Shown here in pieces: positions 1-41,862 of a DNA stretch of 41,862 nt (position 1 is its first letter; the number at the start of each line of letters is the position of its first letter). The translations under genes and the position numbers were made by a program. This stretch comes from Acidobacteriota bacterium (GTDB taxonomy: Bacteria; Acidobacteriota; Blastocatellia; Pyrinomonadales; Pyrinomonadaceae), in contig JAKQII010000384.1 in the NCBI GenBank assembly GCA_029557535.1, forward strand, positions 1 to 41,862. Direction: 5' to 3'. The notes below the pieces were generated by a model. The model did no database searches, was not told the origin of the DNA, and worked only from the letters and a program-made list of their open reading frames with translations.

Positions 1-34
1 CTCACTGCTCACTGCTCACTGCTCACTGCTCACT
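1..34. repeat. Heptamer tandem array (CTCACTG), cut by window edge
   Basis: Four perfect copies of CTCACTG plus six bases of a fifth run from base 1 to 34. The array continues beyond the window, so its full length is unknown. On the minus strand the unit reads CAGTGAG. It overlaps the 3' end of the UDP-glucuronate decarboxylase gene and supplies that gene's last codons and its TGA stop. It is the first of several 7-9-base intergenic arrays in this window. Confidence 0.9.
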
Positions 35-960
35 CGTGGACGAAAATACTCAACCGCTTTCTTCAATCCTTCTGCGAGCGGTACTCTCGGCGACCAACCC
101 AGAACCGACTGTGCCCGCTCGATGTTTGGCTGTCGCTGACGCGGATCGTCCTGCGGGAGCGGCAAATGAACGACATTTACGTCTTTCCCAACGGCCTTCG
201 CAACTTCGTTTGCCAGTTCGTTCATCGTGAACTCGCCCGGATTTCCGATGTTCACCGGCAGATGAAGATCGTCGGCTTCCGTATTCATAAGCCGGATCAA
301 ACCGTCGACGAGATCATCGACATAACAAAATGAACGCGTCTGCTCGCCGGTTCCGTAGATCGTCAACGATTCACCCCGGAGCGCCTGGACAATGAAATTC
401 GATACGACCCGGCCGTCGTTTTCGAGCATTCGCGGTCCATAGGTATTGAAAATTCTGACTATCCGCGTGTCAACCGCGTTTTGGCGATGGTAGTCCATGA
501 AAAGCGTCTCGGCGAGCCGCTTGCCCTCGTCGTAGCATGATCGAAGCCCGATCGGATTGACGTTTCCCCAGTATTCTTCAGTCTGCGGATGAATCTCCGG
601 ATCGCCATAAACTTCCGATGTTGACGCCTGAAGGATTCGAGCCCGAACGCGCTTGGCCAGGCCGAGCATGTTGATCGCGCCCATGACGCTTGTTTTCACG
701 GTTTTCACCGGATTGTACTGGTAGTGAACGGGCGATGCGGGGCACGCGAGATTGTAAATTTGATCGACTTCGAGAAAGATCGCTTCGGTGACATCGTGCC
801 GAATGAGCTCGAACCGATGGTCGTCCATCAGATGAAAAACATTTTCTTTTCGCCCGGTAAAATAATTGTCGAGGCAGATGACTTCGTTGCCTTCGGACAA
901 TAGCCGTTCGCACAAGTGCGAGCCGATAAAGCCCGCACCACCCGTGATCAAAATTCTCAT
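16..960 (-). CDS. UDP-glucuronate decarboxylase (UDP-xylose synthase), extended SDR family
   Basis: Cytosolic NAD-dependent enzyme predicted to convert UDP-glucuronate to UDP-xylose, a nucleotide-sugar donor for surface polysaccharides. The 314-residue product has an N-terminal Rossmann motif (GGAGFIG, residues 7-13), a catalytic STS-E-VYGDP stretch near 113-120 and the SDR pair Tyr143/Lys147 in YDEGK. The segments ACPASP and NTYGPRM are typical of this branch of NAD-dependent epimerase/dehydratases. Length matches bacterial single-domain UXS enzymes. The ATG at 960 gives the canonical [11 protein letters not shown] start, with no clear Shine-Dalgarno upstream. The last five or six codons and the TGA stop lie inside the CTCACTG heptamer array, so the C-terminal tail (VSSEQ) is repeat-derived. 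The neighbouring partner genes are outside the window. A related dehydratase such as dTDP-glucose 4,6-dehydratase is less likely given the motif set. Confidence 0.92.
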
Positions 961-1060
961 CAGTCAGTTTTGTTGATAATAAACGGTCAATTGAATCGAA
1001 GCGGTCCCGGGCAAGATCCGCCCGACGACGCTGCAATTATCCGACAACCCTCGACGATTA

Positions 1061-1209
1061 TCAATTCTTTAGGTTCTTTTCGAAAAACGCGAGAATCCGT
1101 TCGTACCAGTCCGCCCGGCCCGTCGGCCGCTTAAATCCGTGACTTGCAGACGCGTTTCCGATTCGGGGGCGATCGTTGGTTCGCGCACGATGTCGCGAAC
1201 GGTCAATTC
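1061..1209 (-). pseudogene. Remnant of an S9 (prolyl oligopeptidase/DPP-type) peptidase gene with large internal deletion
   Basis: On the minus strand, 1064-1141 encodes HGFKRPTGRADWYERILAFF and a short tail ending at a TGA at 1061. This looks like the extreme C-terminus of S9 alpha/beta-hydrolase peptidases (HGF containing the catalytic His, then DWYERILAFF). Directly upstream in another frame, 1150-1209 encodes ELTVRDIVREPTIAPESETR, which resembles the N-terminal start of secreted S9 peptidases. The two ends abut with essentially the whole propeller and catalytic core missing and a frameshift at the junction. The interpretation rests on remembered family consensus, not a search. Apart from this remnant and an inverted repeat (1324-1380), the 438-base gap between the flanking genes holds nothing recognisable. 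Confidence 0.4.
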
Positions 1210-1323
1210 CTGCGATAACGCGCCGAACGATGGGCAATGTGACGGATTCAGATCCTGCGTTGCTCTTCTCATGATCTTCAAACCAAACCCAACCCAAAAC
1301 GGTCGGGCGACCGGAGTAGTCCC

Positions 1324-1380
1324 TGAGGCGCAAAGTCTGCAAAAGCACCGGCCTCGAAAATTCCGCGTCTTTGCGCCTCG
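1324..1380. repeat. Intergenic inverted repeat (GAGGCGCAAAG / CTTTGCGCCTC)
   Basis: An exact 11-base inverted repeat at 1324-1334 and 1370-1380, separated by 35 bases. It lies just beyond the stop of the acid phosphatase gene, and transcription of that gene would read into it. No T-run follows, so it is not a classical terminator. Confidence 0.6.
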
Positions 1381-1398
1381 GCGGTTAAATCCCGAGGG

Positions 1399-2238
1399 TC
1401 ACGGCAGCTCGAGCGCCGACATTCTCTTATCCGCTTTGTCCGCCTCCGAAAGCCGTTTGTATTCGTAGATTGCGCTTTCCCATTCGCCGTACATCGCGTT
1501 CGGGAGAACAATGAACTTCGAACCGAAAAGATCCCTCACGCGATCTGTCTCGGCGAAACGGTCGGCAACGTTCTTCTTCTCGAAATAATCGGCGTGATCG
1601 TTCAGATTGTCACCGATAAGGAGCACGATCCGGTATGTTTCGGCAATCTTCTGACGGCGCGGTTCCTTTGTTGATTCCTTCTGCCTGAGCATGACGAACT
1701 CGTCCGAAACATCGGGGAATCCCACCGACTTCAAGTTGTCGATCGTCGCCTGTTTTTCTGATTCGTCCCGGTTCGAAACGTAGAAGACCCGGATGTCGTG
1801 AGCTTTGGCGAAGTTGGCGAAGTCAATGGCCCCGGGGATCGCCTTCGCCGATCGCTTCGATGTCCATGCATACCAGTCTTTCGAATTGAACGACGTTTCG
1901 GTCTTGATGCCTTTCGCCTGCGCCGGCGAATTGTCGAGCATCGTTTCGTCGATGTCGACGATCACCGCCCGCGCCTTCTTGCGCTCGGCCTTCGGCAGTT
2001 TCCGGCGGGACTTGTCGTCATCCGCGAGAGCGCGTTTTGCCCAGGCGAAGGTCTGATAGCAGATCGCACGGTATTCGGCAGACTTCTGCATGTAGAGTGT
2101 CGCGCCGGTCTGATAGTCGAGTCGCGACTGGGCCGGAGCGGGGACGGTTTGCTGGGCCGATTGGCCAACCGTGAAGAACATCGAGGCGACGGAGACCGCC
2201 GCCAAACTGAACGACAATAGATAGTGTTTGTGCCTCAT
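1399..2238 (-). CDS. Secreted class C acid phosphatase / 5'-nucleotidase, lipoprotein e(P4) family
   Basis: HAD-superfamily phosphatase predicted to act outside the cytoplasm, dephosphorylating nucleotides or phosphate esters. A signal-peptide-like N-terminus (KHYLLSFSLAAVSVASMFF) ends near residue 28. HAD motif I is VDIDETMLDN (nucleophile Asp95, Asp97), motif II is around Ser155-Asn156 (YVSNRDES) and the acidic motif is IGDNLNDHADYF near 208-219. The spacing and the phrase WYAWTSK fit the e(P4)/class C acid phosphatase group. That family is often a lipoprotein, but no lipobox cysteine is visible here, so it may be periplasmic. The gene starts at ATG 2238 and diverges from a small acidic gene at 2282. 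It has no obvious operon partner. Confidence 0.88.
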   Translation of the reverse strand: MRHKHYLLSFSLAAVSVASMFFTVGQSAQQTVPAPAQSRLDYQTGATLYMQKSAEYRAICYQTFAWAKRALADDDKSRRKLPKAERKKARAVIVDIDETMLDNSPAQAKGIKTETSFNSKDWYAWTSKRSAKAIPGAIDFANFAKAHDIRVFYVSNRDESEKQATIDNLKSVGFPDVSDEFVMLRQKESTKEPRRQKIAETYRIVLLIGDNLNDHADYFEKKNVADRFAETDRVRDLFGSKFIVLPNAMYGEWESAIYEYKRLSEADKADKRMSALELP

Positions 2239-2281
2239 ATTGGTTAATTCCGTTAGTTGTCGGCTAGAATCATAGCGAAGG

Positions 2282-2452
2282 ATGCCTGAAAAAACGAAAC
2301 AGAACGATTCGTCTGAGCCGGGAAGTTACTATTACGACGACGCCACCGGTTATGAACCGTTTGATCCCGATGCGCCGGATGAAGACGACGAGGAAAACTG
2401 TTCTGACGGGACTGACAACTCGTTTTTGCACAATAAGTTAGAAGAAGATTAA
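2282..2452 (+). CDS. Small acidic hypothetical protein (56 aa)
   Basis: An open frame from ATG 2282 to TAA 2452 encodes 56 residues. It is strongly acidic, with PGSYYYDDATGYEPFDPD followed by a DEDDEE run and a C-terminal NKLEED. There is no signal peptide, membrane segment or cysteine cluster (one Cys). A purine stretch (GCGAAGG) touches the ATG with almost no spacing, so initiation is uncertain. The tyrosine/aspartate-rich core and consistent codon use suggest a real small protein. It is divergent from the acid phosphatase (44-base gap) and lies 109 bases upstream of the next plus-strand gene. Function unknown. Confidence 0.55.
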   Translation: MPEKTKQNDSSEPGSYYYDDATGYEPFDPDAPDEDDEENCSDGTDNSFLHNKLEED

Positions 2453-2561
2453 TTCTCTCGAAAAGCGGTATTTTTCTCGACTAAACCGATTCGTCCGGCG
2501 TCAGATGCAACTGTACACCGCGCGTCGTCGCGCAATATGATTGAGTAGCTTGGAGGAGAAA

Positions 2562-2945
2562 ATGAACGATTGTTGTGTGGAGAATTTGAAGAAAATGCAC
2601 GCGAAGGCGGATTACTTCTGGTGGTTTCAGAGATTCGTGGCGGCAAGTCCGTTTGTTCTGATCATTCCGGATTTTGACCCGACATCGGGTTTGGGCGATC
2701 TTCTGCAGACGGGGACGCAAAAAAGCATCGAGATCGGATACGGATTGGCGTCGAACGCGGTTTACAAGAACCAAACGCTGCCGGATTTCGCCGATGCGGT
2801 GAGGGCGATCGGCAAGATCGCCTACAACGAACTGCGACGTGACGCCCAATCACACTCCGTGAGGCACACGCCGAAGGAGTTGGATATTGCGAACTTTTGG
2901 ACACGAATGGCGGTCGCCTACGACAACGCGTTTTCGGGTGCCTGA
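2562..2945 (+). CDS. Hypothetical protein, possible partner of the DUF5675-like gene
   Basis: A 127-residue protein with no recognised family. The start is ATG 2562 because GGAGGAG lies a few bases upstream at 2552-2558; an in-frame TTG at 2541 would place that Shine-Dalgarno inside the coding region. Features are an aromatic patch (ADYFWWFQRF), two adjacent cysteines near the N-terminus (NDCCVEN), a central hydrophobic stretch (SPFVLIIPDFDP) and a mostly helical second half. There is no signal peptide or obvious transmembrane span. The next gene starts 86 bases downstream on the same strand with another strong GGAGG, so the two are probably co-transcribed. Confidence 0.7.
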   Translation: MNDCCVENLKKMHAKADYFWWFQRFVAASPFVLIIPDFDPTSGLGDLLQTGTQKSIEIGYGLASNAVYKNQTLPDFADAVRAIGKIAYNELRRDAQSHSVRHTPKELDIANFWTRMAVAYDNAFSGA

Positions 2946-3031
2946 GGCGAAAAAGGGATCGGCCGCGGGCGCTGAATCGCGGGAGGGTTTGTTGACTTGT
3001 TAAGAATAAACGAAGAGGAGGACATGAAACG

Positions 3032-3484
3032 ATGGGGATTGATCTGAGCAAACTGACACAGGAGATCGTCTTGACGAGGACGGGCGTGACGTTCAACAAG
3101 AACAACGTCATCGGGAAACGCGGGAATTTGACTGTCGGAAACGTGGTCTTCGAAACGATCGAACGCGGCGGCAACTATGTCTCGTTGCCGACCGGGCGGT
3201 TCTTGCTGACGATGACCAAGGACGCAAGCCGCGGGCAGGTTTTCATTGTCCAGCCGGACGGAACCTTCGGTCACAACGTGCCGACACTGTCCGGAGGGAA
3301 AGCCGGCATCATGATCCATTCCGCCGATACACCCGACGATCTGACAGGTTGCCTGGCTCCGGGCAAGTCGTTCGATGCCGCGAACGGAACTCTGCTTCAG
3401 AGTTCATCGGCGATGACCGATATATTTAACTTTTTCGGCGGTTTCGGTGAAACCAAACTGGCAGGTTGGATCAAGGTTGAATAA
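3032..3484 (+). CDS. DUF5675-like domain protein
   Basis: A 150-residue protein whose middle resembles DUF5675, a domain of unknown function common in phage and secretion-associated contexts. The matching layout is a polar strand region (RGNLTVGNVVFETIERGG), then LPTGRFLLTMTKD, then GGKAGIMIHSADTPDDLTGC, where 'IHxxxTPxDxxGC' is the family hallmark. No signal peptide. Start choice: the Shine-Dalgarno GAGGAGG at 3016-3022 is closer to an out-of-frame ATG at 3024 (reading MKRWGLI then stop) than to the ATG at 3032 used here. Initiation may therefore be leaky or coupled. The gene follows the unknown 127-residue gene and converges on the STAS gene (11-base gap). Family assignment is from motif memory. 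Confidence 0.7.
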   Translation: MGIDLSKLTQEIVLTRTGVTFNKNNVIGKRGNLTVGNVVFETIERGGNYVSLPTGRFLLTMTKDASRGQVFIVQPDGTFGHNVPTLSGGKAGIMIHSADTPDDLTGCLAPGKSFDAANGTLLQSSSAMTDIFNFFGGFGETKLAGWIKVE

Positions 3485-3495
3485 GGGCGAAGGAG

Positions 3496-3831
3496 CTAGT
3501 CCCTGATCGCGCTCGCTTCGTCGTCGTACACCTGGAGGATCGGCAAGATGCTGCTGAGCGTCAAAACCTCGCGGACCTTTGGCGTCAGGTTCACGAGTTT
3601 CAAATGACCGCCCAATTCGCTTAGCGTTCCCGTGCCCGAAAGAATCTCGCCGGCACCGCTTGAATCGATATACTTCACATTCTCGAGATTCAGCAGAATC
3701 TCGGTCTTTTTTTCGCCGATCAGCCGGCGGATCTCGTCCCTGAGTTTCGCCGAACCGCCGCCCATGATTATGTTTCCCTCGAGATCGAGGACCGTCAGTT
3801 CACCGTTTGCGCGTTCTTGAATTTCGAGCAT
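3496..3831 (-). CDS. STAS-domain protein (anti-sigma factor antagonist-like)
   Basis: A 111-residue single-domain STAS protein of the SpoIIAA/RsbV type, which in partner-switching systems binds an anti-sigma kinase and is controlled by phosphorylation of a conserved serine. The diagnostic segment is NVKYIDSSGAGEIL, carrying the phosphorylatable Ser in DSSG. It is followed by GGHLKLVNLTPKVREVL and a C-terminal PILQVYDDEASAI. The start is ATG 3831, with AGGAA seven bases upstream on the minus strand; the longer reading from 3864 adds an unsupported tail. No kinase or phosphatase partner is in the window, so its target is unknown. It lies downstream of typA on the same strand, separated by an inverted heptamer array. 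Confidence 0.88.
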   Translation of the reverse strand: MLEIQERANGELTVLDLEGNIIMGGGSAKLRDEIRRLIGEKKTEILLNLENVKYIDSSGAGEILSGTGTLSELGGHLKLVNLTPKVREVLTLSSILPILQVYDDEASAIRD

Positions 3832-3886
3832 TTTTTTATTCCTAAACGCCAAAATTATCTTCAAAAAGGAACTTGGAAGTCAAAAG

Positions 3887-4002
3887 GATTTGCGATTTTC
3901 GATTTTGCCGTCGACTGAACTGATCGAATGCAGCAAACCGTCAAATCTGCCGATCACCGATTCCTTCAAATCGCAAATCGCAAATCGAAAATCCCAAATG
4001 CG
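3887..4002. repeat. Inverted heptamer array between typA and the STAS gene
   Basis: The left arm (3887-3907) is three heptamers of the form GATTTNN: GATTTGC, GATTTTC, GATTTTG. The right arm (3968-4002) is five heptamers in the opposite sense: AAATCGC twice, AAATCGA, AAATCCC, AAATGCG. The arms share at least 12 bases of exact inverted complementarity (AAATCGAAAATC). The right arm ends one base before the typA stop. The 60-base spacer holds no gene. In RNA it could fold into a long imperfect hairpin between typA and the STAS cistron. Confidence 0.85.
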
Positions 4003-4003
4003 A

Positions 4004-5809
<1,806 letters not shown>

Positions 5810-5873
5810 GTGGTTCCATCCCAATCGGGCAAACTGACATGATGAACTTTGAAAAGTGAAATGTAAAGTTTTA

Positions 5874-6083
5874 GAAGTTGGGGAAGCCGGGGAAGTTTTG
5901 GTGAGTCTTGGAAGTTGAGGAAGTTCGGGAAGTTCGGGAAGTTTGGGAAGTTTGGGAAGAGTCAGCGCCGTCTGCCTGCGCGCCAACGGTTGTCAGGTCC
6001 GCGAATTGCCAGGATTGTTCCCAAGCCTTCCAAACTTTCCAAACTTTCCAAACTTTCTAAACTTTCCCAAACTTCCTAAACTG
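5874..6083. repeat. Inverted 9-mer array between typA and trmL
   Basis: The left arm (5874-5959) holds about nine near-copies of a 9-base unit (GAAGTTNGG), four of them close to perfect at 5920-5955. The right arm (6021-6083) holds seven units of the inverted form (CCAAACTTT), three perfect at 6030-6056. A 61-base unrelated spacer separates them. The array occupies most of the typA-trmL divergent gap and stops five bases before the trmL ATG. Because the unit is nine bases, the array keeps one reading frame and encodes an LPK/LPE tripeptide repeat upstream of typA. Confidence 0.9.
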
Positions 6084-6088
6084 AAGAT

Positions 6089-6541
6089 ATGCTGCATATC
6101 GCGTTGGTCGAACCCGAAATACCGCCGAATACGGGCAATATCGCGCGGTTGTGCGCCGCGACGAATACCATGCTGCACATCGTCGGTGCAACGGGTTTTC
6201 GAATGGACGACCGGACACTGAAGCGCGCCGGTCTGGACTACTGGGATCATGTGGAGCTGCAACGGCATATTGACCTCGGACGGCTTTACGCGTCGCTACC
6301 GGAATCGCGGTTCGTGTATCTGACGACGAAGTCGGATCGGACATACACCGAGTGGGAGTTCCGCGACGGTGACTGTATCGTATTCGGCCGGGAAACACGC
6401 GGTCTGCCGGACGAACTGCTCGCTGCAAATCGGGAAACCTGTCTGACGATTCCGATGGTAAATCCGAATGTCCGCAGCCTCAACCTGGCGACGAGCGTCG
6501 GTATCGTCCTCTTTGAGGCCATCAGGCAGATCAAGTTCTGA
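6089..6541 (+). CDS. trmL: tRNA (cytidine/uridine-34-2'-O)-methyltransferase TrmL
   Basis: A 150-residue SPOUT-class methyltransferase predicted to 2'-O-methylate the wobble nucleotide of certain leucine tRNAs using S-adenosylmethionine. The family motifs are present: PPNTGNIARLC at the N-terminus, AGLDYWDHV in the middle, FGRETRGLP, and the knotted C-terminal IPMVNPNVRSLNLATSVGI that binds the cofactor. Length matches TrmL, which lacks the extra RNA-binding domain of larger SpoU proteins. The ATG at 6089 is only five bases after the 9-mer repeat array; the best upstream purines are a weak GAAG, so the ribosome-binding site is poor. It is divergent from typA. Confidence 0.95.
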   Translation: MLHIALVEPEIPPNTGNIARLCAATNTMLHIVGATGFRMDDRTLKRAGLDYWDHVELQRHIDLGRLYASLPESRFVYLTTKSDRTYTEWEFRDGDCIVFGRETRGLPDELLAANRETCLTIPMVNPNVRSLNLATSVGIVLFEAIRQIKF

Positions 6542-6616
6542 TTATTTGCATCCTTTTTTCCACCTGTACCATCGAAGAATCGTCCGGATGGATAAGAACA
6601 AGGAGGTATTAGGAAA

Positions 6617-7171
6617 ATGAGGATCATCAATAAATTAGCATTCGTTTCATTATCAATTGCTACTTTGTTTTCGCTGACGGCGAAGGCACAGGACGTCGAA
6701 TCGCTGAAGTCCATTCAAAGCCTCGAGCGGACGGTCTTCAAGCGCATCAACAATCTGCCGTATTACGGTGTTTTTGACCAGATCGGATTCAGGGTCGAAG
6801 GAAGTACGGTCGTTTTGACGGGCAAGGTCGCGCAGCCCCGGAACCGCAAGGACGCGGAGATCGCTATCCGCGACGTCCCGGGCATCAAAGCGGTCGTGAA
6901 CAACATCGAGATCCTGCCGTTGTCCCCGTACGACGACGCGATCCGGCGCAAAACGCTTCGGACTTTTTATCGCGACGGATCCAGCCTGTCACGGTACGTT
7001 CAGGAGCCGAGGCCGTCGATCCGGATCATCGTTGAGAACGGGAACATCACGCTGGAAGGCAATGTCACGTACAAGAGCGATTCAGATTTCGCGTACATGC
7101 TCGCTCGGACGGTAACCGGGGTCTTCAACGTCACGAATAATCTGACCGTCGGAACCGAGATGTATCGCTGA
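6617..7171 (+). CDS. Secreted protein with two BON domains
   Basis: A 184-residue exported protein. Residues 1-24 form a signal peptide (KLAFVSLSIATLFSLTAKAQ). Two BON domains follow, roughly 35-101 and 108-178; each has an amphipathic helix then strands with the VxLxGxV pattern (STVVLTGKVAQP and GNITLEGNVTYK) and a 'VPGIKAVVNNI' or 'VTGVFNVTNNL' helix end. BON domains are thought to bind phospholipid or envelope surfaces (OsmY type), so an envelope-stress or membrane-contact role is likely. A very strong AAGGAGGT lies at 6600-6607. The gene stands alone and is followed by a good terminator at 7193. Confidence 0.88.
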   Translation: MRIINKLAFVSLSIATLFSLTAKAQDVESLKSIQSLERTVFKRINNLPYYGVFDQIGFRVEGSTVVLTGKVAQPRNRKDAEIAIRDVPGIKAVVNNIEILPLSPYDDAIRRKTLRTFYRDGSSLSRYVQEPRPSIRIIVENGNITLEGNVTYKSDSDFAYMLARTVTGVFNVTNNLTVGTEMYR

Positions 7172-7192
7172 CGACAGGCTTTGAGGTGCGGG

Positions 7193-7217
7193 AGCCGGGC
7201 CATCTGGTCCGGCTTTT
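7193..7217 (+). terminator. Rho-independent terminator after the BON gene
   Basis: Nine-base-pair stem (one G-T wobble) AGCCGGGCC / GGTCCGGCT with an ATCT loop, followed directly by TTTT. It lies 22 bases beyond the stop codon. Confidence 0.8.
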
Positions 7218-7218
7218 C

Positions 7219-7253
7219 AATTGTCGACCGGACTGACGGCCGGCTAGACAATT
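7219..7253. repeat. Second hairpin just after the terminator
   Basis: AATTGTC (7219-7225) is matched exactly by GACAATT (7247-7253), with CCGG/CCGG pairing inside. It follows the terminator by one base and has no T-run. It could be a processing site or part of the next gene's control region. Confidence 0.45.
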
Positions 7254-7309
7254 CCAGGTGCATCCTTTTGTTATGCTGACACATCCATGAACTGATTTAG
7301 TCGCAGTGA

Positions 7310-7340
7310 TTGTGTCTGATTCAGGCGGTTGTGTTACAAT
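7310..7340 (+). promoter_or_regulatory. Candidate sigma-70 promoter (TTGTGT-19-TACAAT)
   Basis: TTGTGT at 7310-7315 and TACAAT at 7335-7340 are separated by 19 bases, slightly long. They lie about 75 bases upstream of the GTG start at 7414, after the previous gene's terminator, so a promoter is expected here. The match is modest. Confidence 0.35.
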
Positions 7341-7413
7341 CCGCTTTTACTTTAGTCACGCCCGCCCCGAATCAGAGCGGAAGTGCGGACGGCGTCCCGA
7401 AGGAGATTACCTA

Positions 7414-8229
7414 GTGTTTTTGCGTTTGTGCGTCCTGATCTTGACCTTGGGTGTCTTGATGGCAACGGCGATTTCCGCCCAAGACAAAGAAACTGACAAG
7501 ACCAAGACAACTGAGACTAAGCCTGACAAGAACAAGCCTGTCGATCCGGCGAATCTTACCGCCGAGCAGGTTGCGGAATCAACAGTGTTCGTCTACGGGG
7601 GAATCCTCGGTCGTCAGAATCTGACCCAAATTCGAAAAACTACGTTCGAACGGGGAAAGTTGATCCAAACGGCGGCCGACGGACGGAAGAACACCGCCAA
7701 CTACGAGCGATATGTTCTGCGCGGCGAAACTCTGGACAAGGAGAAGATCCGCCTCGACCAAGCTTTCCCGGACGCACGCTTTTCGCTGATCTACAACAAC
7801 GACAAAGTTTACGGGCTTTACAACGCGACCGTTTTCACTCCGCGTGAAGACGCTTCGAAGGCATTCCAGAACCAGATCTGGCACAGCATCGAGTCGTTGC
7901 TCCGATACAAGGAGAACGAGTCGAAGATCGAACTCGTCAAGCGTGAGAAAGTGATGGGCGTCGATTATTACGTACTCGAACTGAGCGATAAGCAACAACG
8001 CAAGACGACCTACTATGTTTCCGTGAAATCACTCCGCGTGATGATGCTCGATTACGAGTCCGACGGAATCAAGTACCGGCGCAAATTCTACGATTACAAC
8101 TACGCACAGGGGACGCTGGTCCCTTATCGTTCGGTCCTGTGGGCAAACGACAAGGAGGCCGAGGAAACAACCGTCGGAACGGTGACGTTCGGGCAGAAAA
8201 TTGAGGAAAACCTCTTCGACGTTTCATAG
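7414..8229 (+). CDS. Secreted hypothetical protein, LolA-like appearance
   Basis: A 271-residue exported protein. The start is GTG 7414 with GAAGGAG at about 7399-7405; it gives a clean signal peptide (FLRLCVLILTLGVLMATAISAQ). The longer reading from 7306 would put 36 non-signal residues in front. After a charged Lys/Thr linker the mature part is rich in beta strands (ARFSLIYNNDKVYGLYNATVFTP, VMGVDYYVLELSDKQQRKTTYY, LRVMMLDYESDGIKY). This is the pattern of a half-barrel lipoprotein-carrier (LolA/LolB-like) fold in which a substrate or conversion product is tracked by regression-like strands. No cysteine for lipidation. It is transcribed alone or with the next gene; a strong terminator follows. 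Function unknown. Confidence 0.7.
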   Translation: MFLRLCVLILTLGVLMATAISAQDKETDKTKTTETKPDKNKPVDPANLTAEQVAESTVFVYGGILGRQNLTQIRKTTFERGKLIQTAADGRKNTANYERYVLRGETLDKEKIRLDQAFPDARFSLIYNNDKVYGLYNATVFTPREDASKAFQNQIWHSIESLLRYKENESKIELVKREKVMGVDYYVLELSDKQQRKTTYYVSVKSLRVMMLDYESDGIKYRRKFYDYNYAQGTLVPYRSVLWANDKEAEETTVGTVTFGQKIEENLFDVS

Positions 8230-8252
8230 GATGAAACAATTAATTGGCAAAC

Positions 8253-8283
8253 AGGCCGCGGGCGCATGCCGGCGGCCTTTTTG
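8253..8283 (+). terminator. Rho-independent terminator
   Basis: AGGCCGC (8253-8259) pairs with GCGGCCT (8272-8278) around a GC-rich inner loop, followed by five Ts. It ends the secreted-protein gene that stops at 8229. Confidence 0.8.
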
Positions 8284-8351
8284 GTCTTTTACGCGCACTT
8301 TGTGAAACAATTCTGGCGGAATGCAGTGAAACGGGGGCAGGAGGGATACTT

Positions 8352-8930
8352 ATGATGCAAAGGAAGCTGTTACTCTTTTCACTCGTGTTCTTGCTGTTCC
8401 CGATGTCGTTCACTGCATCGGGGCAACCGGAACAACGGCCTTTCGTTGAAACGACTTATGAAGTCACGCTGCACGTTCTCAGTACGTCGCGGTCGAAAAA
8501 GTCCGAGGCACCGCCGGTGCTTTCGGCAGCCATCAAGAAACTCATGACGGGAATCGACATTCCCGAACTCAATCTTGAAGCCACCTATCTCGAACGGACC
8601 TCGAACTCGATCAATTACAAGGGTCCGCGAAGTTTCGCGTCGCCGGAACAGCAACTCGGCGTCGAAAATTTCTGTGAGTGGGGCTTCAGATTTGCACGCC
8701 GTCAGGACGGGGATCCGACGATCATTGTCGAAGGTTTCCGCTTTGGAACTCGCTTGCCTGTCGCGGTCGAAAGGCCGAACAATCCCAAACCGTCGATCAG
8801 CTATGAATGGATCGGGATCACCGATGCGCGATTCAAGTTGAACGAAGGCGAGCCGACACTGGTCGCAAGTCTGATCGGGTCCGGTCCCGGAGAAATGATA
8901 TTTGTTTTCCTAACGGTCCGATCCGCTTGA
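8352..8930 (+). CDS. Secreted hypothetical protein (192 aa)
   Basis: A 192-residue exported protein of no recognised family. The start is ATG 8352: CAGGAGGG lies eight to ten bases upstream, and the product begins with a clear signal peptide (MMQRKLLLFSLVFLLFPMSF, then ASGQ). A longer reading from 8244 would begin inside the preceding terminator. The mature part begins ETTYEVTLHVLSTS, has a Lys/Ser/Pro linker, then beta-rich segments (INYKGPRSF, TIIVEGFRFGTRLPV, EMIFVFLTVRSA). It is bracketed by terminators on both sides, so it is a single-gene unit. A role in the envelope is all that can be inferred. Confidence 0.65.
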   Translation: MMQRKLLLFSLVFLLFPMSFTASGQPEQRPFVETTYEVTLHVLSTSRSKKSEAPPVLSAAIKKLMTGIDIPELNLEATYLERTSNSINYKGPRSFASPEQQLGVENFCEWGFRFARRQDGDPTIIVEGFRFGTRLPVAVERPNNPKPSISYEWIGITDARFKLNEGEPTLVASLIGSGPGEMIFVFLTVRSA

Positions 8931-8959
8931 TCTCATACCGGAATCAATGCAACCAACCC

Positions 8960-8997
8960 GCCGTCCGCGCGTGTAAAGACGCGTAGGACGGCTTTTG
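8960..8997 (+). terminator. Rho-independent terminator
   Basis: GCCGTCC (8960-8966) pairs with GGACGGC (8986-8992), with inner CGCGT/ACGCG pairing and a short loop, followed by TTTT. It separates the 8352 gene from the sigma factor gene. Confidence 0.8.
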
Positions 8998-9034
8998 TTC
9001 AGATTCCGTTTCTGTTGTAAAAGAGTATGGATGT

Positions 9035-9667
9035 ATGGCCTTGGACAGATTCGAAAATACGGACACGGAGGTCAAACCTCAGGTGTCTGACAGCAATCTG
9101 TCCGATCACGATCTGATAGCAATCGTCCGGCAGGGCGACGAGTCGGCGTTTGCCGAGATCATGAATCGCTACCGTAATCCATTGACAAATTACTTGTTTC
9201 GGATGCTCGGAGATTACGAGGAGGCAGTTGACCTCGCGCAGGAATCTTTTGTGCGGGTCTATTTCGCCCTCGATCGGTATCGGACCGACTACGCGTTTTC
9301 GACATATATCTATCGAATCGCGACGAATCTCGCGATCTCGGAGCTGCGTCGGAAACGCCGGCGGAAACTCATGTCTATCGCGACCTTTTTTCCGGGCGAC
9401 GACGAAGAGGGCCGCGAATTGCAGCCGGCCGACGAGCGTATCAGGCCCGATGAAGAACTGGTCGAGGCCGAGCTGAAGTCGGTGATCGAAAAGGCGATCA
9501 CGGCGTTGCCGGACAAATACCGGGCCCCGATCGTCCTGCGTGAGATCCAGGAGCTCAGTTACGAGGACGTCGCTTCGGTTCTGGGCCTCGGGCTCGGTAC
9601 AACGAAATCGCGGATCAGCCGCGCCAGGGCGCTGTTGCGCGAAAAGCTTAAGAACTACGTGACCTGA
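9035..9667 (+). CDS. ECF-type RNA polymerase sigma factor (RpoE-like)
   Basis: A 210-residue extracytoplasmic-function sigma factor. Region 2 (about residues 25-105) includes the -10-recognition helices (LAQESFVRVYFALDRYR and STYIYRIATNLAISELRR). Region 4 (about 145-205) holds the -35 helix-turn-helix (LPDKYRAPIVLREIQELSYE, then DVASVLGLGLGTTKSRISRA). Between them is an unusually basic RRKRRRK followed by an acidic linker. Start ATG 9035; nearby upstream ATGs are out of frame, and the ribosome-binding site is weak. The stop codon directly abuts the ATG of the next gene, indicating translational coupling with its likely anti-sigma factor. Confidence 0.95.
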   Translation: MALDRFENTDTEVKPQVSDSNLSDHDLIAIVRQGDESAFAEIMNRYRNPLTNYLFRMLGDYEEAVDLAQESFVRVYFALDRYRTDYAFSTYIYRIATNLAISELRRKRRRKLMSIATFFPGDDEEGRELQPADERIRPDEELVEAELKSVIEKAITALPDKYRAPIVLREIQELSYEDVASVLGLGLGTTKSRISRARALLREKLKNYVT

Positions 9668-10414
9668 ATGGGCGATGACATCGAAATAATTGGGGAAACG
9701 GGCGACGCGAAGGTCAGCGGGCTTTTGAAGAAGCTCGATCGGATCGAGGCGCCGACGGACTTCAACGCACAGGTAATGGCGCGTCTGGCGGCCGGGAGGC
9801 GACGCGAAGGCGGAACCCTGTTCTGGTGGTTCTCCAGAATCGCTCTGCCGATCACAGGCATGGCTTGTTTCGCGTTGGTGATCTGGTTTGCGAGCGTTCC
9901 CGCGCCCGGCGATCTGAAGGCCGACGTCGTCCTTCCCGAAACACGTTCGACATCCGCGCCAAACATTATTATCGATGAACCGAGCCCGTACGAAGCCGGA
10001 AATCAGCGGGTGGCGAACAATTATCAAAAGCCGAGACCCAAGACTAATCGTGTTGCGGCGACGCCCGAAGCGAGACCGACCTCGCGCGATTTCGCCGTCA
10101 CCGAAGGTGCCGCGAAGACCCCTGGCTCGAACTCAAACTCATCAGGATCCGGGTTTTCCGACCCGTTCGTATTTGAGATCCGCGATGTGCTCCGCGATCT
10201 CGGTCTCGAAACTGACGATGCCGGCGACAGACTCGTCGTTCGATCCGTTCGCGCGAACAGTGTCGCGGAGCGCGCCGGAATTCAGGCGGGCGACCGCATT
10301 GAGACAATGGATGACAGGCGCATCACAAAGAACACCCGATTCGATTCCAAGGTCGAATTCACGACACTTACCGTCTTTCGGAACGGGCGGCAGATTGTTG
10401 TCGCCCTGAGATGA
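9668..10414 (+). CDS. Membrane protein with C-terminal PDZ domain, candidate anti-sigma factor
   Basis: A 248-residue single-span membrane protein encoded immediately after the ECF sigma gene (zero-base gap). The cytoplasmic N-terminus (1-50) has a short helical module (GLLKKLDRIEAPTDFNAQVM) like that seen in Acidobacteriota anti-sigma proteins. A transmembrane helix follows at about 52-75. A Pro/Ser/Thr-rich linker (about 76-160) leads to an extracytoplasmic PDZ domain (about 168-248; VVRSVRANSVAERAGIQAGD and RIETMDDRRI). There is no zinc-finger HxxxCxxC motif. Position and topology suggest it sequesters the sigma factor and senses envelope peptides through PDZ, with release by proteolysis. 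That role is inference. The 226-base stretch after it (10415-10640) shows no gene or strong terminator. Confidence 0.75.
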   Translation: MGDDIEIIGETGDAKVSGLLKKLDRIEAPTDFNAQVMARLAAGRRREGGTLFWWFSRIALPITGMACFALVIWFASVPAPGDLKADVVLPETRSTSAPNIIIDEPSPYEAGNQRVANNYQKPRPKTNRVAATPEARPTSRDFAVTEGAAKTPGSNSNSSGSGFSDPFVFEIRDVLRDLGLETDDAGDRLVVRSVRANSVAERAGIQAGDRIETMDDRRITKNTRFDSKVEFTTLTVFRNGRQIVVALR

Positions 10415-10640
10415 CGGCCCAGAGCGCGTCAAATTGCGACGACCTTCGCTCTCCGTATTATCGCTCGTCCGGGGGGCTGTCGGACCATAGCTTTTGAGGT
10501 GGAAATTACTCTCTCGACTTTTGCGAAACATCTTGTTCGGATTCGAAGGGAGACGAAATCCGGGAAGTCATGATCGACTTGCAGCGGGGGTTTATTCTTT
10601 TCGGCCACCCGACCCAACGAATCGTGAATCTGCCGGCGAA

Positions 10641-11105
10641 CTAATTCAGGATCTCTTTAATCGCTGACTCGAACACCTCGACCTTTCGGCGCGCCGCCTT
10701 GAGGTCGGGGTGTTCTTCGTTGTAATCGGCCTGGAGTTTCACCAACTCGGTTTCGACCTGCGCCTTCCGGATCATCAGCTTTCCAAGCGCCGTCGACAAT
10801 TTGCCGGCGTCCGAAGGCGCCACGGCAAGAAGACGGTCGATCTCCTTTTGAAGAAACGTAAGCTCCGTCTTGATCGATCTTGCCTTTGGATACTCCTCGG
10901 TGTATTCGACGAGCAGCGACTCGAGATCGGCCATCAATTCGGATTTCCGGAGAAGTACCTCGGAATACGCGGCGGTCGCCCTGATGGTCGCCGTTTTCGT
11001 CGTCGGCGACACGGACGGCGTGGGCTTCGGCTTCACCTGCGCATGGGCCGTGATTCCGCAAATTGCGACGATCAGGATCGCGAATATCGTAATTGCTGAT
11101 TTCAT
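10641..11105 (-). CDS. Secreted coiled-coil protein with internal duplication
   Basis: A 154-residue exported protein. The signal peptide covers about residues 1-22 (AITIFAILIVAICGITAHAQ), followed by a Pro/Thr/Ser linker and two tandem helical repeats. Repeat 1 (from Arg53) and repeat 2 (from Arg113) align without gaps over the segment RK..(17)..EE(Y/H)P, exactly 60 residues apart: VEYTEEYP versus ADYNEEHP. The helical heptads and 'HP' motif recall the periplasmic coiled coils of GumC/Wzz-type polysaccharide chain-length proteins, but there is no membrane anchor or kinase domain. It starts one base after the stop of the upstream gene on the same strand, so the two are co-transcribed. Function unknown. 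Confidence 0.72.
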   Translation of the reverse strand: MKSAITIFAILIVAICGITAHAQVKPKPTPSVSPTTKTATIRATAAYSEVLLRKSELMADLESLLVEYTEEYPKARSIKTELTFLQKEIDRLLAVAPSDAGKLSTALGKLMIRKAQVETELVKLQADYNEEHPDLKAARRKVEVFESAIKEILN

Positions 11106-11106
11106 C

Positions 11107-11958
11107 TCAATCGTCCTGCTTCATGTCAGGATTGAACGTCATGTCATCGAATTTCTGATTGAATGCGAATTCGGTCAGAATGAACTTCCACTGCACTTCG
11201 TTCGTCCCTTTCTGGCCCGAGATCGAGTACGTGATCGAATACGAATGCGGCAGCATCAGTCCGCCCTCGTCTTTGTAATCGCCGTAATCCTCCGTCAATT
11301 TTATTCGGGTCTCGTCGTAACCGCTCGATTGCTCCGGCCTGAGTCCGATTCCGGCAGACGAGATTCGCTTGTATTCGCACCTGACATGCCGAAACGTTTC
11401 CTTGTCGAAATACATCGTAATGTTGACGTCGCTGCCGCCCTTCGGGGAATAATCGACCACATAGACTTCTTTTCCGTCGATCTTCTTCGTTCCGCCGCCT
11501 GACACTTTCGCCTTCTTGCCGGTAAGGTTCGCAAGCGACCAGGAGGTGAAAAGAGTGCCCCCCATTAGCGAGTCCTCCAGCAGACTCTTGTTGGACAGCA
11601 AGAAATTCCCGAGGGTCGAGCGTTCGGTCGTCCGCACGTAAGCGACGTGCGCATCCTTGCCGTCGAAACTGAATTTCTCCTGCGGGTAGTCGACCGCGTT
11701 CAGGTTCATCCCAAGGAACATCTTCGGGCCCGACGACGCAACGACAATTCGTCCGAGCGCGGTCTGGTTCTTTTGGGTGACGAAAACGACCGTCGCGTCG
11801 CCAACGGCAATCATCGACGTCGTCGCGGCGCGTTTCTCCGCCGAACCGATCGACTCCAAGTGTTTGGCGACGATCTCCTCGGCTTTGAGTTTTTGTGCCG
11901 TCACCGCCGCGGCCGCGAGTCCGGCTACAAATGCCGCCATCAAGATTTTGTTGAACAT
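11107..11958 (-). CDS. Secreted LolA-like outer-membrane lipoprotein-sorting family protein
   Basis: A 283-residue exported protein. The start is ATG 11958 (MFNKILMAAFVAGLAAAAVTAQ), with GAGG eight bases upstream; the longer GTG start at 11979 is unsupported. The mature N-terminus KAEEIVAKHLESIGSAEKRA is a recurrent opening of Acidobacteriota secreted proteins with a LolA-like half-barrel. It is followed by strands (KFSFDGKDAHVAYVRTTER, EVYVVDYSPKGGSDVNITMY, EGGLMLPHSYSITYSIS, EVQWKFILTEFAFNQ). The family is linked to lipid or lipoprotein handling, but substrate is unknown. It lies between dusB (54-base gap upstream) and the duplicated coiled-coil gene (1-base gap downstream). Confidence 0.72.
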   Translation of the reverse strand: MFNKILMAAFVAGLAAAAVTAQKLKAEEIVAKHLESIGSAEKRAATTSMIAVGDATVVFVTQKNQTALGRIVVASSGPKMFLGMNLNAVDYPQEKFSFDGKDAHVAYVRTTERSTLGNFLLSNKSLLEDSLMGGTLFTSWSLANLTGKKAKVSGGGTKKIDGKEVYVVDYSPKGGSDVNITMYFDKETFRHVRCEYKRISSAGIGLRPEQSSGYDETRIKLTEDYGDYKDEGGLMLPHSYSITYSISGQKGTNEVQWKFILTEFAFNQKFDDMTFNPDMKQDD

Positions 11959-12012
11959 AGTATTAACCTCAGCAAACACAATAAATAGAACGTCTATCCG
12001 TAGCCCGCTGGC

Positions 12013-13104
12013 TTAACCGGATCCCGACGCGGACTGCTCCGCGAACGAATCGCAAGAGGGTATTTCTATATCACGATCCGCTTCGGTGACACCGTCACCA
12101 AAGGTGTTCCGCGAACGGAGCGTCTCGAAGTAGATCGTGATATTGTCCAGGATCTCTTCCGCGGAATGCGAGTGATACAGCGTCTGCCTGAACTGAGCGC
12201 CGCCGACAAGTCCTTTTGTGAACTGGCCCGCGAGTTGTTTCATTTTACCGAGCGCCGGCAATTCCGGCATCTCTTCAATCAGCATTTCGAAGAACTCGAG
12301 CAGGACCGCCTTTTTCTCCTCGAGATCCGGCTTGTAAGGCTTACGACCGTTGATCACGTCTTCAAACTGCCTGAAGATCCACGGATTCTGCATCGCGCCG
12401 CGCCCGATCAGAACCCCGTCGACGCCGGATTCGTCCCACTTCTTAAGGCCATATTCGATAGAGGTGACGTCGCCGTTGCCGGATACCGGTACGGAAACGG
12501 CATCCTTCACTGCGCGGATGATGTCCCAGTCCGCCAGACCCTTGTAGCCCTGTTCCTTCGTCCGTCCGTGGACCTGAATGTGCTCGACGCCGCAATCGAC
12601 CGCCATCTTCGCGACGTCGACGGCGTTGATCGTCGAATCCGAATAGCCGATCCTCATCTTCAGCGTGAGCGGGATCGTGATCGACTTCTTGATCTCTTTG
12701 AGAATCGTTTCGAGCCGCGGAACATCCCGCAACAGCCCCGATCCGCCGCCGTGACGGACGACCTTCGGAGCCGGACAGCCGCAATTGACGTCGAGAATGT
12801 CGGCGCCGACCTCTTCCGCCATCTCCGCGCCCATTCTCATTCTTTCCGGCTGACCGCCGAAGATCTGAACAGCGAACGGCCGTTCCTCCTCGTCGAACCT
12901 CATTTGCCGCTTCGATTTGGGATTGTGACGGGTCAGTCCTTCGACGGAAATGAACTCGGACACGACAAGACCGACCCCGCCGCGGCGCTTGATCAAACGT
13001 CGGAACGTGTAGTCGGTGACGCCGGCCATCGGTGAAAGGATGAGCGGCGGATTGATCTCGATGTCCCTGATCGTGAACGGTTTCAACTCTATTGCTCCGA
13101 ACAA
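12013..13104 (-). CDS. dusB: tRNA-dihydrouridine synthase (DusB-like)
   Basis: A 363-residue FMN enzyme that reduces uridine to dihydrouridine in tRNA D-loops. TIM-barrel motifs are present: LSPMAGVTDYTFRRL near residue 24, the FMN/tRNA segment AVQIFGGQPE, the catalytic cysteine Cys110 in VNCGCPAPKVV, the GGGSGLLRD loop, KMRIGYSD, VHGRTKEQGY, VSGNGDV and VLIGRGAMQNPWIF. The C-terminal helical domain includes KQLAGQFTKGLVGGAQFRQ. The last 35 residues (Ser/Gly/acid-rich) extend beyond the usual family end. Start ATG 13104 gives MFGAIELKPF. It heads a minus-strand run with the LolA-like and coiled-coil genes. DusB is the preferred subfamily over DusA/DusC. Confidence 0.93.
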   Translation of the reverse strand: MFGAIELKPFTIRDIEINPPLILSPMAGVTDYTFRRLIKRRGGVGLVVSEFISVEGLTRHNPKSKRQMRFDEEERPFAVQIFGGQPERMRMGAEMAEEVGADILDVNCGCPAPKVVRHGGGSGLLRDVPRLETILKEIKKSITIPLTLKMRIGYSDSTINAVDVAKMAVDCGVEHIQVHGRTKEQGYKGLADWDIIRAVKDAVSVPVSGNGDVTSIEYGLKKWDESGVDGVLIGRGAMQNPWIFRQFEDVINGRKPYKPDLEEKKAVLLEFFEMLIEEMPELPALGKMKQLAGQFTKGLVGGAQFRQTLYHSHSAEEILDNITIYFETLRSRNTFGDGVTEADRDIEIPSCDSFAEQSASGSG

Positions 13105-13330
13105 GTTGAAAGACTAGCACAAACGAGCCGGACGTGCCGAATTTCGGAAGGCCGGATTCGCAAAATACGCGCCTCGGCCGCATCGTCGCGGGCATTGTCC
13201 CGCGGAGCTTTACCAGACTCCGATGCGCGGTCCTCCTCCGCCGTTGCCGAACAACGCCGACGCCTGTAAATATCAGGGTATCGGCGGTGCAGAACCTAAT
13301 TTTTTTGTACGAGATTCGGCCGGTTCGATG

Positions 13331-13336
13331 TATAAT
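13331..13336 (+). promoter_or_regulatory. Candidate -10 element (TATAAT)
   Basis: A perfect TATAAT preceded directly by TG lies about 100 bases upstream of the plus-strand gene at 13435. No good -35 hexamer is present at 17 bases; TTGTAC lies 20 bases upstream. The surrounding 330-base divergent gap (13105-13434) contains no other recognisable feature. Confidence 0.4.
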
Positions 13337-13434
13337 GCCCTACTAAGTTCTCAACGGACAATGACCTGTGTTTGTACCTTAACTGATGAGCAAATGCGGG
13401 TCGGGTCAGGGCATTTTGAATATTGGAGGTAGGT

Positions 13435-14433
13435 GTGAAGTCAATAAAGAAAAAGGTCATGATGTTCGGTGTTTTTACCGCGATCTTTCTGGCCCTTCAG
13501 TTGAATGTTTTTGGACAGACCAGTCGGATTTCCGGCCGGGTCATGGGGGCAGACCGCTCTCCGGTGGCGGACGTTTACGTGGAACTGCTGAACGAGGTCG
13601 AATCGGTACTCAATCGCGTGCGTACGAATTCCAGCGGTTCGTATTCCTTTATCGGGCTTTCAGGAGGCCGTTTCGTCGTGCGGGTAAGGCCGTTCGGGAC
13701 TGACTATGAGGAACAGTCGCGCGAGGTTGAGATCGTCACTTATGTTGCCGGACGACAGATCGCCGACGATCAGCAGGTTGACTTCTTTCTCCGTGTTCGG
13801 AAGGATTCGAAAAGCCAGCCGGCGGCGGCCGGCGTCGTGTTCTACCAAGAGATTCCGCCCGACGCTCAGAAGGCCTACGATCAGGCGATGATCAACATCA
13901 ACGCGAACCGGATCGAGCCCGGACTGCTGGATCTTCAGAAGGCCATCACGATATTTCCAACCTATTTCACGGCGCTCGATCAGCTCGGAGTACAGCTGAT
14001 GAAACAGGGCAAATTCAACGACGCGATCGCATATTTTGAACGGGCGGCCGCAGTCAATGAAAGATCCAGAAACAGTTGGTATGGTCTGGCGATCTGTTAC
14101 TATTCGGTCGACAATTCGTCGAAGGCCGTTGAAAGCGGGAAGAAGGCAAGCACATTTGACCCGGCCTCTCCGCAGATCGCCTTGGTGCTTGGAATGTCCC
14201 TGAGGAAAGACAAGCAATTCAAGGAAGCTGAAACGGCGCTTAAGAATGCAAAGAAGTTCTCAAAAGGCAAGATGGCGGATGCGTATTGGAACCTGGCATT
14301 GCTTTATGCGTACAACCTCAAGAATTATAAGCTCGCGGCCGAGGAGTTGGAGGCCTTTTTAAAAATTGAACCGAGTCACCCGGATGCCCAGTTGCTGCGG
14401 AAGTATATTGAAGAACTGAAATCTCAGAAGTAG
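13435..14433 (+). CDS. Secreted protein: carboxypeptidase-regulatory-like domain plus TPR repeats
   Basis: A 332-residue exported protein. The start is GTG 13435 with GGAGGT at 13425-13430; a TTG reading from 13423 would overlap that site. The signal peptide is KSIKKKVMMFGVFTAIFLAL ending near VFGQ. Residues about 27-115 form a CarboxypepD-reg-like beta sandwich (ISGRVMGADRSPVADVYVEL, NSSGSYSFIGLSGGRFVVRV). From about 140 onward there are four or more TPR-like helical pairs (YFTALDQLGVQLMKQGKFND, SRNSWYGLAICYYSVDNSSK, DAYWNLALLYAYNLKNYKLA). The architecture suggests an extracytoplasmic scaffold; partner unknown. A strong terminator follows at 14460. Confidence 0.82.
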   Translation: MKSIKKKVMMFGVFTAIFLALQLNVFGQTSRISGRVMGADRSPVADVYVELLNEVESVLNRVRTNSSGSYSFIGLSGGRFVVRVRPFGTDYEEQSREVEIVTYVAGRQIADDQQVDFFLRVRKDSKSQPAAAGVVFYQEIPPDAQKAYDQAMININANRIEPGLLDLQKAITIFPTYFTALDQLGVQLMKQGKFNDAIAYFERAAAVNERSRNSWYGLAICYYSVDNSSKAVESGKKASTFDPASPQIALVLGMSLRKDKQFKEAETALKNAKKFSKGKMADAYWNLALLYAYNLKNYKLAAEELEAFLKIEPSHPDAQLLRKYIEELKSQK

Positions 14434-14459
14434 TCAGCGAAGTAGTTTGAATCTGATTT

Positions 14460-14495
14460 GCCCGGTCGTCGGTATCAAGGACGACCGGGCTTTTT
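14460..14495 (+). terminator. Strong Rho-independent terminator
   Basis: A perfect 11-base-pair stem, GCCCGGTCGTC / GACGACCGGGC, with a 9-base loop and five Ts. It ends the CarboxypepD-reg/TPR gene. Confidence 0.92.
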
Positions 14496-14779
14496 GCAGC
14501 CATTCGACGAACCGGTTGGGTCACAAACCGCTTGGTTGGTTCTCGGCCTTCCGCCCGGCGTCACGGCGTCTCCCCGAAAACTCCGGGGTCCCGTTCCGGA
14601 GTCATATTCCGCCTGACCTGCTTTGCCGATACAGCCTGGCCCAATCCGGCATTCTCGTCGAGGCCTGGCAATGAAGCGACCAGAAGAATTCCGGCAGCCG
14701 AACGATTGCCGGCACGATGAGTTGATTTCCGCGGCAGACGTCCGGCGGTGGCTCGGATGGGAAATCTTGATTCAACCGG

Positions 14780-15009
14780 TACGCAATAGGATCTGCTTTC
14801 CGCGAAACACGCTAAACACGCGAAAATGACCTTCCGTCAAGACCTCGGTCGGAGGTTTGATTTCTTGATCGCTTGCGGCCGTAAACCGCTTCTTTGCAAT
14901 ACTTGTGATCCGGAATGGCATCGCGTAACGCTTTTGCATACCGACCAACATCCGACGCGGCTTTCGCGCTTTTCACGGTCAAGAATCTTTAACCGAAATT
15001 GCGCAATCG
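14780..15009 (-). repeat. Dispersed intergenic repeat, copy A
   Basis: Read on the minus strand, this stretch is clearly homologous to 32428-32629 on the plus strand. Exact shared blocks: a 19-base block at 14927-14945 (matching 32493-32511), a 15-base block at 14886-14900 (matching 32531-32545) and a 13-base block at 14837-14849 (matching 32568-32580), all in the same order. Copy A also carries a 9-mer run (CGCGAAACA, CGCTAAACA, CGCGAAAAT; 14801-14827) that is shorter in copy B. No transposase or terminal repeats are visible. Confidence 0.85.
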
Positions 15010-15046
15010 ACACTTCGGCTCCACAACGCCGTCGATCGATCTCGCC

Positions 15047-15181
15047 GCGGATTACGCAGATAACGCGGATATGCGCAGAAAATGTAGACCTGATTGAACT
15101 TAGGCCGTCGATTGCGACAAAATCGCAATTCGCCATCATCCGGCTTAATGGGTTGTCCGCGTCATCCGCGTTCTTCAGCGG
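15047..15181. repeat. Inverted 9-mer pair
   Basis: The left arm 15047-15073 has three 9-base units (GCGGATTAC, GCAGATAAC, GCGGATATG). The right arm 15155-15172 has two units in the inverted sense (GTCCGCGTC, ATCCGCGTT), with a weaker third to 15181. The spacer is about 80 bases. The architecture matches the other inverted arrays in the window. Confidence 0.65.
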
Positions 15182-15284
15182 CTCTAATGCGTTATCCGGG
15201 TTTAACGCGTACGGTTTCAACGTACGCTGGGCGTCGTCATTCTACCGGACCGGCCTTTTGGCGGATCGGGGCGGGGGGCAAAAC

Positions 15285-15316
15285 GAAAAAAAGAGGCCGC
15301 CTTTTCAGGCAGCCTC
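15285..15316 (-). terminator. Terminator of the first TonB-dependent receptor gene
   Basis: On the minus strand, GAGGCTGCCT pairs with AGGCGGCCTC (one wobble) around a GAAA tetraloop, followed by seven Ts. It lies 28 bases beyond the stop codon at 15345. Confidence 0.93.
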
Positions 15317-15344
15317 AAAAGGTTGCTAGTTGTTATTGAAAAAA

Positions 15345-18300
15345 CTAGAAACTGAGTCTGAGTCCGAAGCGGACCGAGCGCGGAGCCTGGAAACCATTGT
15401 CCAGGCCATAGCGCGAGTCACGACGGCTGGCAGCACCGTTCAGGTACGTCATCGCTCCCGACGCAAGCTGGCCCGACGTGAGCCGGTTGATGCACTGAAC
15501 GATCGTCTCGCCCGGGCAAAGAGTGCCTTCCGAAACGTTGACCGCCGAAAGGGTGTTGAACACGCTCGTAACGGTCTTCTGATCGAGAAGGTTCAGTACA
15601 TTGACGTCAAAGGCAAGCGTAAACCGGTTGTCACGGCCAAACTTGTACTTGTGCGTTACCGCAAAGTCGGTCTGGCTGAACATCGGCGTACGGCCCAAAT
15701 CGCCACGTCCATAGAACGGAATCGGAGTACCGGTCGAGTGGAACGCAACGAGCGTCGTCTGCGGGGTACCCGACTGGAAGGTCTGGAAATACGAGAGCTC
15801 AGTCGAATGAGTCTTGCTATCCATCCAGTCAAAGATGTACGCGCCGTACGAATTGACGACGTGCGTACGATCGGTCGCGAGCAAGCCATCATCCGTATTA
15901 CCCTGATAGGTGAAACCGATGTACGGCAAGTCGAAGAACCGGTTGACACCCGGGCTGGTACGTCCGTTTTCGTCGGAGCTGGCCAGACCCGAATAATTGC
16001 CGTACAAACGGCTATACGTGTAGTTCACGTTGAAGTAGAAGTTGTTCGCCAAACGACGGTCCAGCGAAAATTCCAATCCCCTGTAGTTGCGCTTCGGTTC
16101 AACGGTCCTCGCGTAACCAAGCTGGGAAAGAACTTCAGCGTGCAGACCCGAACCCGGGTTGCCGATGATGTAGGCTTCACTGCCGTCCGGCGTCAAGATA
16201 CCGGCGTCTTCGATCGCGGATTCAACGTTCTTCCACGTGAAGCGCGAACCGAAAACGTAGTTCTTGGCGAACTGATGCTGGAATCCGGCGGTGAATTCAA
16301 CCTGCTGGAAGGGCTTCAGGTTCGGATCGACCTTACCGGTGTAGATGTCCGCACCCGGTGCATTCGAAGCGATACGATAGTCGTACTGGCAGCGGCTCAG
16401 AGCGCCTGCGGCGATGAATCCGGTCTGCGGGCAGCTTCCACCGATGGTGTCAGGCCACGAACCGATGATTTGCGGAATGGTGAACGATCTCCAGTTCGGG
16501 CTGTTCGCGAAGATCTCGAAGTAGTCCCAACGATAGAAGTCACCACCGAACGAACCGCGCGGCAGTTCGAACTTCAGACGATCATAGAACTGGCCGTAGC
16601 TCGCCCAGATCTTCGAAGTTCCGCTCTTGTTAAGACCGATCGAAACGCCGAGACGCGGAGCGATCTTGTCTCCCCATCCGAATTTGATCGGCGGGGCCAA
16701 ACCGTTGAACGACGGAAGGTCTTCGCTTTCGAAACGAACACCGGCGTTGACCGTCACCCGACCGCCAAACTGGATCTTGTCCTGAATGTAGATCGATTGA
16801 TTCGTGTTCTGACCGGTACCGGCGGTACCGAAGCGGATCAACTCACCCGCGCCGATCGCGTTCGGGTCCGGAGTCGAAAGAGCACCGATGTCCTGGATCG
16901 TGTAACCCATCCAGATACGGATGATACCCTTGTTCTTGTAACCCGCATCGACATCGTTCTTGATTCTGAACCACTGGTATCCGCCCTTGATCTCATTGCG
17001 GACACCACCGACGTTCGAGAAGAACGTAGCGTCGGCCTCGATGTTCGTGCGGACCGAAACGTCGTAGCTCGTAAGCGACGGCGACGGATCAGATTGGCCC
17101 TGCGGGCAGTAACCGCCGACATCAACGATACAGCGATAGCTGGTGTTGCTGAAGACGAAGTAGTTCGTGCCTTTCTGGTTCAGGAAACCACGCGAGAAAC
17201 GGCCGCTAGCATAGAAATTGCTGGTCGGCGTCCAGGTGACCTGGCTCGCGAAGTTGTTGGAGGTCTGGCGACCGCCCTGACGTTTGTAAAGGTCCGCACC
17301 GGCATAGGTCGTGCCGTTGAGGGTCAACGACGCCGGGTTGCCACCGAGACTGATCGTTCCGAACGGGATCAAGCCATCGTTGATCTGCGGGTTCCAGAGA
17401 TAGCTCGCATTCAAACGAATGGAGTTGATCGGCTGTGCATCGATACGGCCAAAGGCGTATTCGTATCGGGTCGTAGCACGGTAGTTCTCTTCAAATCTAT
17501 AGACGCGGGTCGCCGCCGGAGCACTGGTGTAGAACTTCGTCGTCGTGTTGCTCGTGTAGATCTGCGGGGTATAGGAACCCAGGAACCAAAGTCTGTCCTT
17601 GATGACCGGGCCACTGAAGGTCGCGGTCGGGAAGAAGTTGTACCCACCCGCCTTCGGCGATGTGAGATACTCGGTCGGGCCGTCACCGGCGCCAAAGCGA
17701 AGCAGTGACGGGCGGTTTCCGCCGTTCAGCTTCGGAGACTGCCACTGGGCACCGAATTCACCGCGCCATTCGTTGCTGCCACCCTTGGTCACAACGTTGA
17801 CGACACCGCCCGTGGCGCCGCCGAATTCGGCTTCAAAGCCGCTCGACTTAACCTGGACTTCCTGAATCAACTGGTTCGGGATCGCGTTGTTCGGGTTCAG
17901 CGTACCGGTACGGAAGTTGGTGACTTCCTGACCGTCGATGATGAACACGTTTTCCGAACCCGAAGCGCCGTCAACCGAGATACCACCGGCGAGGCCTTCG
18001 CCGCGGGTTCCGGGAGCGGTCTTCAGAACGCTCGTAAAATCAACACCCTTCGGCAGCAATTCGATCTTGGCCGCAGAGATGTTCGTCTGAACTTTCGTCG
18101 AACCGACGTCAACCGGCGCAACGAGTTCGTCCGAGGTCACCTCGACGGTCGTTGTTCCGCCGGTAACCGACAACGCAACGTTGACGGTCGTGGTCGTTTC
18201 CAACGCGACATTCTGGTTCTGCACTTCCTTCGCCGCGAATCCGGCCGTGGCGGCAACGGAAACGTTGTAGTTGCCCGGAGGCAGCTGGCGGAAAGCATAG

Positions 18301-18503
18301 AATCCACTGGCATTGGTCACAGCAGTACGGGTCAGACCGATGCTGAGACCGGTAACCGTAACTGTTGCATTCGGCACTACCGCGCCGTTCGGGTCCGTGA
18401 CAGTACCCGAAATTTCACCGAACTGCGACTGAGCAAAAGCGCTGAAGCTGAACAACAGCATGCTCAATACGATCGATGAAAGAGAAAGCAAGTTTTTTCT
18501 CAT
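15345..18503 (-). CDS. Oar-like TonB-dependent receptor with N-terminal CarboxypepD-reg domain
   Basis: A 1052-residue outer-membrane protein predicted to import a large or bulky substrate. The start is ATG 18503, giving MRKNLLSLSSIVLSMLLFSF (signal peptide, cleavage after AFAQ), with AAGGAG six bases upstream; the longer frame from 18701 is unsupported. Residues about 27-115 are a carboxypeptidase-regulatory-like domain (GEISGTVTDPNGAVVPNATV). A plug domain follows (VFIIDGQEVTNFRTG, GFEAEFGGATGGVVNVVTKG). The rest is a beta-barrel ending RSVRFGLRLSF, a typical outer-membrane beta-signal with terminal Phe. This is the Acidobacteriota/Myxococcota Oar class rather than a siderophore receptor with a TonB box. 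Substrate unknown. It is divergent from a second receptor at 19142, and its own terminator follows. Confidence 0.92.
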   Translation of the reverse strand: MRKNLLSLSSIVLSMLLFSFSAFAQSQFGEISGTVTDPNGAVVPNATVTVTGLSIGLTRTAVTNASGFYAFRQLPPGNYNVSVAATAGFAAKEVQNQNVALETTTTVNVALSVTGGTTTVEVTSDELVAPVDVGSTKVQTNISAAKIELLPKGVDFTSVLKTAPGTRGEGLAGGISVDGASGSENVFIIDGQEVTNFRTGTLNPNNAIPNQLIQEVQVKSSGFEAEFGGATGGVVNVVTKGGSNEWRGEFGAQWQSPKLNGGNRPSLLRFGAGDGPTEYLTSPKAGGYNFFPTATFSGPVIKDRLWFLGSYTPQIYTSNTTTKFYTSAPAATRVYRFEENYRATTRYEYAFGRIDAQPINSIRLNASYLWNPQINDGLIPFGTISLGGNPASLTLNGTTYAGADLYKRQGGRQTSNNFASQVTWTPTSNFYASGRFSRGFLNQKGTNYFVFSNTSYRCIVDVGGYCPQGQSDPSPSLTSYDVSVRTNIEADATFFSNVGGVRNEIKGGYQWFRIKNDVDAGYKNKGIIRIWMGYTIQDIGALSTPDPNAIGAGELIRFGTAGTGQNTNQSIYIQDKIQFGGRVTVNAGVRFESEDLPSFNGLAPPIKFGWGDKIAPRLGVSIGLNKSGTSKIWASYGQFYDRLKFELPRGSFGGDFYRWDYFEIFANSPNWRSFTIPQIIGSWPDTIGGSCPQTGFIAAGALSRCQYDYRIASNAPGADIYTGKVDPNLKPFQQVEFTAGFQHQFAKNYVFGSRFTWKNVESAIEDAGILTPDGSEAYIIGNPGSGLHAEVLSQLGYARTVEPKRNYRGLEFSLDRRLANNFYFNVNYTYSRLYGNYSGLASSDENGRTSPGVNRFFDLPYIGFTYQGNTDDGLLATDRTHVVNSYGAYIFDWMDSKTHSTELSYFQTFQSGTPQTTLVAFHSTGTPIPFYGRGDLGRTPMFSQTDFAVTHKYKFGRDNRFTLAFDVNVLNLLDQKTVTSVFNTLSAVNVSEGTLCPGETIVQCINRLTSGQLASGAMTYLNGAASRRDSRYGLDNGFQAPRSVRFGLRLSF

Positions 18504-19141
18504 GTTTTTCTCCTTAAGAAGTAATTGGGTCATTAGAGATCGCTGATCAAATATATACTTTGAACAACATTTCATACCTTCATATACAAATTCAACGCCA
18601 CAATCAGTGATTTCCAGGAGCGATCCTAAGTGTCTGAATGTAAATGCGTTAGCCGACGGCGGAATTTTAGACGCCGTCCAAATCCGGGGAAATGGATTCA
18701 ATTATTTGAAGTTTCTCCAAAATGATGGATATTTCGATGCAGATCGATGAAGCCCCGCGCGTGAAAGAGATCGGTATTCCGAATCTCACCGGTCAACTGT
18801 GTGGGTTTGAAACATTTATTTGCGGAATTTCTCGAGTTTCGCGCAGTTTTCCGAGCAAATCGCCGAAAAGCGGTTCGAAGTCAAAGCCGGCAAACTTGTT
18901 GGTAAATAGAAACCCTCGCGACAGCAAACCGATTTCGTCGGTCGTCGGGACTTTGGAATTACCCGGACAATATCCGATCAGTGCCCGGCGCCGCCGTTGA
19001 AGAATTAACGCGAACATATTTGGCACTTTCACAGAGGCTGAACATAATTCACGCGTAACTTAAAATTAACGCTTTCGACGCGCTGCCAGTCGCGGCGAAA
19101 ACAACCTGGAAAAACCCAAAAAGTTGAGGATAGTACTGCTT
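18504..19141. other. Divergent intergenic region between the two TonB-dependent receptors
   Basis: About 640 bases with no supported gene. The 100 bases just upstream of the minus-strand receptor are AT-rich (for example TATATA-type stretches around 18551-18591), consistent with its promoter and leader, but no clean -35/-10 pair could be fixed. A minus-strand open frame (18793-19032, 79 codons) has no ribosome-binding site and no recognisable motif and is not called. Confidence 0.6.
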
Positions 19142-22009
19142 ATGAACCGCAAACCAATCGCAGTTTTCGCATTTCTCGTTCTGCTCACCTTCGGCTCAGT
19201 CGCAATCGGTCAGTCGCAAGCAACGACCGGTTTGATCCAAGGCACGGTTTTTGACCCTAACGGAGCCGTTGTTTCCGGGGCTTCGATAAATGTAAGGAAT
19301 ACCGAAACAGGATTTCAAAGAACCGTCACGACGAACTCGGACGGTTTTTTTACTGCACCGCTTCTTCCCCTCGGCCGATATACCGTCTCCGCGACGGCTT
19401 CGGGATTTGCACGATCGGAACTGACCAACGTTGAGGTCAGCATCGGTCAGACGCTTTCTCTGAGGATCGAATTGAAGGTAGGGGGTGAGGTCACTCAGAT
19501 CGACGTCTCGGCCGAAGGCGAAGGCGTCGAAACGAGCCGGACCGAGCTCTCGACGCAGATCAACGAAAGATCGGTCGAGAACTTGCCGATCAACCGGCGC
19601 GATTTCTCGCGATTCGCCCTGTTGACCCCGGGGGTATCGATCGTGCAGGGGCCCGACGGCGACGAGATCACGATCAATGGTCAGAAGGGAATCCAAAATA
19701 ACGTTTCGATCGACGGCGCGGATGCGAACAACCCATTCTTCGGGGAACAGCGCGGCGGGCAACGCCCCGCGTTCACGATCTCGCTCGAGTCCGTGAAGGA
19801 ATTCCAGGTCGTCCCGGTCGGTGCTTCGGCCGAATTCGGCCGCAGTTCGGGCGGCTTCATCAACGCCGTCACGAAATCGGGAACGAATCAGTTCTCGGGC
19901 GCGGCTTTCCTTTTCTTCCGGAACCAGAGTCTCTCCGGTCAGAATCCGGATGCCGTCGCCGCGAACCTGCCGGTCGAGGACTTTCGGAACTATCAACTCG
20001 GCGGCAATATCGGCGGACCGATCAAGAAGGACAAAGCGTTCTTCTTCCTGGCGTACGAACGCAACGACGGTCGCAGCGAGAAGCCGAATTCGATCGATCC
20101 CGTCCTTTCCAACATCTTCAGCACGCGTTTCAGCTCGACCGAGCAGGGAATCATCGAGCGGACAAACGACGCCGACGTCTTTCTCGCGAAAGTCGACGTC
20201 AATCTGAACAAGGACAACATCCTGACGCTCCGGCACAACTACAGCCGCGCCGAACAGGTCAACGGAACGTTCGACGTGCCGACGTGGGGCATCAGCGCGA
20301 ACGGTCGCGAAACCGACAAATCCAACTCGTTCATCGGTCAGCTCGTTTCTAATTTCGGATCGAACTTCCTGAACGAGTTCCGCTTCCAGTGGGCGAAGGA
20401 AGAACGTCCGCGTTTTTATGATGGTCCCGATCTTCCCGACACGACGATCGGCACCTTCGACGGGTCGATCTCGTACCGGTTCGGACGGCCGTTCTTCCTG
20501 CCGGTACCGTCGAACGATACACGATGGCAGTTCACGGACAACTTTACGGTGATCCGCGGAACCCACACGATCAAGTTTGGCTTCGACTACAACCGCGTGA
20601 AGGTTTCGCAGACATTCATCGGGTTCGCCCGCGGCCGGTACATCTTCGCGGCGGGTACGATCGGCGAGGCGATCGCCGGATTTCAGGATTACATCAACGG
20701 CGTAAATGCGAACGCGCTTGCGCTCTACCTGCAGTTCGCACCGATCGGGAACCGGACGGTCGAGGAGGCGGGAACGCAAAGCTTCAATGTTACGGAACCC
20801 GGAATCTATGTCCAGGACAACTGGCAGGTACGCAGAAACCTGACGCTGAATCTCGGCTTCCGTTGGGAAGGTCAGTTTGAGCCGTCGACCATAAACTCTC
20901 CGAGCCAGACGAGATACGGTCAGTTCCTGAGCGATCCGCGTTTTCCGTCCGACGGGTCGATCCCGGATTTTACGGACGGTTTTTCGCCGCGTCTCGCGCT
21001 CTCATGGTCGCCCGGCAAGGATGGGAAAACCGCGATCCGTCTCGGCGCAGGCATCTACTATGCGCGCATCCCGGGATTGGTCCTTGCGGGCCCACGCAAT
21101 ACCGACGGGGTGATCGCGGGAAACATCTTCTTCGCGAACTTCCTTTGTACGGGAACCGGCTTGGGCGGCTGCCCGGCGTATCCGGGCATCGTCCCGACGG
21201 CCGGGTTCACTCCGTACAATCCGGGAATTGCGGTCTTCGCAAAGGACTTCAAGAATCCGCGGACGATCCAATACAGCGCAAGCGTCGAGAGGGAAATCGT
21301 GAAGGACCTGTCGTTTCTTCTCGCGTACAATCTCGCAAAATCCGATCGGCTGACAAGATTCGTCAACCGCGGCGACGGCCGTCTTTACGGTGGCGCATCA
21401 CCGTTTGAACGCATCGACGGATCGGGGATCGGCGAGATCCGCTCGACGGAAAGCTCGGCGAAATCGCTCTATCAGGGCCTGACGTTCACACTGAACAAGC
21501 GCTTCTCCAACCGTTATCAGTTCCAGATCAACTACCTGTTGTCTTTCGACAAATCGGACGACGACAACGAACGCGATCCGTTCACGTTCAGGTACGCCGA
21601 TCCGCGGGATCTCAGCGCCGAATACAACTGGTCCGACCGCGACCAGCGCCATCGCTTCAACGCGTTTGCGACGTTCGCGCTGCCGTACGATATTTCGGTT
21701 TCGCCGATTCTCCAATATCGCACGGCCCAGCCCATTTCCGCGGTCAACCGGGGAACCTATCCGAACCTGATCAAGCGCAATACGCTTCGATTGGATAACG
21801 AATTCTTCACGTTCGATATTCGGGCGTCGAAGACGTTCAAGTTCACGGAGCGAATGTCGCTCGAAGGGATCTTCGAGGCGTTCAATTTGACGAACAGTCG
21901 GAACCAGCGCAGTCTGCCCCGCCCGTTGACGTTCAACTTCGACGGAACGGTGACGGCCGGGTTCGGCGAGCCGCGCCAGGCGCAGATCGGCCTCCGGTTC
22001 AAGTTCTGA
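19142..22009 (+). CDS. Oar-like TonB-dependent receptor with N-terminal CarboxypepD-reg domain (second)
   Basis: A 955-residue outer-membrane receptor of the same architecture as its divergent neighbour but clearly diverged in sequence. The start is ATG 19142, giving MNRKPIAVFAFLVLLTFGSV and a signal peptide ending near AIGQ; GAGG lies 12 bases upstream, somewhat far. The CarboxypepD-reg domain is at about 27-110 (IQGTVFDPNGAVVSGASINV, SDGFFTAPLLPLGRYTVSA). The plug follows (LPINRRDFSRFALLTPGVS, NNVSIDGADANNPFFGEQRG, SAEFGRSSGGFINAVTKSGT). The barrel closes with PRQAQIGLRFKF. Predicted to import a ligand with TonB energy; substrate unknown. A terminator follows at 22034. Confidence 0.92.
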   Translation: MNRKPIAVFAFLVLLTFGSVAIGQSQATTGLIQGTVFDPNGAVVSGASINVRNTETGFQRTVTTNSDGFFTAPLLPLGRYTVSATASGFARSELTNVEVSIGQTLSLRIELKVGGEVTQIDVSAEGEGVETSRTELSTQINERSVENLPINRRDFSRFALLTPGVSIVQGPDGDEITINGQKGIQNNVSIDGADANNPFFGEQRGGQRPAFTISLESVKEFQVVPVGASAEFGRSSGGFINAVTKSGTNQFSGAAFLFFRNQSLSGQNPDAVAANLPVEDFRNYQLGGNIGGPIKKDKAFFFLAYERNDGRSEKPNSIDPVLSNIFSTRFSSTEQGIIERTNDADVFLAKVDVNLNKDNILTLRHNYSRAEQVNGTFDVPTWGISANGRETDKSNSFIGQLVSNFGSNFLNEFRFQWAKEERPRFYDGPDLPDTTIGTFDGSISYRFGRPFFLPVPSNDTRWQFTDNFTVIRGTHTIKFGFDYNRVKVSQTFIGFARGRYIFAAGTIGEAIAGFQDYINGVNANALALYLQFAPIGNRTVEEAGTQSFNVTEPGIYVQDNWQVRRNLTLNLGFRWEGQFEPSTINSPSQTRYGQFLSDPRFPSDGSIPDFTDGFSPRLALSWSPGKDGKTAIRLGAGIYYARIPGLVLAGPRNTDGVIAGNIFFANFLCTGTGLGGCPAYPGIVPTAGFTPYNPGIAVFAKDFKNPRTIQYSASVEREIVKDLSFLLAYNLAKSDRLTRFVNRGDGRLYGGASPFERIDGSGIGEIRSTESSAKSLYQGLTFTLNKRFSNRYQFQINYLLSFDKSDDDNERDPFTFRYADPRDLSAEYNWSDRDQRHRFNAFATFALPYDISVSPILQYRTAQPISAVNRGTYPNLIKRNTLRLDNEFFTFDIRASKTFKFTERMSLEGIFEAFNLTNSRNQRSLPRPLTFNFDGTVTAGFGEPRQAQIGLRFKF

Positions 22010-22033
22010 TCTTATTTCGGATGAATGGCAATG

Positions 22034-22059
22034 CCGGGACTTTCGGGTCCCGGTTTTTT
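22034..22059 (+). terminator. Terminator of the second receptor gene
   Basis: CCGGGAC (22034-22040) pairs with GTCCCGG (22047-22053), followed by six Ts. The last T is the first base of the complement of the converging gene's stop codon, so the two genes are packed end to end. Confidence 0.88.
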
Positions 22060-22640
22060 CATGACTTGAGCTTCCGGAGGAATTCCACAAGGTTTTCACC
22101 GAGACTTTCGAGACGTTCGCGGACAAAGTCATCGACCGGCACGCCGTTTTCGTCGAACGCCTTATCGGATCGGCTGACGCAGAAATCCTCGGGAAGAACG
22201 TGGACGCCCATCGTTCCGAGGATCGATCGGACGGTCGGCAGGGCGCGGATTCCGCCAAGGGAGCCCGGCGAAGCCATCATCAGCGAGACGGCCTTACCGC
22301 CATAACACGCCCCGGCCTTGAGTTCGCCGCGCGGACGCGACGTCCAGTCGATGTAGTTCTTAAACGTTCCCGGAATGCTGCTGTTGTATTCGGGCGAAGA
22401 GATCAGGAACCCGTCATGTTCGAGCATGAGTTCCTGCAAGCGGATCGCGTTCTCGGGTAGCCCCTCCGACGCTTCGATGTCCCCGTCGTACGGCGGAACC
22501 GGAAAATCCCTGAGATCAATGTAATTTACCTCGGCGCCGGCCCTTCGGGCGCCCTCCACGGCGACAAGCACCGTCTTCTTGTTTGTCGAACCCTTTCGCA
22601 ACGCGCCGGCGAAGGCGAGAATTTTCGGAGTGTAGTTCAT
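22059..22640 (-). CDS. NAD(P)H-dependent FMN reductase (flavodoxin-fold)
   Basis: A 193-residue cytosolic flavoprotein of the NADPH-dependent FMN reductase family, which reduces FMN or quinone/azo-type acceptors. The phosphate-binding loop is GALRKGSTNKK (about 12-22). The flavin-contact motif is SPEYNSSIPGTFKNYIDW near 101-118, and AVSLMMASPGSLGG follows. Length matches the family. Start ATG 22640 (MNYTPKILAFAGALR). The gene is monocistronic, convergent with the receptor gene and divergent from the amidohydrolase. Physiological substrate cannot be assigned. Confidence 0.9.
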   Translation of the reverse strand: MNYTPKILAFAGALRKGSTNKKTVLVAVEGARRAGAEVNYIDLRDFPVPPYDGDIEASEGLPENAIRLQELMLEHDGFLISSPEYNSSIPGTFKNYIDWTSRPRGELKAGACYGGKAVSLMMASPGSLGGIRALPTVRSILGTMGVHVLPEDFCVSRSDKAFDENGVPVDDFVRERLESLGENLVEFLRKLKS

Positions 22641-22685
22641 CGTCCGTTTAGATTACACGCTGGCCCGACATTATTTCAAACAAGT

Positions 22686-22714
22686 TTGGAATGCCCGGAA
22701 ACGTTGCTTATAAT
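22686..22714 (+). promoter_or_regulatory. Sigma-70-type promoter for the amidohydrolase operon
   Basis: TTGGAA (22686-22691), exactly 17 bases, then a perfect TATAAT (22709-22714). The predicted transcript start near 22721 leaves a leader of about 35 bases with GGAGGA before the ATG at 22757. This is the best promoter match in the window. Confidence 0.72.
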
Positions 22715-22756
22715 CGGCGTTGCATTTTACGATTTGTCACGGTTTTGGAGGAATCA

Positions 22757-24097
22757 ATGAAGTTGTCGTTCGTACTTTTGGTGATCATCGGTCTCGTCAT
22801 CCCACCGGTTTCGGGTGTAAAGGGACAGGTCGCGGCACCCGGTGAAAAACGAGGTACCGGGATCGTCGTGATCAAAGCGGCGCGCCTCATCGACGGTACC
22901 GGCGCGGCTCCGATAAACGACGCCGTGGTCGTCGTATCGGGTGACAAGATCGCCGCCGTCGGCGCGGCGTCAAAGGTCGCCGTGCCGTTGGGAGCGCGTG
23001 TGATCGATCTCGGCGACGCGACGCTGATGCCCGGCTTCATTGACGCTCACACGCACCTCGTGATGCGCGTCGTCGGCGATCCGGAAGGCAACGGCGCGCT
23101 TTTCCGCGATTACGACGCGTTCGCTGCGATCCTCGGCGTCAACAACGCCCGAAAGACCCTGATGGCCGGATTCACAACGGTCCGCAATGTCGGCGCACCC
23201 AACTTCGACGACATGGCGCTGCGTAAGGCGATCAACGACGGCTGGATCGTCGGTCCGCGGATGATAACCGCCGGGCACTCGATCGGGATCACGGGCGGGC
23301 ACTGCGACGAGAACGGATTCAAGCCCGGACTTGCGGACGGAAATTACAAAACGGGGATCGCGGACGGTGTCGATCAGGTCCGCGCGGCGGTCCGCTATCA
23401 GGTGAAATACGGCGCAGACGTGATCAAGACCTGCGCCACAGGCGGCGTCTTGTCGGAGGGCGACGCGGTCGGGGCGACGCAGTACACGTACGAGGAATTG
23501 AAAGCGATGGTCGACGAGGCAACGAAACTCGATCGGAAGGTCGCGGCCCACGCGCACGGGACCGAGGGAATCAAGATCGCTGTCCGCGCCGGCGTTGCGT
23601 CGATCGAGCATGGCTCGTTCCTTGATGAGGAAGGCGCGAAGTTGATGGCTGAAAAAGGCACGTATCTCGTACCGACGCTGATCGCCGGCGAAGTCGTCGA
23701 GAGACTCGCCAAGACCGGAATTCTGGGTGGTCTGCGAGGCGAAAAAGCGCTTTCGGCGGCCGGCGCGATGCGCAACGCGGTCAAGATCGCGATAGCCAAC
23801 AAGGTCAAGATCGCGTTTGGGACGGATTCCGGCGTTTACGAGCACGGGCTGAACGGGCACGAGTTCGCGCTCATGGTGGAATGGGGCGGAATGTCGCCGC
23901 TCGACGCGATCCGTGCCGGATCGATGGGCAGCGCGACGCTGCTTGGCGTCGACCGCGTCACCGGCTCGCTGACGCCCGGAAAGTTCGCCGACATCGTCGC
24001 CGTGCCGGGCGATCCGGTGAAAGATATCCGGAAACTCGAGAACGTCAGCTTTGTCATGAAGTACGGTGTCGTCTACAAGGGCACGGGCGCTCAATGA
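22757..24097 (+). CDS. Secreted metal-dependent amidohydrolase (imidazolonepropionase/Xaa-Pro dipeptidase-like)
   Basis: A 446-residue exported amidohydrolase. The start is ATG 22757, with GGAGGA five bases upstream; the signal peptide is KLSFVLLVIIGLVIPPVSGV. Metal ligands are visible: DAHTH (His98, His100), Lys224 in ADVIKTCATGG (carboxylated lysine in relatives), HAHG (His265, His267), SIEHGSFLD (His285) and FGTDSGV (Asp357). The N- and C-terminal strands (AARLIDGTGAAP; LTPGKFADIVAVPGDP) form the companion beta-sandwich. Acidobacteriota carry many such secreted enzymes, likely acting on cyclic or proline-containing dipeptides or imides; the exact substrate is unknown. The stop overlaps the ATG of the next gene (ATGA), so the two are coupled. 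Confidence 0.9.
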   Translation: MKLSFVLLVIIGLVIPPVSGVKGQVAAPGEKRGTGIVVIKAARLIDGTGAAPINDAVVVVSGDKIAAVGAASKVAVPLGARVIDLGDATLMPGFIDAHTHLVMRVVGDPEGNGALFRDYDAFAAILGVNNARKTLMAGFTTVRNVGAPNFDDMALRKAINDGWIVGPRMITAGHSIGITGGHCDENGFKPGLADGNYKTGIADGVDQVRAAVRYQVKYGADVIKTCATGGVLSEGDAVGATQYTYEELKAMVDEATKLDRKVAAHAHGTEGIKIAVRAGVASIEHGSFLDEEGAKLMAEKGTYLVPTLIAGEVVERLAKTGILGGLRGEKALSAAGAMRNAVKIAIANKVKIAFGTDSGVYEHGLNGHEFALMVEWGGMSPLDAIRAGSMGSATLLGVDRVTGSLTPGKFADIVAVPGDPVKDIRKLENVSFVMKYGVVYKGTGAQ

Positions 24098-24600
24098 TCA
24101 AGCCGTTTCGCGACAAAACTCCGACGATCGAACCAACGGCTTTCATCGCCGAGAACGCGGTCGTCATCGGCGACGTCGAGATCGGCGCCGCGGCGAGCAT
24201 CTGGTACAACTGCGTCCTGCGCGGCGACGTCAATTTTATCCGGATCGGAGCGCGGACCAATGTCCAGGACGGCACGATCATCCACGTGTCTCGCGGTGCC
24301 GGATATCCGACGATCGTCGCGGACGAGGTGACGATCGGGCACAACGCAACGATCCACGGCTGCCATATCGAATCGGGAAGCCTGATCGGTATCGGTGCGA
24401 TCGTTCTCGACGGCGCACGTATCGGTCGTAACTCGCTCGTCGCCGCCGGAAGCCTGGTCACTCCGAACACGGTCATTCCCGAGCGCTCGTTCGTCGTCGG
24501 CAGCCCCGCGAAAGTGAAGCGCGAACTGGGCGATGACGAAGTCGAAGGGCTTCAGACGTTTTGGCGCAATTACGTGAGTTTGATTGACTTCTATATGTGA
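24094..24600 (+). CDS. Gamma-carbonic anhydrase-like hexapeptide-repeat protein
   Basis: A 168-residue left-handed beta-helix protein of the gamma-carbonic anhydrase/YrdA/PaaY family. The start is ATG 24094, overlapping the amidohydrolase stop by the ATGA arrangement; longer upstream reading is a shadow of that gene. Hexapeptide coils run from IGDVEIGAAASIWYNCVLRG through IRIGARTNVQDGTIIHV and VTIGHNATIHGCHIESGSLI to ARIGRNSLVAAGSLVTP. The His residues in IIHV, IGHN and IHGC are the expected zinc ligands. It may be a carbonic anhydrase or a metal-binding acyltransferase-like protein; sequence alone does not decide. Translational coupling suggests a shared role or simply shared expression with the amidohydrolase. 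Confidence 0.9.
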   Translation: MIKPFRDKTPTIEPTAFIAENAVVIGDVEIGAAASIWYNCVLRGDVNFIRIGARTNVQDGTIIHVSRGAGYPTIVADEVTIGHNATIHGCHIESGSLIGIGAIVLDGARIGRNSLVAAGSLVTPNTVIPERSFVVGSPAKVKRELGDDEVEGLQTFWRNYVSLIDFYM

Positions 24601-24618
24601 GTGTTACAGATCACTAAT

Positions 24619-24699
24619 AGTTGAGAATTGAAAGTTGAGACTGGATAGTCGGCTGACCACTGACCACTGACCACTGACCACTGACCACTGACCACTGAC
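24619..24699. repeat. Heptamer array upstream of hisS (TGACCAC)
   Basis: Six perfect TGACCAC heptamers (24654-24695) plus TGAC. They are preceded in the same 7-base phase by five degenerate heptamers (AGTTGAG, AATTGAA, AGTTGAG, ACTGGAT, AGTCGGC; 24619-24653). The array fills nearly the whole gap between the carbonic-anhydrase-like gene (stop 24600) and the hisS ATG (24704), leaving no room for a normal Shine-Dalgarno. On the minus strand the unit contains CAGTG, as does the array at the start of the window. Confidence 0.93.
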
Positions 24700-24703
24700 G
24701 ATT

Positions 24704-26137
24704 ATGTCAAAGACCCAACCGGCGCGCGGGATGCGCGATTTTTTGCCGACCGACGTCCGCAAGCGCGACCACGTCATCGGCGTCATCAAGGAAGTTTACG
24801 AATCGTATGGCTTCGAGCCGCTCGAGACGCCGTCCGTCGAGAATCTCGAAACGTTGATGGGGAAATACGGCGAGGAAGGCAATCAGCTTATTTTCAAGAT
24901 CCTCAAGCGCGGCGAAAAGCTCGACATCTCGAAGGGCGAGGCCGGACTTTCAGACCTTGCTCTGCGCTATGATCTCACCGTGCCGCTGGCACGCGTCGTC
25001 GCCAACTACCGCAACGAACTCCCGAAGTTCTTCAAGCGCTACCAGATCCAGCCGGTGTGGCGCGCCGACCGTCCCGCCCGCGGTCGCTACCGCGAGTTTT
25101 ATCAATGCGACGTCGACGCGATCGGATCGAGTTCGATGATCGTCGAGGCGGAACTGATCTCGGCTATTTGCAATGTGCTCACGAGACTTGGATTTAAGAA
25201 ATTCAGCGTATTGCTCAATCATCGAAATGTCTTGTTCGGACTCTTGGAAGTCGCGAATATTCCGCAGGAACTTCATACCGCGGCACTCGTCGCCCTCGAT
25301 AAGTTCGACAAGATTAAGGCGGAAGGAGTAGTTCGGGAGTTAGCGCAAATTGAAGGTATTAGTTCAGATTCCGTGAAGTTCTTTGAGTCGTTTTTATCGA
25401 TGATTTCCGAATCGTTCCATGCTATCGGCGAGCCGTTTTCGGGTACCGGCGATTCTGAACTTGACCGCATTCGGGGCCAGCACTCATTAAATGAGGCCTC
25501 CGTTGAGGTGCTTCGCAAATTATTGGCCGACAACGAGCGTGGCCTCGCGGGCTTGAACGAGCTTGAGACGATTGTAGAACTCACCCAAACGACCACGGCG
25601 AACGGACGCCTCAACGTCTTTCCGTACCTAGCTAGAGGCTTGTCCTATTACACCGGTGCGATCATGGAGATTGGTCTTGACGACGGGGATTTCACTTTAA
25701 GCCTCGGCGGCGGCGGACGATACGACGGCCTGATCGGGATGTTCGGAAAGGAACAGATCCCGGCGTGCGGATTTTCGCTCGGGCTTGAGCGCATCCTCGT
25801 CGTCATGGAAGAGCGCGGGATGTTTCCCGAATCACTCAATGATTCGTCGGCGGACGTCATGGTCACGGTCTGGAGCGATGAAACGGCCGCTGAGTCGATA
25901 AAGCTCGCCGCCGAGATCCGCGACGCCGGTCTGCGCGCCCTGGTTTATCCGGAAGCCGACAAGCTTGGAAAACAGTTCAAATACGCGGGCCAGATCGGCG
26001 TGAAATTCGTCTGCGTCCTCGGCGAATCGGAGATCGCCGAAGGGAATGTCACGATCAAGAACATGGAGACAGGCGAGCAGGAAACGGTAGGCAGAAACAA
26101 ACTGACTTCAAAACTGAAGAATCCGAGTAAATGGTAA
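24704..26137 (+). CDS. hisS: Histidyl-tRNA synthetase
   Basis: A 477-residue class II aminoacyl-tRNA synthetase charging tRNA-His. Class II and HisRS motifs are present: RGMRDFLP at the start, LRYDLTVPLAR (88-97), motif 2 region FKRYQIQPVWRADRPARGR (110-128), EFYQCDVDAIG, the HisRS-specific ARGLSYYTG (310-318) and motif 3 FSLGLERI. The anticodon-binding domain covers the last 100 residues. Length and motif wording resemble the eukaryote/archaea-like HisRS branch more than the 424-residue E. coli form. The stretch coding residues about 155-330 (25160-25690) uses noticeably more A/T-ending codons than the flanks. There is no Shine-Dalgarno, because the heptamer array ends four bases before the ATG. 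Confidence 0.95.
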   Translation: MSKTQPARGMRDFLPTDVRKRDHVIGVIKEVYESYGFEPLETPSVENLETLMGKYGEEGNQLIFKILKRGEKLDISKGEAGLSDLALRYDLTVPLARVVANYRNELPKFFKRYQIQPVWRADRPARGRYREFYQCDVDAIGSSSMIVEAELISAICNVLTRLGFKKFSVLLNHRNVLFGLLEVANIPQELHTAALVALDKFDKIKAEGVVRELAQIEGISSDSVKFFESFLSMISESFHAIGEPFSGTGDSELDRIRGQHSLNEASVEVLRKLLADNERGLAGLNELETIVELTQTTTANGRLNVFPYLARGLSYYTGAIMEIGLDDGDFTLSLGGGGRYDGLIGMFGKEQIPACGFSLGLERILVVMEERGMFPESLNDSSADVMVTVWSDETAAESIKLAAEIRDAGLRALVYPEADKLGKQFKYAGQIGVKFVCVLGESEIAEGNVTIKNMETGEQETVGRNKLTSKLKNPSKW

Positions 26138-26153
26138 CTTAAAGCTGAAAGCC

Positions 26154-26181
26154 TCTCCGTTCTCAGCTGTCAGTTCTCAGT
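26154..26181. repeat. Short degenerate heptamer array downstream of hisS
   Basis: Four heptamers in phase (TCTCCGT, TCTCAGC, TGTCAGT, TCTCAGT) between the hisS stop and the cupin gene start. With the array at 24619 it brackets hisS on both sides. Confidence 0.7.
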
Positions 26182-26199
26182 TATTCCGATCATAAACGC

Positions 26200-27072
26200 G
26201 TGATCATCAATTGCACCGACATTGCCGAGGAGATCGATTCGCGTCTGGCGGAAGGCTACCGGCTCGAGATGATCTTTCCCGCCGATTCGCCGCGCGTCGC
26301 CGAATTGAGCCGCGGCGATGAAACGATTCGGCTTGAGCGGATCTCGACCGCGATCGTGGACGGCGAGTGGCACGTCGGACGCGCCGGGATGGAATACCGC
26401 GATCTGATCCCGGACCGTCTCGGAGGCCGCCTGATCGCCTCGCACATCCGGATTCCGAACGGCGGTCCGATCCCCGACTATGTCCATTACCATCACGTCG
26501 ATTTTCAGATCATCTATTGCCTGGCCGGAACCGCGATGGTCGTTTATCAGGACCAAGGCGGGCCGTTCGAGTTCAGCGCGGGCGACTGTATCCTTCAGCC
26601 GCCCGGGATCAGGCACCGTGTTCTCGAATGCTCGGACGGTTTTGAGGTCTTCGAGGTTGGATCGCCGGCCGAGCATCCGACTTTCGCCGAGCATTCATTC
26701 GATCTTCCGAATTCAATTGTCGATCGGGATCGCACTTACGGCGGTCAGAGATTCGTTCATCACCGGGCCATGGACGCGGTGACGATCGAAGTGAACGGCG
26801 TGATCAAGCGGAGCACCGGGATTCGCAAGGCAAGCGCGGGCGCCGGCGACGTTTACGTTTTGTCATCCGACGCAGGATCGGAGTTTGCGGATTTTGGCGA
26901 ACCGAACGCCGCGATCGCGTTCATTTCATCGGGAACCGCGACGGTTTCGGGAAACACGTTCGAACATGGTGAAGCCGTTGTTCTCGGAGGCAACGTGCAA
27001 ATTGGACCGCATTCGCAGGTTGTCGTCGTCGAAGTCCGGGACGCGGATCAGTCGATCGGTTCAAACCCCTGA
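26200..27072 (+). CDS. Cupin-domain protein
   Basis: A 290-residue cytosolic protein with a central cupin barrel. Cupin motif 1 is around PDYVHYHHVDFQIIYCLAG (His96, His98 as likely metal ligands) and motif 2 around GDCILQPPGIRHRVLEC (His139). A second, weaker beta domain follows (IEVNGVIKRSTGIRKASAG; SGTATVSGNTFEHGEAVVLG), so it may be a bicupin. There is no signal peptide. The start is GTG 26200; no Shine-Dalgarno is seen, and a degenerate heptamer array lies 18 bases upstream. The last 25 bases overlap the converging gene at 27048. Cupins range from dioxygenases to sugar isomerases; the substrate cannot be told. Confidence 0.82.
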   Translation: MIINCTDIAEEIDSRLAEGYRLEMIFPADSPRVAELSRGDETIRLERISTAIVDGEWHVGRAGMEYRDLIPDRLGGRLIASHIRIPNGGPIPDYVHYHHVDFQIIYCLAGTAMVVYQDQGGPFEFSAGDCILQPPGIRHRVLECSDGFEVFEVGSPAEHPTFAEHSFDLPNSIVDRDRTYGGQRFVHHRAMDAVTIEVNGVIKRSTGIRKASAGAGDVYVLSSDAGSEFADFGEPNAAIAFISSGTATVSGNTFEHGEAVVLGGNVQIGPHSQVVVVEVRDADQSIGSNP

Positions 27073-27803
27073 TACGACAAATACGGGTCCGTCTCGTTAT
27101 CTTGCCGCTGGAATTTCAAACGGAATTTCAGCGATTCACCTGATCCGCAGCCGGCCGCGACGGCGTCACGAAGTTCTGCTCCGCCGGCGTCGAAGTAGAG
27201 TTCGAATTCAACCGACCGCTTCCCGTACCTGCCTTTGACAACTTTCACGACGTTGAAATCAAAAACGAAACTCTGACGGCGTTTTCCCGTCCCGAAGACT
27301 TTGACGCAGGTCGCGTCGAGCCAGACATCGTGAAATAGGAGTCCTGCGTTTCGGAACGCACTCACAAGCCGTGCGTCATTGCGCGGATCTCGTGACGGGT
27401 TCTTCGGCACGAGCGGCGGATAATCGAGTTCGAAAACGATCGACGGCGGATACTTGCGGAGTGACGCAATATCGACCGCGACACCGCGATATTCCGGTTC
27501 CGTGAAGCCGTCAAAGAACCGCCCGACGTAAATCCGATCATTCCCCGCAAACACGGCGAACGGCCTTCCCGCCTTTGGCACTGAGAAATCGCGAAGACGC
27601 CGCCCGGCATCGTAACCCAGTACGAGGCGATGCTGATCGGCATCGTAGCGAAGCACGTCGGCTTCGGTGATGAAAACAGGCTTCGGCGTGCCGTTTCCGG
27701 CCGAATCAATCAGCTCCAGTCGGAAACCCTGTGCGGAGGCATTAGCGGACATCGCAAGCGACGATGCGGCGGCGAAAGCGATCAGGATCAACTTCACTGA
27801 CAT
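27048..27803 (-). CDS. Secreted hypothetical protein (251 aa)
   Basis: An exported protein with a clear signal peptide (KLILIAFAAASSLAMSANAS, then AQG) and a beta-rich mature part (VFITEADVLRYDADQHRLVL, IYVGRFFDGFTEPEYRGVAV, SFVFDFNVVKVVKGRYGKRS). It has two cysteines (in DATCVKVFG and AAGCGSGE) that could form a disulfide. No family recognised. Its 3' end overlaps the converging cupin gene by 25 bases. It may be transcribed with the upstream minus-strand gene at 28355, 36 bases away. Confidence 0.65.
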   Translation of the reverse strand: MSVKLILIAFAAASSLAMSANASAQGFRLELIDSAGNGTPKPVFITEADVLRYDADQHRLVLGYDAGRRLRDFSVPKAGRPFAVFAGNDRIYVGRFFDGFTEPEYRGVAVDIASLRKYPPSIVFELDYPPLVPKNPSRDPRNDARLVSAFRNAGLLFHDVWLDATCVKVFGTGKRRQSFVFDFNVVKVVKGRYGKRSVEFELYFDAGGAELRDAVAAGCGSGESLKFRLKFQRQDNETDPYLSYQGFEPID

Positions 27804-27839
27804 GCATTTAGAACGACGACAACCTTCGGATTTGCGGCA

Positions 27840-28355
27840 TCAAATCGCCCCGACCGAGCGTAGATACTGTTCGTCAAGCTCTTTGATTCGCGGGACGAAC
27901 ATTTCGCCGAATTCCTTTGCCAGAATCGGGTCGTTTCCAAGCTTCGCGACCCAGTCGGTCGAGATCTGGCTCCACTTCGACGCATCGATACCGAACCGCT
28001 CATACATCGGCTCGAACGGTACCGGCCGGAGGATCTCGCCCTTCAGATCGGTGTTGATCATCGCGAGCATCTCGCAATAATCTTCCATCGATGCCGTTGC
28101 ACGCGGGCCGCCGTATTTCGACAGCGCTGCCTGATAGAGCGGCATATAGGCCAGTGCGACTGTGGCCGCATGATTCGGATCGTACATCCGCGCGTTCCAA
28201 CCGTTCATCGCGGCCTCCCAAGTCTGCCGGTCGACGCCGTTTTCGACGGCGATCTGCGCGCAGATTTCCAAATCCCCGCCGCAGTTTGCCATCATGGCGC
28301 ACAGTTCGGCGTAACGTTCGAGCGATATTCCCGCGATCGGTTCAAGTGAATTCAT
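27840..28355 (-). CDS. Hypothetical cytosolic protein (171 aa)
   Basis: A mostly helical 171-residue protein opening with EPIAGISLERYAELCAMMAN and containing repeated aromatic-rich helices (WEAAMNGWNARMYDP, ALAYMPLYQAALSKYGG, SMEDYCEMLAMINTD). No signal peptide or catalytic motif. It may belong to a DUF found in several Gram-negative groups (a faint resemblance to DUF6620), but the match is from memory and weak. The ATG at 28355 is eight bases from an inverted heptamer array, with no clear Shine-Dalgarno. Function unknown. Confidence 0.65.
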   Translation of the reverse strand: MNSLEPIAGISLERYAELCAMMANCGGDLEICAQIAVENGVDRQTWEAAMNGWNARMYDPNHAATVALAYMPLYQAALSKYGGPRATASMEDYCEMLAMINTDLKGEILRPVPFEPMYERFGIDASKWSQISTDWVAKLGNDPILAKEFGEMFVPRIKELDEQYLRSVGAI

Positions 28356-28363
28356 AGTTTCAA

Positions 28364-28433
28364 TTCGGATTCCGGATTTCGGATCTCGGATTTTGAATGC
28401 GGCGATTCCAACATCCGAAATCCGAAATCCGAA
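28364..28433. repeat. Inverted heptamer array (TTCGGAT / ATCCGAA)
   Basis: The left arm 28364-28391 is four heptamers (TTCGGAT, TCCGGAT, TTCGGAT, CTCGGAT). The right arm 28413-28433 is three perfect ATCCGAA, the exact reverse complement. The spacer is 21 bases. The array fills almost all of the 82-base gap between the propeller gene stop (28438) and the next gene start (28355). Transcription from the propeller gene would produce a stem of about 21 base pairs. Confidence 0.93.
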
Positions 28434-28437
28434 ATGC

Positions 28438-31400
28438 CTAGTTGCTCCCTTCGACCGCGAGCTTCAGCGGATGACGTCCGTATTTCACGACCGTGAATCG
28501 GATCGCCACGACCACGGATTGCCCGGGCAGCAGCGGATTCGCCGGCGTCACCGAATCGACGCTCAGCGTGCTGTTGATCCCGCCGCCGTTGGGCTGCAAG
28601 CGTTCCGCGGCAAGCGTTGACCCTTTGATCAACGTTCCTTCGTCGGGCGACGTGGCAATCCGAAAGTCGGGATGGGACGAGTAGCGCCGCTGCAGCTCGC
28701 TTCCCGCGGTCGGAAAGCTGATCGCGCGAAGGCGCAGGGCGATGAGCGATCCGCCCGTGTTGTTCACGATGGTCCGGTACACCGTCAGAGTGCCCTGCGG
28801 TCCATTGGGAACCGGGGTAGGATCATAGGTCTCAATGCCGTAGTCGGTCAGCGACGTCTGTGCGGGGGAGAAAAGACGCAGACTCTCGGAAGTCTCCGGG
28901 GCCGGCGCACCGAGGACCGAATAGATCTTCGACCCGCCGGAAGAATAGCTTGCCGCGTGATTGTCGACGAGAAGGAAATCCGCGCGGTTGTTTCCTGCGT
29001 CCTCGAGTCCGTCAGCAGCAAATTTGCGGACATAGCTCCATTCGGAATTCGAGTTCTCAAGCGCCGGCAGCGGTTTGCCCTCATACCAGTTCGAACCCTC
29101 AAATCCGACCGCGTCGACGACATTTGCGACCGTGAATTCCGTTGGGTTTGACGTCTTCATCAGAACAAGGCTCGCGTTGTCCGGAATGTCGGTCGTGAAC
29201 GTCCCGTCGCCGACCGCAGTCACGGAGCCGCGGCCCGTCGGGTAGTCGATAATCGAAAAACCTCCGAACGGATCGTTGTTCGTCAGAAGATAATGACCCC
29301 GCGCGCCGATCGTCACTTGATTCGGTATCGTCGCGACCGCCGACAGCGTATTGCCGGTCGATGCCGCGAGCACCAACCCCGGCGAACCGTCGGATGTCTG
29401 GACCGTGACGTCGAAGTCGTTGGGATTGAACAGTTTGACGTACTCGTCCTTGGCGCCGAGCCGTCCGCGTTCGCGAAACTCGCTTATCAACAGACTGCCG
29501 GCTGAAACGTCCTCGTCGAGGATCTTAACCGACGCGACCGCGTGACCCGGATCGATGTCCGAATTGTTCGTCGGATTGCTGATCGCGACCGTGAACGACT
29601 CCTTCGGTTCCAGAACGCCGTCGTTGACGATCGGGATCGAGACGGTCTTCGAGGTTTCGAGCGCGTTGAACGAGACGACGCCGGTCGTCGGCGCGTAGTC
29701 CTGACCGGCCTGAGCGGAGCCCTCAACCGTTGTGAAATCGACTGTTACCGGATCGGTGGTCTGGATCTGGCCGACGCGATTGATGGTCACGTTGACCGAT
29801 CCGCCGTTTTCGGCCTTGTTGTAGGAGATGTTCTCGAAACGCAACGTTCCTCCGGTTCCGCCCGTCGGGGTGCCGACCGACGCGACAAATATGAGTTCAC
29901 GGTTCGCGGCCAGCGCGGCAATGTTCCAAACGGCCGGATTCATCGAGTAACCGGGACGCGTTGCGCTCACCGCATGCGGTTCGCCCGGAACCGTGTCGAG
30001 GAATCCGAAACGTCCGTCCGAACCTGTCAATACCGTGCCCGAAACCTGTCCCGAGAGCGCGACCATAACGTTTGACAACGGATTTCCCGTGGTTGAGTCA
30101 ATTACTTTTCCGCCGATGGCGAAATCGCCGAACTTCGTGACGAACGCGTCATTCGATCCGCCATTCAACGTCTGAAACGCGTCCGGCGTGACCGGGTACA
30201 TGACGCCCGCGGCAACCGTTCTTCCGGCCAGGTAAATATTCCCGACGGTGTCCAAGGCAATGTCGTTCGCGTCGTCGGTCCCGCCCCCTCCGACATACGT
30301 TGAATACGCGATCGCGTTCGCGTTTTGATTGATGACAGAAAGGAAAACATCATTGCTTCCGTTCTGCGTCGTGTCGTAAGCCCCCACGGTCATCGGAAAA
30401 TCGCCGCCGAAGTTGCTGCCCGTAACGTACGCAAAACCAAACCTGTCGACCGCGATCGCATTCGGCACTTCGGATTGCGTTCCGCCAAGATAGGTCGAAT
30501 AGACCAGCGTTGAGCCGTCGCTGCCAAACTTGCAGATCCCGGTCTCGGTGCTCCCCGCGACGGTTGTGTCGAAGACGCCGGCAGTCGTTGGAAAGCCGGC
30601 GGTAACGCTCCCGGTCACATAAACTGCCCCCGCTTGATCGATCGCGATTCCGGCGCCGTTGTCAATGCCGGCTCCGCCGATGAGGGTCGACCAAACGAGT
30701 CCTGAGCCGGCCGCGTTGATCTTTGTCACGAAAAAGTCGGTCAAACCGTTGTGAGTCGTGTCGTACGCTCCTACGGTCGTCGGGAAATCCGTGACATCGT
30801 CGGTCGTGCTCCCGCCGACGACCACCTCGCCGGCGCCGTTGACGGCAATGGAACGTCCGTTGTCGATCGAACTTCCGCCGAGGAAGGTCGAGTAAACCAG
30901 CGCCGTTCCGGCGGGATTGATCTTGGTGACGGCGACGTCGTCCGAACCGTTCTGAGTCGTATCGAACGCGCCGGGCGTGGTCGGATAATCGACGACCGCA
31001 TCCTGCGTCCGAACGACCACGTAGGCATTCCCCGCCGGGTCGATCGCCAGGTCTTGTGCGTAATCGAGCTGTGCGGTGCCGACATATGTCGAATAGACAA
31101 GCCCCGAGCCGGCGGCGTTCAGCTTCGTGATGAAGACGTCGTTGCCGCCGTTGAAAGATTCGTCAAAGGCGCCGACCGTGACCGGAAATCCGGAGCTCGC
31201 CGATCCGGCAACGTAGATGTTGCCGTCGGCATCGACCGCGAGGCCGAGTGCCTCGTCGAAAAATGTTCCGCCGAGGTAGGTCGAAAACACCAGGCCCGTA
31301 CCGCTTGAATTCAGCTTCGCGACAAATGCGTCCGACGACCCGTTCTGGGACGTGTCGAACGTGCCCGACGTCGTCGGGAACGAGATCGAGTCCGTCCTTC

Positions 31401-32292
31401 CGACGACGTACGTGTTGCCGTTGGCGTCGACGGCGACGTCATTCGCGATGTCGTCGGCGAACGATCCGAGCAGCGTTGAGAACGCCATGTTGTTTGTCAG
31501 GATCGTCGGATCGATGGTCAGCGGGAGCGAGCGGTCGTAATCGCCTAGCAAGAACCTGACGCGGTCGCCGACAACTTCGAACGAACTTGCCACTTCCGAG
31601 CGAATTCCGTCGCGTTCCTGATATGTCACGGGTTTCTGCTGCGTAACCGTTCCCGCCGACGTGTGAATGTTAAGATCGCCGCCGGCACCGACCTCGAGTT
31701 TGTCGGCGCCGTCGAAGGCGAGCTCGATCTGCCCGGGATCGGCACCGGCGGAAACGACGAAATCGTAACGCGTCGCGCCGCCCTCGAGTCCATGCCAGAC
31801 CATCCCGATCCCTTCGTAGACCTCGTCATATGCAACACGCGAAAAGTTCGGTATGTCGGTCCGCCATTGGCTCGACTCTCCACGGAAATAGTTGGTTCTC
31901 TGCTCGACGGGCTGGGTGCCGGAGAACGTCGATCGGGGATTCGCACCGATGAATTTCATGCGCAGCGCGAACGCTTTCGACGCCTGCGTCTTACGGTCGT
32001 ATTCCATCTGATCGATCGGACCTTCGGGTACCTGATTGACCGGAAGGACGTAAACCGCCTCGTCAGCCGTCAGGAAAACGGTAGATCCGCCGGCTCGCGC
32101 GAAGAATCGCACGGCGGACGGCAATTGGCCGCGATTTTCCTCGAATACGGTCAAGTTCGGCGAAGCTTCTGATCGCTCGGTTGCTAATTGGGGAATCCCC
32201 GGGGCGGCCGGCGCGGCGGCTGCCGGCAGTCCGCAGACGCCGATGGACAGGATCAAACAGATCGATAGCAGACGTTGGCTCGTTTTCTTCAT
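28438..32292 (-). CDS. Giant secreted SBBP beta-propeller / CarboxypepD-reg / Calx-beta protein
   Basis: A 1284-residue exported protein. The start ATG 32292 (MKKTSQRLLSICLILSIGVC) has GGAG ten bases upstream; an ATG nine bases earlier is an alternative. After the signal peptide come: an SBBP-associated N-terminal domain (FEENRGQLPSAVRFFARAGG to about 265); seven SBBP repeats (each opening F/Y/W-ST-x-L/V-G near residues 271, 336, 401, 467, 534, 598 and 663), a full seven-bladed propeller; a CarboxypepD-reg-like domain (GKVIDSTTGNPLSNVMVALS); a Calx-beta domain (VDFTTVEGSAQAGQDYAPTT, DED end); a lamin-tail-like segment (LLISEFRERGRLGAKDEYVK); and an uncharacterised C-terminal domain. The role is probably adhesion or surface binding. 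It lies downstream of a two-component system on the same strand, after a 430-base gap. Confidence 0.88.
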   Translation of the reverse strand: MKKTSQRLLSICLILSIGVCGLPAAAAPAAPGIPQLATERSEASPNLTVFEENRGQLPSAVRFFARAGGSTVFLTADEAVYVLPVNQVPEGPIDQMEYDRKTQASKAFALRMKFIGANPRSTFSGTQPVEQRTNYFRGESSQWRTDIPNFSRVAYDEVYEGIGMVWHGLEGGATRYDFVVSAGADPGQIELAFDGADKLEVGAGGDLNIHTSAGTVTQQKPVTYQERDGIRSEVASSFEVVGDRVRFLLGDYDRSLPLTIDPTILTNNMAFSTLLGSFADDIANDVAVDANGNTYVVGRTDSISFPTTSGTFDTSQNGSSDAFVAKLNSSGTGLVFSTYLGGTFFDEALGLAVDADGNIYVAGSASSGFPVTVGAFDESFNGGNDVFITKLNAAGSGLVYSTYVGTAQLDYAQDLAIDPAGNAYVVVRTQDAVVDYPTTPGAFDTTQNGSDDVAVTKINPAGTALVYSTFLGGSSIDNGRSIAVNGAGEVVVGGSTTDDVTDFPTTVGAYDTTHNGLTDFFVTKINAAGSGLVWSTLIGGAGIDNGAGIAIDQAGAVYVTGSVTAGFPTTAGVFDTTVAGSTETGICKFGSDGSTLVYSTYLGGTQSEVPNAIAVDRFGFAYVTGSNFGGDFPMTVGAYDTTQNGSNDVFLSVINQNANAIAYSTYVGGGGTDDANDIALDTVGNIYLAGRTVAAGVMYPVTPDAFQTLNGGSNDAFVTKFGDFAIGGKVIDSTTGNPLSNVMVALSGQVSGTVLTGSDGRFGFLDTVPGEPHAVSATRPGYSMNPAVWNIAALAANRELIFVASVGTPTGGTGGTLRFENISYNKAENGGSVNVTINRVGQIQTTDPVTVDFTTVEGSAQAGQDYAPTTGVVSFNALETSKTVSIPIVNDGVLEPKESFTVAISNPTNNSDIDPGHAVASVKILDEDVSAGSLLISEFRERGRLGAKDEYVKLFNPNDFDVTVQTSDGSPGLVLAASTGNTLSAVATIPNQVTIGARGHYLLTNNDPFGGFSIIDYPTGRGSVTAVGDGTFTTDIPDNASLVLMKTSNPTEFTVANVVDAVGFEGSNWYEGKPLPALENSNSEWSYVRKFAADGLEDAGNNRADFLLVDNHAASYSSGGSKIYSVLGAPAPETSESLRLFSPAQTSLTDYGIETYDPTPVPNGPQGTLTVYRTIVNNTGGSLIALRLRAISFPTAGSELQRRYSSHPDFRIATSPDEGTLIKGSTLAAERLQPNGGGINSTLSVDSVTPANPLLPGQSVVVAIRFTVVKYGRHPLKLAVEGSN

Positions 32293-32427
32293 TTTTTGCA
32301 TGCTCCGGCAATTGAGTTTCGGGAGAGCTCGACGCAAGTCGAATAGAATCTAATGGATAACGAGCCTTGAAACGCCACCCGTATGGGTAGGAAGCCGAAA
32401 ACCGCACGATCGGATCTTTCGATCCCG

Positions 32428-32629
32428 GATTGTGCGCTAAAGATCTTTGCCAGCGAAATTGGCGAAAAGCGCGAACGTTTCTTCGGTTGTTTGTCGGTAT
32501 GCAAAAGCGTTGCCGTCTGCGATTCCGGAAATTGCAAAGAAGCGGGCGATCAAGACATCAAGCACCCACCGAGGTCTTGAGGGACGGTCATTTTTCGAGT
32601 GTTTAGCTGGACGCAAATCCTATTGCGTA
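32428..32629 (+). repeat. Dispersed intergenic repeat, copy B
   Basis: Homologous, in the opposite orientation, to 14780-15009. Shared exact blocks of 19, 15 and 13 bases occur in the same order. The 9-mer run of copy A is reduced here to about one unit (32594-32607). Short open frames in both copies translate to a similar phrase (GC-SVCKSV-C-SG), reflecting DNA homology; neither has a ribosome-binding site. The rest of the 433-base gap (32293-32725) between the regulator and propeller genes holds nothing else recognised. Confidence 0.85.
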
Positions 32630-32725
32630 ATCCCGGTCGTTCGGAAGCCTCTTGATCCGGATCGGGGCGCGGATCGGCCACGACCGTGAATCATGTCGGG
32701 CCACGCCACGAATCGGGTCGTCGGG

Positions 32726-33388
32726 TTAAATGATCCGGTTCTGAAGAGCCTTTGCGACAGCTTCGGACTTTGAATGGACCTGGAGTTTCTCGTAGATGTG
32801 CCGCATGTGGAACTTGATGGTGTTGTAGCTCACTCCGAGTTCCTCGGCTGCGGTCGTGTAGTTGTGACCTTCGACGAGGAGCTTCAGGAGCCTTGTTTCA
32901 TGCGGTGTAAGGTCATAATCGACCTTTTCAGGCGGACGGACCTCCCGGAAGAGCATGATCACGCGGGAAGCGACCTCGGGCGACATCGGCGCGCCGCCCG
33001 AAACGGCCTCCCGGATGTTCTCGATGATCTTCGCAGGCGAGGTGCGCTTGAGCAGGTATCCGCTTGCACCTGCGCAAAGCGCATCGAAGATTCGCTCGTC
33101 GTCGTCGTAGACTGTGAGCATCAGGACGGTCATGTCAGGAAACTGCTGTTTCAGAATTCCGATCCCTTCGATCCCGTTCATTCCGGGAAGCCCGATATCG
33201 GACAACAGAACATCGGGAACATTGCCCTTGATCCGAGGGATCGCTTCTTCCATTGATCGGTAACTGCCCGCGCAGTTGAATCCCTCGGTAAAATTGATCA
33301 GCGTCGCAAGACCCTCCCGAATGTCGCGGATGTCCTCAACGATCGCCGTCTTGATGACTTTTGTCTGTGATTGTTCCACTCGGTTCAA
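32726..33388 (-). CDS. LuxR/NarL-family response regulator
   Basis: A 220-residue two-component regulator. The receiver domain (about 12-130) has the acidic pair in IVEDIRD, the phospho-acceptor Asp64 in LLSDIGLPGMNG, the switch Thr in LMLTVYDDDE and Lys in YLLKRTSP. The C-terminal LuxR helix-turn-helix (about 155-215) reads LTPHETRLLKLLVEGHNYTT, then AAEELGVSYNTIKFHMRHIY. Start is uncertain: TTG 33388 or GTG 33379, neither with a good Shine-Dalgarno. It follows the sensor kinase gene on the same strand (81-base gap), and the pair surely works together. The target promoter is unknown; the propeller gene downstream is one candidate. Confidence 0.93.
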   Translation of the reverse strand: MNRVEQSQTKVIKTAIVEDIRDIREGLATLINFTEGFNCAGSYRSMEEAIPRIKGNVPDVLLSDIGLPGMNGIEGIGILKQQFPDMTVLMLTVYDDDERIFDALCAGASGYLLKRTSPAKIIENIREAVSGGAPMSPEVASRVIMLFREVRPPEKVDYDLTPHETRLLKLLVEGHNYTTAAEELGVSYNTIKFHMRHIYEKLQVHSKSEAVAKALQNRII

Positions 33389-33469
33389 CTATAGCAGTTC
33401 GACGCCAGCCAATATCACCACCCGCTTGGGTGGCAAGCTCGGGGATCGTTTCGGAATTCGCCGAAAGAC

Positions 33470-36400
33470 TCAGCGCATTGCGAACGGAAGCTTCACCTCG
33501 ACGAATGTCCCGCCATTCGGAACCGTCCCGATCTCGAGTTCCGCATTCATTTCGCCGGCGCGCTTCCGGATGCTCGGAATGCCGTTACCTTCGCCGTCAT
33601 GCTCAGCTTGCGGATCAAGCCCGATGCCGTCGTCTTCTATCCGCATGGCGAGGTCCGATCCGCTCCGTCCGATCGACACCCGGGCGTGTTTCGCCCCGGA
33701 ATGCTTGACGATGTTGTTGACGGCCTCCTTAAAAATAAGAAACAGCTCGCGGCGGATGTTCGAATTGACGACGACCCCGTCCTCGGCGTGCGATGCGTCA
33801 AACTGAAGCGAAATACCGCTTGGCGAGCAACTGTCGCTGGCAAACCTCCGCATGCGCTGCGTCAGATCCGAGAGATGGTCCTTGGACGGGTTGATCGACC
33901 AAACGATATCGCTCATCGTTCCGACAAGCTCATTCGAAACGTCGGTGATCTTCGAAAGCGGTTCGGTCGCACCGTTTTGTTTCGACGCCGCCCGAGCGAC
34001 CTCGGAAAGGATCGCGATCTGCGTCAGTGACGCGCCGATGTCGTCGTGAAGGTCCGTCGCGATCCGCGACCTCACCTGTTCAAGTTCGGCGAGCCTCTCT
34101 TCGCGCGAAAGTCTCAGCTCTTCCTCGGCCTTCCGGGCTTCTTCAAGAGCCGTGTTGACCTCGCGCAATCGTGCCATACGATATCCGTAAAACGCGATGA
34201 TAATTGCGGACGCGGCGAGTACAGCAAGCGCGATGAACCACCATCTGGCCCAAATCGGCGGGAGGATCCTGAACGTGATCACGGCCGGAATCTCGCTCGT
34301 CAGACCCTCGGAATTAACAACGCGAACCATGAATTTGTATGATGCGGGGGAAAGGTTCGCGAAGGTCACGCTGCGCTGTTCGGTCGGCGCGCTCCAATCC
34401 GCATCGGCCCCTTCGAGTTTGTACTGGTAGCGGAGCGATTCTCCGGCCCGAAAGTCGATCCCGAAGAACTCGATCTGCACGTTATTCTCGATATGCGAAA
34501 GATCGCCGCGGTCGGTTGCCAACGCACCGAGGCTCGAAAGCGGTTGTTCGATTCCCGAAATTCGAAGGCTTCCGATCAATACGTTCGGCGGTATTCGCAA
34601 GTCGTCGGTTGTCGGAGTCAGCCTCGAAACACCGCTGCTCGTCGCAAACCAGACGTTCCCGGCACCGTCCTTCATCGAATCGACGACAAAATCGGCAGCC
34701 AGTCCGTCATCGACCGAATAATGCTTGATGTGTCCGGAATCGGGTGACAAACAATCAATACCGCTTGACGTCCCAAGGTAGATACGGCCGAGATCATCTT
34801 CGGTGATCGTGCGGATATTGTTGCTTGAAAGTCCGTCGCGGGTCGAAATATTTGCAAACTGCGGGATCCGCGCGGTCGTGTCGTCGACACGGAGCAGCCC
34901 GTCGATCGTCGACGCGATCCAAAGCCGCCCTTTCCTGTCGACGTGCAGGTCCGGCAGCAGGCCCTCGGGAATGTTTTCACCGGGGTCGAAATTGTCGAAC
35001 CGCTCGCCGTCGAATCGCGACAATCCGCCTTCGTAATATGTGATCCAGAGGTTTCCGTAACGGTCTTCCGCGAACGCTGACGGCGCCTTTCGCGGCGGGA
35101 GTCCGTCGGCTTCGGTAAATGTCTCAAACTTGTCGCCGCCTTTCCGCAGTCGGGCCAGGCCGTGTCCGAGACTGCTCACGCCCCGCGTCGACAGCCAGAT
35201 TTCTCCAGACGAGTCCTCGAAAATCTGGAACATGCCGTTCGATTTCAGCCCGTCAGCCGTCGTGTAAACCTTCGAGGGTCGCCGTCCGTCAAGTTGTGCG
35301 AAGTCCGAAATGCCGGAGAACCTGTACAGAGCGCCCGATGTCAGCATCCAAAAGTCGCCCCGCGAATCGACCATCGTGAATCTCGACGTCCAGATATGCG
35401 CGACCTCGTTCGGAATGTCCGGTCGCGCCGGCCTCAATTTCGCGCCTTCAAGCTTCGCGATGTAAGTATCGGAGTTTGCAAAGTAGATCGAGCCGTCGGG
35501 GCCCTCGTTGATAGCGCTGAACCGCGAGGAATTGGCGCCGTCCTCTTTGCCGAAAGTGACCATACCGTGACGGTCAAGTCGGGCAAGTACGGAATTGCCT
35601 CCGATCCAGAGGTTCCCGGCTGCGTCCTCTTCCATTCGCGACATCGTTTCGGGAAGTCCTTCGGCGGCCGTGTGGACGATGAATTCGCCGTTGGATATCT
35701 GAAACAGATGGTCGCCTGCCGTTATCCACGTGTCGCCGTCCGAGCTTTGAAACAGACGTCGCACGAGCGAGGTTTCTTTCGCGTCGATCTTCAGGGAATA
35801 GATCTCCCCGCCGATCTTTGGCATCGGGATCGTCGCCCCCGGGCGGGCATCGACCGTCAGCGTCGGCCTCAGCGCACGCGTCATCGATTGCTGCGATCCC
35901 TGGAGGCTGACGATCGGTTCGGGTTTGATCACGAACACGTCGCCGAGGATCGTGATCCAGATGCGTCCGCTTCGGTCGGGCTCCAACGCCACTGCCCCGT
36001 TTCCGCCGTAAACTTCCTGTTCGAACTGGTAGGTGATCAAGCGACCGTCAGGCAATTTCCGCGATACTCCCCAGCTGGAGAAAAGCCAAAGCGAACCGTC
36101 TTCGGTTTCGGAGATCCGGTAGGTGGAAAAGGTCGTGTGCGCTTTCTGCGGGACTTTCCAGTCAACTTCTTCGAACTTGCGTTTTCCTTCGGACGAGACC
36201 AACTTCAGCAATGTCCCCGACGTCAGCCAAAGCGTTCCCTTGCTGTCTTCAAAGAAAACGCCGCGTGCGCCGGTGACGAATTCCGCGTTCAGACTGTTCG
36301 AGCCGGTTCCGGTGAGGACGTTCTCGTCAGGGTTGAATCGGTACGTTCCATTCGTCGTCGAGATCCAGTACTCACCTTCGCGCGTTTCATAGATCGATTC

Positions 36401-36673
36401 GACACCCGGCGAAGTGTCGCCGATCTGATAGGTCACAAAACGCGAGCCGTCGAACCGCGATAACCCGTTTCGCGTACAGAACCACATGAACCCGCGCGAA
36501 TCGCGGTAAAGGTAATCGACAAAGCCGCTTCCGAGTCCGTCGGCGGAGGTGTAGCTCTTCACCGGAAGGCGTTCGGCGAAGGCTCCGAGCGTCACAACGG
36601 CGACGATCAGAGAGGCGAAGACGAGTCTGGGGAGGCGCAACGACGGGGACATAACGGACGAAAAACGCTCCAT
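33470..36673 (-). CDS. Propeller-type sensor histidine kinase (Reg_prop, Y_Y_Y, HisKA_3)
   Basis: A 1067-residue membrane sensor. The N-terminal signal/anchor (RLVFASLIVAVVTLGAFAE) is followed by a large periplasmic two-bladed-type propeller region built of Reg_prop repeats (YTSADGLGSGFVDYLYRDSR, FTEADGLPPRKAPSAFAEDR, ISTRDGLSSNNIRTITEDDL). Next come a Y_Y_Y domain (YQYKLEGADADW, SPASYKFMVRVVN), a transmembrane helix near 810-833, a coiled coil, HisKA_3 with phospho-His876 in TDLHDDIGASLTQ, and a HATPase (EAVNNIVKHSGAKHA, EDDGIGLDP). The start is ATG 36673; ATG 36652 is possible. The longer frame to 37180 is antisense to the phosphatase gene and rejected. Ligand unknown; relatives often sense glycans. 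Confidence 0.93.
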   Translation of the reverse strand: MERFSSVMSPSLRLPRLVFASLIVAVVTLGAFAERLPVKSYTSADGLGSGFVDYLYRDSRGFMWFCTRNGLSRFDGSRFVTYQIGDTSPGVESIYETREGEYWISTTNGTYRFNPDENVLTGTGSNSLNAEFVTGARGVFFEDSKGTLWLTSGTLLKLVSSEGKRKFEEVDWKVPQKAHTTFSTYRISETEDGSLWLFSSWGVSRKLPDGRLITYQFEQEVYGGNGAVALEPDRSGRIWITILGDVFVIKPEPIVSLQGSQQSMTRALRPTLTVDARPGATIPMPKIGGEIYSLKIDAKETSLVRRLFQSSDGDTWITAGDHLFQISNGEFIVHTAAEGLPETMSRMEEDAAGNLWIGGNSVLARLDRHGMVTFGKEDGANSSRFSAINEGPDGSIYFANSDTYIAKLEGAKLRPARPDIPNEVAHIWTSRFTMVDSRGDFWMLTSGALYRFSGISDFAQLDGRRPSKVYTTADGLKSNGMFQIFEDSSGEIWLSTRGVSSLGHGLARLRKGGDKFETFTEADGLPPRKAPSAFAEDRYGNLWITYYEGGLSRFDGERFDNFDPGENIPEGLLPDLHVDRKGRLWIASTIDGLLRVDDTTARIPQFANISTRDGLSSNNIRTITEDDLGRIYLGTSSGIDCLSPDSGHIKHYSVDDGLAADFVVDSMKDGAGNVWFATSSGVSRLTPTTDDLRIPPNVLIGSLRISGIEQPLSSLGALATDRGDLSHIENNVQIEFFGIDFRAGESLRYQYKLEGADADWSAPTEQRSVTFANLSPASYKFMVRVVNSEGLTSEIPAVITFRILPPIWARWWFIALAVLAASAIIIAFYGYRMARLREVNTALEEARKAEEELRLSREERLAELEQVRSRIATDLHDDIGASLTQIAILSEVARAASKQNGATEPLSKITDVSNELVGTMSDIVWSINPSKDHLSDLTQRMRRFASDSCSPSGISLQFDASHAEDGVVVNSNIRRELFLIFKEAVNNIVKHSGAKHARVSIGRSGSDLAMRIEDDGIGLDPQAEHDGEGNGIPSIRKRAGEMNAELEIGTVPNGGTFVEVKLPFAMR

Positions 36674-36733
36674 TATCGTGCGAAAGCGCAAAATTGGCAA
36701 TAACCGCCGGTATTTGTTAATTATTGATGAACG

Positions 36734-37219
36734 ATGCGCCGGAAACGCCAAAAAAGCGATCATGAAGGACTGCCGAATTTCGCAAAGATCAGCGAAAGCC
36801 TGTACCGCGGCGGACAGCCCTCGGCCGACGGGATCAGAAAGCTTGCAGAGATCGGGATCAGGACGATCGTCAATTTCCGCGACGGCCAGAGCTCCGTTGT
36901 CCGCGAAAAAGCGCACGCCGCTGAACACGGGATCGAGGTCATCAATATGCGGCTCGGTAACTGGTTTGCCGCGAAGGACGAGGATATCCACCGGATCATC
37001 GAAGTCATCCTCGATCCCGCGAATCAGCCGGTCTTCGTCCACTGCAAGCGCGGCGCCGACCGGACGGGAACCGTGATCGCGATCTACCGCATGCTCGTCG
37101 AGGGCTGGACCGACCGCGAGGCCAACCGTGAGGCGAAAAAGCACGGCATCGGCTGGTGGCAGGTCTGGATGCGCGACCATATCAAAAGCTATTACAAACG
37201 GAATATGAAGACGGATTGA
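36734..37219 (+). CDS. Dual-specificity/tyrosine phosphatase-like protein
   Basis: A 161-residue cytosolic phosphatase of the cysteine-dependent CX5R class. The signature is FVHCKRGADRTGTVIAIYRM (Cys104, Arg110). The N-terminal part (ISESLYRGGQPSADGIRKLA, then GIRTIVNFRD) matches the PFA-DSP/DUF442-like group that acts on phosphotyrosine, inositol pyrophosphates or other phosphates. A basic N-terminus (MRRKRQK) precedes it, with no signal peptide. The start is ATG 36734 with no strong Shine-Dalgarno. It is divergent from the sensor kinase with a 60-base gap, so the two promoters are close or shared, but a functional link is not shown. The DinB gene follows after 29 bases. Confidence 0.88.
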   Translation: MRRKRQKSDHEGLPNFAKISESLYRGGQPSADGIRKLAEIGIRTIVNFRDGQSSVVREKAHAAEHGIEVINMRLGNWFAAKDEDIHRIIEVILDPANQPVFVHCKRGADRTGTVIAIYRMLVEGWTDREANREAKKHGIGWWQVWMRDHIKSYYKRNMKTD

Positions 37220-37248
37220 TGTTCCGTGTTCTTTGGTAAAATTTTCCT

Positions 37249-37851
37249 ATGAAGCCGTTCATCGAAAACTATCTTTTGGACGCGATCGAGTCGTTCCGCA
37301 ACTACAAGAAACTTGCCGAGCGGGCGATGGAGCAGGTTTCCGACGAAGAGTTCTTCGCGCAGATCGACGCCGAGTCGAACTCGGTCGCACTCGTCGTCAA
37401 GCACATCGCCGGCAATCAGCGTTCGCGCTGGCGCGATTTTCTAACCTCCGACGGCGAGAAGCCCGACCGGAACCGCGACACCGAATTCGAGATCATGAAC
37501 GAAGACCGGGCGTCGCTTATGGATTTCTGGGAGTCAGGCTGGGCGACGCTTTTTGGCGCGCTTGAAGAATTAACGCCGGACGATTTTTCGCGGACGGTGA
37601 CGATCCGCGGCGAACCGCACACGATCGTCGAGGCGATCAACCGTCAGCTGACGCATTACGCCTATCACGTCGGCCAGATCACGTTTCTCGCCAAACATTT
37701 CCGCGCGTCCGAATGGAAGACGCTGAGCGTCCCGCGCGGCCGCTCCGACGCCTTCAATCAATATCTCGCCGATCAACAGGCGGAGGGAATCGAGAAGGCG
37801 AACCGGATGGAAAGCGCGCTCGAGTTTGGGGCCGGGGATTCCAAATTCTAG
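37249..37851 (+). CDS. DinB-fold protein (DUF1572 family)
   Basis: A 200-residue four-helix-bundle protein of the DinB/YfiT superfamily, DUF1572 branch, which bind a divalent metal and are often thiol-dependent transferases. The metal-ligand histidines are His52 (VVKHIAGN), His136 and His140 (LTHYAYHVGQI). Other family phrases are RSRWRDFLTSDGEKPDRNRD and PHTIVEAINRQLTHYAYHVG. Start ATG 37249 (MKPFIENYLLDAIESF). The final residues DSKF and the stop codon are encoded by the first units of an octamer repeat array (37837 onward). The gene is probably co-transcribed with the upstream phosphatase. Specific substrate unknown. Confidence 0.88.
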   Translation: MKPFIENYLLDAIESFRNYKKLAERAMEQVSDEEFFAQIDAESNSVALVVKHIAGNQRSRWRDFLTSDGEKPDRNRDTEFEIMNEDRASLMDFWESGWATLFGALEELTPDDFSRTVTIRGEPHTIVEAINRQLTHYAYHVGQITFLAKHFRASEWKTLSVPRGRSDAFNQYLADQQAEGIEKANRMESALEFGAGDSKF

Positions 37852-37978
37852 GATTCCAAGATTCCAAATCAAGTGAATTCGAATTAAGAACTGAGTTCGA
37901 GAATCGCGTTTTCGGGCTTCACGTTCGACTTTTGGAATTTTGGAATCTTGGAATCATGGAATTTCGAAGTTCGAACGT
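37837..37978. repeat. Inverted octamer array between the DinB gene and dxr
   Basis: The left arm holds GATTCCAA at 37837-37844, 37852-37859 and 37860-37867. The right arm holds four octamers of the inverted sense (TTGGAATT, TTGGAATC, TTGGAATC, ATGGAATT; 37932-37963). A second inverted pair straddles the right arm: TCACGTTCGA (37919-37928) and TCGAACGTGA (37971-37980). The left arm starts inside the DinB coding sequence. The right arm ends 37 bases before the dxr ATG. Confidence 0.9.
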
Positions 37979-38000
37979 GATATTCTGAATCCCGCTATTT

Positions 38001-39164
38001 ATGAAGGGAATCTCCATTCTCGGCTCGACCGGATCGATCGGCCGCAACACGCTTCGGGTCGTCGAACATCTCCAGGGACAATTCAAGGTCGTCGCGCTCG
38101 GCGCCGGTTCGAACGTTGACGAACTCGCGGCGCAGATCGATCAGTTCAAGCCCGAACTGGTCGCGGTCCGCGACGAACCCGCCGCCGGCGAACTCGCCTC
38201 GAAACTACGTGATCACAAACCGGAGATCGTGACGGGCGAGGCCGGACTCGTTGCCGTTGCGACGCATCCGCAAGCCGAAGCCGTCGTTTCCGCGACGGTC
38301 GGTGCCGTCGGTTTTGTTCCGACACTCAGAGCGATCGAAGCCGGCAAGCGCGTCGCGCTCGCGAACAAGGAAACGCTCGTCATGGCCGGCGAACTGATGA
38401 CGGCCGCGGCAGCGCGATCCGGCGCGGAGATCCTTCCCGTTGATTCCGAACACAACGCGATCCATCAATGTCTCCGCGGCGAATCCCTGAAAGAGGTCAA
38501 TCGATTGATCCTGACCGCCTCGGGCGGACCGTTCAGGACGAAATCGAAGGCCGAGATCGAGAGTGCGACGGTCGAAGAGGCGCTCGATCATCCGAACTGG
38601 AAAATGGGAGACAAGATCTCGATCGATTCGGCGACGCTCATGAACAAAGGACTGGAAGTCATTGAGGCCAAATGGCTTTTCGGTTTCGACGCGGACCGCA
38701 TTTCGGTCGTCGTTCATCCGCAGTCGGTGATCCATTCGATGGTCGAACTCGTCGACGGATCGATCATCGCGCAGCTTGGCGTGACCGACATGAAGCACGC
38801 GATCCAGTATGCGCTGACCTATCCCGAACGGTTTGAGAACTGTCTGCCGGCGCTCGATTTCACAAAAACATCGCAATTGACCTTCGAAGAGCCCGACATC
38901 GATCGGTTCCCGTGCCTCGCGCTCGCGTACCGCGCCTTGTGCTCGGGCGGAACGATGCCGGCGGTCCTGAACGCCGCCAACGAGGTCGCCGTCGCGGAGT
39001 TTCTCGCCGGTAAGATCCGTCTCGTCGATATTCCGAAGATCATCACCGCCGTCATGGACGCGCATGATCCGACCGCGGTCACCGATCTCGATTCGATCCT
39101 TGCCGCCGACGCCTGGGCCAGATCCGCCGCCGGTCTTGCCCTGGCGAGTGGAGCCGGAGCGTAG
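38001..39164 (+). CDS. dxr: 1-deoxy-D-xylulose 5-phosphate reductoisomerase
   Basis: A 387-residue enzyme of the MEP pathway: it rearranges and reduces DXP to 2-C-methyl-D-erythritol 4-phosphate using NADPH and a divalent metal. The NADPH-binding loop is LGSTGSIG (7-14), followed by NKETLVMAG. Catalytic/metal residues lie in VDSEHNAIHQCL, and ASGGPFR is the flexible loop. MNKGLEVIEAKWLF and PQSVIHSMVELVDGS complete the signature. Length is normal. The start is ATG 38001; no Shine-Dalgarno is evident because the leader is largely repeat array. It heads a plus-strand cluster with rseP and ispG, a common bacterial pairing. Confidence 0.97.
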   Translation: MKGISILGSTGSIGRNTLRVVEHLQGQFKVVALGAGSNVDELAAQIDQFKPELVAVRDEPAAGELASKLRDHKPEIVTGEAGLVAVATHPQAEAVVSATVGAVGFVPTLRAIEAGKRVALANKETLVMAGELMTAAAARSGAEILPVDSEHNAIHQCLRGESLKEVNRLILTASGGPFRTKSKAEIESATVEEALDHPNWKMGDKISIDSATLMNKGLEVIEAKWLFGFDADRISVVVHPQSVIHSMVELVDGSIIAQLGVTDMKHAIQYALTYPERFENCLPALDFTKTSQLTFEEPDIDRFPCLALAYRALCSGGTMPAVLNAANEVAVAEFLAGKIRLVDIPKIITAVMDAHDPTAVTDLDSILAADAWARSAAGLALASGAGA

Positions 39165-39204
39165 TTTGCCAATGTTTGCCTCGCGTTTTATTCTTAAAAA
39201 TTGC

Positions 39205-39226
39205 AACTTGAAATTAATTTCAAGTT
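39205..39226. repeat. Perfect 22-base palindrome between dxr and rseP
   Basis: AACTTGAAATT is followed with no spacer by its exact reverse complement AATTTCAAGTT. It lies 40 bases upstream of the rseP ATG, in an AT-rich stretch with no T-run. As DNA it could be an operator for a dimeric repressor; as RNA it would form a hairpin with a tight loop. Confidence 0.75.
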
Positions 39227-39265
39227 TCTAAGTTTCTTATTGGCCAGTTAACGAGGGAAATTTTA

Positions 39266-40699
39266 ATGCCGGATATTTTGCTAGTAATTCTTGCGGTTGT
39301 CTTTGTGCTCGGAGTTGCGATCAACATTCACGAGTTCGGACATTTCATCGTCGCGAAAATGCTCGGAATGCGGGTCGAGGCCTATTCGTTCTTCGGATTG
39401 GGTCCGCGGATCTGGGGATTCAAGGTCGGGAATACCGACTACCGGATCTCGGCGATCCCGCTCGGCGCTTACGTCAAGTTGTATGGTGACGAAGCGACGG
39501 CGCCGCTCGAAGGCGGAAGTTCCGAAAAACCGAGCGTCGGGGAATTTCTCGATCAACGCAACATCGGAGCGGCCGAAGAAGGAACCGGAGCCGACGCGTA
39601 TTTCGTTCCGAAGGAAGAACTTTATGAACTCCGTCCGCGCTGGCAAAAGTTTCTGGTGATGCTCGGCGGGCCGTTCATGAACATCTTGCTTGCGCTTGCG
39701 ATTCCGTTCACGGTCGCGATGATGTACGGAATCCCCGCGATGCCGGCTCCGGTCGTTGGACTTGTAACGCAGAACGGTGCGGCCGAGAAGGCAGGGATCA
39801 AACCCGGAGACCGCATCGTCGCTTTCGACGGCACGGAAAATCCAACGTTTGATCGACTACGCAAGGACGCCGCGATCCTCGCCGACAAGCAGGTACCGAT
39901 CTCCGTCGAGCGAGACGGAAAGCGGATCCAACTGACAATCACGCCGACCCGCGTCGATGTCAGCGGAAACGGCCTCGGCGAACTCGATTTTGTGCCCGAC
40001 ATGGGCGCCGAGCCGGTGGTGGTCAACGATGTCGTAGCCGATATGCCGGCGGCGCAGTCCGGACTGCAAAAGGGCGATATGATCACGGCCGTCAACGGCA
40101 AAGTCGTCCGCAACCAATTTGAGGTCAAAAACCTGATCCTCGAGAGCAAGGGCGCGCCGACGACGATCACCGTTTCGCGCAACAACGAACAGAAGGAAGT
40201 GCTTTTGAGCCCGAAACAGGTGAGCGAAGGTCAATGGCAGATCGGAATCCGCTTCGGCAACACGGTGCAGGATGTCCGCGACCCGGCGACCTTCGCTACC
40301 GCCGCGGGTTTTGCCGTGAATTCGAATCTCGACATACTGCGCCTGACGGGCCGCGTTTTCGGGCAGCTGTTTTCGGGCGAGCGCTCGGTCAAAGACGCCG
40401 GGCTTTCGGGTCCTGTCGGCATCGTCCAGATCATCGCACAGGTCGTGCGCGAGGCCGGATTCGCCGGGCTGATCTCGATCCTGACGCTGATCAGCCTGAA
40501 TCTCGGCGTTTTCAACTTGCTTCCGATCCCGCTGCTCGACGGCGGCCAGATCATGGTCCTCGGGATCGAGAAAGTAATGTCATGGTTCGGCAAGACGATG
40601 TCGATGGCGTTCAAGGAAAAGATCCAATTCGCCGGGCTCGCGATCATCGTTTTGCTGATGGTGTTTACGTTGGTGCTTGATATTTCGAAGTTGTTTTAG
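39266..40699 (+). CDS. rseP: Site-2 membrane metalloprotease RseP
   Basis: A 477-residue intramembrane zinc protease that cleaves anti-sigma factors and signal-peptide remnants. The first transmembrane helix carries the zinc motif HEFGH (His22, Glu23, His26). Two periplasmic PDZ domains follow (GLVTQNGAAEKAGIKPGDRI and NDVVADMPAAQSGLQKGDMI). The C-terminal membrane part has LNLGVFNLLPIPLLDGGQIM, whose Asp is the third zinc ligand. GAGG lies about nine bases before the ATG at 39266. It sits between dxr and ispG. In this window the natural candidate substrate is the PDZ-bearing anti-sigma-like protein at 9668, though that link is inference. Confidence 0.96.
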   Translation: MPDILLVILAVVFVLGVAINIHEFGHFIVAKMLGMRVEAYSFFGLGPRIWGFKVGNTDYRISAIPLGAYVKLYGDEATAPLEGGSSEKPSVGEFLDQRNIGAAEEGTGADAYFVPKEELYELRPRWQKFLVMLGGPFMNILLALAIPFTVAMMYGIPAMPAPVVGLVTQNGAAEKAGIKPGDRIVAFDGTENPTFDRLRKDAAILADKQVPISVERDGKRIQLTITPTRVDVSGNGLGELDFVPDMGAEPVVVNDVVADMPAAQSGLQKGDMITAVNGKVVRNQFEVKNLILESKGAPTTITVSRNNEQKEVLLSPKQVSEGQWQIGIRFGNTVQDVRDPATFATAAGFAVNSNLDILRLTGRVFGQLFSGERSVKDAGLSGPVGIVQIIAQVVREAGFAGLISILTLISLNLGVFNLLPIPLLDGGQIMVLGIEKVMSWFGKTMSMAFKEKIQFAGLAIIVLLMVFTLVLDISKLF

Positions 40700-40709
40700 T
40701 TCTGAGTTT

Positions 40710-40739
40710 CGCGTTTACGCGGCCGCCGCCTGAAGGCGG
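40710..40739. repeat. Pair of small hairpins before ispG
   Basis: CGCG-TTTA-CGCG (40710-40721) and CCGCC-TGAA-GGCGG (40726-40739) sit back to back in the 53-base gap between rseP and ispG. No T-run follows, so read-through to ispG is expected; they may be mRNA-processing or stability elements. Confidence 0.5.
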
Positions 40740-40752
40740 AACTCCAAACTCT

Positions 40753-41859
40753 ATGAGAAATTCACGATCGGTGAAAGTTCGGGGCGTGCAGATCGGCGGA
40801 GGCGCGCCGGTCACGGTCCAGTCGATGACGAAGACCGACACGTCGGACGTCGCGGGGACGCTAAAGCAGATCGAAGAGATGAAGGCGGCCGGATGCGAGA
40901 TCGTCCGGATCGCCGTCCCCGATGACGACGCCGCCAAAGGCCTTGTCGAGATCCGCAAAGGTACCGACATGCCGATCGTCGCAGACATCCATTTTCATTA
41001 CAAATTAGCGCTCAAGGCTCTCGACGCGGGCATCGACAAGCTCCGTATCAATCCCGGGAACATTGGTTCGATCGACCGGGTGCGCGAGGTCGTCCGCGCG
41101 ACCGAAGCCCGCAAGATACCCATCCGGATCGGGGTCAACGGCGGATCTCTTGAGAAGGACCTGCTGCATAAGTACGGCACGGCAACGCCGGAAGCGATGG
41201 TCGAATCGGGAATGCGCCACGTTCGGATCCTCGAGGATCTCGGGTTCTCGGACATCGTCATCTCGCTCAAGGCGTCGGACGTCAACCGGATGGTTGCCGC
41301 GTATCGTCTGATGGCCGAAAAGGTCGATTATCCGCTCCACCTTGGAGTGACCGAGGCCGGAACGCCGTTCGGCGGAACGATCAAATCGGCGATGGGGCTC
41401 GGGATATTGCTGCACGAGGGTATCGGGGACACGATCCGCGTTTCGCTCGCCGCCGAACCGCACGAGGAAGTGCGCGTCGGCTGGGAGATCCTGAAATCGC
41501 TCGAATTGCGGAAACGCGGCGTGACCGTTGTCGCGTGTCCGACCTGCGGACGGCTCGATGTCGACAATTTCGTCGAGATCGTGACGGAGGTAGAGCGTCG
41601 GCTCGCGCACGTCGAGGAACCGCTTCATCTTTCGATCATGGGCTGCGCCGTCAACGGACCAGGTGAGGCGCACGATTCGCAGCTCGGCATCACCTTCGGA
41701 CGTCAGGTCGGGATGATCTTCAAGAACGGCGTGCCGATGCGGCGCGTCGCCGGAGTCGACATCGTCGAGGAGTTCGTCAAGGAAGTCGAACTGCTTCGGA
41801 CAGAAGGCGCGAACGCGATCGATCCAAAGGTCGTCGCGAGTATCGTCGGGCAGGACTGA
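40753..41859 (+). CDS. ispG: 4-hydroxy-3-methylbut-2-enyl-diphosphate synthase
   Basis: A 368-residue iron-sulfur enzyme of the MEP pathway that converts MEcPP to HMBPP. The N-terminal TIM barrel has VQSMTKTDTSD, RIAVPDDDAA, IVADIHFHYKLAL and RINPGNIGS. The [4Fe-4S] cluster ligands are Cys262 and Cys265 (ACPTCGR), Cys298 (IMGCAVNGPGEA) and the following Glu305. Length is that of the short bacterial form without the extra domain of plant or Chlamydia enzymes. Start ATG 40753. It is the third gene of the dxr-rseP-ispG cluster, 53 bases after rseP. The gene is complete, ending three bases before the window end. Confidence 0.97.
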   Translation: MRNSRSVKVRGVQIGGGAPVTVQSMTKTDTSDVAGTLKQIEEMKAAGCEIVRIAVPDDDAAKGLVEIRKGTDMPIVADIHFHYKLALKALDAGIDKLRINPGNIGSIDRVREVVRATEARKIPIRIGVNGGSLEKDLLHKYGTATPEAMVESGMRHVRILEDLGFSDIVISLKASDVNRMVAAYRLMAEKVDYPLHLGVTEAGTPFGGTIKSAMGLGILLHEGIGDTIRVSLAAEPHEEVRVGWEILKSLELRKRGVTVVACPTCGRLDVDNFVEIVTEVERRLAHVEEPLHLSIMGCAVNGPGEAHDSQLGITFGRQVGMIFKNGVPMRRVAGVDIVEEFVKEVELLRTEGANAIDPKVVASIVGQD

Positions 41860-41862
41860 TTT

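Follow-up and report, generated by a model that had tools for sequence, protein, structure and literature searches.

The repeat that occurs in two inverted copies in the window (the whole stretch of 41,862 nucleotides that was analysed) is very probably a non-autonomous MITE, in which ends of the IS1380 type surround a GxxExxY-type palindrome that carries no gene. Taken alone, the reading as a MITE is firm; the link to GxxExxY is a strong association. Since IS1380-type ends are combined with GxxExxY-type arms and the gene is missing, we regard the element as composite.

An earlier note on this DNA had described the minus strand of 14780-15009 as matching the plus strand of 32428-32629. We searched the organism's own genome (4.77 Mb, 404 contigs, 98% complete) with 14780-15009 (minus). 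The search matched 22 places and recovered the second copy of the window at 32464-32629 (plus) with E=3.4e-24, so the two inverted copies are real. The neighbouring sequence 15010-15260 was a second repeat with 20 places in the same genome, about 19 of them further ones. The similarity among copies of both repeats, which we call families A and B, is far above chance, and they are spread genome-wide. The boundaries given for the copies did not hold. The first copy (A1) covers 14776-15215 with a nested B element at 14993-15200, and the second (A2) covers 32424-32636. Because A1 is interrupted by B, the interval 14780-15009 begins inside the right end of B. The features are as follows.

14776..15215, minus strand: copy A1 of MITE family A, 227 bp when the nested B that interrupts it is left out (genome search, copy alignment)
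14771..14775, minus strand: right target-site duplication of A1, TTGAA
15216..15220, minus strand: left target-site duplication of A1, TTGAA
14993..15200, minus strand: element of MITE family B (208 bp) whose insertion site is in the left end of A1 (genome search, copy alignment)
14988..14992, minus strand: right target-site duplication of B, TTAAA
15201..15205, minus strand: left target-site duplication of B, TTAAA
14957..14980, minus strand: A1, left inner arm in decayed form (GACCGTGAAAAGCGCGAAAGCCGC; CGCGAAA units; evidence also from other copies; arms of the own-genome GxxExxY cassette C396 match the A consensus)
14800..14824, minus strand: right inner arm of A1 (TTTCGCGTGTTTAGCGTGTTTCGCG region)
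15152..15187, minus strand: left inner arm of B (CGCGGAT units; C15 cassette arms match the B consensus)
15043..15070, minus strand: right inner arm of B (ATCCGCGTTATCTGCGTAATCCGCGG region)
32424..32636, plus strand: MITE family A, copy A2, 213 bp, several small deletions
32419..32423, plus strand: left flanking 5-mer of A2, TCGAT
32637..32641, plus strand: right flanking 5-mer of A2, TCGTT, 4/5 the same as the left

With B taken out, 163 of 197 aligned bases were identical between A1 and A2; A2 looks like the older copy. Both elements of the nested pair have perfect duplications (TTAAA for B, TTGAA for A1). On contig C303 a different A carries a B at the corresponding site, inserted the other way round. 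Uninterrupted A copies have GCGTTAAAGAT or a variant of it at the place of the B insertion and therefore serve as the empty site. A1/B and A2 are intergenic, between protein genes, and do not lie inside a 23S rRNA gene. On the minus strand of the window, at 15280-15320, a GC hairpin with a T run behind it resembles a terminator; it stands directly after the Oar-like gene and upstream of A1/B.

Family A is about 243 bp long, with imperfect 16-bp terminal repeats (CCCRGATTRCGCANTA) and 5-bp duplications of the form NTNAN, and family B is about 206 bp long (208 bp for the window copy). Ends of both have the form CCSRGATTRCGCANTA in inverted orientation. The same ends are common to families A, B, C and D; the interiors differ. 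The end pattern NAACCSRGATTRCGCANTA, with at most 2 mismatches, gave 68 matches in the genome, compared with 1 for a reversed control pattern. Copies were gathered by search together with fetched stretches, in which pairing of ends gave 47 candidates; 8 of these were judged by eye to be wrongly paired and were left out ahead of any statistics. The 39 accepted elements belong to at least four families (A-D), mostly of about 190-245 bp with a 16-bp imperfect TIR. We observed identical 5-bp flanks in 25/39 of them and flanks identical at 4/5 positions in 9 more (34/39 with at least 4/5), while shuffling of the right flanks gave a mean of 3.2 identical pairs and a maximum of 10 (5000 permutations). 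The target was mostly W-T-N-A-W / TTNAA, with T at position 2 in 74/78 and A at position 4 in 75/78 flanks. A 275-bp B element elsewhere in the genome (C183:21251-21525, L051) includes about 70 bp of additional sequence after the left end, and its TTAAA duplications are perfect; B ends can thus carry extra DNA.

In a crude check of whether the elements keep out of genes, 4/27 were spanned by open frames. The consensus of A and B, translated in six frames, matched neither GxxExxY nor a transposase, in agreement with the earlier statement that neither copy encodes a credible protein. Since the centres of the families held no remnant of either protein (GxxExxY profile and IS1380 transposase, six frames), neither a transposase nor a GxxExxY origin is proven.

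Further, we identified an element with matching ends that does carry a transposase. In a Chitinophagaceae MAG (L078), ends of the A-D type stand 1408 bp apart around a 448-aa protein that is an IS1380 transposase by NCBIfam NF033539 (250.8 bits, cut-off 180) and matches Pfam DDE_Tnp_1_4 (8e-48). Two Bacteroidota loci (L171, L172) encode proteins 70-81% identical to it, also between A-D-type ends. Many contigs break inside such an IS1380 element, with transposase fragments adjoining the end sequence. IS1380-family elements and the MITEs derived from them resemble A-D in their ends (CCCAGATTACGCANTAG), in the 5-bp AT-rich target duplication and in that these are the ends of a 1.4-kb element, although the ends behind this link are only 16-20 bp and imperfect and the A2 duplication is imperfect too. 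ISEcp1, a published IS1380-family element, also makes 5-bp duplications (PMC2887853). In contrast to IS1380 elements, A-D have centres unrelated to the transposase, and no CGC-phased inner arms were seen in L078. PF13701 and an IS1380 protein query detected no IS1380 transposase in the own genome, and none was found in its sampled family. The partner is therefore known only from other organisms, the link depends on the ends and the duplication length, and the partner has been lost, is unassembled or is supplied from outside. IS1380 genes are present in class-level relatives, but the end-like sequences adjoining those genes are of another type (CCCGGATTATTCATGA).

Taken together, the elements are multi-copy and short, have terminal inverted repeats and 5-bp target duplications, carry no gene and have ends in common with an autonomous IS1380-family element. 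The proposal of the earlier note that they are MITE-like was therefore correct.

The end pattern was absent from the sampled members of the genus and family, and its exact form was found in 2/396 genomes of the phylum. The families thus represent a lineage-specific burst. The second genome with the exact pattern (G189) has a different element of 160 bp with ends as in A-D. In this 160-bp MITE with IS1380-type ends (L220, L222) the inner CGCAAAG arms appear to be opposite in orientation to those of GxxExxY cassettes. In a scan of the genome collection, such ends with TTNAA occurred, among the matches listed, in Bacteroidota, Calditrichota, Verrucomicrobiota and others, many of them as MITEs of 130-270 bp. 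Loci L080-L156 (Flavobacterium davisii, Chitinophagaceae, Balneolaceae and others) include many MITE families of this size with A-D-type IS1380 ends in Bacteroidota, and one MITE (L152) retains a 43-codon piece of the transposase C-terminus.

All four families carry, inside their ends, inverted arms in which CGC recurs every 9-10 bp in about three units. The unit is CGCGAAA in A, CGCGGAT in B and CGCGAAT in C and D. A concatenated A-D query found matches in 35/99 genomes of the family, which outside the own genome were essentially the arms (25-47 bp). The search of related genomes that the earlier note had proposed thus recovered the inner arms and not whole A-D elements. Many arms in the relatives are paired in inverted orientation across loops of 11-78 bp, without IS1380 ends. 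Two genomes (L241, L243) share one such hairpin, with 98.7% identity across 150 bp and dissimilar flanks. The L241 hairpin has a further inverted repeat on its two sides (TAATTCTACTTTGTCAGATTAA); arms may thus also join the ends of other transposons. Literature searches with the arm-motif strings found no paper.

One arm pair flanked a gene for the nuclease-like protein GxxExxY, and for this reason we examined the association between GxxExxY and arms. PF13366 genes were present in 79/99 family genomes, with up to ten per genome; the three proteins that we examined were all named GxxExxY (TIGR04256). Inverted arms stood on both sides of the gene in 28/30 GxxExxY loci, compared with 2/114 shifted windows of the same loci (at least 20/26 matches between the two sides, a threshold chosen after inspection of the data; the 30 loci are among the best-scoring and several are orthologous). 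The arms (L261-L290, L321-L339) consist mostly of three C[AG]C-N-R-A-N units spaced 8-10 bp, usually of the same type on the left and right (CACAGAG, CGCAGAG, CGCAAAG, CACGAA and others). In other phyla 12/23 PF13366 loci had arms (1/88 controls), and several of the failing loci encode longer proteins that may not be GxxExxY. The unit type tracked the protein tree across phyla, with labels set by hand and sometimes from one side only: there were 15 changes for 41 proteins (25.4 when shuffled), 15 for 29 dereplicated proteins (19.5 when shuffled, 1/200 shuffles as low) and 4 in a three-class grouping chosen after inspection of the data (13.3 when shuffled).

The own genome contains two cassettes whose arms resemble those of the MITEs. 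Cassette C396, whose GxxExxY gene was matched in two pieces, has CGCGAAA arms that agree with the consensus of family A at 89% over 28 bp; the CGCGGAT arms of cassette C15 agree with that of family B at 93% over 29 bp. GxxExxY cassettes (TIGR04256, PF13366 PDDEXK_3) are thus like A and B in their inverted arms, which mostly have three units of 7 bp at a spacing of 8-10 bp; they differ in that the gene is missing from the MITEs, whose arms are enclosed by IS1380-type ends. Comparison of orthologous loci did not yield a site cleanly empty of a GxxExxY cassette. One GxxExxY copy weakly matches Cas4. We found no characterisation of the GxxExxY/PF13366 family in those parts of the literature that our search covered. 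As judged from sequence, the link of GxxExxY to the arms is a strong association, and the association together with the co-variation of unit and protein suggests that GxxExxY may act on them.

A second gene family presents a parallel pattern. PF05635 genes (23S IVS protein, four-helix bundle) were found in 89/99 family genomes in up to 17 copies, and 24/29 of their loci (L291-L320) had inverted arms, mostly of 7-bp tandem units, compared with 3/105 controls. The 23S IVS of Coxiella has been described as selfish, with a terminal stem of 28 bp that encloses the S23 ORF, and its origin as unclear; the origin of 23S rRNA intervening sequences has been unsettled since 1990, and an older proposal holds that the IVS ORF serves mobility (PMC4990558). 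The MITEs share with the 23S IVS the terminal inverted repeats that form a stem, between which the IVS has a small ORF. The MITE differs from it in lying outside rRNA, in having no ORF and in its arm unit, which is not the 7-bp tandem of the IVS type. At some orthologous intergenic sites a GxxExxY cassette in one genome stood opposite a four-helix-bundle cassette in others (L275 vs L292/L294; L276 vs L309), as if these sites were insertion hot spots.

We propose that the repeat moved by means of an IS1380 transposase that now seems to be absent, and that its arms derive from a GxxExxY cassette. The IS1380-family DDE transposase would bind the 16-bp terminal repeats in trans and place the element into NTNAN sites, mostly TTNAA, with duplication of 5 bp. 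Families A-D, at least four, use common ends and insert into each other. The arms inside the ends may have arisen either by capture of a gene-less cassette or by selection for GxxExxY-bound sites.

It is rather unlikely that GxxExxY itself moved or maintained the repeat as a palindromic element, with the phased C[AG]C-N-R-A-N arms as its recognition sites, intact cassettes as the form that has the gene, the hairpins and MITEs as gene-less derivatives and the IS1380-like ends as secondary. The frequency of arms at GxxExxY loci (28/30 vs 2/114; in other phyla 12/23 vs 1/88), units that are mostly the same on both sides and follow the protein tree across phyla, and gene-less arm hairpins dispersed in relatives would all fit such an element. 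However, the A-D ends and the accurate 5-bp duplications are of the DDE-transposon kind and are located outside the arms. The arms themselves could equally be regulatory or RNA-processing sites. We consider it very unlikely that the MITE belongs to another transposase family that prefers TTNAA. CCC ends beside TTAA-like sites do resemble piggyBac, for which a survey used IS1380 transposases as outgroup (PMC10813416), and Tn3 elements also make 5-bp duplications (PMC2887853). Nevertheless, the duplication here is 5 bp with a variable centre and not TTAA, inverted repeats of the Tn3 type are 38 bp (PMC2887853), and the matching autonomous element that was found encodes an IS1380 transposase.

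The earlier note had also offered a REP-like family or a multi-copy non-coding RNA gene. Like the repeat, REP/REPIN sequences are dispersed intergenic palindromes, but they are 20-40 bp long and make no target duplications. The MITEs exceed 200 bp and have such duplications, so the REP-like reading fails for the whole element, though palindromes that stand free in related genomes look like its inner arms. Gene-bearing and gene-less arm forms would parallel RAYT and REPIN. The conserved centre of family A and the foldable structure of its inverted arms are what an RNA gene might show, yet this origin is hardly credible. The whole window had no Rfam match at gathering thresholds, and RNAalifold on eight A copies gave 51 predicted pairs with double changes in 3 and an unfavourable covariation term of +2.33. 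The four families have unlike centres, with only the ends and the arm type in common, and the copies are explained by transposon ends and target duplications. As for a single segmental duplication, or two intergenic stretches that resemble each other by chance, about 20 relatives in the own genome with independent flanks and target duplications reduce its probability almost to nil; this reading, named as the alternative in the earlier note, was not borne out. Overall, the earlier observation was confirmed and its interpretation partly supported.

Taken as a MITE, the repeat is nothing out of the ordinary, but its composite anatomy, the IS1380 ends in common with Bacteroidota and the lineage-specific burst are, within the reach of our search, unreported. 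GxxExxY and the 23S-IVS four-helix bundle are small gene families, both very common, to which no cellular role has been assigned; most examined loci of both sit between family-specific inverted, phased arms. We tentatively suggest, as one possibility, that GxxExxY (PD-(D/E)XK) recognises arms built of three phased C[AG]C-N-R-A-N units, inverted on the two sides of its own gene, and propagates or maintains the cassettes. Free hairpins and MITE arms would be its gene-less substrates, and four-helix-bundle genes of the 23S-IVS type would form a parallel system with 7-bp units. If this is true, the MITEs of the window would be substrates of two unrelated enzymes. The arm pattern makes both the function of GxxExxY and the origin of the 23S rRNA IVS directly testable.
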